A stretch of DNA of 37,497 nt, taken from the IMG/VR virus record IMGVR_UViG_3300042337_000733, positions 1 through 37,497 of that record; one strand, 5' to 3'. The DNA is from a virus. A program made the translations under genes and the position numbers. This document shows, in pieces, positions 1 through 37,497 of the stretch; positions within the stretch are counted from its first letter, which is position 1; each line of letters starts with the position of its first letter. The notes under the pieces are model-generated. The model worked only from the letters and a program-made list of their open reading frames with translations, was not told the origin of the DNA and ran no database searches.

Positions 1-249
1 GGAGATAACGATGATATTTGGGCTGTAGATAATTTAAAATATGTATTAAACAGCGGTCGGGATTATTATGAATCAGATAGACGAAAAATCTTAGCTGGTC
101 CTGCAGTTGATGTAGAATCATGTGATTTATTCTCTAGCATGATTCAGAGTTCGGAATTTGAGGATGTTATGTTAGCAATGTTCGATAACCACAGTAAAGT
201 TATCGCAACTCGCGATGGTTTTGATGTAGAAGAATACGACCACGATTAA
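1..249 (+). CDS. Hypothetical protein, 3' part only
   Basis: An open frame runs in from the left edge and stops with TAA at 247-249, giving 82 residues of an acidic protein that ends in EEYDHD. The codon usage matches its neighbours. I do not recognise the family. The early-type promoter for the next gene begins only about 25 bases after the stop, so this is the last gene of its transcription unit. Confidence 0.6.
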   Translation, partial: GDNDDIWAVDNLKYVLNSGRDYYESDRRKILAGPAVDVESCDLFSSMIQSSEFEDVMLAMFDNHSKVIATRDGFDVEEYDHD

Positions 250-269
250 AAAGTGCTGTAAGCGCAGCG

Positions 270-306
270 AAACTGCTTGACATCTAGGTAAAAATACGTT
301 ACAATT
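270..306 (+). promoter_or_regulatory. Early-type sigma70-like promoter
   Basis: The -35 box TTGACA is at 277-282 and the -10 box TACAAT at 300-305, with a 17-base spacer. It is preceded by CTGC, a variant of the GTGC seen at the other copies of this promoter family. It drives the gene at 334. Confidence 0.8.
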
Positions 307-333
307 GAATCTCCTTACTTGAGAAATTAAATT

Positions 334-663
334 ATGAAAACAGAAATTAAACGTCCTTCAGTTGCGGGTTTAGATCGCGCATTTACCATCGTAGCATTTT
401 CCTCTTTAAAAGAAAACGGTGAACCTGTTGATGATGCAAATGTCGAAGCTGAATCAGCTAGGATTGAACGATGCGTTGAGTATTTTTATAAAACATCAAA
501 AGATGATACATTAGATTATCCGCAATTTGCATCTAAATTTCTTCAGGAAAAATATCATGATATTGTGTATACAGCTAAATATCTTGGTGATTTTCTTGAT
601 GATGTTAATAATGATGTTCAGGAAAAACGATATTATATGGATGATGCAAAATTCATCTCATAG
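334..663 (+). CDS. Hypothetical protein, 109 aa
   Basis: This is the first gene behind the promoter at 277-305. It encodes a soluble, acidic protein of 109 residues with no membrane segment, signal peptide or motif I recognise. The C-terminal third (DIVYTAKYLGDFLDDVNNDV) looks helical. A strong intrinsic terminator lies about 70 bases downstream, so it appears to be a single-gene transcription unit. The upstream ribosome binding site is weak (TTGAGAAA). Function unknown. Confidence 0.65.
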   Translation: MKTEIKRPSVAGLDRAFTIVAFSSLKENGEPVDDANVEAESARIERCVEYFYKTSKDDTLDYPQFASKFLQEKYHDIVYTAKYLGDFLDDVNNDVQEKRYYMDDAKFIS

Positions 664-732
664 TTCAGCTCCAATAATTACTAGAATTAATGGAGACTAT
701 TTGGTAATTTCTTAGATTTTACCATTCTAATC

Positions 733-760
733 GCCCCCTGTGTATTCAGGGGCTTTTTTT
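733..760 (+). terminator. Rho-independent terminator
   Basis: GCCCCCTG (733-740) pairs with CAGGGGC (747-753), with one bulged C, around a TGTATT loop. Seven T residues follow (754-760). It ends transcription of the 334-663 gene. Confidence 0.85.
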
Positions 761-774
761 GTTTTTGGTGGGTT

Positions 775-1011
775 ATGCAAACGCGAGAAATACTTGAAAG
801 AAATTTTAAACAAGAATTAAGTACCCTATTAAAAAAATATGATGCAGAACTTGATGTTTCTGTTAAAATGTATGATTTTGGTGCAGCAGTTGAGGGGATT
901 AGCGTTTATATTCCGCATTCATACGATATAGATGGAGAATTAATTCGCGAGGAAACTTACTTTGAATTAACTAAATGGGTTGATTGGGAGAGTTTAAATG
1001 TCAATCAATGA
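775..1011 (+). CDS. Hypothetical protein, 78 aa
   Basis: This small acidic protein has no recognisable domain. It starts 15 bases after the terminator T-tract. Its 3' end overlaps the start of the DUF3307-like membrane gene at 998 by 14 bases, which suggests translational coupling. The region before the ATG (GGTGGGTT) could act as a weak ribosome binding site. No family recognised. Confidence 0.6.
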   Translation: MQTREILERNFKQELSTLLKKYDAELDVSVKMYDFGAAVEGISVYIPHSYDIDGELIREETYFELTKWVDWESLNVNQ

Positions 1012-1357
1012 TGTATTTTTGTTATTTTTTCTATTATTTACCAAACATTATATCGTAGATTTTATTCTACAAACAATGCCTCAAGTACGAACAAAAGGTA
1101 TCTGGGGTCATCCCGTAGGCTTTTCTCACAGCCTAGAGCAAGGAATCTGGACAGCGGCGATATTGACGTTCTGGGTAGATTTTCGCCTTGCTGTCGCTAT
1201 TGGCGTTCTCGAAACACACATCCATTATGTAATTGACTGGTGTAAAATGCGTTTTGGAGAAAAAGACATGCAGGAAAAATTGTACTGGATACAACTTGGT
1301 GGCGACCAATATCTACACTACTTGACTTATCTTGGGATAACTTTCGTTGTATCGTAA
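998..1357 (+). CDS. DUF3307-like membrane protein
   Basis: This 119-residue protein has an N-terminal hydrophobic helix (about residues 5-25), a central hydrophobic stretch (about 50-75) and another at the C-terminus. Spaced His, Asp and Gln residues match the pattern of the DUF3307 family: KHYIVDFILQ near the start, a HPVGFSHS segment, HIHYVIDWCK in the middle, and GGDQYLHYL near the end. DUF3307 proteins occur in phages and bacteria and have no established function. The invariant His residues in membrane helices suggest metal binding or catalysis, but that is inference. The next early promoter begins inside the last codons. Confidence 0.7.
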   Translation: MSINDVFLLFFLLFTKHYIVDFILQTMPQVRTKGIWGHPVGFSHSLEQGIWTAAILTFWVDFRLAVAIGVLETHIHYVIDWCKMRFGEKDMQEKLYWIQLGGDQYLHYLTYLGITFVVS

Positions 1358-1360
1358 AAA

Positions 1361-1393
1361 GTGCTTGCGTTTTCAGTGTAAGTACGTTATAAT
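1361..1393 (+). promoter_or_regulatory. Early-type sigma70-like promoter
   Basis: TTGCGT is at 1365-1370 and TATAAT at 1388-1393, with a 17-base spacer. The -35 box is preceded by AAAAAGTGC, as at the other copies. It drives the run of small genes from 1423. Confidence 0.85.
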
Positions 1394-1422
1394 TTAATTG
1401 TGATCGCAACTTTGGGGGTTAT

Positions 1423-1605
1423 ATGTTGAATTCTAAAAAATTTTCTATAAGCGATTTACATCAAAAATTAACGGATCGCGGTTGGCGTGGTCGTTATTTT
1501 GGTATATCAAATCGCGTTACTTATTTAACTGATAATAATACTACATTGGCGGTTGTTGAATTTGATGCTTCTAGATCTATTATCGTTTCTGTGGAGTTTA
1601 AATAA
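1423..1605 (+). CDS. Hypothetical protein, 60 aa
   Basis: The first gene after the 1365-1393 promoter has a good ribosome binding site (GGGGG, 1413-1417). The product is basic at the N-terminus with a mixed strand pattern (FGISNRVTYLTDNNTTLAVV). Its stop overlaps the next start as TAATG, so the two genes are coupled. No family recognised. Confidence 0.6.
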   Translation: MLNSKKFSISDLHQKLTDRGWRGRYFGISNRVTYLTDNNTTLAVVEFDASRSIIVSVEFK

Positions 1606-1787
1606 TGTTGGTATTACAAGAAACAACTAAATCTTTTCCTGAAACACAGCGTCATACTTATCTGGTCACAGACGATAAATTTAAAACACTAGGTTATATC
1701 AAATATGGCGAGGAGCGTGCTCATATGTTTAAAACTGCGTTACAATTTGATACTCGTGGCAGAACTTTCAAAACTTTAAAAGTATAA
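1605..1787 (+). CDS. Hypothetical protein, 60 aa
   Basis: This gene is coupled to the previous one by a TAATG overlap. It encodes a small soluble protein with no recognised motif. It is followed after two bases by the repeat-containing gene at 1790. Confidence 0.55.
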   Translation: MLVLQETTKSFPETQRHTYLVTDDKFKTLGYIKYGEERAHMFKTALQFDTRGRTFKTLKV

Positions 1788-1789
1788 AC

Positions 1790-1993
1790 ATGGACACATA
1801 CAAAATAGAATACGATTCAAATGGTCATCTAATATTTTTTGGGAATGAATTAGGTTTTTGGTGGCGCAAAGAATACGATAATCGTGGCAATGTCGTGTAT
1901 CACGAAGATTCCACTGGATTTTGGATTCGCAAAACTTATGATGAAAATGATCGGGAACTCTCTTATGAGAATTACCTTGGAATGAAACGCTAA
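1790..1993 (+). CDS. Small YD/RHS-like repeat protein, 67 aa
   Basis: The protein consists almost entirely of three imperfect units of about 20 residues: IEYDSNGHLIFFGNELGFWW, RKEYDNRGNVVYHEDSTGFW, and RKTYDENDRELSYENYLG. The YDxxGxxxxxxDxxGFW pattern resembles the YD repeats of RHS-type beta-shells and morn-like repeats, but three units are too few for a shell by themselves. Function is unknown. A role as a small binding protein or oligomer is possible. Confidence 0.55.
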   Translation: MDTYKIEYDSNGHLIFFGNELGFWWRKEYDNRGNVVYHEDSTGFWIRKTYDENDRELSYENYLGMKR

Positions 1994-2012
1994 ACAACTT
2001 GAGAATTATATT

Positions 2013-2216
2013 ATGCCTAGATTATACGAAATGCCGCACTATACTCCAGCAACTATTGACTTAGATAAAGTCTCGCATGTAACCAGACCATGGGGGGCAG
2101 AAGAAAAATATTCTATCTGGATGGATAATGGTACAGAATTTAATGTATCAAATTCTGTCCTTTCTCCAAGATATTTAAATCGAGATTCTTTTATTTCTAG
2201 TTGGTCAGGTGAGTAA
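2013..2216 (+). CDS. Hypothetical protein, 67 aa
   Basis: This small soluble protein has the segment EKYSIWMDNGTEFNVSNS, which looks like two beta strands and a turn. Its 3' end carries the ribosome binding site (AGGTGAG) of the following kinase-ligase gene. No family recognised. Confidence 0.55.
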   Translation: MPRLYEMPHYTPATIDLDKVSHVTRPWGAEEKYSIWMDNGTEFNVSNSVLSPRYLNRDSFISSWSGE

Positions 2217-2217
2217 A

Positions 2218-3474
2218 ATGAAAAACCTTATTCTTATTAGGGGAATCCCAGGTGCAGGTAAAACTACTCTGTTACAATCATTAGACAATTATATTTGCGT
2301 TGCAGCAGATGATTATCATACTGATGAAAAGGGTAATTATGCGTGGAAACCAGAGAATGTCAAACAAGCGCATGAATGGTGTCAAGCTCAAACAGAGAAG
2401 TGGATGCAATATGAAGAAAATGTTGCGGTCCATAATACTTTTACTACAGAGTGGGAAATGCAACCTTATTTTGATTTGGCTAAAACATATGGTTATCGTG
2501 TGACAACTTTAATCGTAGAAAATCGTCATGGTTCTAAATCAGTACATAATGTTCCAGCGGAAACTATTAAGAAAATGGTTGATCGATTTGAAATCAAATT
2601 AGCGCCAGATGTTGATTATACAGATTTTGTTCAGATTAAAGAACAAAATGGTTTGTTTGTACACAAATACAAACGCAAAGTTTTTTATGATAACCTATGG
2701 AATATGCATCCAGAATTAGTTGATGCTCGGGGTTTAATTAGAGACGCAGATGGTAATGTCGTACAATATCCATTTACCAAAGTATTTAACAGACACGAGA
2801 ATGGTACAGATATTCCATTAGACCATCAAGTAATAGCAGTAGATAAAATTAATGGATTTTTAGCGGCTGTTACATGGTATAACGGTGATATTTTAGTTTC
2901 AACAACTGGTTCTCTAACCAGCGAACATGTTGATATGGCAAAAGAAATATTGCCTTTAGACCGTATGAAACTTGTATTAGAATCGTATCAAAATTTATCT
3001 TTTTGTTTTGAGATTGTACATCCAAATGATCCTCATATTATTTCGGAATATGAGGGCGTTTATCTTATTGGTGCTCGTGAGAAAGTATTAGGTTCTGTAA
3101 AACAATCTGAAGTGTTTTTAGATGCAATTGCCTTAGATTTTGGTGTGTTTCGCCCAAAATGGGAATATATTCGTTTCTCAGACTTACTTGAAAAAGCTAA
3201 AACTTATAAACGAGAAGGCTATGTTGTGTATGATCAAGAATCTGATACTGTATTGAAATTAAAAACCCCATACTATTTGACATCAAAATTTATTGCTAGA
3301 ACCAAAAAATTAGATTTAATTTTTGATAGAAATTACAAACAGCATTTTGAGGAAGAGTTCTATAGTTTATGCGAACATTTACAGAAAAGTTATACTAAAG
3401 AACAATTTTTGGAAATTCCTGAACAAGAACGGTTGACTATTATTAGAGATTGGGCGGAGCATGCTTATGTTTAA
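2218..3474 (+). CDS. Polynucleotide kinase - RNA ligase fusion (RNA repair)
   Basis: Residues 1 to about 130 form a P-loop kinase domain, with Walker A GIPGAGKTT at residues 9-17, of the type that phosphorylates 5'-OH polynucleotide ends. The rest resembles an Rnl1/Trl1-type RNA ligase, with the nucleotidyl-transfer motif KING at 210-213 (Lys210 as adenylate acceptor), EGYVVYD as motif IV and LKLKTPYYL as motif V. KxNG rather than KxDG is also known in fungal tRNA ligase Trl1. The predicted role is to heal and seal broken RNA such as tRNA cut by host anticodon nucleases. No separate 3'-phosphatase/CPDase domain is visible. I chose ATG 2218 because AGGTGAG sits just upstream; a GTG at 2209 is possible. 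Confidence 0.8.
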   Translation: MKNLILIRGIPGAGKTTLLQSLDNYICVAADDYHTDEKGNYAWKPENVKQAHEWCQAQTEKWMQYEENVAVHNTFTTEWEMQPYFDLAKTYGYRVTTLIVENRHGSKSVHNVPAETIKKMVDRFEIKLAPDVDYTDFVQIKEQNGLFVHKYKRKVFYDNLWNMHPELVDARGLIRDADGNVVQYPFTKVFNRHENGTDIPLDHQVIAVDKINGFLAAVTWYNGDILVSTTGSLTSEHVDMAKEILPLDRMKLVLESYQNLSFCFEIVHPNDPHIISEYEGVYLIGAREKVLGSVKQSEVFLDAIALDFGVFRPKWEYIRFSDLLEKAKTYKREGYVVYDQESDTVLKLKTPYYLTSKFIARTKKLDLIFDRNYKQHFEEEFYSLCEHLQKSYTKEQFLEIPEQERLTIIRDWAEHAYV

Positions 3475-3486
3475 CTTTTTTATAAA

Positions 3487-3519
3487 GTGCTTGACTTCTG
3501 GCGCAGCATAGGTTACAAT
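3487..3519 (+). promoter_or_regulatory. Early-type sigma70-like promoter
   Basis: GTGC-TTGACT (-35 at 3491-3496), a 17-base spacer, and TACAAT (3514-3519), followed by AACTCTATAC as at several sister promoters. It drives the split RNA ligase gene. Confidence 0.9.
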
Positions 3520-3549
3520 AACTCTATACTAAACAATGAGAGGTAGATT

Positions 3550-4356
3550 ATGAGAAAATTAGCGAGTATTAAACGAATTCAAGAAATTAAATTGATCGAA
3601 GGTGCAGATTTAATTTGTGCGTATAGAGTAGATGGTTGGTGGATTGTTGACCAAAAAGAAAAATATAGCGTTGGTGATTTAGTCGTCTATTGTGAAATCG
3701 ATTCATTTTTGCCGCATACCCTTGTACCATTCTTATCTCGAGGTAAAGAACCTAGAGAGTTTGAGGGTGTTAAAGGTGAAAGATTACGGACAATCCGGTT
3801 AAAAGGCCAAATCTCACAGGGATTATTGTTGCCGGTATCAATTTTAAATATTGTTGCTGATGAATGCAGATCATTTGTTCCACCAGATTATTGGGAAAAT
3901 GCTGCAGGTATTCGTGTAGCTCACGAAGAAGATGCTGACGTTACTGAATTATTGGGTATCTTGAAATACGAACGACCATTGCCAGCACAATTAGCTGGTC
4001 AAGCTAAAGGTAATTTCCCAAGTTTTATTCCAAAAACTGACGAAGAACGCTGTATTTCAGCAGAAACACAAATCCAAACAGAAATTGGAAATATTACCAT
4101 AAAAGAAATTGTAGACGGTAAATTGAATATTAAAGTTGCTTCGTATAACCACGAAACGAATCAACTAGAATATAAGAATATTATTAATTGGTCTTTAATG
4201 TCTCGAAAAAATAATTGGTTAAAATTGACTACAAAATCTGGTCAAACTATAATTTGCACTAAAAATCATAAAATTTGGTGTGAAGATATTTTAGCGTATA
4301 GAAATTCTTCTGAATTAACTATTGGTCAAAAAATCATAATAAAAACCGAAGTATAA
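3550..4356 (+). CDS. RNA ligase N-terminal half fused to split-intein N fragment
   Basis: Residues 1-167 are the N-terminal domain of a DRB0094/Rnl5-type RNA ligase and end in FIPKTDEER. From Cys168 (codon 4051-4053) the sequence becomes an intein: block A is CISAETQIQTEIGN, then GNITIKEIVD, and block B contains TIICTKNHKIWC with the TxxH histidine. It stops after 101 intein residues. The matching C fragment and the rest of the ligase, including the catalytic lysine, are in a separate gene at 5393-6118. This half has no ligase activity of its own; trans-splicing would be needed. The promoter is at 3491-3519 and a ribosome binding site AGAGG precedes the ATG. Confidence 0.88.
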   Translation: MRKLASIKRIQEIKLIEGADLICAYRVDGWWIVDQKEKYSVGDLVVYCEIDSFLPHTLVPFLSRGKEPREFEGVKGERLRTIRLKGQISQGLLLPVSILNIVADECRSFVPPDYWENAAGIRVAHEEDADVTELLGILKYERPLPAQLAGQAKGNFPSFIPKTDEERCISAETQIQTEIGNITIKEIVDGKLNIKVASYNHETNQLEYKNIINWSLMSRKNNWLKLTTKSGQTIICTKNHKIWCEDILAYRNSSELTIGQKIIIKTEV

Positions 4357-4367
4357 ACAGTTTTTTA

Positions 4368-4375
4368 TATAAATA
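4368..4375 (+). promoter_or_regulatory. Candidate late promoter (TATAAATA)
   Basis: TATAAATA lies 33 bases before the homing endonuclease start at 4408. It matches the T4 late-promoter consensus. In DNA this AT-rich the octamer is expected by chance several times in the window, so position is the main support. Confidence 0.4.
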
Positions 4376-4407
4376 TATACATCATAGTAAAGTAAAAGGA
4401 TTAACTG

Positions 4408-5409
4408 ATGTATTGCCCAATATGTAAGAAAAAATTTACCGCCCGTGCTCAATTATCAGGACATTTAACAAAAATTCATAAATTAGAAAATAATCTAGAA
4501 AAAGAACAAATGATAGTTTATGAAATTTTTGGGGAATCAGAGGTAGAAAAAATAGTAAACGATTATATCCAAGAAAAATATTGTATTTACGATCTTCCTA
4601 TTGATATAGCAAAATATCTTTCTTTGTTAGGAGTAAAACGAACATCCAAACAAGAGAGAATGACAGATAGATACAAACAAAAATATTTAAATGGTATACA
4701 ACAAAAATATGGAACTGAGATAACAAATATTTCGCAAGTAAAAAAAATACAGTCGAAAAAAGAAAAAACATATTCCGACAAATATGGTAGTTACGAAAAT
4801 TATCTTTTGAACTGTAGAAATAATATGCAAATTGGGTTTAACAATTATGTAAAAACTGATAAATTTAACAAAACGTATCAAAAAATAAAAAATACTTGTT
4901 TAGAAAAATATGGGCATGAAAATTTTGGATTAGGTGAAGCTGCTAAATGTAAATCTATCAAAACCAAAAAAGAAACTATTGCTCAATGGGATTATGAAGA
5001 AAGATTGTCTAGAACTTCAAAGGCGAGAGAAGCTGTTAATAGTAGAGGGGGTTATTCCAGTAAACCGGAAAAGCGTGTTAGAAAAGCGTTAATAGATTTA
5101 GATATAGAAGCAGCTTATAATAAACATTTGTTTAATTATAACTGGGATTTAATTATAGATAAGTTTATAATAGAAGTTCAAGGAATAATGTGGCATGCAA
5201 AACCAACAAAGTATAAAGAATCCGATTTAATAATGGGGAAAATCTTAGCTAAAGATATATGGGAAAAAGATAAGAAAAAACAAACAAAGGCTAGAACTGA
5301 AGGTTATATCGTTATAGAAATATGGGAAGATGAAATTTCTAGTAGAAATGACATCGAATTATGCGAATTAGTTAAAAATAGGTTAATTGAAAATGGGTAT
5401 GAGTATTAA
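4408..5409 (+). CDS. Free-standing homing endonuclease (Vsr-like) inside a split intein
   Basis: This 333-residue protein lies between the two halves of a split intein. The N-terminus has a C2H2 zinc finger (CPICKKKF...HLTKIH). The middle carries QKYG/DKYG/LEKYG repeats also present in the homing endonucleases at 6972 and 29161. The C-terminal nuclease domain (KPEKRVRKAL, NWDLIIDKFIIEVQGIMWH, IVIEIWEDEI) matches the Vsr-like, EDxHD homing-nuclease family known from fractured genes and I-Bth0305I. It likely cuts intein-free ligase alleles so that the intein spreads. AAAGGA at 4395-4400 is the ribosome binding site. The last codons overlap the intein-C gene. Confidence 0.85.
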   Translation: MYCPICKKKFTARAQLSGHLTKIHKLENNLEKEQMIVYEIFGESEVEKIVNDYIQEKYCIYDLPIDIAKYLSLLGVKRTSKQERMTDRYKQKYLNGIQQKYGTEITNISQVKKIQSKKEKTYSDKYGSYENYLLNCRNNMQIGFNNYVKTDKFNKTYQKIKNTCLEKYGHENFGLGEAAKCKSIKTKKETIAQWDYEERLSRTSKAREAVNSRGGYSSKPEKRVRKALIDLDIEAAYNKHLFNYNWDLIIDKFIIEVQGIMWHAKPTKYKESDLIMGKILAKDIWEKDKKKQTKARTEGYIVIEIWEDEISSRNDIELCELVKNRLIENGYEY

Positions 5410-6118
5410 ATATGATGAAATTATTTCTATAGAAGACATTGAATGCGATTCTCTGAGATATGATATTACAGTAGAAGACAATCATAATTTTTTTGCTAAC
5501 AATATATTAGTTCATAATTGTCAAAATTTATCAAAAAATTTAGGTAAATGGTCACAATCGGATGATCAATGGGAAATTTCTGAAAAATTAGATGGCTCAT
5601 CTATGACTGTATTCTTTAGAAATAATGCTATGACTGACGCAGATGATTTTATTGCTGAATTTGGCGTTTGTTCTCGTAACCTGCAATTAAAAGAAACTGA
5701 AGGTAATTCTTTTTGGGGTGCTGCTAGAAAATATAATCTTGAAGAAAAATTAACTGCTCTAGATAGAAATATTGCAATTCAAGGCGAACTGGTTGGTCCA
5801 GGAATTCAAGGTAACAAATACAAACTAACTGATATTGACTTCTATGTATTTACCGTTTACGATATTGATAAGGGCGAATATTTATCCTCAGCAGACCGAT
5901 TAGAATTGTGTGAGAAATTGGGTTTGAAACACGTGCCTGTAATTACCAAATTGTCATTGATCAATTATAATATTGATGTTCTATTGACATTAGCAGAAGG
6001 TAAGAGTAAAATTAATCTTAGTACAGAACGTGAAGGTATTGTGTTTAAAAATATCCAGAATCCGCAATTACACTTTAAAGCAATTTCTAATAAATTTTTA
6101 ATGAAATTCGAGGATTAA
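5393..6118 (+). CDS. Split-intein C fragment fused to RNA ligase catalytic half
   Basis: The first 42 residues are an intein C fragment: block F (CDSLRYDITVEDNHNFFANN) and block G (ILVHN), ending in the essential His-Asn before Cys+1 (codon 5519-5521). The remaining 199 residues are the ligase catalytic domain, starting CQNLSKNLG. The adenylation motif is EKLDGSS; its Lys is residue 190 of the predicted 366-residue spliced protein. ELVGPGIQGNKY and REGIVFK are further ligase motifs. Joining the halves recreates DEER-CQNL, an uninterrupted ligase sequence. I chose ATG 5393 because AGG lies 10 bases upstream; ATG 5399 and TTG 5387 are alternatives. The gene overlaps the homing endonuclease by 17 bases. 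Confidence 0.88.
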   Translation: MGMSIKYDEIISIEDIECDSLRYDITVEDNHNFFANNILVHNCQNLSKNLGKWSQSDDQWEISEKLDGSSMTVFFRNNAMTDADDFIAEFGVCSRNLQLKETEGNSFWGAARKYNLEEKLTALDRNIAIQGELVGPGIQGNKYKLTDIDFYVFTVYDIDKGEYLSSADRLELCEKLGLKHVPVITKLSLINYNIDVLLTLAEGKSKINLSTEREGIVFKNIQNPQLHFKAISNKFLMKFED

Positions 6119-6120
6119 TA

Positions 6121-6975
6121 ATGATTATTGTAAAACAGCAAGAAAATTTTGTAGAAATTAAATTTCACACGTTCTCTGGTGGGGAAGAACATGTTAATGT
6201 TGTATTACCCTCGCCAGCTATTGTTAGTTCCTCAGTAGAAATTCTAGCAAGAATTGATAGTTCTAGCGAATTAATGCGGTTGTTGTTAGTAACTGATGCA
6301 TTAAAACGACTGGGAATTAAAACAATTGAATTGGTGTTACCTTATATTCCATATGCTCGTCAGGATAGAGTTTGTAATCTAGGCGATTCATTTTCGCTTA
6401 AAATCTTTGCAAATTTAATTAATGCTCAGGGTTATTCTAGAGTACATGTAACAGATGCTCATAGCACAGTTGCTACTGCATTATTAGATAATGTTGTAGA
6501 ACGAGCTCAATCTACTTTTGCATTCCCGTTGGCTTCTAGATTAAGAATTCTTGGGTTAGCTAATTACAGTTATATCGTTGCTCCGGATGCAGGTGCAAGT
6601 AAAAAAGCAGTTGATTTTGCTCGAGGGTACAATTTATCATCAAAAATTGATATTCTACAGGCTCTTAAAGTACGAGATCCTGCAACTGGTAACATTACTA
6701 AAACAGAATTGTTATCGGATAACTTGGATGGCGCAGATTGTTTGATCGTCGATGATGTGGCAGATGGAGCAGCCAGCTTTTTAAATTTAGCTGCAATATT
6801 GAAAGAGCGTGGCGCTGGAAAAATTGGATTATTTGTAACTCATGGTATTTTCAGTCGCGGGTTAGACATTGTATTCAACAGTGGAATAAGTGATGTATTT
6901 ACAACTGATTCTTTTGAACAAAAAGATCCTAGAGTTCAAATAATCCATAAATTTTTTCCTGATGTTATAACTTAA
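6121..6975 (+). CDS. Ribose-phosphate pyrophosphokinase-like enzyme (possible ADP-ribose pyrophosphate synthetase)
   Basis: At 284 residues this is a two-domain Prs-type protein. Family motifs are LPYIPYARQDR (ATP loop), VTDAHS (metal site), VAPDAGASKK, the PRPP-binding loop LIVDDVADGAAS, and VTHGIFSRG. Classic Prs has DDxxDTGGT in the PRPP loop; here it reads DDVADGAAS, a real divergence at the ribose-5-phosphate site. Prs makes PRPP from ribose-5-phosphate and ATP. In phage NARP1 operons, a Prs homologue (Adps) instead pyrophosphorylates ADP-ribose, and the NAMPT-like partner joins it to nicotinamide. The NAMPT homologue downstream at 8293 fits either pathway. The gene starts two bases after the ligase stop. 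Confidence 0.85.
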   Translation: MIIVKQQENFVEIKFHTFSGGEEHVNVVLPSPAIVSSSVEILARIDSSSELMRLLLVTDALKRLGIKTIELVLPYIPYARQDRVCNLGDSFSLKIFANLINAQGYSRVHVTDAHSTVATALLDNVVERAQSTFAFPLASRLRILGLANYSYIVAPDAGASKKAVDFARGYNLSSKIDILQALKVRDPATGNITKTELLSDNLDGADCLIVDDVADGAASFLNLAAILKERGAGKIGLFVTHGIFSRGLDIVFNSGISDVFTTDSFEQKDPRVQIIHKFFPDVIT

Positions 6976-8027
6976 GGTTTTGTTTTACATTTATCAAAAT
7001 GGTGTGATTTAAAATAACCGTTATCGTTTCCAGTTTTATTACAGTGTGGACAGGTAATTTGGGCTAATTTAGGTCGTATGGTTGGACATTTATCGAAATG
7101 AGTTCCAGCCATACCTCTAGATTTTCCAATTTTGCCACAATGAGGACAAACAACTAAATTGGAATGTGTATATGCCATAACACGTTTTTTCCCTGTTATT
7201 GTTGGGCAATAGTTATTATGATATTTTTGTATGTGAGCTATAGAACCCATTTCATCACAATGATCACATTTTATTATCGTAGAATTTATATGGTTTAACC
7301 TGTCTCTAGACATTTCCCGCATAAAATCTAATTGCCCATAATTCTCTACTCCAAATTTCTCCAAATTTGTAGATTTAATTTTACCTTTAACCTCAGGAGA
7401 TTGAGAAATATATTCTACTCCATATTTCTCTAAATTTGTAGATTTAATTTTATCTTTAATCTCAGGAGATTGGAAAACACACTCAACATTATATTTTTTC
7501 AAACAAGTTGATTTAGTTTTATTTTTAATTTTTTCGGACTGATTTGGGTGATTGACTCTAAAATTTTTTAAACTTGTTTGAACTTTTTTGTCTTTAATTT
7601 CAGGAATTTTACTAATATTATCTACACCATATTTAATTAAACATGAGTGTTTTCTAATTTCAGAGATTTTCGTATTATTAGGAGAACATAATGCATTATG
7701 GTTATTGTGCATATTTATCCATTCATCAGAATTAGCACAGTTATTTTGAATTAAAAACCAAGTTTCGTATGAATATACTGAATTCCAGCCAAATGGAATA
7801 ACAATTTCATGTTCCATTATTATATCTAATACAAGAAAAGATTCTAACCCAGTTTCTTTGATTAAACGGTTAATTTCTTTTGAAGAAGTGGTATAACCAT
7901 TTTCCGACATAAAAGTATTTGCATTAGCATTTCTAAATTTATATCCGGCGTATTTTTTATCGGTTGGTATGTGTTTAATTATATAGAAATATGGTTCGTT
8001 AATAGTATAAATATCTGTGCTGGGCAT
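6972..8027 (-). CDS. GIY-YIG-like homing endonuclease with zinc fingers
   Basis: This 351-residue protein starts with a GIY-YIG-like domain (PYFYIIKHIPTDKKYAGYKF, then YETWFL with a possible catalytic Glu). Four or five tandem units of about 24 residues follow, of the form LEKYGVEYISQSPEVKGKIK. Three CxxC...H...C zinc-finger-like motifs end it (CDHCDEMG, CPHCGKIG, CPHCNKTG). The repeats and fingers are likely DNA-binding modules. It is inserted on the opposite strand between the Prs-like and NAMPT-like genes, with its stop overlapping the Prs stop by 4 bases. GAGGA precedes the ATG. Its paralogue is at 29161-30015. Confidence 0.8.
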   Translation of the reverse strand: MPSTDIYTINEPYFYIIKHIPTDKKYAGYKFRNANANTFMSENGYTTSSKEINRLIKETGLESFLVLDIIMEHEIVIPFGWNSVYSYETWFLIQNNCANSDEWINMHNNHNALCSPNNTKISEIRKHSCLIKYGVDNISKIPEIKDKKVQTSLKNFRVNHPNQSEKIKNKTKSTCLKKYNVECVFQSPEIKDKIKSTNLEKYGVEYISQSPEVKGKIKSTNLEKFGVENYGQLDFMREMSRDRLNHINSTIIKCDHCDEMGSIAHIQKYHNNYCPTITGKKRVMAYTHSNLVVCPHCGKIGKSRGMAGTHFDKCPTIRPKLAQITCPHCNKTGNDNGYFKSHHFDKCKTKP

Positions 8028-8066
8028 AAGTATTCCTCGTTGTTTACTGTTAGAAATATGTTTAGA

Positions 8067-8096
8067 GCCAATGGAAGTTCCCGCTTCGCGATTGGC
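8067..8096 (-). promoter_or_regulatory. Conserved leader hairpin of homing endonuclease
   Basis: GCCAAT (8067-8072) and ATTGGC (8091-8096) form a 6-bp stem with an 18-base loop that contains a second GAAG/CTTC stem. The same structure, with five of six outer pairs changed in a compensating way, lies before the paralogous gene at 30052-30081. The flanking ATGTTTAGA is conserved in both. Confidence 0.7.
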
Positions 8097-8102
8097 GTTT
8101 TT

Positions 8103-8234
8103 ATGTCTAATTTACTAGACACAATTATTTATAAAAATTTTATTCTTCGCGATGGAGGGTTGACGTTTACTATTGGAGGTTTTCCCAACAGAACAAGAAA
8201 TGAAATTTTTAAAGCATCTGTAAAAAGTGCTTGA
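8103..8234 (+). CDS. Small ORF of 43 aa, or remnant
   Basis: The frame encodes MSNLLDTIIYKNFILRDGG, then LTFTIGGFPNRTRNEIFKA, then SVKSA. The amino-acid pattern looks coding rather than random, but there is no clear ribosome binding site. Its stop codon lies inside the next promoter's -35 box, as for the tail of the uvsE remnant and the 17646 ORF. It could be a small native gene or the 3' end of a gene disrupted by the adjacent homing endonuclease. I do not recognise it. Confidence 0.35.
   Translation: MSNLLDTIIYKNFILRDGGLTFTIGGFPNRTRNEIFKASVKSA
8126..8133 (-). promoter_or_regulatory. Candidate late promoter (TATAAATA)
   Basis: TATTTATA on the plus strand reads TATAAATA toward the homing endonuclease at 8027. 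It sits upstream of the conserved leader hairpin, in the same order as at 30086-30093. Confidence 0.5.
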
Positions 8235-8259
8235 CTTTTGACCCGAATTAGAGTACAAT
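8227..8259 (+). promoter_or_regulatory. Early-type sigma70-like promoter
   Basis: AAAAAGTGC-TTGACT (-35 at 8231-8236), a 17-base spacer, TACAAT (8254-8259), then AACTCTATACC. It drives the NAMPT-like gene at 8293. Confidence 0.9.
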
Positions 8260-8292
8260 AACTCTATACCACAACTTGATAGGAATTTTGAA

Positions 8293-9996
8293 ATGAGCGC
8301 ATTACACCAAAAAGACTCGTATAAAGTAAACCACAAAGATCAGTATGCTGCTGGTACAACTAAAATTTATTCTAACTTTACCGCTCGTTCAGGTAAAAAT
8401 CAAAATGTGCCAACCGATGGTATTTGTTTTGTTGGTCTACAACATTTTATCTTAGATTATTTGATTGAAGATTGGGATTATTCATTCTTTACTCGATCAA
8501 TTGATCGCGTGGTTAATTCATATCAACGTCGAGTTTCAAATATCGTTGGTTATAAAGTTAATGTAGATCATATTCGTGCGCTGCATAAATTGGGTTATTT
8601 ACCAATTGAGATTAAAGCTCTACCAGAAGGTTCTATGGTTCCATATGGCGTTCCAATGTTAACTGTGGTTAATACTAAACCAGAATTTTTCTGGGTAACT
8701 AATATGTTAGAATCGGTATTATCAGCTGAATTATGGCAACCAATTACATCAGCCACAACTTATATGGCTTACAAGAAATTGGGTTTGCGTTATGCAGAGC
8801 TTACTGGAGCCGATAAAGAGTTTGTTCGGTATCAGTTCCATGATTTTGGTTTTCGCGGTATGGCAGGTCGCCACGCAGCTGCATCGTCTGGTTTTGCTGT
8901 ATTAGCAGCTGGCGCTTATGGTACAGATAATATCCCAGCAATTGATTTGGCTGAAGATTATTATTTTGCTGATAGCGATACAGAAATTGTTGGCGTTTCG
9001 GTTCCTGCTACAGAACACAGTGTTATGTGCAGCGGTACTAAAGAAGATGAATTTGAAACTTATAAGAGATTAATTACCGAAATTTATCCGAGCGGTATGG
9101 TATCTATTGTTAGCGATACCTGGGATTTCTGGCAAGTTATTACCGATTATTTGGTGCGACTAAAATCTGATATTATGGCTAGAGATGGTCGTGTTATTAT
9201 TCGCCCAGATTCTGGTGATCCAGTTGAAATTCTGTGTGGTATTGATATTCCATTTGTGCCAGCAAGATATGTTGCTATTGACTGTTTGGATTCGATTAAA
9301 AACTATATGTTAAACGATATAGAATCCGAAATTCGTAATGATACTCCTCATGGTGAACGCGGTGAAGATATTGTAACCAGAATTTATAAAGCTGGCGACA
9401 AATATTATAAAGCTAAAGTAGAAATTGAGTGGAATCGTTATGATAAACAATACTATTATATTGATAACAGTAGTGTGCTTGAATTTGAAGAAGTTGAGCT
9501 TTCGCCTGAACAAAAAGGTTTAATTGAATGTTTATGGGATATTTTCGGTGGCACTTTAACTGAAAAGGGTTACAAAGTATTAGATACTCATATTGGTGCT
9601 ATTTACGGTGATTCTATCACATACAAACGTGCTGAGGAAATTTTCCGTAGATTAGAACAAAAAGATTTTGCATCAAGTAATGTTGTGCTGGGTATTGGTT
9701 CATTCAGTTTCCAATATGTTACCAGAGATACTCACGGTATGGCCATGAAATCTACCTATGCTGAGATTAATGGTGCAGGTGTAGAAATCTTTAAAGATCC
9801 AAAAACTGATAATGGTATTAAGAAATCGGCTAAAGGATTATTAATGGTTACCCAAACAGATGGTGTTTATAAATTAGTTGATCAAGTATCTGTTGATCAA
9901 GAACGTCATGGTTGTTTAGAAACTGTATTTAAAGATGGCCAATTAATTAAAACAACAACATTGGCAGAAATTAGAGCTATTACTGACAAGGTTTAA
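8293..9996 (+). CDS. Nicotinamide phosphoribosyltransferase-like enzyme (NadV/NAMPT family)
   Basis: NAMPT-family motifs run through this 567-residue protein: DSYKVNHKDQY near the start, HDFGFRG (about residue 183), SVPATEHS with the family active-site His, and RPDSGDP. NAMPT joins nicotinamide to PRPP, giving NMN. In the NARP1 anti-defence pathway a NAMPT homologue (Namat) uses ADP-ribose pyrophosphate and gives NAD+ directly. At 567 residues it is longer than typical NAMPT (about 490), with extra sequence between RPDSGDP and the C-terminal domain. It has its own promoter (8231-8259) and AGGA ribosome binding site. Its functional partner is the Prs-like gene at 6121, now separated from it by a homing endonuclease. 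Confidence 0.9.
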   Translation: MSALHQKDSYKVNHKDQYAAGTTKIYSNFTARSGKNQNVPTDGICFVGLQHFILDYLIEDWDYSFFTRSIDRVVNSYQRRVSNIVGYKVNVDHIRALHKLGYLPIEIKALPEGSMVPYGVPMLTVVNTKPEFFWVTNMLESVLSAELWQPITSATTYMAYKKLGLRYAELTGADKEFVRYQFHDFGFRGMAGRHAAASSGFAVLAAGAYGTDNIPAIDLAEDYYFADSDTEIVGVSVPATEHSVMCSGTKEDEFETYKRLITEIYPSGMVSIVSDTWDFWQVITDYLVRLKSDIMARDGRVIIRPDSGDPVEILCGIDIPFVPARYVAIDCLDSIKNYMLNDIESEIRNDTPHGERGEDIVTRIYKAGDKYYKAKVEIEWNRYDKQYYYIDNSSVLEFEEVELSPEQKGLIECLWDIFGGTLTEKGYKVLDTHIGAIYGDSITYKRAEEIFRRLEQKDFASSNVVLGIGSFSFQYVTRDTHGMAMKSTYAEINGAGVEIFKDPKTDNGIKKSAKGLLMVTQTDGVYKLVDQVSVDQERHGCLETVFKDGQLIKTTTLAEIRAITDKV

Positions 9997-9998
9997 TT

Positions 9999-10238
9999 AT
10001 GAATAATTTGAATATTACAATTGAAGGAACTTCAGGAACTGGAAAATCTCGAGTTGCTATTTTATTGCATGATTTTTTATTTAACCATGGATTTCATGTT
10101 GAATTAAATCTGTTAGACGAAATTTCTGCTGCTCAGGTGGCAGAAATGCGCGAATCTTTACCCTTAGCAATTGATGAGATTAAACAAAAATCTTATATTA
10201 CTATCACAGAAAAATCAGCTCCTAGAGCACGAGGTTAA
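9999..10238 (+). CDS. Small P-loop NTPase-like protein
   Basis: This 79-residue protein carries a clear Walker A motif, IEGTSGTGKSRVA, at residues 8-20. A helical segment follows that ends in a basic tail (SAPRARG). It is too short to be a complete kinase. Similar tiny P-loop proteins occur in T4-like phages without assigned function. It starts two bases after the NAMPT-like stop and is probably co-transcribed. A regulatory nucleotide-binding role is a guess. Confidence 0.6.
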   Translation: MNNLNITIEGTSGTGKSRVAILLHDFLFNHGFHVELNLLDEISAAQVAEMRESLPLAIDEIKQKSYITITEKSAPRARG

Positions 10239-10240
10239 TT

Positions 10241-10690
10241 ATGATTGAAGTTGAAGTTAAGAATTTATATGTTGATAAAAAAACTTTAAAGCCGATGGCT
10301 AGAGTTACGCTTAATCTAGATTTAGACGAAATCCAAGACCAAAAAGCACTGTTGGGTGATTCTTTCAGTAATGTATTTTATGAGGTCTTCAATAAAAGAT
10401 ATGAGTTTTATGAAAAACTCGATCAATTAGTTGAATATGATTTATTTGATATCGTTTTTGAATCTAAAGAAGATTTTGGACTCATTGCTAATTTTATGAA
10501 AGAAAATAATGTGTCTAACGAGGATTGGATGAAAGAATATCCGCAAACATTTTTGAATCATGTTTGGACGAATGTTCCTGGAGAACAGCCTAAATGGTTA
10601 GGTGTGAGATTGGGTTTTGGAACTGAAGAAGTTAAATTAAAATACTATACATTGTTAAATAAACTTAAAGGTGCATCTAATGACATTTAA
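10241..10690 (+). CDS. Hypothetical protein, 149 aa
   Basis: This soluble, acidic alpha/beta protein has an N-terminal strand-rich part (MIEVEVKNLYVDKKTLKPMA) and a helical remainder. It follows the P-loop gene by two bases and overlaps the next gene. No family recognised. Confidence 0.6.
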   Translation: MIEVEVKNLYVDKKTLKPMARVTLNLDLDEIQDQKALLGDSFSNVFYEVFNKRYEFYEKLDQLVEYDLFDIVFESKEDFGLIANFMKENNVSNEDWMKEYPQTFLNHVWTNVPGEQPKWLGVRLGFGTEEVKLKYYTLLNKLKGASNDI

Positions 10691-10916
10691 AGAATACGTT
10701 GATACATTAAATACAATGTTATACGAACGTCCAGGTCTTGGTAACTTAGATGTTGTGTATGCTGCAGATGATGAAGGTAATGGATATCGAAAAGTTCATT
10801 ATACTCCAACTCTAGGATTTTTTGATCATGGAGAGTTTACTGCTGATTCTTATTTTGAAGAGCATCAAGAAGACTACGGTGAAGAGTTAATCGCTAACGC
10901 AATTTGCATTAATTAA
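10680..10916 (+). CDS. Hypothetical protein, 78 aa
   Basis: This small acidic protein, MTFKEYVDTLNTMLYERPGL..., has a central VVYAADDEGNGY. I chose ATG 10680 because AAAGG lies at 10667-10671; a GTG at 10671 also keeps the frame. The pattern of a helix followed by DDEGN and a strand is common in small phage proteins of unknown function. Confidence 0.6.
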   Translation: MTFKEYVDTLNTMLYERPGLGNLDVVYAADDEGNGYRKVHYTPTLGFFDHGEFTADSYFEEHQEDYGEELIANAICIN

Positions 10917-10917
10917 C

Positions 10918-11376
10918 ATGAATACTCTAAAATTTAACAAAAATAGTTGGCATTATCAATTAGTTCGAGCCGTAAAAGATGAATGGCATATATCGGATAA
11001 TTTCTGTGGTTATTTCTGGGATGTTATTATTAGCGGTAGTATTTTTCTGCTAATGTTAGCAATGATCACTATGTGTCTATTTATTCTTGTAGTAGCACCG
11101 TTGCTATATTTAGCTGTAGGACTACAATATCAATTTTTTGAGCCACCAAAAGAAGTTGCAGTTGGATTAGTTTTTGATGTTGGGTTACTTTTGATTTATG
11201 TTTGGTTTTTAGTTTCTGATTGGCTTGCTGACCGCAGAGAACTTAAACGTCAAAAATTTTACGATGAATATGTAAAAAATAACTACAAAAAAGTCGAGAA
11301 AAAACCAAGTTTCGTTATTACTGCTTGGCGTACGTTTAAAGATAAAACTTGTTTTAGAATTGAATTTGAGGATTAA
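10918..11376 (+). CDS. Membrane protein, 152 aa, two or three helices
   Basis: Hydrophobic segments at about residues 35-68 (long enough for one or two helices) and 82-104 are separated by a short loop (QYQFFEPPKEV). A basic cytoplasmic tail follows (ADRRELKRQKFYDEYVKNN). There is no cleavable signal. It begins one base after the preceding stop. Function unknown. Confidence 0.6.
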   Translation: MNTLKFNKNSWHYQLVRAVKDEWHISDNFCGYFWDVIISGSIFLLMLAMITMCLFILVVAPLLYLAVGLQYQFFEPPKEVAVGLVFDVGLLLIYVWFLVSDWLADRRELKRQKFYDEYVKNNYKKVEKKPSFVITAWRTFKDKTCFRIEFED

Positions 11377-11378
11377 AT

Positions 11379-11561
11379 ATGAGAACAACGATTGATGAAT
11401 TAATTGAAGATATTGAGTGCGAAGGATTTGATAATGCTTTGAATTATTATGCTGATTATTCAAAGATTCCTGATCCAAAATTTCAAGAATTGTATAAACA
11501 ATACAAAGAAAGTCGAGAATCACTTATTGAATATCTACATTTGGGGGTTAGACAGATGTAA
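11379..11561 (+). CDS. Hypothetical protein, 60 aa
   Basis: This small, highly acidic and probably all-helical protein begins MRTTIDELIEDIECEGFDNA. It follows the membrane protein gene by two bases. No family recognised. Confidence 0.5.
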   Translation: MRTTIDELIEDIECEGFDNALNYYADYSKIPDPKFQELYKQYKESRESLIEYLHLGVRQM

Positions 11562-11622
11562 CTAAAACGGGTGAATATGTAAACACCTTTGGTAACGAAT
11601 TACAACAAATCCTGGAGACTCT

Positions 11623-11799
11623 ATGAAATTAGAAGATATTGGTATTAACCCTTGTTTATTTTCACAAGCAGAACGTGTACAATATGTGCAAATAGGTAAT
11701 GGTTGCGAGATTTATATTCCAGTAAAATCTCAACAAGAAGGGCTTGATGCTAAATATAAATTACATCAACTTTTTGGTTCAAAACCTGTAAATGAATAA
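11623..11799 (+). CDS. Hypothetical protein, 58 aa
   Basis: This short gene has a strong ribosome binding site, GGAG at 11613-11616, seven bases before the ATG. The product begins MKLEDIGINPCLFSQAERVQ and ends in LFGSKPVNE. Its last codons overlap the start of the small membrane peptide gene at 11792. No family recognised. Confidence 0.55.
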   Translation: MKLEDIGINPCLFSQAERVQYVQIGNGCEIYIPVKSQQEGLDAKYKLHQLFGSKPVNE

Positions 11800-11896
11800 T
11801 ATCAAACGATTTATCGATGGGCTGTTTATTGGCTCTATTTTAGCCGCAGCATTAATTGTTATTGTTTCAATCGCATATCATTTTGTATTACAATAA
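11792..11896 (+). CDS. Single-pass membrane peptide, 34 aa
   Basis: The start codon overlaps the end of the previous gene, so translation is likely coupled. The peptide has a basic N-terminus (MNNIKRF) and one hydrophobic helix (LFIGSILAAALIVIVSIAYH). It is the type of small membrane peptide often encoded by large phages. Function unknown. Confidence 0.45.
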   Translation: MNNIKRFIDGLFIGSILAAALIVIVSIAYHFVLQ

Positions 11897-11932
11897 AATA
11901 AATAGTAGTTTTAACATTAAACTACATGGTTT

Positions 11933-12193
11933 ATGGAAACTTATAACAAAAGAACGTGGTTAAATTCTGAGGATTCTCATTATACAGGAAGTGTATGTTG
12001 CCATGATGGAGTTGTCTCTAATAGAGGTAAACCAGCTGAACGATATACATTTTTAGAGTTAGCAGATTGTCATGGAAAATCTCGAATTCACTATGATGCT
12101 AATTTAGATATGCCAGCTTTCATAGATAAATTAAAATTATTACGTTCAGAAATTGATGCATTTATCACACACCTAGAACATGAATCTATTTGA
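11933..12193 (+). CDS. Hypothetical protein, 86 aa
   Basis: A small soluble protein with several Cys and His residues (TGSVCCHDGVVSN, ELADCHGKSRIHYD) and a helical C-terminus. The Cys/His pairs could bind metal, but the spacing is not that of a classical zinc finger. It overlaps the next gene by 14 bases. No good ribosome binding site is visible before ATG 11933. Confidence 0.55.
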   Translation: METYNKRTWLNSEDSHYTGSVCCHDGVVSNRGKPAERYTFLELADCHGKSRIHYDANLDMPAFIDKLKLLRSEIDAFITHLEHESI

Positions 12194-12524
12194 ATTTCAA
12201 CAACGCATAAATTATATTGTAGAATCGCAACAATCAAGAAACAGAAACCCTGAAGATATTCGAGTTTGTATTCCAATTAAAACTCCATCAGCAATTGGCG
12301 GAACTCCGTGTATTGACGTTGAATCTGTGCATCTAGGTTTTGATTGGGATAATAACAAATTGATGTTGTATCCCACAGAAGATCTAAGCAGATCCGATCA
12401 CGATTACCTTGCTAATATTCGTAAACAAGCAGAAGAACTTGGTTGGAGTGTGTATGAAATGGGTAATTTAAAACGTGAAATTAAACATTTAAAGAAATTA
12501 TTAAAGGAAAAAGAAAATGAGTGA
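12180..12524 (+). CDS. Hypothetical protein, 114 aa, coiled-coil tail
   Basis: The N-terminal half is alpha/beta (EDIRVCIPIKTPSAIGGTPC). The last 30 residues are charged and helical (NLKREIKHLKKLLKEKENE), which suggests a short coiled coil. It resembles small conserved phage proteins with no assigned role. It overlaps the genes on both sides, including the thioredoxin gene by 8 bases. Confidence 0.6.
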   Translation: MNLFEFQQRINYIVESQQSRNRNPEDIRVCIPIKTPSAIGGTPCIDVESVHLGFDWDNNKLMLYPTEDLSRSDHDYLANIRKQAEELGWSVYEMGNLKREIKHLKKLLKEKENE

Positions 12525-12783
12525 TATTATCCCGTCTAAGGGTAGAGTGTTGGTTAAACTTGGAGCTTCGTGGTGTGCACCTTGTGCTATGTTATCGAAA
12601 ATCATCGAGGAACATCCACCAGCAATTAATGTTGTTGAGGTAGATATTGATGAGCATGCAGAGTTGGCACATTCCTATAACATCCGTGGAGTGCCTACGT
12701 TGATTATTTTCAACAACGGCAAAGAAGAAAAACGCACCGTTGGTATGTTAAATAAAGAAAAGTTAGAAGAATTTGTAAAATAG
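12517..12783 (+). CDS. Thioredoxin-like protein
   Basis: This compact 88-residue thioredoxin fold has the redox motif WCAPC at residues 19-23 and the cis-proline segment GVPTLIIF about 40 residues later. The length is short for bacterial thioredoxin (about 105) but usual for phage versions. Phage thioredoxins reduce ribonucleotide reductase or act as polymerase accessory factors; neither partner is in the window. It is the last gene before the promoter at 12796-12824. Confidence 0.9.
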   Translation: MSDIIPSKGRVLVKLGASWCAPCAMLSKIIEEHPPAINVVEVDIDEHAELAHSYNIRGVPTLIIFNNGKEEKRTVGMLNKEKLEEFVK

Positions 12784-12791
12784 TTTAACAA

Positions 12792-12824
12792 GTGCTTGAC
12801 TTCTACAGGGGTGTAGAGTAAAAT
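12792..12824 (+). promoter_or_regulatory. Early-type sigma70-like promoter
   Basis: AAGTGC-TTGACT (-35 at 12796-12801), a 17-base spacer, TAAAAT (12819-12824), then AACTCTATACC. It drives the UV endonuclease gene. Confidence 0.88.
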
Positions 12825-12854
12825 AACTCTATACCCTTTTTTATGGAGTTTGTT

Positions 12855-13868
12855 ATGTCTCGTCTAGGTTTTGCTTGTAAATGGATCGATCGCCCTGATC
12901 AAGTTGATGGTATTAAATCAACTGACGATTGCAAGAAATATAATACCGGAACCACCACCGTTGCTTGGCTTAACCGTCAAATCAAATCAACTGCTGAAGC
13001 TAAATTATTATCTTTGGTCAAACAAAATATTACAGCCGCCCGCAGATTAGTCGAAAAAGTAGGAACACTTGATGACAAATTAAGGATGGTACGTTTATCC
13101 AGCGATATTCTTCCAGTATACACTCATGCTGATTATAGTTATTTTTATCAGCAACCACATGTTAAAGAATTATTACAAACAGGCTTTGACTCTATCGGAT
13201 CCGTTGCTCGTGCTCGTGGTGTGCGCTTGTCTTTTCATCCTGGTCAATTTTGCGTGTTATCCAGTGATCGTCCAGATGTAGTAGAAAATAGCATATCCGA
13301 GTTCGAATACCATGCAGATATGGCTCGCTGGATGGGATACGGTCGTGTGTTTCAGGATATGAAGATCAATGTACATATCTCAGGTAAACTTGGTCCTGCA
13401 GGATTTTTGTTGGCATATGACCGACTCAGCGATGTCGCTAAAAATTGTATAACTATTGAAAACGAAGAATATAGTTTTGGGTTAGATGAATGTTTAACTC
13501 TTGCGGCATATTGTCCTATTGTTCTAGATTTACACCATTTTTGGATTAAAGAAGAAACATATTTTTCTAAAGAAGATATTAGAATGCAACAAATTATCGA
13601 TAGTTGGAGAGGAGTTCGTCCTGTTATACACTATTCTTATAGTAGAGACGAACATTTTCCGAAAGATTTTACACACGATAATTTTCCAGATATGGAAAAC
13701 TTGTTAAATTTAGGATATAAAAAATCTAAGTTACGAGCACATAGTAACGGTTATCCTAACCAAACAGTAAATAAATATGCTTTATCCTTTTTAGATATTG
13801 CGGACATTATGTGCGAAGCTAAATTAAAAAATTTAGCTTCGTTCGAATTATTTAATCAGGCCAGATAA
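12855..13868 (+). CDS. uvsE: UV DNA damage endonuclease (UvdE), with foreign C-terminal part
   Basis: At 337 residues this is a complete UVDE-type TIM-barrel endonuclease, which nicks DNA 5' of UV photoproducts. Family segments include SRLGFACKW at the start, LSFHPGQFCVLSS, NVHISGK, IENEEYSFGLDE, VLDLHHFW, RGVRPVIHYSYSR and KSKLRAHS. From about Glu204 (base 13464) to the stop, the DNA becomes visibly more AT-rich. A second, diverged copy of exactly this C-terminal part lies downstream at 14612-15028, beyond a homing endonuclease. The simplest reading is that the endonuclease insertion brought a replacement 3' end, keeping the gene intact. ATG 12855 is preferred over 12843 because GGAG lies at 12845-12848. 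Confidence 0.9.
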   Translation: MSRLGFACKWIDRPDQVDGIKSTDDCKKYNTGTTTVAWLNRQIKSTAEAKLLSLVKQNITAARRLVEKVGTLDDKLRMVRLSSDILPVYTHADYSYFYQQPHVKELLQTGFDSIGSVARARGVRLSFHPGQFCVLSSDRPDVVENSISEFEYHADMARWMGYGRVFQDMKINVHISGKLGPAGFLLAYDRLSDVAKNCITIENEEYSFGLDECLTLAAYCPIVLDLHHFWIKEETYFSKEDIRMQQIIDSWRGVRPVIHYSYSRDEHFPKDFTHDNFPDMENLLNLGYKKSKLRAHSNGYPNQTVNKYALSFLDIADIMCEAKLKNLASFELFNQAR

Positions 13869-14568
13869 CTCTCCAACCTTTAATAGTTTTTGCGGATTTA
13901 TGTAAAATTGCGGAAATATTAGCATTATGTAAATCATATTTATATATTAATTCTAATCTAGTACAGTTTTCAATAATACCAGATTTATGTGAAAATGTAT
14001 ATACAGTTTTGTTTATACTCTTTCCAGGTTTATTTCTACTAATCTGTTTGCGTTTGACATTACCTGTAATTACAGGACATTTATCTCCATGATTTCTTGA
14101 AAAATTTGCTATATCAGTTTCTTTTTTACAATGGATACAACACATTTTTATTTGGGAAGGATGTGTTCCAGCTTTTAACCTTGCAGCGTTACTTTTTGAT
14201 TGAATTGCTCCTCCTAAAAATGGATGCGTTCCTTCTTCCACAAGTTTAGTCGAATTTTTACGGGATTGTTCTCCTCCTAAAAAATGATGAAGGTTTAAGG
14301 AAACTAATCTATTTTGGCCTGCTCTTGATAATTCAGATAATTCTTTTGGAGATATTTTCATTTTGTTACCTATTCGGAAACATGCCATATAATCACCTTG
14401 TTCTAGATGTATATTATAATGTTCTTTGATTGATATGCATTGTAAATTATCAATATGGTTGTTATTTCTATTTCCGTCTATATGGTGTATTTCATAACTA
14501 CGTCCATCTTCATCGACAGGTATGTTTCCGTAGTGTTTTATGTAAAATTTTCTATAATTAATTGCCAT
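13852..14568 (-). CDS. HNH homing endonuclease inserted in uvsE
   Basis: This 238-residue protein has an HNH nuclease domain near the start (YEIHHIDGNRNNNHIDNLQ, then HYNIH). Two NUMOD3-like units (HHFLGG and HPFLGG) and a CxxC...H...C zinc finger (CIHCKKET...HGDKC) like those of the GIY-YIG-like homing endonucleases follow. A NUMOD1/IENR1-like helix-turn-helix (NISAILHKSAKTIKGWRV) ends the protein. It lies antisense between the working uvsE gene and the displaced native uvsE 3' end, and overlaps the uvsE stop by 17 bases. Its target is probably the uvsE sequence near base 13464. Confidence 0.85.
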   Translation of the reverse strand: MAINYRKFYIKHYGNIPVDEDGRSYEIHHIDGNRNNNHIDNLQCISIKEHYNIHLEQGDYMACFRIGNKMKISPKELSELSRAGQNRLVSLNLHHFLGGEQSRKNSTKLVEEGTHPFLGGAIQSKSNAARLKAGTHPSQIKMCCIHCKKETDIANFSRNHGDKCPVITGNVKRKQISRNKPGKSINKTVYTFSHKSGIIENCTRLELIYKYDLHNANISAILHKSAKTIKGWRVIWPD

Positions 14569-14611
14569 AATAATTTTTTATCAGTTGTAAAAATTTTATT
14601 ATTATTTATTT

Positions 14612-15028
14612 GAGGAGTTCGCTCATGGACTTGATGCTTGTCTTAGTATTTCTGACAGGATTCCTGTCGTTTTGGATATTCACCATCATTTTATTAAAAC
14701 TGGAGAATACATCTCGCCAGATGACCCGAGGATTGCTCAGGTTATTCAAAGTTGGCGAGGCGTTCGCCCTGTTATTCATTATTCTATTAGCCGAGAAGAT
14801 ACTCTCGCCAATCATTGTCCCCATACTCTACCAGATCTCGCAGCTCTTATAGCCGCAGGTCATACTAAAAGTAAATTGCGTGCGCATTCAGATTTCTACT
14901 GGAACACTGCCGTCAACGATTGGGCATTATCGCACCTTAGCTGGGCAGACATAATGGCGGAAAGTAAAGCCAAGAATTTAGCTGTACAGCAATTATCAAA
15001 AAAGTGCTTGACTTCTAGCGCACAATAG
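14612..15028 (+). pseudogene. uvsE: Displaced native 3' end of uvsE
   Basis: In the frame starting at 14612 the sequence reads EEFAHGLDACLSIS, then PVVLDIHHHFIK, RGVRPVIHYSISR and KSKLRAHSDFYWN, and ends KKCLTSSAQ. It aligns along its whole length with the last 134 residues of the uvsE gene at 12855-13868, at roughly half identity. It has no start codon or ribosome binding site and begins exactly at the homing endonuclease border. It is most likely the original 3' end, stranded after insertion. Its terminal codons overlap the DNA ligase promoter, which may explain why it has not been deleted. Confidence 0.85.
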
Positions 15029-15036
15029 AGTACAAT
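15004..15036 (+). promoter_or_regulatory. Early-type sigma70-like promoter
   Basis: AAAAGTGC-TTGACT (-35 at 15008-15013), a 17-base spacer, TACAAT (15031-15036), then AACTGTATAC. It overlaps the end of the uvsE remnant and drives DNA ligase. Confidence 0.9.
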
Positions 15037-15058
15037 AACTGTATACTACGGAGAAATT

Positions 15059-16354
15059 ATGTTAAATTTATTGAATCAACTAGCAGCAACATCAGGCACT
15101 AACGACAAAATCGCTCTATTAAAATCATATGTTGATGATCCTGTTGTGCGAGCTGTATTTTTATTTGCTTATAATCCCAGAATTAAATATTGGATTAAAA
15201 AACGTCCTCCAGTTTCTCCAAATAACGGTATTACCGTAGATTTGATTGGCGCTTTATCCAGCATTAAAGTTAATATTTGTAATAGAGAGCTTACTGGTAA
15301 TGAAGCTATCGAATATGTATCTATGATACTAGGTAAATTGCCAGTAGATGATCAAGAAGTTTTATATCGTATTATCGAACGCGATTTAAAATGTGGCGTT
15401 AGCGCAAAAACTGTAAATAAAATTTGGAAAGATTTAATTCCAGAATATCCAGTTTTATTGTGCGGCAAATTCAATGAGAAAACCGAAAAGAATATTAAAT
15501 ATCCAGCTATTTTTCAATGTAAAATGGATAGTTCTAGAATTAATCTAGAGTTTGATGGTGGAAAATTCGTATCGGCTACAACCAGAAATGGTAATATTCT
15601 AGATATCTCATGTTTTGATGATATTGAAATTGCAACTCATGAAAGATGTATTCTAGATGGCGAATTAATGTGGCGCTATCCTGATGGTCGAGTAGCAGAA
15701 CGCAAAGTATCTAATGGTTATGTAACAAAAGCTGTTCGTGGAACAATTACCTCAGAAGAAGCTAAGGGATTGTATGTTGTTCTCTGGGATTATATTCCTT
15801 ATGATGATTTTTTAAACGAATATTGTTCAGTTGGTTATGCTACAAGATTTAAATTTGTTGGACTAGCAGTTCCTACAAATCAAACTAAATTACAAATTGT
15901 TGAATCTGAGATTGTAAATTCTCGTGAAGAAGTTATGCAAAAATATCAGCGTAATCTAGAACGAGGTGAAGAAGGCGGAATTCTTAAAGCAATGGATGGT
16001 GTTTGGGAAGCCAAACGATCTAAATACCAATTAAAATTAAAAGCAGAAGACCCTATGGACCTATTGGTAGTTGGCTTTGAATATGGTACTCCAGGAACTC
16101 AATTTGAAGGTATGTTGGGTTCATTAATTTGTGAAACTGCTTGTGGTCGATTGCGAGTAAATGTTGGTTCTGGATTTAAACATAAACGTGGTGAACGAGA
16201 TAACCCAGAATCTTATGTTGGTAAAATTATCGAGGTAAAATATAATTGTATTATTTCAAGCCGAGATTCAGATATTAAATCTTTATTCCTACCAATTTTT
16301 TCTCGCGTTAGGGATGATAAAACTGTTGCTAATACTTTAGAGGATATAGAATGA
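15059..16354 (+). CDS. ATP-dependent DNA ligase
   Basis: This 431-residue ligase resembles the T4 gp30 type, with an N-terminal helical domain (about 1-120), a nucleotidyltransferase domain and a C-terminal OB fold. Motif I reads KMDSSR with Lys155 as the adenylate acceptor. The usual KxDG glycine is a serine here. Other motifs are TTRNGN (motif Ia), ILDGELMW (III), EEGGILKAMDG (IV) and YQLKLKAEDPMDLLVVGFE (V). It seals nicks in phage DNA during replication and repair. GGAG precedes the ATG, and it overlaps the macro-domain gene by four bases. Confidence 0.9.
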   Translation: MLNLLNQLAATSGTNDKIALLKSYVDDPVVRAVFLFAYNPRIKYWIKKRPPVSPNNGITVDLIGALSSIKVNICNRELTGNEAIEYVSMILGKLPVDDQEVLYRIIERDLKCGVSAKTVNKIWKDLIPEYPVLLCGKFNEKTEKNIKYPAIFQCKMDSSRINLEFDGGKFVSATTRNGNILDISCFDDIEIATHERCILDGELMWRYPDGRVAERKVSNGYVTKAVRGTITSEEAKGLYVVLWDYIPYDDFLNEYCSVGYATRFKFVGLAVPTNQTKLQIVESEIVNSREEVMQKYQRNLERGEEGGILKAMDGVWEAKRSKYQLKLKAEDPMDLLVVGFEYGTPGTQFEGMLGSLICETACGRLRVNVGSGFKHKRGERDNPESYVGKIIEVKYNCIISSRDSDIKSLFLPIFSRVRDDKTVANTLEDIE

Positions 16355-16803
16355 AAATTATTAAAGGCGATTTATTAGATTTATTTGATGCAGGCGAGTT
16401 CGATGTTATCGTTCATGGTTGTAATTGTTTTTGCGCTATGGGTGCAGGGATTGCTCTACAAATTAGGAATAGATATCCAGAAGCGTATTTGTCAGACAAA
16501 TCAACAGAACAGGGTGATATAACAAAATTGGGTTCATATAGCGCACATACCTATATGGATAAGGGTTTAACAATTGTAAATGCTTATACTCAATACATGC
16601 CTGGATATAATGACCTAAAACAAAATTATCAAGCAATCAATGATTCTATGCGATTAATTGCTACGGATTTTAAAGGTAAAAAAATTGGGTTACCATTAAT
16701 TGGTGCTGGTTTAGCAGGTGGTGACTGGAACATTATTCGAGATATTATTAAAAATAATTTAGAAGGTATGGTTGATTATACAATTGTGGAGTGGCAACGA
16801 TGA
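16351..16803 (+). CDS. Macro-domain protein (ADP-ribose binding, Appr-1''-p phosphatase-like)
   Basis: This 150-residue protein is one macro domain of the Poa1p/Appr-1''-p processing type. Motifs are IKGDLLD, VIVHGCNCFCAMGAGIALQI (ADP-ribose pocket) and IGLPLIGAGLAGGDWNII (phosphate loop). It likely binds or dephosphorylates ADP-ribose derivatives. Such derivatives arise from tRNA splicing-type repair and from NAD+-consuming defences, so the RNA ligases and NAD-related genes nearby are suggestive partners. ATGA overlaps at both ends couple it to DNA ligase and to the next gene. Confidence 0.88.
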   Translation: MKIIKGDLLDLFDAGEFDVIVHGCNCFCAMGAGIALQIRNRYPEAYLSDKSTEQGDITKLGSYSAHTYMDKGLTIVNAYTQYMPGYNDLKQNYQAINDSMRLIATDFKGKKIGLPLIGAGLAGGDWNIIRDIIKNNLEGMVDYTIVEWQR

Positions 16804-17222
16804 GCGATTTTCCTGAATATGTATGTAAATTAATGGCAGCATCTAATGCTGTATTATTAACAGGTTCAAAATATATTTGCCCATCTCAAGAACACAATGA
16901 TATTGATATTATGTTATTAGTAGATGACATTGAGCAATTTGAACAACAGCACCAATTAGATAATAAATGCGGCGATAGTTATCCAGATGATGATATGGTA
17001 TCATTTAGATATGGTGTCTATAATATCTTATTAACAGACGAACCTGGATATTTCCGTAAATGGAAATTAGCCACAGAAATTGCTACCAAATTAAATTTAA
17101 TCTATAAAGAAGATAGAAAATACTTGTTTCAAGAATTAGTTGATGCTGATTCTATTATTGTTAACATCGAACAACCGGAGAGCATTAAAGATGCTAGACT
17201 TAATAAAAGAGCTACACTCTGA
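16800..17222 (+). CDS. Minimal nucleotidyltransferase-like protein
   Basis: This 140-residue protein shows the nucleotidyltransferase-fold signature: a GS motif (VLLTGSKYICP) followed about 15 residues later by DIDIMLLV with paired Asp residues, and a third acidic site possible near MVSFRYGVYNILL. Members transfer nucleotides to proteins, RNA or small molecules; the substrate here is unknown. ATG 16800 overlaps the macro-domain stop (ATGA). A GTG at 16791 is a weaker alternative. Confidence 0.65.
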   Translation: MSDFPEYVCKLMAASNAVLLTGSKYICPSQEHNDIDIMLLVDDIEQFEQQHQLDNKCGDSYPDDDMVSFRYGVYNILLTDEPGYFRKWKLATEIATKLNLIYKEDRKYLFQELVDADSIIVNIEQPESIKDARLNKRATL

Positions 17223-17436
17223 TGTTAGATTTTCTAACGATCTTGCAATCGCATGTGGCGGCAACCATAAATTCATTTTCATGGGTTTACGAGGAGAAAC
17301 TATTACTGGGTTAATTAGAATTAACTTAAAAGATAAATTTACATTAATGCCCGTACACTGGGATAGATACGGGTTGCCGATTGATATTCAAAAATATCCG
17401 TCTAAATATTATATTAGATTAGTTGTCAGGCAATAA
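17191..17436 (+). CDS. Hypothetical protein, 81 aa
   Basis: The start ATG 17191 lies inside the end of the nucleotidyltransferase-like gene and is preceded by CGGAG at 17175-17179. The product begins MLDLIKELHSDVRF and is strand-rich in the middle (HKFIFMGLRGETITGLIRIN). No family recognised. Confidence 0.55.
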   Translation: MLDLIKELHSDVRFSNDLAIACGGNHKFIFMGLRGETITGLIRINLKDKFTLMPVHWDRYGLPIDIQKYPSKYYIRLVVRQ

Positions 17437-17437
17437 C

Positions 17438-17653
17438 ATGAAATCAAATTATATTAATCCAAAATTAAAACGAGTTTATGCTAGATATAAAACTCTACAA
17501 ACATTAAAACAAACAGGTAAGATTACTGCTGACCAACAAGAAGAATTGATTAGGCTCAGTAAAGCTTTAATAGATAATTTAATTCAAGATAATGTTAAAA
17601 TGAAAAAACAAAATCTAATGGATACTGCTAATTTAAACAGATCCAATGAATGA
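17438..17653 (+). CDS. Hypothetical protein, 71 aa
   Basis: This small basic helical protein has a TGKITADQQEELIRLSKAL segment that resembles LTDAQRKEYVALLKQ in the next small ORF. The two may be related helix-loop-helix units. It starts one base after the previous stop. No family recognised. Confidence 0.5.
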   Translation: MKSNYINPKLKRVYARYKTLQTLKQTGKITADQQEELIRLSKALIDNLIQDNVKMKKQNLMDTANLNRSNE

Positions 17654-17774
17654 ATATCGTTTCGAATACCTAAAACATTTGGCTGATCAAGATAAATTAA
17701 CGGATGCACAACGAAAAGAGTACGTTGCACTGTTAAAACAGAAAAAAGTGCTTGACTCCCAGGAAAATTTATAG
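17646..17774 (+). CDS. Small ORF, 42 aa
   Basis: ATG 17646 overlaps the previous gene. The peptide MNEYRFEYLKHLADQDKLTD then AQRKEYVALLKQKKVLDSQENL is charged and helical. Its 3' end contains the -35 box of the next promoter. It shares a short helical motif with the preceding protein, which supports it as coding. Confidence 0.45.
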   Translation: MNEYRFEYLKHLADQDKLTDAQRKEYVALLKQKKVLDSQENL

Positions 17775-17780
17775 TACAAT
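17748..17780 (+). promoter_or_regulatory. Early-type sigma70-like promoter
   Basis: AAAAAAGTGC-TTGACT (-35 at 17752-17757), a 17-base spacer, TACAAT (17775-17780). It drives the exonuclease gene and possibly the tmRNA behind it. Confidence 0.9.
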
Positions 17781-17805
17781 AGTATTTTAATTAGTGAGGT
17801 GATAT

Positions 17806-18387
17806 GTGTTAATTTTTGACGTAGAAACCATGGGTGTTGAATCTACAACTGTTATTTTATCTGCAGCTATTGTTTATATCGATATCACAAAACCAAATAC
17901 CTGGGAATCATTATATTCTGATGCACTGTTTGTAAAATTTTCAGTAAAAGATCAAATTGAAAATTATGCTCGAACCGTTGATAAAGATACAATTGCGTGG
18001 TGGAATAAACAATGTGATCTTGTAAAGCAACAAAGTTTCTTTCCTAGGAAAGACGATCTTCCAGCTAAACACGGAATTGAAATTCTGCGAAATTATATTA
18101 ATCAACATTGCGATCCAGAGAATACATTAATTTTCACTAGAGGTAGTCTTGATCAAATGTCTATCGATAGTTTGTGCAAAGCTGTTGGTGTTGATTTATT
18201 AGTACGATACAGCAATTATCGTGATATGCGAACTTATGTGGATTTAGTTGCTACAAATCCAAAACGTGGATATTGTGATATTGATGCTAGTAAATATCCA
18301 GGAATTTGGGATAGAAATGTTGTAATAAAACACAATCCAGTTGATGACATTGTACTAGATGCACTACAACTGTTATATCCAGAATAA
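17806..18387 (+). CDS. DEDD-family 3'-5' exonuclease (RNase-T/Rv2179c-like)
   Basis: At 193 residues it carries the Exo I motif as LIFDVETMG (Asp and Glu metal ligands), a middle Asp region around RGSLDQMSIDSL, and the Exo III-like segment HNPVDDIVLDAL. The pattern fits small phage and bacterial 3'-5' exoribonucleases that trim RNA ends. The start codon is GTG at 17806: the nearby ATG at 17804 is in another frame and stops at once. GAGG lies upstream. It is the last protein gene before the tmRNA. Confidence 0.8.
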   Translation: MLIFDVETMGVESTTVILSAAIVYIDITKPNTWESLYSDALFVKFSVKDQIENYARTVDKDTIAWWNKQCDLVKQQSFFPRKDDLPAKHGIEILRNYINQHCDPENTLIFTRGSLDQMSIDSLCKAVGVDLLVRYSNYRDMRTYVDLVATNPKRGYCDIDASKYPGIWDRNVVIKHNPVDDIVLDALQLLYPE

Positions 18388-18549
18388 ATAAATTTAATAC
18401 ATTTACCCTCGGGCATCGCGAGAACGGGACGTATGATATAACCGGAAATATCCCTGTCTATTAGATAAAGTGACAATGCCGTTATATTGACGTTTCTGTT
18501 GGGTGGCAGATTGGTACGACTCACTCTTTCTGTTAAATGTATTGCTCTT
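18388..18549. other. Non-coding stretch upstream of the tmRNA core
   Basis: There is no open frame with coding character here. Base composition is richer in G and C than the surrounding genes, and there are several short hairpins (CTCG/CGAG around 18404, GATAT/ATATC around 18436). GGCAT in the loop near 18409 could pair with ATGCC at 18476-18480, as in a pseudoknot. TTTCTGTT occurs twice (around 18491 and 18529). It may be the pseudoknot part of the tmRNA precursor or a separate structured RNA. No tRNA cloverleaf was found by eye. Confidence 0.4.
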
Positions 18550-18960
18550 TTTAAAATCACACTAGGTGTTCAGGTTCGATAAGGTGAGATAATATCAAAG
18601 AACTCGGTTTGAGTCCGTTATGTCCTTATGCAGTGTGATTTTAAAGTATTCGTTGAAGGTGTTATAATAGTTTTGGCGGACGGGGATAGCATTATTCCCC
18701 CACCTCCACCAGAAACATACTTTTGCCGCAGCTAAGTAGTGACGACGGTCACATAAACGAACTGGAATGAAAAAATTCTGCCGGACCAGTTTAAGTGTGT
18801 TTCTGATGGGGGTGAACAGATTCGACGTTGAGATCAAAGAACACTGGAGAATCGAGAGATGACTGACGTAATCAGCATAAAATAAGTAAATGGCGAAGCT
18901 AAAAACGACGCTTTCTATAATTCTACTGCTCTAGCGGCTTAAAATTATAGTTGGGTTTTT
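18550..18960 (+). ncRNA. ssrA: Circularly permuted (two-piece) tmRNA
   Basis: The 3' tRNA-like half comes first: GGAC (18678), T-arm stem GGGGA/TCCCC (18682-18700), CACCTCC (18701-18707) and ACCA (18708-18711). The 5' half follows: GGGGGTG (18808-18814), then GATTCGAC (18819-18826). GGGGGTG and CACCTCC form a 7-bp acceptor stem with the G3-U pair that alanyl-tRNA synthetase recognises. A 96-base spacer between them folds back (18711-18720 with 18795-18804). GGTGTT and AACACT form P2. The tag frame (18889-18942) likely encodes NGEAKNDAFYNSTALAA and stops at TAA, enclosed by the H5 stem CTATAATT/AATTATAG. The T-loop has nine bases and lacks TTCRA. The 5' end is uncertain; a 14-bp inverted repeat (18550-18563, 18632-18645) lies before the core. 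Confidence 0.88.
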
Positions 18961-18961
18961 G

Positions 18962-18995
18962 CGGTTTTCCTCGAAACAGAATAAACCGTTTTCTT
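18962..18995 (+). terminator. Probable terminator after tmRNA
   Basis: CGGTTT (18962-18967) pairs with AAACCG (18983-18988), followed by a T-rich run, TTTTCTT. It lies directly downstream of the tmRNA H5 region. Confidence 0.6.
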
Positions 18996-19019
18996 ACATT
19001 TATAATTCATTAGGTGATC

Positions 19020-19220
19020 ATGAAACATATAGAAACATTATTAAAAATCGTATTTTTTCCTATCGTATTTGTTCTATTATTCATATTTGCCGCTCAGATT
19101 AATGAGCAATTAGTTGCGGCATTTAAAGCAGCGCATCCAAAACCACAACCAGAATTTGTTCAACCAGAACAAAAACCGGAATTAACTATTCCAAAATTAA
19201 TCCCATCAACAGCAATATAA
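19020..19220 (+). CDS. Small membrane protein with proline-rich tail, 66 aa
   Basis: A short basic start (MKHIETLLK) leads into one strong hydrophobic helix (IVFFPIVFVLLFIFAAQI). A periplasm-type tail rich in Pro, Gln and Glu follows (HPKPQPEFVQPEQKPELTIP). The anchor-plus-stiff-tail layout resembles inner-membrane spanin subunits or TonB-like tails, but that is only a shape comparison. ATG 19020 has AGGTGA upstream; GTG 19014 is an in-frame alternative. Confidence 0.55.
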   Translation: MKHIETLLKIVFFPIVFVLLFIFAAQINEQLVAAFKAAHPKPQPEFVQPEQKPELTIPKLIPSTAI

Positions 19221-19248
19221 GTATTGTTTTAACTAAAAGAGGAAACTT

Positions 19249-19491
19249 ATGCAAGTATTAAATGATTATGTCATCGTAAAGAAACAAAAAGATGAGTATC
19301 AAGGTCTTATTCAAGGAGTTGAGAGTGATGATGCAACTAAAGCCAAAGTCTTAGGATTTGGCGGGTGGGTTGAAGATTTAAAATTGGAAGATACAATCAT
19401 GATTGATTGGAATGAAGCTAAGAAAATTAAAAATGATTTGTATGTAATTAAATCAGAGCATATTATTGCAATCTACGGCGAAGATGATTAA
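19249..19491 (+). CDS. GroES-like co-chaperonin
   Basis: This 80-residue protein starts MQVLNDYVIVKKQKDEYQGL, matching the first strand of the GroES fold and its following mobile loop. TKAKVLGFGGWVEDLKLEDT and YVIKSEHIIAIYG match the later strands. It is shorter than GroES (about 97), like T4 gp31 relatives that modify the GroEL cage for large capsid proteins. The GroEL homologue is 370 bases downstream, so they are probably partners. AAAGAGGAAAC provides the ribosome binding site. Confidence 0.8.
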   Translation: MQVLNDYVIVKKQKDEYQGLIQGVESDDATKAKVLGFGGWVEDLKLEDTIMIDWNEAKKIKNDLYVIKSEHIIAIYGEDD

Positions 19492-19819
19492 AAAATACAA
19501 AAAACGACCAGTTGTAATTGAAGCTGTTGTATTTGAATATACATCAGAATGTTTGTTATTTTTGAAAAACTGGCTTGGTGATGCTTATCATGATGCAGGA
19601 AGATACGATACTGTGGAAAATGATGCTTGGTTAGAAATCAAAACTCTAGAAGACAGAAGTGATTCGTATCATATTGCATCTGAAGGTGATTATATTATTC
19701 GTGGTGTCCAAGGAGAATTCTATGCAGTGAAGCCAGATATCTTTGAGGAAACTTATCAACAAGTAATCAGTCCTATCGTCGAACGAGATATGGATTCAGA
19801 TAACAACAATGGATGTTAA
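19484..19819 (+). CDS. Conserved phage hypothetical protein, 111 aa
   Basis: MIKKYKKRPVVIEAVVFEYT at the start and GDYIIRGVQGEFYAVKPDIF near the end are typical of a small protein widespread in phages and prophages, with no assigned function. ATG 19484 overlaps the GroES-like stop, so translation is coupled. The upstream TTG 19466 was not used because it lies deep in the co-chaperonin gene. Confidence 0.7.
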   Translation: MIKKYKKRPVVIEAVVFEYTSECLLFLKNWLGDAYHDAGRYDTVENDAWLEIKTLEDRSDSYHIASEGDYIIRGVQGEFYAVKPDIFEETYQQVISPIVERDMDSDNNNGC

Positions 19820-19851
19820 TATAGATTTACACAATTATATTTACACAATAA

Positions 19852-21483
<1,632 letters not shown>

Positions 21484-21490
21484 AAGATAA

Positions 21491-21514
21491 AGGGAGCTTC
21501 GGCTCCCTTTTTTC
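21491..21514. terminator. Terminator between convergent groL and cyclase genes
   Basis: GGGAGC-TTCG-GCTCCC (21492-21507) is a perfect 6-bp stem with a stable TTCG tetraloop and a run of six or more T on the plus strand and A on the other side. It can serve both converging units. Confidence 0.9.
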
Positions 21515-23525
21515 ATTTGGAAGTTGCGTGATATGTACCAGTCCAGTTATCTGGACATTCTCCAGAAATACGTTCTAACATTAATTCATAATAATGTTGA
21601 AGATCTCCTGGTTGTTCGGATAAATGTTTACAAATAATTGCAGCAGATTTCCAATCCCCAGCATAATATGCTTCTAGATATAATTGATGTTCTGGTGGTG
21701 GATTTGCTACTGTATACATTTTAACTCCAATGGATTTACCTTTTACTGCGATACAATCTAACTCGGTTAATGGAAAATCATCCTTAACTAATTCAGCAGT
21801 TTTAGGTCCAACGATCAATAAAACTCCATAGCCTTTTGTTTGACCTTCTAATCTAGCTGTTAGTGAAACAGTATCACCTAAAACATCATATCCAAATCTG
21901 GTCTTAGATCCAATATTTCCAATTAAAGTTTCGCCTGTATTAACACCAACACCCATACCTACTGGCGGACGACCTGCTGTTTGTAATTCAATGTTGAATT
22001 GGCGCACAGCCTCAATCATTTCTAATCCAGTTTGTACTGCTATTTTAGCGTGATGTGGATCGTCTAATGGTGCTCCATGAACATGTAAACTAGCATCACC
22101 AATAAATTTGATAATACAACCTTCATTCTTTAATACTGGCTCAGAAATCGCAGTCATATAATCATTCATAATTTGAGTTAATCCTTCAACATCATCACCA
22201 AAGGACTCACCAAGCGTCGTAAATCCGCGAAGGTCTGTCATGACCACAGATAATTCTTTACGCTCACCACCCAATTTAATTAATTCAGGATTTTTCTGCA
22301 ATCTCTCAACCATAATCGGAGAAAGATATCCACCAAATTGTCGTTTAATTTGAAGTTTGGCATTTAATTCAGTAACAAATTTGCAAGTGAAACTATGAGC
22401 ATAAACCAGAAAAATGCCCAGAACAGGAATCGTAGCGTCCAAAAGGTAATGATAATTGTTAAAAATATAACTAACACCAAAATGTATAGAGGTAATAGCT
22501 GTAATAACAGGAATAAATCCATATTTCCACCGCACTAATAATATAGAAACAATACTCAATAATAATGTTGATAATAATTCAACAACGGTTGCCCAATCTG
22601 GTCTAGAAATATTAGTACCCTTTAAAATTGTATCTAATACCGTAGATTGAAGTTGATGCGGATAGACGTTCCCTCTAGCTGTTGCGACAGGATTATTGAG
22701 TCCTCGTCCAGTAAGCCCGACAATAACAATTCCACCATCAAAACTATCGGGTAATCTATTGAAGGAATATTCCATCGGTATGTTCGACCAATCGATCCAG
22801 ATTCTTCCAAATTCATCAGTATCAATTTTTCCAAACTGAGGGATTCTAACTGCTTCGATCCCTGATTCATTAGACTTAATTTGAAAGCTAGGGTCTCCAG
22901 CTGCAACTCTAAGCGTTTCCATCGAGATGGACGGGTAGAGAGTATCTGTGGCTGATACAACCATGGGTATTCTTCTGGTGACTCCATCAATTTCTGGGAG
23001 GGTATTAACGACTCCAATGCCTGCTGCACCCTGATATTCTGGGATGTTAGATTGTATTCCCTTGTACTGTGGCGCCCAATGTCTGGCAGATTCACCGATT
23101 TCGGATACGCCAATTTTAGGGGCAACACTAGCAGTAGAATCATTAACCCCAACTTCAGGTAAGATAACTGGATAGGTGTCAATAATTTTTTTGAGTTCAT
23201 TGTCTTTTCCAAATCTATCAGATTCTGGCATGAATATGTTAAAAACAACTAATCCAGCTTGATGGTCAAATAATGTCTGGATTATCTCAGCATACTTGTC
23301 GCGCGGAAATGGGAATTGACCATAGCGTTTAATCGTTTCATCATCAATATTAACAACACGAATTTGTTCAGAAGGTTTAACTTGCTGACTTGTTATAATT
23401 GTGTCGAAATATCGAAGTCGAATCGATTCTATGAAACTAGGGTCAGCAACCCGTAGCACTATTACTAATGCTAGAGTTACCAACGAAAACCATGGACTTA
23501 ACAGTGCTTTTTTAATTCCATTCAT
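21513..23525 (-). CDS. CHASE2-domain adenylate/guanylate cyclase
   Basis: A 670-residue membrane sensor-cyclase. An N-terminal anchor (about residues 12-25) leads into a periplasmic CHASE2 domain (IRVVNIDDETIKRYGQFPFP... GIVIVGLTGRGLNNP). Three hydrophobic helices (about 310-375) follow, then a class III nucleotide cyclase domain. Metal Asp residues are present in MTDLRGFT (Asp431) and IGDASLHV (Asp477), and the transition-state Arg558 in TARLEG. The usual Asn is Ser554. Such enzymes make cAMP or cGMP; adenylate versus guanylate specificity is not clear. The start overlaps the nuclease gene by 14 bases, so they form an operon. This is highly unusual for a phage. Confidence 0.88.
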   Translation of the reverse strand: MNGIKKALLSPWFSLVTLALVIVLRVADPSFIESIRLRYFDTIITSQQVKPSEQIRVVNIDDETIKRYGQFPFPRDKYAEIIQTLFDHQAGLVVFNIFMPESDRFGKDNELKKIIDTYPVILPEVGVNDSTASVAPKIGVSEIGESARHWAPQYKGIQSNIPEYQGAAGIGVVNTLPEIDGVTRRIPMVVSATDTLYPSISMETLRVAAGDPSFQIKSNESGIEAVRIPQFGKIDTDEFGRIWIDWSNIPMEYSFNRLPDSFDGGIVIVGLTGRGLNNPVATARGNVYPHQLQSTVLDTILKGTNISRPDWATVVELLSTLLLSIVSILLVRWKYGFIPVITAITSIHFGVSYIFNNYHYLLDATIPVLGIFLVYAHSFTCKFVTELNAKLQIKRQFGGYLSPIMVERLQKNPELIKLGGERKELSVVMTDLRGFTTLGESFGDDVEGLTQIMNDYMTAISEPVLKNEGCIIKFIGDASLHVHGAPLDDPHHAKIAVQTGLEMIEAVRQFNIELQTAGRPPVGMGVGVNTGETLIGNIGSKTRFGYDVLGDTVSLTARLEGQTKGYGVLLIVGPKTAELVKDDFPLTELDCIAVKGKSIGVKMYTVANPPPEHQLYLEAYYAGDWKSAAIICKHLSEQPGDLQHYYELMLERISGECPDNWTGTYHATSK

Positions 23526-24276
23526 CTAATTTACCGACCACAGATTCAAGCGGTTTTAAATCAGCTGGGATTGCTGGAGAAAAATCAATACCCGTTTTTG
23601 ATTCAATATCAGCAACTGATACTGTATATTTTGGTAATTCTTTTGGGTCAATTTTTCCTTCATTTGGGATTAAAAATGCAATTACTCGACTAGCGCTTGG
23701 TTGAACTACAATTTTATACATGCTAGAAGGAACACCAACACCATTACCGATTGTTTTATATCCATCCTGATAAATTGTTCCAGTAATCACATAAATTTCA
23801 GCTTTTTTAGCAGAATCACGTACTTTCTCTTCCAGAATACGCCATGCGCCCCTATTTATTGCAGGAGCTTGCGGCATCATATTGCTTAAGAAAAACGATT
23901 CAGACATTAATTTAACATCAGCAACATGGTCTGCAGCTGGAGAAATATGTCCTCTATCATAACCTGCGCCTGTATAATCTTTTAATGTTACACGATATTG
24001 AATCGGAACTTCAGTATCTTCGCGGAAATCGTCTTTTCTAGCAGCTGATTTTACAGAGATACCTTCAGGTGTGATATGTTCTGTTACAAAATATGCAACT
24101 TTTGTTTTATAATTTAAATTGATAGCATAACCAGATTTACAGATATATTGATTATCACCTTCAACAGCAATTTGAGGCGCACCCCAGATTACTGTATGAC
24201 CACACTTATCGTCAATTGGATTCGCAAATACAGCAGTAGAAAATGCTAAACATAGTGCTAAAACAAGTTTTTTCAT
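23512..24276 (-). CDS. Secreted DNA/RNA non-specific endonuclease (NUC/EndoG type)
   Basis: A 254-residue protein with a signal peptide (MKKLVLALCLAFSTAVFA) and the beta-beta-alpha metal nuclease motif YDRGHISPAADH, whose His is the general base. FFLSNMMPQAPAINRGAW carries the metal-binding Asn. The fold matches Serratia nuclease/EndoG. It would act in the periplasm or outside the cell, degrading nucleic acid. It may scavenge nucleotides, clear DNA after lysis or block competing phage DNA (inference). It is translated just before the cyclase. The probable late promoter GATAAATAG lies at 24305-24312. Confidence 0.88.
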   Translation of the reverse strand: MKKLVLALCLAFSTAVFANPIDDKCGHTVIWGAPQIAVEGDNQYICKSGYAINLNYKTKVAYFVTEHITPEGISVKSAARKDDFREDTEVPIQYRVTLKDYTGAGYDRGHISPAADHVADVKLMSESFFLSNMMPQAPAINRGAWRILEEKVRDSAKKAEIYVITGTIYQDGYKTIGNGVGVPSSMYKIVVQPSASRVIAFLIPNEGKIDPKELPKYTVSVADIESKTGIDFSPAIPADLKPLESVVGKLDEWN

Positions 24277-24304
24277 GATTACCTCACGTTATATTTAAAA
24301 CAAC

Positions 24305-24312
24305 TATTTATC
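24305..24312 (-). promoter_or_regulatory. Candidate late promoter of nuclease-cyclase operon
   Basis: Read on the minus strand this is GATAAATA followed by GTTG. It shares TAAATAGTT with candidates at 32477-32484 (minus) and 32566-32573 (plus). It lies 29 bases before the nuclease start, at the left border of the IS element. Confidence 0.45.
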
Positions 24313-24368
24313 ACCTTAGACAAGAAAACCTTATTCCTTTAGGTTTAAGGATAAATTGTCGTTAAAAT

Positions 24369-24752
24369 TTAACCTTGATTTTCTATATATTTTTTAATGG
24401 TATCTGTTGAAGCATCACCAACAGTACAACAAAAATACCCTGTTGACCACAAATAATTTTTGTGCCAATAATATTTTCGTAAATCGGCTGGATACTCGTT
24501 CCACAAATAATATGTAGTATATTGTTTGATAAGTCTAACTATTAATGATACAGATTGCAATGGTTTTAATTTGACCATGATATGTATATGGTTCATATCA
24601 TCCCCTTTGATAGCAATTATTTCACAATGTAATTCTTCTAATTTAGATTTAACAATCTCTATGATATATCCCATCATAGTTTCTGTTAATATTTGTTTAC
24701 GGTATTTTGTTACTATCACTATATGATAATTTAAGTTGGTTTTATTTGCCAT
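24369..24752 (-). CDS. tnpA: IS200/IS605 TnpA transposase (HUH, Y1)
   Basis: A 127-residue Y1 transposase with the metal-binding HUH motif HIHIMV and the catalytic Tyr in DTIKKYIENQ near the C-terminus. It cuts and rejoins single-stranded DNA at the element's hairpin ends. All active-site residues are present, so it could be functional. ATG 24752 (MANKTNLNYHIVIV) is preferred to an upstream TTG. It is transcribed away from tnpB. Confidence 0.9.
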   Translation of the reverse strand: MANKTNLNYHIVIVTKYRKQILTETMMGYIIEIVKSKLEELHCEIIAIKGDDMNHIHIMVKLKPLQSVSLIVRLIKQYTTYYLWNEYPADLRKYYWHKNYLWSTGYFCCTVGDASTDTIKKYIENQG

Positions 24753-24815
24753 TATCTGTAATCTCAAAAATTTGTTTTACTAAATAATAGTATATATCAA
24801 CAAATTTAGTAAAAC

Positions 24816-25952
24816 ATGTTCATTAGACAAAACTATAGAATCTACCCAAATAAAGATCAAACCGTTGTATTAAATCAATGGTTAGGTCAAGCTCGCTTTA
24901 TTTGGAACTATATGTTAGCTAAAAACATAGAAAAATATCAATTAGAACAAAAATTTATTTTTAAATTTGATATGAATAATTTATTACCAGATTTAAAAGC
25001 TATAGATGATTATTCTTGGTTAAAAGAAATCCCATCACAATGTTTACAACAAAAATGTCAAGATTTAGATACTGCATTAAAATCTAGTTTTAAATCTAAA
25101 ACCAATAAAAAAGGATTTCCTAAATTTAAATCCAGAAAAACCGATGAATCTGGAATTAGATTCCCTAATTTTAAATTTGAAGGGAATAGAATTATTTTAC
25201 CTAAAATGAAGCAAGGAATTAAAATTAAACTTCATCGAGAATTATTAGGTAAAAAAGGTGCTATAACCGTATTTAAAGATAAAATAGGTAATTTTTATGT
25301 TTCGATACTTGTTGAATTAGATGATAATTTTTACCCGTCATTAGTCACTAAAATTAATTCTGGTGTTGGTATCGATGTTGGGCTAAAAGAATTTGCCATA
25401 ACATCAGATGCAGAAATAATATCTAATCCTAGATTTTACCGTAAAGCAGAAAAACAACTTAAAAAATTACAACGTCAACATTCTAAAAAACAAAAAAGTT
25501 CTAACAATAAAAATAAAGCTAGAATAAGATTAGCTAAAAAATATAAACAAGTAACAAATAAACGAACCGACTTTATTAAAAAAACCGCTAATTCGATAGT
25601 CAAGAATAACGATTTAATAGTAGTCGAAACTTTAAATATCCAAGGAATGATGAAAAATCATAAACTTGCTAAATCAATTGCTGATGTGAGCTGGTATCAA
25701 TTCCAACAAGAATTACAATGGCAATGTAAAAAACAAGGAAAATGGTTTACAAAAATCAATCAATGGATACCTTCTAGTAAAACTTGTAATTGCTGTGGTC
25801 ATATAAAATCCGATTTAACATTATCTGATAGAATCTATAACTGTGATAATTGTGGATTATCAATTGATCGCGATCTAAATGCAGCAATTAACATATACAA
25901 AGAAGGTTTAAATAAATTAAATACCGTAGGAACTACGGAAATTAACGCCTGA
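24816..25952 (+). CDS. tnpB: TnpB RNA-guided nuclease of the IS605 element
   Basis: This 378-residue TnpB has an N-terminal helix-turn-helix/REC region, a complete RuvC site (Asp187 in GIDVGLKEFA, Glu271 in VVETLNIQGM, Asp353 in DRDLNAAINI) and the zinc ribbon CNCCGH...CDNCG. TnpB is the ancestor of Cas12 and cuts DNA under guidance of an RNA made from the element's right end, helping the IS to persist. Length is normal and no disruptions are visible. Confidence 0.92.
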   Translation: MFIRQNYRIYPNKDQTVVLNQWLGQARFIWNYMLAKNIEKYQLEQKFIFKFDMNNLLPDLKAIDDYSWLKEIPSQCLQQKCQDLDTALKSSFKSKTNKKGFPKFKSRKTDESGIRFPNFKFEGNRIILPKMKQGIKIKLHRELLGKKGAITVFKDKIGNFYVSILVELDDNFYPSLVTKINSGVGIDVGLKEFAITSDAEIISNPRFYRKAEKQLKKLQRQHSKKQKSSNNKNKARIRLAKKYKQVTNKRTDFIKKTANSIVKNNDLIVVETLNIQGMMKNHKLAKSIADVSWYQFQQELQWQCKKQGKWFTKINQWIPSSKTCNCCGHIKSDLTLSDRIYNCDNCGLSIDRDLNAAINIYKEGLNKLNTVGTTEINA

Positions 25953-26020
25953 GGAAATATGATCTAGGATACTAGATCAGCCCAGGAAGCCCGTTCCTTT
26001 TATAGGGGCGAGTAGTTCAC
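25880..26020 (+). ncRNA. Probable omegaRNA (right-end guide RNA) of TnpB
   Basis: The tnpB 3' end and right end hold stable hairpins: CCGTAG/CTACGG (25924-25938), TGATCTAG/CTAGATCA (25960-25979) and GCCC...GGGC (around 25990-26010), ending GTAGTTCAC. In IS605 elements the guide RNA scaffold is this region and the guide is the flanking DNA, here beginning TTTTGAATAATAG at 26021. The 5' limit is a guess. Confidence 0.55.
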
Positions 26021-27081
26021 TTTTGAATAATAGTAATTTTTGTTGCAACACCCATATTAATTCTTTGATTTAATGGAACACCTTCTTGATTTAAATTTAA
26101 TGTTGCATCTGAATTTTTATCAATTTTTAATTCAAATTGGTGTTTTGATGATTTGTTTAATACTAATTGTTCAATAGAATTAATATAATATTTTAAATTA
26201 CTAGCATCATTATATCCAGGCAACATTACCCCAACAGCTAATAAATCGCTGCCGACTTGATTAGTAGCGTTCAACATATCTTCCATTAAAGCAACCTCAA
26301 GATAATTTTTATCTAATTCGCTACTTAAATCTAAAACATTTAAATCTAATTGTTTGTATGATAAAAAATCTTGATCAAGAAAATTAATATCTAAATCAGT
26401 TTTTATTTGTTCTACTTTTGTTGAATTATCTGTAGATTTTACAGGAGGGGATACAATTAATGTATTATCTATATTAGCTGCATCGATTGATATGATAACA
26501 GGTTTTGTTGGAGCAGAATTTTTATCTGATACAACTGTTGTTTGGAATGCTTGGTTCATTAAAACAAACCCTGCATCAGTAGAAACTTCAATAGCACCTG
26601 TAACACAACCAGTAATATCACAACTGGGTAATAATATAATGGTACTTTTACCTAATTCATCAACAGTCCCGCTAAAATCTGTACCTCGTACAGAAATTGT
26701 CGAAGTTGGCGTATTAATGGATACTGTTTGAGGGTTGTGTTTAGCTATTTGACCCGAAGTATATCGAACAGTTCCTAAAGCAAATTTTAAAGCAAGTTTT
26801 CCGGTAGTTTTTTTGGCGTCGTATACAAAATCATCAATAACAAGTTTACTTTGTTCAGTTATATTAACTTTTGTATTATCTTCAAAAATGATACCGAGTT
26901 TTGCTTTCGCAGTAACTACGGTATCCATAGTTTCAATATCAGAATTAATAGCACTTGGAGAGGATTGTTTATTTCTCTGAATTTCTGCTGGACCGCTTTG
27001 TTCAGATATTCGACCAATCCCAGCAAAACTATTGATTGGATTGATTAACAGTAATATTATTGTTAGAACCAGTACTTTCAA
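26017..27081 (-). CDS. Secreted FecR-domain protein of the curli-like operon
   Basis: A 354-residue protein with a signal peptide (MKVLVLTIILLLINPINSFA) and a FecR-type domain (GIIFEDNTKVNITEQSKLVI... INTPTSTISVRGTDFSGTV) at about residues 30-140. A long C-terminal region of unknown fold follows. FecR domains often form extracytoplasmic scaffolds or surface proteins. Its gene overlaps the curlin-like gene by 53 bases and lies last in the csgF-csgG-curlin block, so it is probably exported through the same pore or anchors the fibre. Its TGA stop is formed with the right end of the IS element. Confidence 0.78.
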   Translation of the reverse strand: MKVLVLTIILLLINPINSFAGIGRISEQSGPAEIQRNKQSSPSAINSDIETMDTVVTAKAKLGIIFEDNTKVNITEQSKLVIDDFVYDAKKTTGKLALKFALGTVRYTSGQIAKHNPQTVSINTPTSTISVRGTDFSGTVDELGKSTIILLPSCDITGCVTGAIEVSTDAGFVLMNQAFQTTVVSDKNSAPTKPVIISIDAANIDNTLIVSPPVKSTDNSTKVEQIKTDLDINFLDQDFLSYKQLDLNVLDLSSELDKNYLEVALMEDMLNATNQVGSDLLAVGVMLPGYNDASNLKYYINSIEQLVLNKSSKHQFELKIDKNSDATLNLNQEGVPLNQRINMGVATKITIIQK

Positions 27082-27622
27082 TTTTTATACTCTTATCCAA
27101 AGTTCCGCTTTGAGTTAAATCAATTGTATTACTGTTACCAGTTAAAGTTAAATCAGCAGATACAATACCAGAACTTGTACTTGTATGAGTAATAGCATTA
27201 CTATCACCAGTTACAGTCATTTTACTATTAGTTGTAGCACCAATTGTAGTATCAATAGTATTATTATCACCCGATATAGTATGATTGATTGTAGTATTGT
27301 TACATGTCACAGCAGTTTTGACTCCACAATTAATTGTTTCTTTATTGTCATTACCTGTTGTACTTAATGTAACAGTTGTATTATCACCATTTACGATCAA
27401 ATCTAATTCATTTCTAGAACCAATTTGTTCAATAATCGATATATCACTACTTCCACCAAAAAATGAAGGATTAAGAGCTGTCCCAATACGATTATCAACA
27501 CCCTGTTGTGTTAATGTAATATCAGATAAACTCCCAACCTGTTCAATAAAAATATCATTAGCAAATGTAGTAGTAGCAAAGAGCATAACAAACATAATCA
27601 AATATGTTTGTAAGATTTTCAT
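27029..27622 (-). CDS. Curlin-like repeat protein (CsgA/CsgB-like)
   Basis: A 197-residue protein with signal peptide MKILQTYLIMFVMLFATTTF. The rest is made of short strand-turn repeats with regularly spaced Gly-Asn and Gln residues (IEQVGS, TQQGVDN, IEQIGSRN, TTGNDN, ISGDNN, VTGDSN, LTGNSN, STGSNN). This is the signature of curlin-type amyloid subunits with Asn/Gln ladders. The position directly after csgG supports it as the exported substrate. Sequence identity to CsgA is low; it could also be a passive cell-surface repeat protein. Confidence 0.75.
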   Translation of the reverse strand: MKILQTYLIMFVMLFATTTFANDIFIEQVGSLSDITLTQQGVDNRIGTALNPSFFGGSSDISIIEQIGSRNELDLIVNGDNTTVTLSTTGNDNKETINCGVKTAVTCNNTTINHTISGDNNTIDTTIGATTNSKMTVTGDSNAITHTSTSSGIVSADLTLTGNSNTIDLTQSGTLDKSIKIESTGSNNNITVNQSNQ

Positions 27623-28399
27623 CTATTTTTCCTTTTTAAATTTCCAAAGACCTCGTTTTTCCCCTTCAATTATCATAGAATAAACACTGTCTTCAATAGC
27701 AACTCTAACACCTTCAGTAATAGGTTCATTGACGCTATTTCCAACTTCTGCTTCTAGAGCAGTTACATTACCAGTTCCAATAAACATCATAACACCAGCA
27801 TCACTAGCAAAACTATAAATCGTTTTAGTTGTTGCCACTGATACTAATACTTCCCCAGATGAAACAGAAATTAATCTCATCGAGATAGTAATTTGATCAA
27901 CTCTATATTCTTGGGTGAATCCAAGTTTAAATAACCTTAACCCTATTCCACCCGTACGAATATCAGAATCATATCCACTAATGCTACCTGTTACCATTAA
28001 TCCGCTAACCAATAACGGTGGTAATGGTTTAGATTCTTTCCCTTCGTAAACATCACGTTGATTACGAATTAATTGTCGTTCTTTAACTAAATTATCTAAA
28101 CCAACTCGTTCAACAACCTTAAACCAATTTTTTGAATCTTGTAATGCTTTGATAACAAACGATTCTGCTCCCTGTGGAACAGCTGTTGATAATTGAGCTA
28201 ATTTGTCTGATGGTTTACGTTGCCCTGTTTTATCGGCAAAATCGTAAATAGAAATCGGGATTGCGGGTCCTTCCAATTCAGGTAATTTATTGCTTAATGT
28301 AGTTCTTGGTACGATAGGAACAGGATCTTCTCTCATAATATCCAAAGCAATTTGAGAACAACCTGTAAGCAATAATATGGATAAAATAATATATTTCAT
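27623..28399 (-). CDS. csgG: CsgG-like outer-membrane secretion pore lipoprotein
   Basis: At 258 residues, the lipoprotein signal ends ILLLTGC (Cys14). CsgG landmarks are ISIYDFADKTGQRKPSD, LSTAVPQGAESFVIKALQ (constriction-loop region and following helix), WFKVVERVGLDNLVKERQ, VTGSISGYDSDIRTGGIG, and EKRGLWKFK at the end. In bacteria CsgG forms a nonameric channel that exports curli subunits. The extra C-terminal tail of E. coli CsgG is absent. MKYIILSI at 28399 is the start, one base after the csgF stop. Confidence 0.93.
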   Translation of the reverse strand: MKYIILSILLLTGCSQIALDIMREDPVPIVPRTTLSNKLPELEGPAIPISIYDFADKTGQRKPSDKLAQLSTAVPQGAESFVIKALQDSKNWFKVVERVGLDNLVKERQLIRNQRDVYEGKESKPLPPLLVSGLMVTGSISGYDSDIRTGGIGLRLFKLGFTQEYRVDQITISMRLISVSSGEVLVSVATTKTIYSFASDAGVMMFIGTGNVTALEAEVGNSVNEPITEGVRVAIEDSVYSMIIEGEKRGLWKFKKEK

Positions 28400-28400
28400 A

Positions 28401-28847
28401 TTAAAACCCAAACTGACCAATAGGAACTATAATATCAGTGGTGTTACCATTAGATTCTGTAATTGTTAACGATACATCAGTTGCACCTTTAACCCAATTA
28501 ATAGATGTTCCCTGAAAATCCATTGTACCTGATGTTGCTCCACTATCAGTAAACATTTGATCAGCTAATTGTTTGGATAATTGAGCGTAAATCCTGGACT
28601 CAACATTAACTAAAAATTTAGATAAATTGCTATTTTTAGCATCAGCTGCAGCTTTGGCTATAACAGCTGATGCATCATCTTTGATTTTTTGTTTACGAGC
28701 GGATTCTATTTGTTCTAGAGTTATTACTTGAGTTGACCAACCATTTCCTGAAAATGATGGATTATTGAATTCATAAACTAGATTAGAGGCGTTAACATCA
28801 ATTGAAAAACACATAATAAAAAACAACTTTAATAGGTGTTTTCTCAT
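28401..28847 (-). CDS. csgF: CsgF-like curli assembly factor
   Basis: A 148-residue protein with a signal peptide (MRKHLLKLFFIMCFSIDVNA) followed by SNLVYEFNNPSFSGN. This is the conserved CsgF N-terminus that plugs into the CsgG channel. The C-terminal strand region ends TTDIIVPIGQFGF. CsgF makes a second constriction in the pore and couples it to fibre nucleation. ATG 28847 has AGGATAA upstream and lies four bases after the preceding stop; the longer frame has no biological support. Confidence 0.9.
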   Translation of the reverse strand: MRKHLLKLFFIMCFSIDVNASNLVYEFNNPSFSGNGWSTQVITLEQIESARKQKIKDDASAVIAKAAADAKNSNLSKFLVNVESRIYAQLSKQLADQMFTDSGATSGTMDFQGTSINWVKGATDVSLTITESNGNTTDIIVPIGQFGF

Positions 28848-28851
28848 ATAA

Positions 28852-29148
28852 TTATCCTGATCTTGGACGTTTTGGTTTTGGTGGTTCTTCTTGATCTTGT
28901 TGTAATAAAGCCTTTTCACGAATTTGAAGAACTGTATTTAATTTAGCAGTTAATCTCAAAAGATCGTTATCACAAAGACGTATTCTATCAATAAGAGCAA
29001 TTAACTCTTTATTAGCTTCACCTAAAACTGGGTTAATCTCATTGATTGTAAAATCCCAAACGTAACGAACCATTCTGAGCATAAAAAATGATGAAACTGT
29101 CGGAAAACCGTATTTTGAGATTAACTCGCCTATTTCTGTAATGTCCAT
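28852..29148 (-). CDS. Small membrane protein, third of three holin-like paralogues
   Basis: This 98-residue protein has an N-terminal hydrophobic/amphipathic helix (FPTVSSFFMLRMVRYVWDF), a long charged helix (ELIALIDRIRLCDNDLLRLT) and a Pro/Lys-rich tail. Layout and size match the proteins at 30099 and 30385. The start region contains a tandem 11-base repeat (ATGTCCATATT twice at 29141-29162) at the junction with the homing endonuclease, and a normal ribosome binding site is missing. Holin or pinholin function is inferred from the endolysin in the same block. Confidence 0.6.
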   Translation of the reverse strand: MDITEIGELISKYGFPTVSSFFMLRMVRYVWDFTINEINPVLGEANKELIALIDRIRLCDNDLLRLTAKLNTVLQIREKALLQQDQEEPPKPKRPRSG

Positions 29149-29160
29149 ATTATGTCCATA

Positions 29161-30015
29161 TTATGTTTTTAATTTACAATTATTAAAATGCCATCGCATC
29201 ATAATTGGTTTATTGCCAATTTTATTACAATATGGACAAGTAACTTGTATATTAACATGAAATTCCACGCCATATTTTTCTAAATTAGTTTTTTTAAATG
29301 TATTAAATATTCGTTCTTTTATTTCTGGATCTTTTGATGGATGGTCTACTCCATATACTTCCAAACAAGTCTGTTTCGATTTTTCTTTTATTATCGGCGA
29401 TTGCAACCCATATTCATAACCATATCTTTCTAAATTAGTTAATTTAGTATTTTCTTTTATTACGTCAGATTGTAAGGGAAATTCTACACCATATTTTTTT
29501 ATATTGGTGGCTTTCATTCTATTTAAAATTTCTTCATTTTTTGCAGGAGAATCTACTCCATAATTATCTAATAAAGTTTGTTTAGACTTTTCCCGTATTT
29601 CTGGAGCTTGTAAACAATATTCGTAACCATATTTTTCTAAACATGTTGTTTTAGATTTGTCATAAAATTCTGCGGTTCCAAATACCATTCCCTCATTATT
29701 ATGTTTATTATACCAATCAGGCGAAGTTGCACAATTATATTCGTTTAAAAACCATGTTTCATATTGATATACAGATTGTACGCTAAACGGAATTATAAGT
29801 TCATCTAAAGTTATAATTTCTATTATTTCAAATACATCAACGCCTTCCCGTTCTATTATAGAATTAATTATTATAGATGATGTAGTATATCCGCCTTTTT
29901 GCATAAATTCTGATGGGTGACAACCTTTTGCCCATCTAGATCCAGCATATTGTTTACCCGTTTCTTTATGTCGGATAATATAAAAATATGGCATATAAAT
30001 ATTTTTGCTGAGCAT
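29161..30015 (-). CDS. GIY-YIG-like homing endonuclease, paralogue of 6972-8027
   Basis: A 284-residue protein: GIY-YIG-like domain (PYFYIIRHKETGKQYAGSRW, then YETWFL), five or six LEKYGYEYCLQAPEIREKSK-type repeats, and one C-terminal CPYCNKIG...HFNNC finger. It closely resembles the endonuclease at 6972-8027 but has one finger instead of three. It sits in sense orientation inside the endolysin/holin/curli operon, between the second and third holin-like genes. AAGGAG precedes the ATG. Leader hairpin and TATAAATA lie upstream. Confidence 0.82.
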   Translation of the reverse strand: MLSKNIYMPYFYIIRHKETGKQYAGSRWAKGCHPSEFMQKGGYTTSSIIINSIIEREGVDVFEIIEIITLDELIIPFSVQSVYQYETWFLNEYNCATSPDWYNKHNNEGMVFGTAEFYDKSKTTCLEKYGYEYCLQAPEIREKSKQTLLDNYGVDSPAKNEEILNRMKATNIKKYGVEFPLQSDVIKENTKLTNLERYGYEYGLQSPIIKEKSKQTCLEVYGVDHPSKDPEIKERIFNTFKKTNLEKYGVEFHVNIQVTCPYCNKIGNKPIMMRWHFNNCKLKT

Positions 30016-30051
30016 TATTGTTCTCCTTGAACGATTGTAAGAATGTTTAGA

Positions 30052-30081
30052 ATAGGTGGAGCCTCGGAACTCGCGACCTAT
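30052..30081 (-). promoter_or_regulatory. Conserved leader hairpin of homing endonuclease
   Basis: ATAGGT (30052-30057) and ACCTAT (30076-30081) form a 6-bp stem with an 18-base loop, and a GAG/CTC stem inside it. It is the covarying counterpart of 8067-8096. It begins about four bases downstream of the TATAAATA element, so it would be at the very 5' end of the transcript. Confidence 0.7.
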
Positions 30082-30085
30082 ACTT

Positions 30086-30093
30086 TATTTATA
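30086..30093 (-). promoter_or_regulatory. Candidate late promoter (TATAAATA)
   Basis: TATTTATA on the plus strand; minus-strand TATAAATA directly before the leader hairpin of the homing endonuclease at 30015. Same order of elements as at 8126-8133. Confidence 0.5.
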
Positions 30094-30098
30094 AAACC

Positions 30099-30383
30099 CT
30101 AATCTCTGCGAGCGTCTCGTTGCCCATCTGATCTTGAAATCCGTTCTAGATCTGGACGTAATCCTAAAACAGCAGATATAGTAACGTCAATTTTAATTAA
30201 TTCGTTAGAAGTATTTTTAACTCTATTTTCCAGCGCCATAACGATTGATGCCAATGTTCTAACTGATGTAATAACATCACCTAAAACAAATTTTAACGCT
30301 GTGAAAATAAAACTTCCTAGTGCACTACTAGCAATAATAGGAATAATAACATCAGAAAAAAACCCAATATATGCTTGATTCAT
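30099..30383 (-). CDS. Small membrane protein, second of three holin-like paralogues
   Basis: A 94-residue protein: an N-terminal hydrophobic stretch (DVIIPIIASSALGSFIFTAL) then a helical region (VRTLASIVMALENRVKNTSN) likely to form a coiled coil, and a charged tail rich in Arg and Asp. It starts one base after the preceding stop. It shares the FVLGDVI/LVLGSVV segment after the membrane helix with the protein at 30385. Holin-like function is inferred from position behind the endolysin. Confidence 0.6.
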   Translation of the reverse strand: MNQAYIGFFSDVIIPIIASSALGSFIFTALKFVLGDVITSVRTLASIVMALENRVKNTSNELIKIDVTISAVLGLRPDLERISRSDGQRDARRD

Positions 30384-30384
30384 A

Positions 30385-30675
30385 TTAATCCTTATTCATT
30401 TCTGCGGCAACTTCATGGTGTACCTTTTTAGGTAACGGATCAACCATTAAAGATTTTGACACTAATTTATCTAAATCTAGTACATCAACATTCATTTGAC
30501 GCACGCGACCATCCATTGAGCGTAGTAATCCTGTTAATTTTTTAATTGTTTTAACAACACTACCTAAAACCAATTCAATTGCCTGCATTAAAAACCAACC
30601 ACAAACAACAGCAATGGCTATTGGTGCACCACACTGTTCTACAAGATCAAAAAAATTAGGGATACCGATATCCAT
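30385..30675 (-). CDS. Small membrane protein, first of three holin-like paralogues
   Basis: A 96-residue protein with one hydrophobic segment (GAPIAIAVVCGWFLMQAIEL), the LVLGSVVKTIKKLTGLLRSM segment and a coiled-coil-like C-terminus. Its gene lies three bases after the endolysin stop. One membrane span plus a cytoplasmic coiled coil is a known layout for some phage holins and XhlA-like lysis proteins, but the assignment is by layout only. Confidence 0.6.
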   Translation of the reverse strand: MDIGIPNFFDLVEQCGAPIAIAVVCGWFLMQAIELVLGSVVKTIKKLTGLLRSMDGRVRQMNVDVLDLDKLVSKSLMVDPLPKKVHHEVAAEMNKD

Positions 30676-30678
30676 GGA

Positions 30679-31560
30679 TTATCCTAACAATTTCTTAGCT
30701 GCATTATAATGATGTTGACGGTCGGTCAATCCTGTTGTTCCACCATTAATCGCCTTAGTTAATCCAACAAAATCTTTTTTATCAACAAATCTCTCATTTA
30801 ATCTATTTTCTTTCCAGAAAAATGCGCCACTAGCAATAGCACCTTCTAAAGTTTCACAATAAGCAACAGTTTCGTCTAGAGATTTCCCACAAGATTTAGA
30901 GAATTTTGTATAATTATCTTTTCCAGTTAACTGAATCGCACCGCGACCACGATATTTCCAACCCTCTCCGCTGGCTTCAGAACCATTTCCCATACGATCA
31001 CAATAGACTTTATTAGCGATTTTTTCTGGATTGCGATTATAAGCACCTGCGGTTGCCGCAGTAAACCGTTTTGGCCAAACTTTACATAAACCTTCAGCTG
31101 AATAATTTAAGTTTTCAATAAAAACTGTAAACCCAGCACTTTCGTGTCCGCATTGTGCCAAGAAACACGCAACTCTTTCAGTTCCTGTAATATCATATTT
31201 TGGGAGAACAACATTTAATGCATCAGTTAATCCACTAGGATCTTTATGTTTAGGGAATAATGATTTAACTGTACCCAATGACACAACACCAGCAGAAACT
31301 TGTTTAGGTTTTTCTGCTGCAGGAGGCGTTGCAATACCGTCTGGAAAATCTTTCTTGGCTTTTTGTGTAGCTGGTCCATCAAGACCATCAGCAGTGATTT
31401 TTGCACCGCGAGCAATTAATTTTTTCTGTAACTCAAAAATTTTCGGATCGCCTTTTGGTGACATTTTTGGTTCAGTAACTGATGGAACTACAACATCAGA
31501 GAATGATTTAGAAACTTCTTCAAGTTTTTCGTCCAATAACCCTTTTAACATATCTAGCAT
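30679..31560 (-). CDS. Endolysin: peptidoglycan-binding domain plus GH19 lysozyme/chitinase
   Basis: At 293 residues, the N-terminal part has a peptidoglycan-binding motif (KIFELQKKLIARGAKITADG, LDGPATQKAKKDF). The C-terminal 200 residues are glycoside hydrolase family 19: FLAQCGHESAGF with the catalytic Glu, the YRGRGAIQLTGKDNY substrate-cleft motif, and AINGGTTGLTDR. It cleaves the cell-wall glycan at lysis. There is no signal peptide, so it would need a holin or other route. It heads the operon that continues with three small membrane proteins and the curli-like genes. Confidence 0.92.
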   Translation of the reverse strand: MLDMLKGLLDEKLEEVSKSFSDVVVPSVTEPKMSPKGDPKIFELQKKLIARGAKITADGLDGPATQKAKKDFPDGIATPPAAEKPKQVSAGVVSLGTVKSLFPKHKDPSGLTDALNVVLPKYDITGTERVACFLAQCGHESAGFTVFIENLNYSAEGLCKVWPKRFTAATAGAYNRNPEKIANKVYCDRMGNGSEASGEGWKYRGRGAIQLTGKDNYTKFSKSCGKSLDETVAYCETLEGAIASGAFFWKENRLNERFVDKKDFVGLTKAINGGTTGLTDRQHHYNAAKKLLG

Positions 31561-31592
31561 AACGCACCTCTTTTAACAAATTGCTTTTTCTA

Positions 31593-31600
31593 TATTTAGG
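31593..31600 (-). promoter_or_regulatory. Candidate late promoter of endolysin operon
   Basis: Minus-strand CCTAAATATAG, 33 bases before the endolysin start. It matches the TAAATA core of the other late candidates but not the full octamer. Confidence 0.35.
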
Positions 31601-31632
31601 TTTAACAGGTTTTTTAACCGAATCGTAAAAAA

Positions 31633-31665
31633 GTGCTTGCTTTTTTACCGCAAAAACGGTATAAT
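31633..31665 (+). promoter_or_regulatory. Early-type sigma70-like promoter
   Basis: AAAAAAGTGC-TTGCTT (-35 at 31637-31642), a 17-base spacer, TATAAT (31660-31665). It drives the plus-strand pair at 31699-32276 and diverges from the endolysin operon. Confidence 0.88.
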
Positions 31666-31698
31666 GTAGTTGTACCTTAACTTAACTTGGAAAACTTT

Positions 31699-32115
31699 AT
31701 GCAAAAAATCAAACACTATTTCGAAAGCCGTAAAATTTTTAAAGAAATTAAAGAAGCAAATAACTATCATGTTATTAAACCGTTTTTACACGGTTCGCAA
31801 TTAGAATATCGTAGATTTGGTAATTATGTATTTTTAAAAGATTCTAAAGAAAACCAAGATGCGCTAGCAAAAAGAAATTTCTCGGATTTTAAAGAAAGCG
31901 TACAGAAATACGTTAATTGGGAATTAAATGATGATGTGTTGGATTTTGGTACATCAATTTTATACAATAAAAAGTATAATATTATGTTAGTTATGGTTCC
32001 AGAAAAAACATGGAATACGCTAAATACATCAGTAACTATTGCAGAAAAAACTTCTACAGGTATTGAAGTGCAAAGAGATATTTTAATTAACGCTTATACA
32101 ACATTAAATGCATGA
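31699..32115 (+). CDS. Hypothetical protein, 138 aa
   Basis: This soluble protein, MQKIKHYFESRKIFKEIKEA..., has a mixed alpha/beta pattern and no recognised motif. It has its own early promoter. Its TGA stop overlaps the ATG of the following lipoprotein (ATGA), so the two are coupled. TTGGA precedes ATG 31699; an upstream TTG 31687 is the alternative. Confidence 0.6.
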   Translation: MQKIKHYFESRKIFKEIKEANNYHVIKPFLHGSQLEYRRFGNYVFLKDSKENQDALAKRNFSDFKESVQKYVNWELNDDVLDFGTSILYNKKYNIMLVMVPEKTWNTLNTSVTIAEKTSTGIEVQRDILINAYTTLNA

Positions 32116-32276
32116 AACGACTGATACTTATCTTACTATTATTAGGATTAACAGGCTGCGCTGGACATTATGTTACAGGCTACCCTGTTAATTATTATCC
32201 CGAACCTGTCTATCATCACAGATATTATTCAGCACCTGCTTACGTTTATCCGCATAGACATTACCGCCATCATTAA
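32112..32276 (+). CDS. Small His/Tyr-rich lipoprotein, 54 aa
   Basis: A short signal sequence with a clear lipobox (MKRLILILLLLGLTGC) is followed by a tail made almost only of His, Tyr, Pro, Arg and Val (YYPEPVYHHRYYSAPAYVYP, HRHYRHH). It should be lipid-anchored, probably in the outer membrane. The length fits an outer-membrane spanin subunit, though the His clusters are more typical of metal binding or surface display. Start is coupled to the previous stop. Confidence 0.65.
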   Translation: MKRLILILLLLGLTGCAGHYVTGYPVNYYPEPVYHHRYYSAPAYVYPHRHYRHH

Positions 32277-32455
32277 AAATTATCCATCATCCAAATAGAT
32301 GATTGAGGTAACGCTTCAATCATCTTTTCTTTTGTAAATAAGTTATTCGCAGTACAATAATCATCAAATTTAACGTACTGATTATAATCTTCTATTTCAA
32401 ATATCGATTCTAAAAAATCACAACGCTGTTCAAATGTTGTTGCTTGATTACTCAT
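32273..32455 (-). CDS. Hypothetical protein, 60 aa
   Basis: A small acidic helical protein, MSNQATTFEQRCDFLESIFE..., ending SSIWMMDNF. It has a good ribosome binding site (CGGAGATATGCG before the ATG) and a TAAATAGTT element 22 bases upstream of the start. Its stop overlaps the lipoprotein stop by 4 bases in convergent orientation. No family recognised. Confidence 0.6.
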   Translation of the reverse strand: MSNQATTFEQRCDFLESIFEIEDYNQYVKFDDYCTANNLFTKEKMIEALPQSSIWMMDNF

Positions 32456-32476
32456 CGCATATCTCCGTTTTAGAAC

Positions 32477-32484
32477 TATTTAGC
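32477..32484 (-). promoter_or_regulatory. Candidate late promoter
   Basis: Minus-strand GCTAAATAGTTC ahead of the 32455 gene. It shares TAAATAGTT with 24305-24312 and 32566-32573. Confidence 0.4.
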
Positions 32485-32508
32485 AAACTAAATAATTTAA
32501 TGGAACAG

Positions 32509-32562
32509 GTAGTTCACAATGTTAGATAAGAAAATTTTATTCCTTTAAAAGAATGAATTGTC
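32509..32562. repeat. Solo IS200/IS605-like end (right-end motif next to left-end hairpin)
   Basis: GTAGTTCAC (32509-32517) equals the right-end terminus of the IS at 24315-26020. Seven bases later comes a close relative of that IS's left-end hairpin (GATAA 32525-32529 with TTGTC 32558-32562, shared loop TATTCCTTT). No transposase is present. It looks like the scar or joined ends of a related element. Confidence 0.55.
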
Positions 32563-32565
32563 TTT

Positions 32566-32573
32566 TATAAATA
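32566..32573 (+). promoter_or_regulatory. Candidate late promoter (TATAAATA)
   Basis: TATAAATAGTTTAAATAAC lies 40 bases before the virion-type gene at 32614. Confidence 0.5.
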
Positions 32574-32613
32574 GTTTAAATAACTAATTTTTAATACTTA
32601 GAGGCATGAATTA

Positions 32614-33123
32614 ATGATTACCGAACTATCGCGAACACTTAATGGCACTTATTATTATGCCAATTCATCAATTATATTTGATTCTAATCCATATTTATTG
32701 ACTAATAACAATTTAATTTTGTATTTTACAGATAATGATGCTAGATATGCAGCAAAAGTAACATCAGTATCAGGAAATACAGCCGTTACAGATTTCGCTA
32801 ATCCGCAATATAATAACGCTCATGTAACAGCTAAAACACCAAATTATGGCGCAGGACTAACTGGTCCGCAAGAAGCATTTACATTTAAATTTATGAATCC
32901 GCCAAGCGCTATTATTCAAGCCAGTTCAACAGGCGGAACTAGCTCAATATCTTTAGAAGTATCAACCGATCAATCTCATTGGATTTCATTATCTACGTTG
33001 TCAATTACGGTTGCAAACTCAAATACAGCATTTACAACAGTAACAAATCCATGGCCATACGGTAGAATAAATATATCTAGTATTGGTGCAGGTAATTCTA
33101 TTACCGTTAATAAAGCAATTTAA
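32614..33123 (+). CDS. Putative virion protein, 169 aa
   Basis: This beta-rich protein is heavy in Ser, Thr, Asn and Gly. The segment ISLEVSTDQSHWISLSTLSI resembles the SDDSGTNW and SIDAAQWFQ segments of the structural protein at 36325, which suggests a shared jelly-roll or fibre domain. It is preceded by a late-type promoter and followed by another tail-type gene. The exact virion role is unknown. Confidence 0.6.
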   Translation: MITELSRTLNGTYYYANSSIIFDSNPYLLTNNNLILYFTDNDARYAAKVTSVSGNTAVTDFANPQYNNAHVTAKTPNYGAGLTGPQEAFTFKFMNPPSAIIQASSTGGTSSISLEVSTDQSHWISLSTLSITVANSNTAFTTVTNPWPYGRINISSIGAGNSITVNKAI

Positions 33124-33142
33124 ATTAAATAAGGAGTTATAC

Positions 33143-33583
33143 ATGAGCGCAATGAGCGACTATCTAGAAAATAAAATTATTGATCACATCTTAAGAGGAA
33201 CGCCATATACAGCACCGTCAGGTAATGTATGCATAGCGTTGATGACTACAACCCCTAGCGATACTGGTGGTGGCACCGAAGTGTCTGGTGGTAATTATGC
33301 TAGAGCAAATGTTGCAGCATCATTAGCAGGTTGGACTGGTACTCAAGGTGGTCCAGGCGCAGTAAGTTCAGGAACTTCAGGTTTTGCTAATAATGCCTCA
33401 ACTATTACGTTTAATACTCCAACAGCTAACTGGGGTGTTGTTAATGGATTTGGTATGTTTGACGCATTCACAGGAGGCAATTTATTGTTCTATGGAGCAT
33501 TAACTATCCCAAAAACTATCAATAATGGCGACGCTGCTCCATCTTTTGCAGCAAACACATTATGTATTCAAATTGATAATTAA
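33143..33583 (+). CDS. Tail-associated protein of a common phage family, 146 aa
   Basis: MSAMSDYLENKIIDHILRGT, CIALMTTTPSDTGGGTEVSG and GNYARANVA are hallmarks of a small virion protein found in many tailed phages, often annotated as tail fibre or putative tail protein. ATG 33143 has AAGGAG at 33131-33136; the longer frame was rejected for that reason. It is the last gene before a strong terminator. Confidence 0.78.
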   Translation: MSAMSDYLENKIIDHILRGTPYTAPSGNVCIALMTTTPSDTGGGTEVSGGNYARANVAASLAGWTGTQGGPGAVSSGTSGFANNASTITFNTPTANWGVVNGFGMFDAFTGGNLLFYGALTIPKTINNGDAAPSFAANTLCIQIDN

Positions 33584-33607
33584 TATTATTTCTATGGAAA
33601 TAAAAAA

Positions 33608-33626
33608 GGGGCGAAAGCCCCTTTTA
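33608..33626. terminator. Terminator
   Basis: GGGGC-GAAA-GCCCC (33608-33621), a perfect 5-bp stem with a GAAA tetraloop, then TTTT. It has A residues on the other side, so it may also stop the converging minus-strand gene at 33631. Confidence 0.85.
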
Positions 33627-33630
33627 TACA

Positions 33631-33792
33631 TTATTCAATCTCGAAAAATAATTTAGCTTCTTCAATGGTATCGAACCAATACCATCCATTGTCTGGATAT
33701 TCATAACTATCTTTTTCTTCAGAGAATAAGAAATATTCACCTATAACACTATTAGCTTCTTGTAATTCTTCATCTTCTAATTTATAAAACAT
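33631..33792 (-). CDS. Hypothetical protein, 53 aa
   Basis: A small very acidic protein, MFYKLEDEELQEANSVIGEY..., with DNGWYWFDTIEEAKLFFEIE at the end. AAAGGA lies six bases before the ATG. The sequence looks like a compact regulatory or structural add-on; no family recognised. Confidence 0.55.
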   Translation of the reverse strand: MFYKLEDEELQEANSVIGEYFLFSEEKDSYEYPDNGWYWFDTIEEAKLFFEIE

Positions 33793-33802
33793 ATTTTTTC
33801 CT

Positions 33803-34055
33803 TTACATTGATATTGTTGTAAAACCTTTACATACTGCTAATTGTCTATTAACTAATGAACTACTCAGAGTATTTGTAGCACTTGCACTAGCTGGACTTG
33901 ATAATGTAATACTTACATTAGGATTAATGGCAGTAATAAATGTCTGATAATACATTGTCCCTGTTCCATCAGTTGTCAATGGCAATGCAGCACCACCTGA
34001 AGTAGCTGATACTTGAAAATTAGTAGTAGCATTTACAACAGTTATTTTGGTGGTA
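33803..34055 (-). other. Start-less ORF after the protease: frameshift extension or gene remnant
   Basis: An open frame of about 84 codons (KITVVNATTNFQVSATSGGA, ALPLTTDGTGTMYYQTFITA, ending CKGFTTISM) follows the subtilisin-like gene directly in the -1 frame. There is no ATG, GTG or ribosome binding site at its upstream end. The amino-acid pattern is typical of the C-terminal domain of phage tail/fibre proteins. It is either the remnant of a structural gene or a C-terminal extension reached by -1 slippage at the protease's final AAA-TAA. Confidence 0.55.
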
Positions 34056-35769
34056 TTCGTCTTCTAGGATACACAACCCCTGAATCCGGTCTTAACTTAT
34101 AATTTACTTTTGGAAAAGCTACTCCGTTTTTGGGTCTTTCTGGATAGGCATACAAATACTTGTTATTACCCAATATTTCATTCCCAAATGGATCTACTGA
34201 GTTAAGTTTATTTGTTCCTGCATGATATGTTAAATATTGTTTCATTTCTGCCGGACTCATATCGGGATACATTTCTAATACACAAGCAATTACCCCCGCA
34301 ACAATCGGAGCAGCTTTGGATGTACCAGATGCTATTTGTTTATAATAAGAAGGATTCCTAGGATCAGTAATCCCATTAGTGGCATGATCGTAATCTAATG
34401 CTGATGTAATTATGTAACCACCTGGTGCATAAATATCAACTCTAGGTCCTGTATTACTAAAATCCGATTTATATTCAGAATTAGATTCAGGGAAGCCACC
34501 CCAAACACCCTGTGAAATAGAACCAACTGTTATCACCCCTACAGCAGAACCGTGAGATCCTCTCATATAATACGTTTTTGTTGGTGTACCATTTACAGGT
34601 GTATAAAAATAATTATCATAATCAACCCCTCCAACTACATCAATGTATTGAGAATCATTTCCGGCGCTTCCCACAACTATTATTCCATCTGCTACTGCTT
34701 GTTCTATGTCCGACATAAGTGCATCGACACCAACCTGAATAGAAAATACGGATACATACTCAGATTGAAAGTTTATCCCAGCAGAAGTCAATTGAGCATT
34801 AGTCAAAGGAGAACCACCATTAGTTATAATAGTTCCTCTATAATTTATCTCTGTAACAGGGTGATTAGTATTGTTATACGGGCTATAACCAACACTCCCA
34901 TATGATAAAGTTGCCACAGTTGGGTTTTTTCTGCCGGTATTAACATTTATTGATTTATTCAAATGGAATGCCCGTATATAATCGTATAGTAAATAGTCGA
35001 AATTATAAACCTCTCCTCCAACAATGATTTGACCTCCAGGTTCAATATTATATATATTAGCATCTCTAGCAAATCCATTGGTATTACCGCAAGAAACGCC
35101 TGCGTTACCGCATCCATGATTTTCCCATACTCCGGTGATACCTGTTTGTGCATACGAATAGCTACCACTAGGCATAGGAATTGCATCATCATCTAACCCA
35201 ATAACTATACTATTTAATGAATACCAATCAAATTGATTAACTCTTGACCCACCCGTACCATCTGCGTTAACTGCAAATTCCGGATGAGTGGGATCAAAAT
35301 GGCCATCGATAATAATAACGTCAACATTTTTTCCACTTAGCGAGTGTCCAATATTAGCTGTTTGAGTAATATTTGAGTACTCAGACCCCCACATATAATT
35401 ACCAGTTTTTATGTTGTTTATATTTGTACAACGTAACAATGCCCAATTATAAGTATTTGAGTTTTGGTTAGAATTAAATATAGACCTTACGAATGTTTTT
35501 GTCCCAGATTCCCAAGAATTTGGGGTTATGGTTAAATTATTAAGTTGTTTAATTGAAATAACTGCTCGTACTCGTGGATCATTTTTTATAGTTTCAGCTT
35601 CTTCAGCTGATAGCATATAATGAGTATTTTTACTAATGGGTCTGCGTAAAGCAAGATTAACCGCGCGGTTCGGAATATATAAATTTCCGCCAGCAGTTTC
35701 CATATCATCATAGAATTGATCCAGATCAGACATTTCCCATAATGTAACAATATATTCTTCTAATTCCAT
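34042..35769 (-). CDS. Subtilisin-like serine protease (S8), probably virion-associated
   Basis: A 575-residue protein with a complete subtilase triad: Asp155 in DVIIIDGHFD, His218 in ENHGCGNAGVSCG and Ser484 in ASGTSKAAPIVAGV. The oxyanion Asn is in VGSAGNDS. There is no signal peptide. An N-terminal region of about 100 residues precedes the catalytic domain and could be a prodomain (DPRVRAVISIKQ is like an I9-type end). A short basic C-terminus ends VVYPRRRIPPK. It sits between tail-type genes, so processing of virion proteins or cell-surface digestion during adsorption is plausible. Confidence 0.88.
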   Translation of the reverse strand: MELEEYIVTLWEMSDLDQFYDDMETAGGNLYIPNRAVNLALRRPISKNTHYMLSAEEAETIKNDPRVRAVISIKQLNNLTITPNSWESGTKTFVRSIFNSNQNSNTYNWALLRCTNINNIKTGNYMWGSEYSNITQTANIGHSLSGKNVDVIIIDGHFDPTHPEFAVNADGTGGSRVNQFDWYSLNSIVIGLDDDAIPMPSGSYSYAQTGITGVWENHGCGNAGVSCGNTNGFARDANIYNIEPGGQIIVGGEVYNFDYLLYDYIRAFHLNKSINVNTGRKNPTVATLSYGSVGYSPYNNTNHPVTEINYRGTIITNGGSPLTNAQLTSAGINFQSEYVSVFSIQVGVDALMSDIEQAVADGIIVVGSAGNDSQYIDVVGGVDYDNYFYTPVNGTPTKTYYMRGSHGSAVGVITVGSISQGVWGGFPESNSEYKSDFSNTGPRVDIYAPGGYIITSALDYDHATNGITDPRNPSYYKQIASGTSKAAPIVAGVIACVLEMYPDMSPAEMKQYLTYHAGTNKLNSVDPFGNEILGNNKYLYAYPERPKNGVAFPKVNYKLRPDSGVVYPRRRIPPK

Positions 35770-35770
35770 A

Positions 35771-36187
35771 TTAATTCTCTAATGGCAAAATTGTTAATTT
35801 CACAGTAATGTTATTAGCTGAGCCACTTTTATTAACAACTGAAATTGGAATTATGTTTGTTGTTGGGGATTCATCATTATATCCTAACACGCCCGGAGAT
35901 ATTCTTATAATTTGATTCCCTGTAGTAATCACTTCAGCAATTACACCTGCATTAACTGTAGGATCCGTATAAATCGTTCTTGATGTATCAGCAGTTCTAT
36001 CAGCAGATGACGCATAAACCCTTACCCATGCAGCAGCACTTGTTTCTATTTTATATAACATGTAACCTTTTGTTGCAGTTATATTTAATGCAACATTAGC
36101 ACCATTTGCAATACTTCCAGTTGATGCGGTAGTAACTATTCTTGAATTTAATATGCTGCCCGATATTGAACTTTGATATATTGTCAT
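35771..36187 (-). CDS. Putative virion protein, 138 aa
   Basis: This beta-rich protein contains VALNITATKGYMLYKIETSA, AAWVRVYASSADRTADTSR and a C-terminal Ig-like strand series (IPISVVNKSGSANNITVKLT). The pattern is typical of phage tail or head-decoration proteins. It starts ten bases after the small gene at 36197 and ends one base before the protease start. Precise role unknown. Confidence 0.65.
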   Translation of the reverse strand: MTIYQSSISGSILNSRIVTTASTGSIANGANVALNITATKGYMLYKIETSAAAWVRVYASSADRTADTSRTIYTDPTVNAGVIAEVITTGNQIIRISPGVLGYNDESPTTNIIPISVVNKSGSANNITVKLTILPLEN

Positions 36188-36196
36188 TAGTATCTC

Positions 36197-36325
36197 TTAA
36201 TTTCTATCTTCAAGTAATGTTCTAGTAGTATAGACTAGACCAGTTTCGGTATCTTCGAATGATTCACACAAATATAAATTATCATCACTATCTCTATCTA
36301 ATACTTCGCCCGTTTTAATAACCAT
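36197..36325 (-). CDS. Hypothetical protein, 42 aa
   Basis: MVIKTGEVLDRDSDDNLYLC then ESFEDTETGLVYTTRTLLED is very acidic and strand-rich. Its ATG overlaps the stop of the large structural gene (TAATG), so the two are translationally coupled. Small linker genes like this are common between virion genes. Confidence 0.5.
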   Translation of the reverse strand: MVIKTGEVLDRDSDDNLYLCESFEDTETGLVYTTRTLLEDRN

Positions 36326-37497
36326 TATTCGCTTCCTTTAATAGCAATATAGTTTAATGTGGCACCACTACCAGCAGTTTTAACACGTACCCTAACAAAT
36401 CTAGCTAAAATACCCAATTCTTTTTGAACTTGATTTATATTAGCAGAAGTGGTAATATCAGTTCCTGATTGAAACCATTGTGCTGCATCGATACTAAATT
36501 CTAATACTAATACAGGGGCAGTAGTGGTAACCGCACCCATAGAAACAATAACATTTATAGTATTACAACCATCAATAAAATAAGTTGGAGTTGTTGAATT
36601 AATTGTATTAACTGCTACTGTAGTATTATAAAATTGACGTTTGATAGAACTTGAACTTTGCGACTGTAAGCGGTTAACTGAATTTGTAAATGATGGTCCT
36701 GTTCCACCAACAGTTCGTACATATCTAATTCTATTACCAGTTAATGGAATTAATGGGCTACGGTATTGACCAGTGGCAGTAATTCTTGGGAAATGATAAA
36801 TATCATACCAGTTAGTACCAGAATCATCTGATTCTTGAACTACAACATCTAGAGTTGGCGATGTTCCGCTCACTGCGGTAACCATCACATTAAATTCGTG
36901 AGATAATGCGCCTGATGCCGGAGTTAATGCCGCACTGGTATTTGTTGAAGTTAATGCAGCACTAGCAATATCATTTGCCAGAGTAGTTGTAGCAAGTGAT
37001 GCAGTGGAAACAGTTGTCACACCAGTTACAGTAGAAACAGTACCTAAAGTACCGCCTGTAATATTAGCAGGTACACTTCCGGCAGCATCTGGTCTACTTA
37101 ACATTTCAACACGTTCTCTTGTATAGTCGAAAACTCTGGCAAATGAAATTCTAGTATCAGTTCTTTTAATAACAGCACCACCACAGTTTACAGATGCTAA
37201 TGAACTAGGAATAGACGTTGACCCAGCAATTTCTAGCGCAAGGTTAGATGTACTTACATCATAAACGCGATAAACTCCATCCACACCAACAGATACACCA
37301 GTACCATCAACTTTAACACCATATAAATTAACATAGTCACCAACAGATAAGTTCCATGTAGTATGACCAATAATATAAACAATACTATTAGTAATACTTA
37401 AAGTCTGAATACTAGAGCTTTGGAATCCAGCAGGAACAACTGAACCATTAATTCTTGATACAAATCCACCATAAGTTGTTCCAGTAAAAGTCGAACC
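36325..37497 (-). CDS. Putative virion structural protein, 5' part beyond the window
   Basis: The frame is open to the right edge, giving at least 390 residues of a protein rich in Ser, Thr, Ala and Gly. SVGDYVNLYGVKVDGTGVSV and GVYRVYDVST suggest beta-rich tail or fibre domains. Two ligand-type modules follow (LDVVVQESDDSGTNWYDIYH and LEFSIDAAQWFQSGTDIT). The region TVSTASLATTTLANDIASAA is a flexible linker. Role in the virion is inferred from composition and neighbours. Confidence 0.7.
   Translation of the reverse strand, partial: GSTFTGTTYGGFVSRINGSVVPAGFQSSSIQTLSITNSIVYIIGHTTWNLSVGDYVNLYGVKVDGTGVSVGVDGVYRVYDVSTSNLALEIAGSTSIPSSLASVNCGGAVIKRTDTRISFARVFDYTRERVEMLSRPDAAGSVPANITGGTLGTVSTVTGVTTVSTASLATTTLANDIASAALTSTNTSAALTPASGALSHEFNVMVTAVSGTSPTLDVVVQESDDSGTNWYDIYHFPRITATGQYRSPLIPLTGNRIRYVRTVGGTGPSFTNSVNRLQSQSSSSIKRQFYNTTVAVNTINSTTPTYFIDGCNTINVIVSMGAVTTTAPVLVLEFSIDAAQWFQSGTDITTSANINQVQKELGILARFVRVRVKTAGSGATLNYIAIKGSE

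What the first reader, a model, noticed from the sequence alone, without database searches (positions are those of the whole stretch)
3550..6118. RNA ligase broken into two genes by a split intein with a free-standing Vsr-like homing endonuclease
The N gene (3550-4356) ends with intein blocks A and B beginning at Cys168. The C gene (5393-6118) begins with intein blocks F and G (ILVHN) before Cys+1. Between them lies an endonuclease gene of the Vsr-like family. Joining residue 167 to Cys+1 restores DEER-CQNL in a DRB0094-type ligase, just upstream of the catalytic KLDG. This is the fractured-gene arrangement known for a few metagenomic replication genes, here in an RNA ligase. Both halves have usable starts, so the active ligase may exist only after trans-splicing.
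Basis: partly seen in the sequence, partly recalled or inferred. Interest (0 to 1): 0.88.

Follow-up and report, generated by a model that had tools for sequence, protein, structure and literature searches.

The report
Phage RNA ligase split by intein
A phage RNA-repair enzyme is encoded as two half-genes, each carrying half of a self-splicing protein (a split intein) and separated by a DNA-cutting 'homing' gene, so the working enzyme most likely exists only after the halves are stitched together; this parasite arrangement is already known, but I found no earlier report of it in an RNA ligase.

Summary
Window 3550-6118 holds a DRB0094/Rnl5-type RNA ligase cut in two at KTDEER|CQNL. The N gene ends in a split-intein N half (101 aa), the C gene starts with a C half (42 aa), and a complete 333-aa endonuclease gene lies between. 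The endonuclease has an EDxHD/Vsr-type catalytic domain and an N-terminal C2H2-like finger. It is not a sequencing artefact: four further, unrelated viral contigs have the same three genes at the same ligase site. A sister phage (97-98% identical flanks) has the uninterrupted gene; next to the junction it differs by only 3 nt, which change Val to Cys at +1. Intein-free homologues have Ile/Val there in 114 of 120 cases; all five intein-bearing ones have Cys. On the ligase tree the insertion is sporadic, as expected of a homing element. Most likely the halves trans-splice, and the nuclease copies the whole unit into empty alleles; both steps are inferred, not shown. This is the published 'fractured gene' kind in a new host enzyme, so a new member of a known kind. 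The sister phage carries a split intein in its DNA ligase instead. A contiguous LAGLIDADG intein is already annotated in a different phage RNA ligase (KLEP7).

The parts
3550..4050 (+). Ligase N-extein (167 aa): OB-fold domain plus linker ending KTDEER; its last residue aligns with Arg149 of Naegleria RNA ligase
   Evidence: PF21189 6.7e-27; TIGR02306 first half; phrog_968 RNA ligase; NgrRnl alignment
3538..3543 (+). GAGAGG, possible ribosome-binding site of the N gene
   Evidence: read from sequence
4051..4353 (+). Split-intein N half, 101 aa (Cys1 at 4051-4053; block B TKNH at 4258-4269); stop TAA 4354-4356
   Evidence: TIGR01445 39.8 bits, above cut-off; T237, N239, H240 and C168 invariant in five loci
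4408..5409 (+). Homing endonuclease gene, 333 aa, own ATG and AAAAGGA upstream (4394-4400)
   Evidence: 27-57% identical, complete homologues in the same position at four other RNA ligase loci and one NAD-DNA ligase locus
4411..4479 (+). C2H2-like zinc finger (CPIC...HLTKIH) at the endonuclease N-terminus
   Evidence: Pfam zf-C2H2 0.012, below cut-off in the window copy; Cys3, Cys6 and His19 invariant in six copies, last His in five; model pLDDT about 91-94
5053..5406 (+). EDxHD/Vsr-like catalytic domain (E221, D247, E256, H263, D288)
   Evidence: 3r3p Foldseek 6.0e-5; 1cw0 Z 13.6, rmsd 2.9, 113 residues; D247, E256, H263, D288 invariant in six copies
5393..5518 (+). Split-intein C half, 42 aa (block F 5456-5494, block G NILVHN 5501-5518); start overlaps the endonuclease's last 17 nt in another frame
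   Evidence: TIGR01443 34.0 bits, above cut-off; overlap conserved in kind in all loci
5519..6118 (+). Ligase C-extein: Cys+1 (TGT 5519-5521), then the nucleotidyltransferase domain with KLDG
   Evidence: PF09414 1.4e-32; TIGR02306 second half; +1 statistics; empty-site alleles

Best explanation
A mobile fractured-gene element sits in a phage Rnl5-type RNA ligase. The two half-genes are translated separately. The intein halves (101 + 42 aa) bind, fold and splice, joining Arg167 to Cys+1 and giving a 366-aa ligase whose only trace is Cys in place of Val/Ile. Neither half holds a complete ligase: the N half has the OB domain and the Arg equivalent to NgrRnl Arg149; the C half has the adenylylated lysine and the rest of the nucleotidyltransferase domain. 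The EDxHD endonuclease between them most likely cuts intein-free ligase alleles at the conserved active-site coding sequence, so that repair from the element-bearing genome copies the unit, together with the +1 Cys codon, into the recipient. Shown: anatomy, intact motifs, recurrence, empty sites, sporadic distribution. Inferred: splicing, ligase activity, cleavage and homing.
For: Intein and ligase profiles on the halves; block residues invariant in five loci; same three-gene layout and site in five independent contigs; sister-phage empty site with a nearly identical tract (113 nt up, 162 nt down apart from 3 nt at the junction) and V->C at +1; second empty-site pair L163/L168 with the same V->C; +1 Cys in 5/5 with intein, Ile/Val in 114/120 without; five state changes on the ligase tree; insert lower in GC than the ligase in all five loci; endonuclease fold and best PHROG match phrog_22677, whose profile the endonuclease of the annotated Aes508 split polymerase fits end to end; dN/dS estimates 0.09-0.32 for all five parts against L163, with dS near saturation; ligase model and profile match NgrRnl.
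Against: No expression, splicing or cleavage data. Endonuclease Vsr and zinc-finger profile scores in the window copy are below curated cut-offs. Block A departs from the usual CLSGDT (CISAET). The nearly identical tract around the site could also be ordinary phage mosaicism, since the sister allele's N-terminus has itself been replaced. The search that found the homologues was seeded with this sequence, so the +1 counts are not an unbiased sample.
Confidence: 0.87

Rival explanations
1. Genes in pieces: the two halves assemble without splicing into a two-subunit ligase, as reported for phage Aeh1 NrdA.
For: Aeh1 NrdA split by a mobE endonuclease keeps function as two peptides (PMC3653736). 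The break lies between the OB domain and the nucleotidyltransferase domain.
Against: Both intein halves keep every splicing residue in five loci, and +1 is always Cys though relatives have Ile/Val. Neither would be kept if splicing did not matter.
Confidence: 0.06
2. Decaying element: a formerly mobile split intein that no longer splices, leaving the ligase a pseudogene; a second RNA ligase gene next door (2209-3474) covers the function.
For: A second RNA-ligase-like gene lies immediately upstream; block A deviates slightly.
Against: All frames intact; dN/dS estimates 0.09-0.32 for ligase, intein and endonuclease against L163; ligase key residues conserved.
Confidence: 0.04
3. RNA-level joining: the middle part is an intron carrying an endonuclease gene, so the intein is contiguous in the mature mRNA.
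For: Aes508 gp43B carries a group I intron as well as the split intein, so phage genes can hold both.
Against: No group I or II intron in the region even at E up to 5. Every locus has a stop just after the N half and a start codon for the C half overlapping the endonuclease end.
Confidence: 0.02
4. Sequencing or assembly artefact breaking one reading frame.
For: Single metagenomic contig.
Against: Four other contigs with the same organisation in diverged homologues; the sister phage lacks only the insert.
Confidence: 0.01

Closest known systems
'Fractured genes' of Dassa et al. 2009 (split inteins with a free-standing EDxHD endonuclease; paper not held, known through citing papers)
   Same: Split intein at the usual endonuclease position (about 100 + 40 aa), free-standing Vsr-like endonuclease gene between the halves, phage DNA
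   Different: Host is an Rnl5-type RNA ligase; I could not check Dassa's own host list. The citing paper PMC3653736 names only nrdA and nrdJ
Aeromonas phage Aes508/Aes123 split DNA polymerase (gp43B-1 / VSR endonuclease / gp43B-2)
   Same: Same three-gene order; endonuclease end overlaps the C-intein start by 17 nt as in the window; endonuclease nuclease domains 35% identical over 105 residues
   Different: Different extein; published as a cysteine-less intein (PMC11923092), whereas this one uses Cys1 and Cys+1; the N gene there also holds a group I intron
Phage KLEP7 'intein-containing RNA ligase' (OM654377.1)
   Same: Intein in a phage RNA ligase
   Different: Contiguous intein with a LAGLIDADG domain, in a protein that matches PF09414 but not TIGR02306, at another site (GEWAG|C...HN|SN)
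Naegleria gruberi RNA ligase NgrRnl (PDB 5cot, 6vt series; Rnl5)
   Same: Closest solved homologue of the ligase: profile E 5.6e-118, model TM 0.84-0.87
   Different: No intein; Val instead of Cys at the position after the TDQER arginine
I-Bth0305I homing endonuclease catalytic domain (3r3p) and E. coli Vsr (1cw0)
   Same: Catalytic fold of the endonuclease, residues 216-333
   Different: The window protein is not intron-encoded and adds an N-terminal C2H2-like finger and a long helical middle region

Membership tests
Split intein (typical split at the endonuclease site) | N-half motifs: Cys/Ser 1 and block B TxxH | tested here: met
   TIGR01445 above cut-off; Cys168 and T237..H240 present and invariant in five loci
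Split intein (typical split at the endonuclease site) | C-half motifs: block F, penultimate His, terminal Asn, +1 Cys/Ser/Thr | tested here: met
   TIGR01443 above cut-off; V-H-N|C invariant in five loci
Split intein (typical split at the endonuclease site) | Halves on separate genes, about 100 + 40 aa | tested here: met
   101 + 42 aa; separate frames and stops
Split intein (typical split at the endonuclease site) | Trans-splicing activity | not testable with these tools
   needs co-expression
Fractured gene with EDxHD homing endonuclease | Free-standing endonuclease gene between the intein halves | tested here: met
Fractured gene with EDxHD homing endonuclease | EDxHD/Vsr-like catalytic fold and residues | tested here: met
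   Foldseek 3r3p 6.0e-5, Vsr Z 13.6; E221, D247, H263, D288 present; D247, H263, D288 invariant in six copies
Fractured gene with EDxHD homing endonuclease | Cuts the intein-free allele | not testable with these tools
   only indirect: empty sites and sporadic distribution
Vsr mismatch endonuclease (TIGR00632 / PF03852) | Score above the family cut-off | tested here: not met
   23.3 bits against 97.85; 13 bits against 27: same fold, not a Vsr repair enzyme
C2H2 zinc finger (Pfam) | Score above the family cut-off | tested here: not met
   16.5 bits against 25.2 for the window copy; the Cys/His pattern is present and mostly conserved, so called 'C2H2-like'
Rnl5 / DRB0094-type RNA ligase | TIGR02306 covered by the two halves together | tested here: met
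   profile 2-152 and 146-341; the halves score 92 and 84 bits separately, the cut-off of 151 is for the whole protein
Rnl5 / DRB0094-type RNA ligase | OB domain N-terminal to the nucleotidyltransferase, KxDG nucleophile | tested here: met
   PF21189 + PF09414; sister allele model matches NgrRnl, TM 0.84-0.87
Rnl5 / DRB0094-type RNA ligase | RNA nick sealing | not testable with these tools
   needs enzyme assay
Group I or II intron | Covariance-model match around the insert | tested here: not met
   none at E up to 5 over 3400-6300

The most novel reading that the evidence does not exclude
A lineage of split inteins specialised on the catalytic cores of nucleic-acid ligases: it sits at the same site in diverse Rnl5 RNA ligases and next to the KxDG lysine in ATP-dependent (L167) and NAD-dependent (L065) DNA ligases, and moves between ligase families. 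Sister phages then hold reciprocal states (RNA ligase split here, DNA ligase split there). Each insertion in an RNA ligase overwrites the native Val/Ile at +1 with Cys, which may leave a lasting Cys 'scar' when the element is lost (intein-free L026, L120 and L155 have Cys).
Probability: 0.2. Interest if true: 0.66.

Novelty: new member of a known kind. Interest (0 to 1): 0.5.

Why it matters
It extends fractured genes to an RNA-repair enzyme and gives an unusually clean natural experiment: near-identical sister phages with and without the element, a defined +1 codon change, and five diverged intein pairs at one site. The halves have opposite net charge in four of the five pairs, with reversed polarity between pairs (window +3/-7, L163 +6/-9; L165 -6/+5, L166 -6/+4), which predicts mutually orthogonal split inteins useful as protein-joining tools. 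It also makes testable whether a free-standing EDxHD enzyme homes a split intein.

Tried and rejected
Endonuclease searches in viral contigs: the single-protein query found nothing, and the three-row alignment found again only two loci already held, with patterns that fell partly in the zinc finger. In the bacterial and archaeal genome collection the C-gene query gave 12 loci, none a close relative and none matching intein C half and ligase together over the length of the query. Sequencing error, intron, pseudogene and unspliced two-subunit readings were considered and set aside (see rivals). The spliced 366-aa protein was not folded, because the predictor takes only unaltered proteins; the intein-free allele of the sister phage (L001) was folded as a stand-in. 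Dassa et al. 2009 and an NgrRnl mutational paper are not in the library. A paper search for split intein + RNA ligase + phage gave two unrelated papers, so 'no report found' refers only to the held library. Intein tree: the five RNA ligase inteins group with the two DNA ligase inteins, but support is 92, under the 95 threshold, so it is kept only as the novel case. Independent-pairs test of +1 Cys against intein: five pairs nearly always agree, but five pairs cannot reach p 0.05.

Full report
Setting. The window is a 37,497-base virus record, held as one contig, with a phage-like gene set. No near relative was found among 50,697 named phage records by megablast of 8 kb. Its nearest known relative is contig IMGVR_UViG_3300044641_007991 (loci L001 and L167), 97-98% identical over most of the shared stretches.

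Check of the observation. The N gene (3550-4356, 268 aa) starts after GAGAGG, encodes 167 aa of ligase and then Cys168-Val268. The C gene (ATG 5393, stop 6118) encodes 42 aa ending ILVHN, then CQNL and the rest of a ligase. The 333-aa gene 4408-5409 lies between. The N gene matches TIGR01445 (intein N-terminal region) above its cut-off, starting exactly at Cys168; the C gene matches TIGR01443 (intein C-terminal region) above its cut-off. RNA ligase family TIGR02306 is covered 2-152 by one and 146-341 by the other. Pfam gives the PHA02142 OB-fold domain in the N gene and RNA_ligase PF09414 in the C gene.

It is not an artefact. The insert is 1468 nt, not a multiple of three; three in-frame TAA codons separate the N gene from the endonuclease and the C gene is in another frame. 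Four further contigs show the same three genes at the same ligase position: L003 (=L164), L018 (=L166), L163 and L165. Against the window, L163 is 55/56/57/72/58% identical (ligase N, intein N, endonuclease, intein C, ligase C) and L003 47/41/53/71/39%. In every locus the C gene starts 7-35 nt before the end of the endonuclease gene, in another frame.

The empty site. L001 carries an uninterrupted ligase. Beside the junction the two sequences are identical for 113 nt upstream and 162 nt downstream, except for three bases at the junction itself: window CGC|TGT, L001 CGT GTT, that is Arg unchanged and Val to Cys at +1. Outside aa 128-247 identity falls sharply upstream and gradually downstream. 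That is what co-conversion during homing would leave, but L001's own N-terminus has been replaced, so mosaicism is not excluded. A second pair, L163 with the intein and L168 without, again differs at +1 by TGT (Cys) against GTA (Val).

The +1 residue and distribution. Among 120 different intein-free homologues the residue is Ile 85, Val 29, Cys 3, Ala 1, Trp 1, Leu 1; in the five fractured ligases it is always Cys. This sample was gathered with queries from this locus and is not random. On a tree of 124 ligases the intein state changes five times, and the window groups with intein-free L001 (98) rather than with the other fractured ligases. The inserts have lower GC than their ligases in all five loci (0.24-0.29 against 0.32-0.45). 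All parts appear to be under purifying selection against L163 (dN/dS estimates 0.09-0.32, dS near saturation). These are the marks of a mobile element that is still intact.

The ligase. The closest solved structure is Naegleria gruberi RNA ligase NgrRnl (profile E 5.6e-118). The AlphaFold model of the L001 allele (mean pLDDT 88.9) matches it at TM 0.84-0.87. By the alignment, with the one-residue numbering offset between the chain sequence and the PDB titles (which name K170 and R149 mutants), the intein sits directly after the residue equivalent to Arg149 and about 21-23 residues before the nucleophilic lysine. Each half therefore lacks residues that the other holds, which supports, but does not prove, that neither half is a complete ligase.

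The endonuclease. Its profile matches I-Bth0305I (3r3p, 1.2e-6) and Vsr (1cw0, 0.0026). Residues 216-333 of its model match 3r3p (Foldseek 6.0e-5) and Vsr 1cw0 (Z 13.6, rmsd 2.9 over 113 residues). The EDxHD residues read E221, D247, H263 and D288; all but E221 are invariant in six copies. It scores far below the Vsr family cut-offs, so it shares the fold without being a Vsr repair enzyme. An N-terminal C2H2-like finger is conserved in pattern though sub-threshold in Pfam. Its best PHROG, phrog_22677, is matched end to end by the endonuclease of the split DNA polymerase of Aeromonas phage Aes508.

How it most likely works. The halves are translated from separate starts, the intein halves associate and splice, and a 366-aa ligase with one Cys substitution results. 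The endonuclease most likely cuts the conserved active-site DNA of intein-free alleles, and repair copies the unit in. Sequence anatomy, recurrence and empty sites are shown; splicing and cutting are inferred.

What is known. Fractured genes with split inteins and this endonuclease class were described in 2009 (Dassa et al., not held; cited in PMC7090010, PMC3653736, PMC6892783). Aes508 gp43B has the same three-gene order with the same 17-nt overlap. Phage MIJ3 has a split DNA polymerase intein with an HNH endonuclease. Phage KLEP7 has an annotated, contiguous LAGLIDADG intein in a different RNA ligase. So RNA ligases as intein hosts are not new; a fractured Rnl5-type ligase is, as far as the held library shows.

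Wider pattern. The sister phage's ATP-dependent DNA ligase is split by another split intein beside KMDSS, with an unclassified ORF on the minus strand between the halves (L167). The window phage's DNA ligase is uninterrupted there and already has Cys at +1. L065 has a NAD-dependent DNA ligase split at KLDG|C with a Vsr-like endonuclease (the NAD-ligase identity is judged from its sequence). These ligase inteins group together on a small intein tree, with support below the usual threshold.

Noticed in passing
window 18647-18942 (+); also L167 10728-11023: Permuted (two-piece) tmRNA gene in a phage, 85 bits against a cut-off of 47, missed by ARAGORN; about 1 kb upstream of a GroEL gene (19864-21483).
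   Followed up: partly
L167 5545-8432 (contig of the sister phage): ATP-dependent DNA ligase split by another split intein beside its KMDSS motif, with an unclassified 362-aa ORF on the minus strand between the halves; the window's DNA ligase (15059-16354) is uninterrupted and has Cys at the +1 position.
   Followed up: yes
L065 4218-7519: DNA ligase (NAD-dependent type, judged from sequence) split at KLDG|C by a split intein with a Vsr-like, zinc-finger-bearing endonuclease in between.
   Followed up: partly
L001 3910-6597: The sister phage's RNA ligase has a replaced, divergent N-terminus next to a GIY-YIG endonuclease on the minus strand (4185-5399), leaving a 47-aa fragment of the original gene start.
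   Followed up: partly
L012 984-3328: A related RNA ligase is interrupted after about residue 100 by an inserted ORF (1374-2267) that looks like a GIY-YIG endonuclease, at a different site and without intein halves.
   Followed up: no
window 3550-6118 compared with L163, L165, L166: Net charges of the intein halves are opposite in four of five pairs, and the polarity is reversed between the window/L163 and L165/L166.
   Followed up: partly
window 12843-15028: A UvdE-like UV-endonuclease gene (12843-13868) followed by an HNH endonuclease on the minus strand (13852-14568) and a UvdE C-terminal-like fragment (14672-15028); the sister phage has one intact 345-aa gene there (L167 4476-5513).
   Followed up: partly
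window 6972-8027 (-) and 29161-30015 (-): Two free-standing DUF7487 homing-endonuclease-like genes.
   Followed up: no
window 24369-25952: IS200/IS605-like pair judged from sequence alone: a small TnpA-like ORF (-) beside a TnpB-like ORF (+).
   Followed up: no
window 2209-3474: A second RNA-ligase-like gene with an N-terminal kinase-type ATPase domain lies directly upstream of the split ligase.
   Followed up: no
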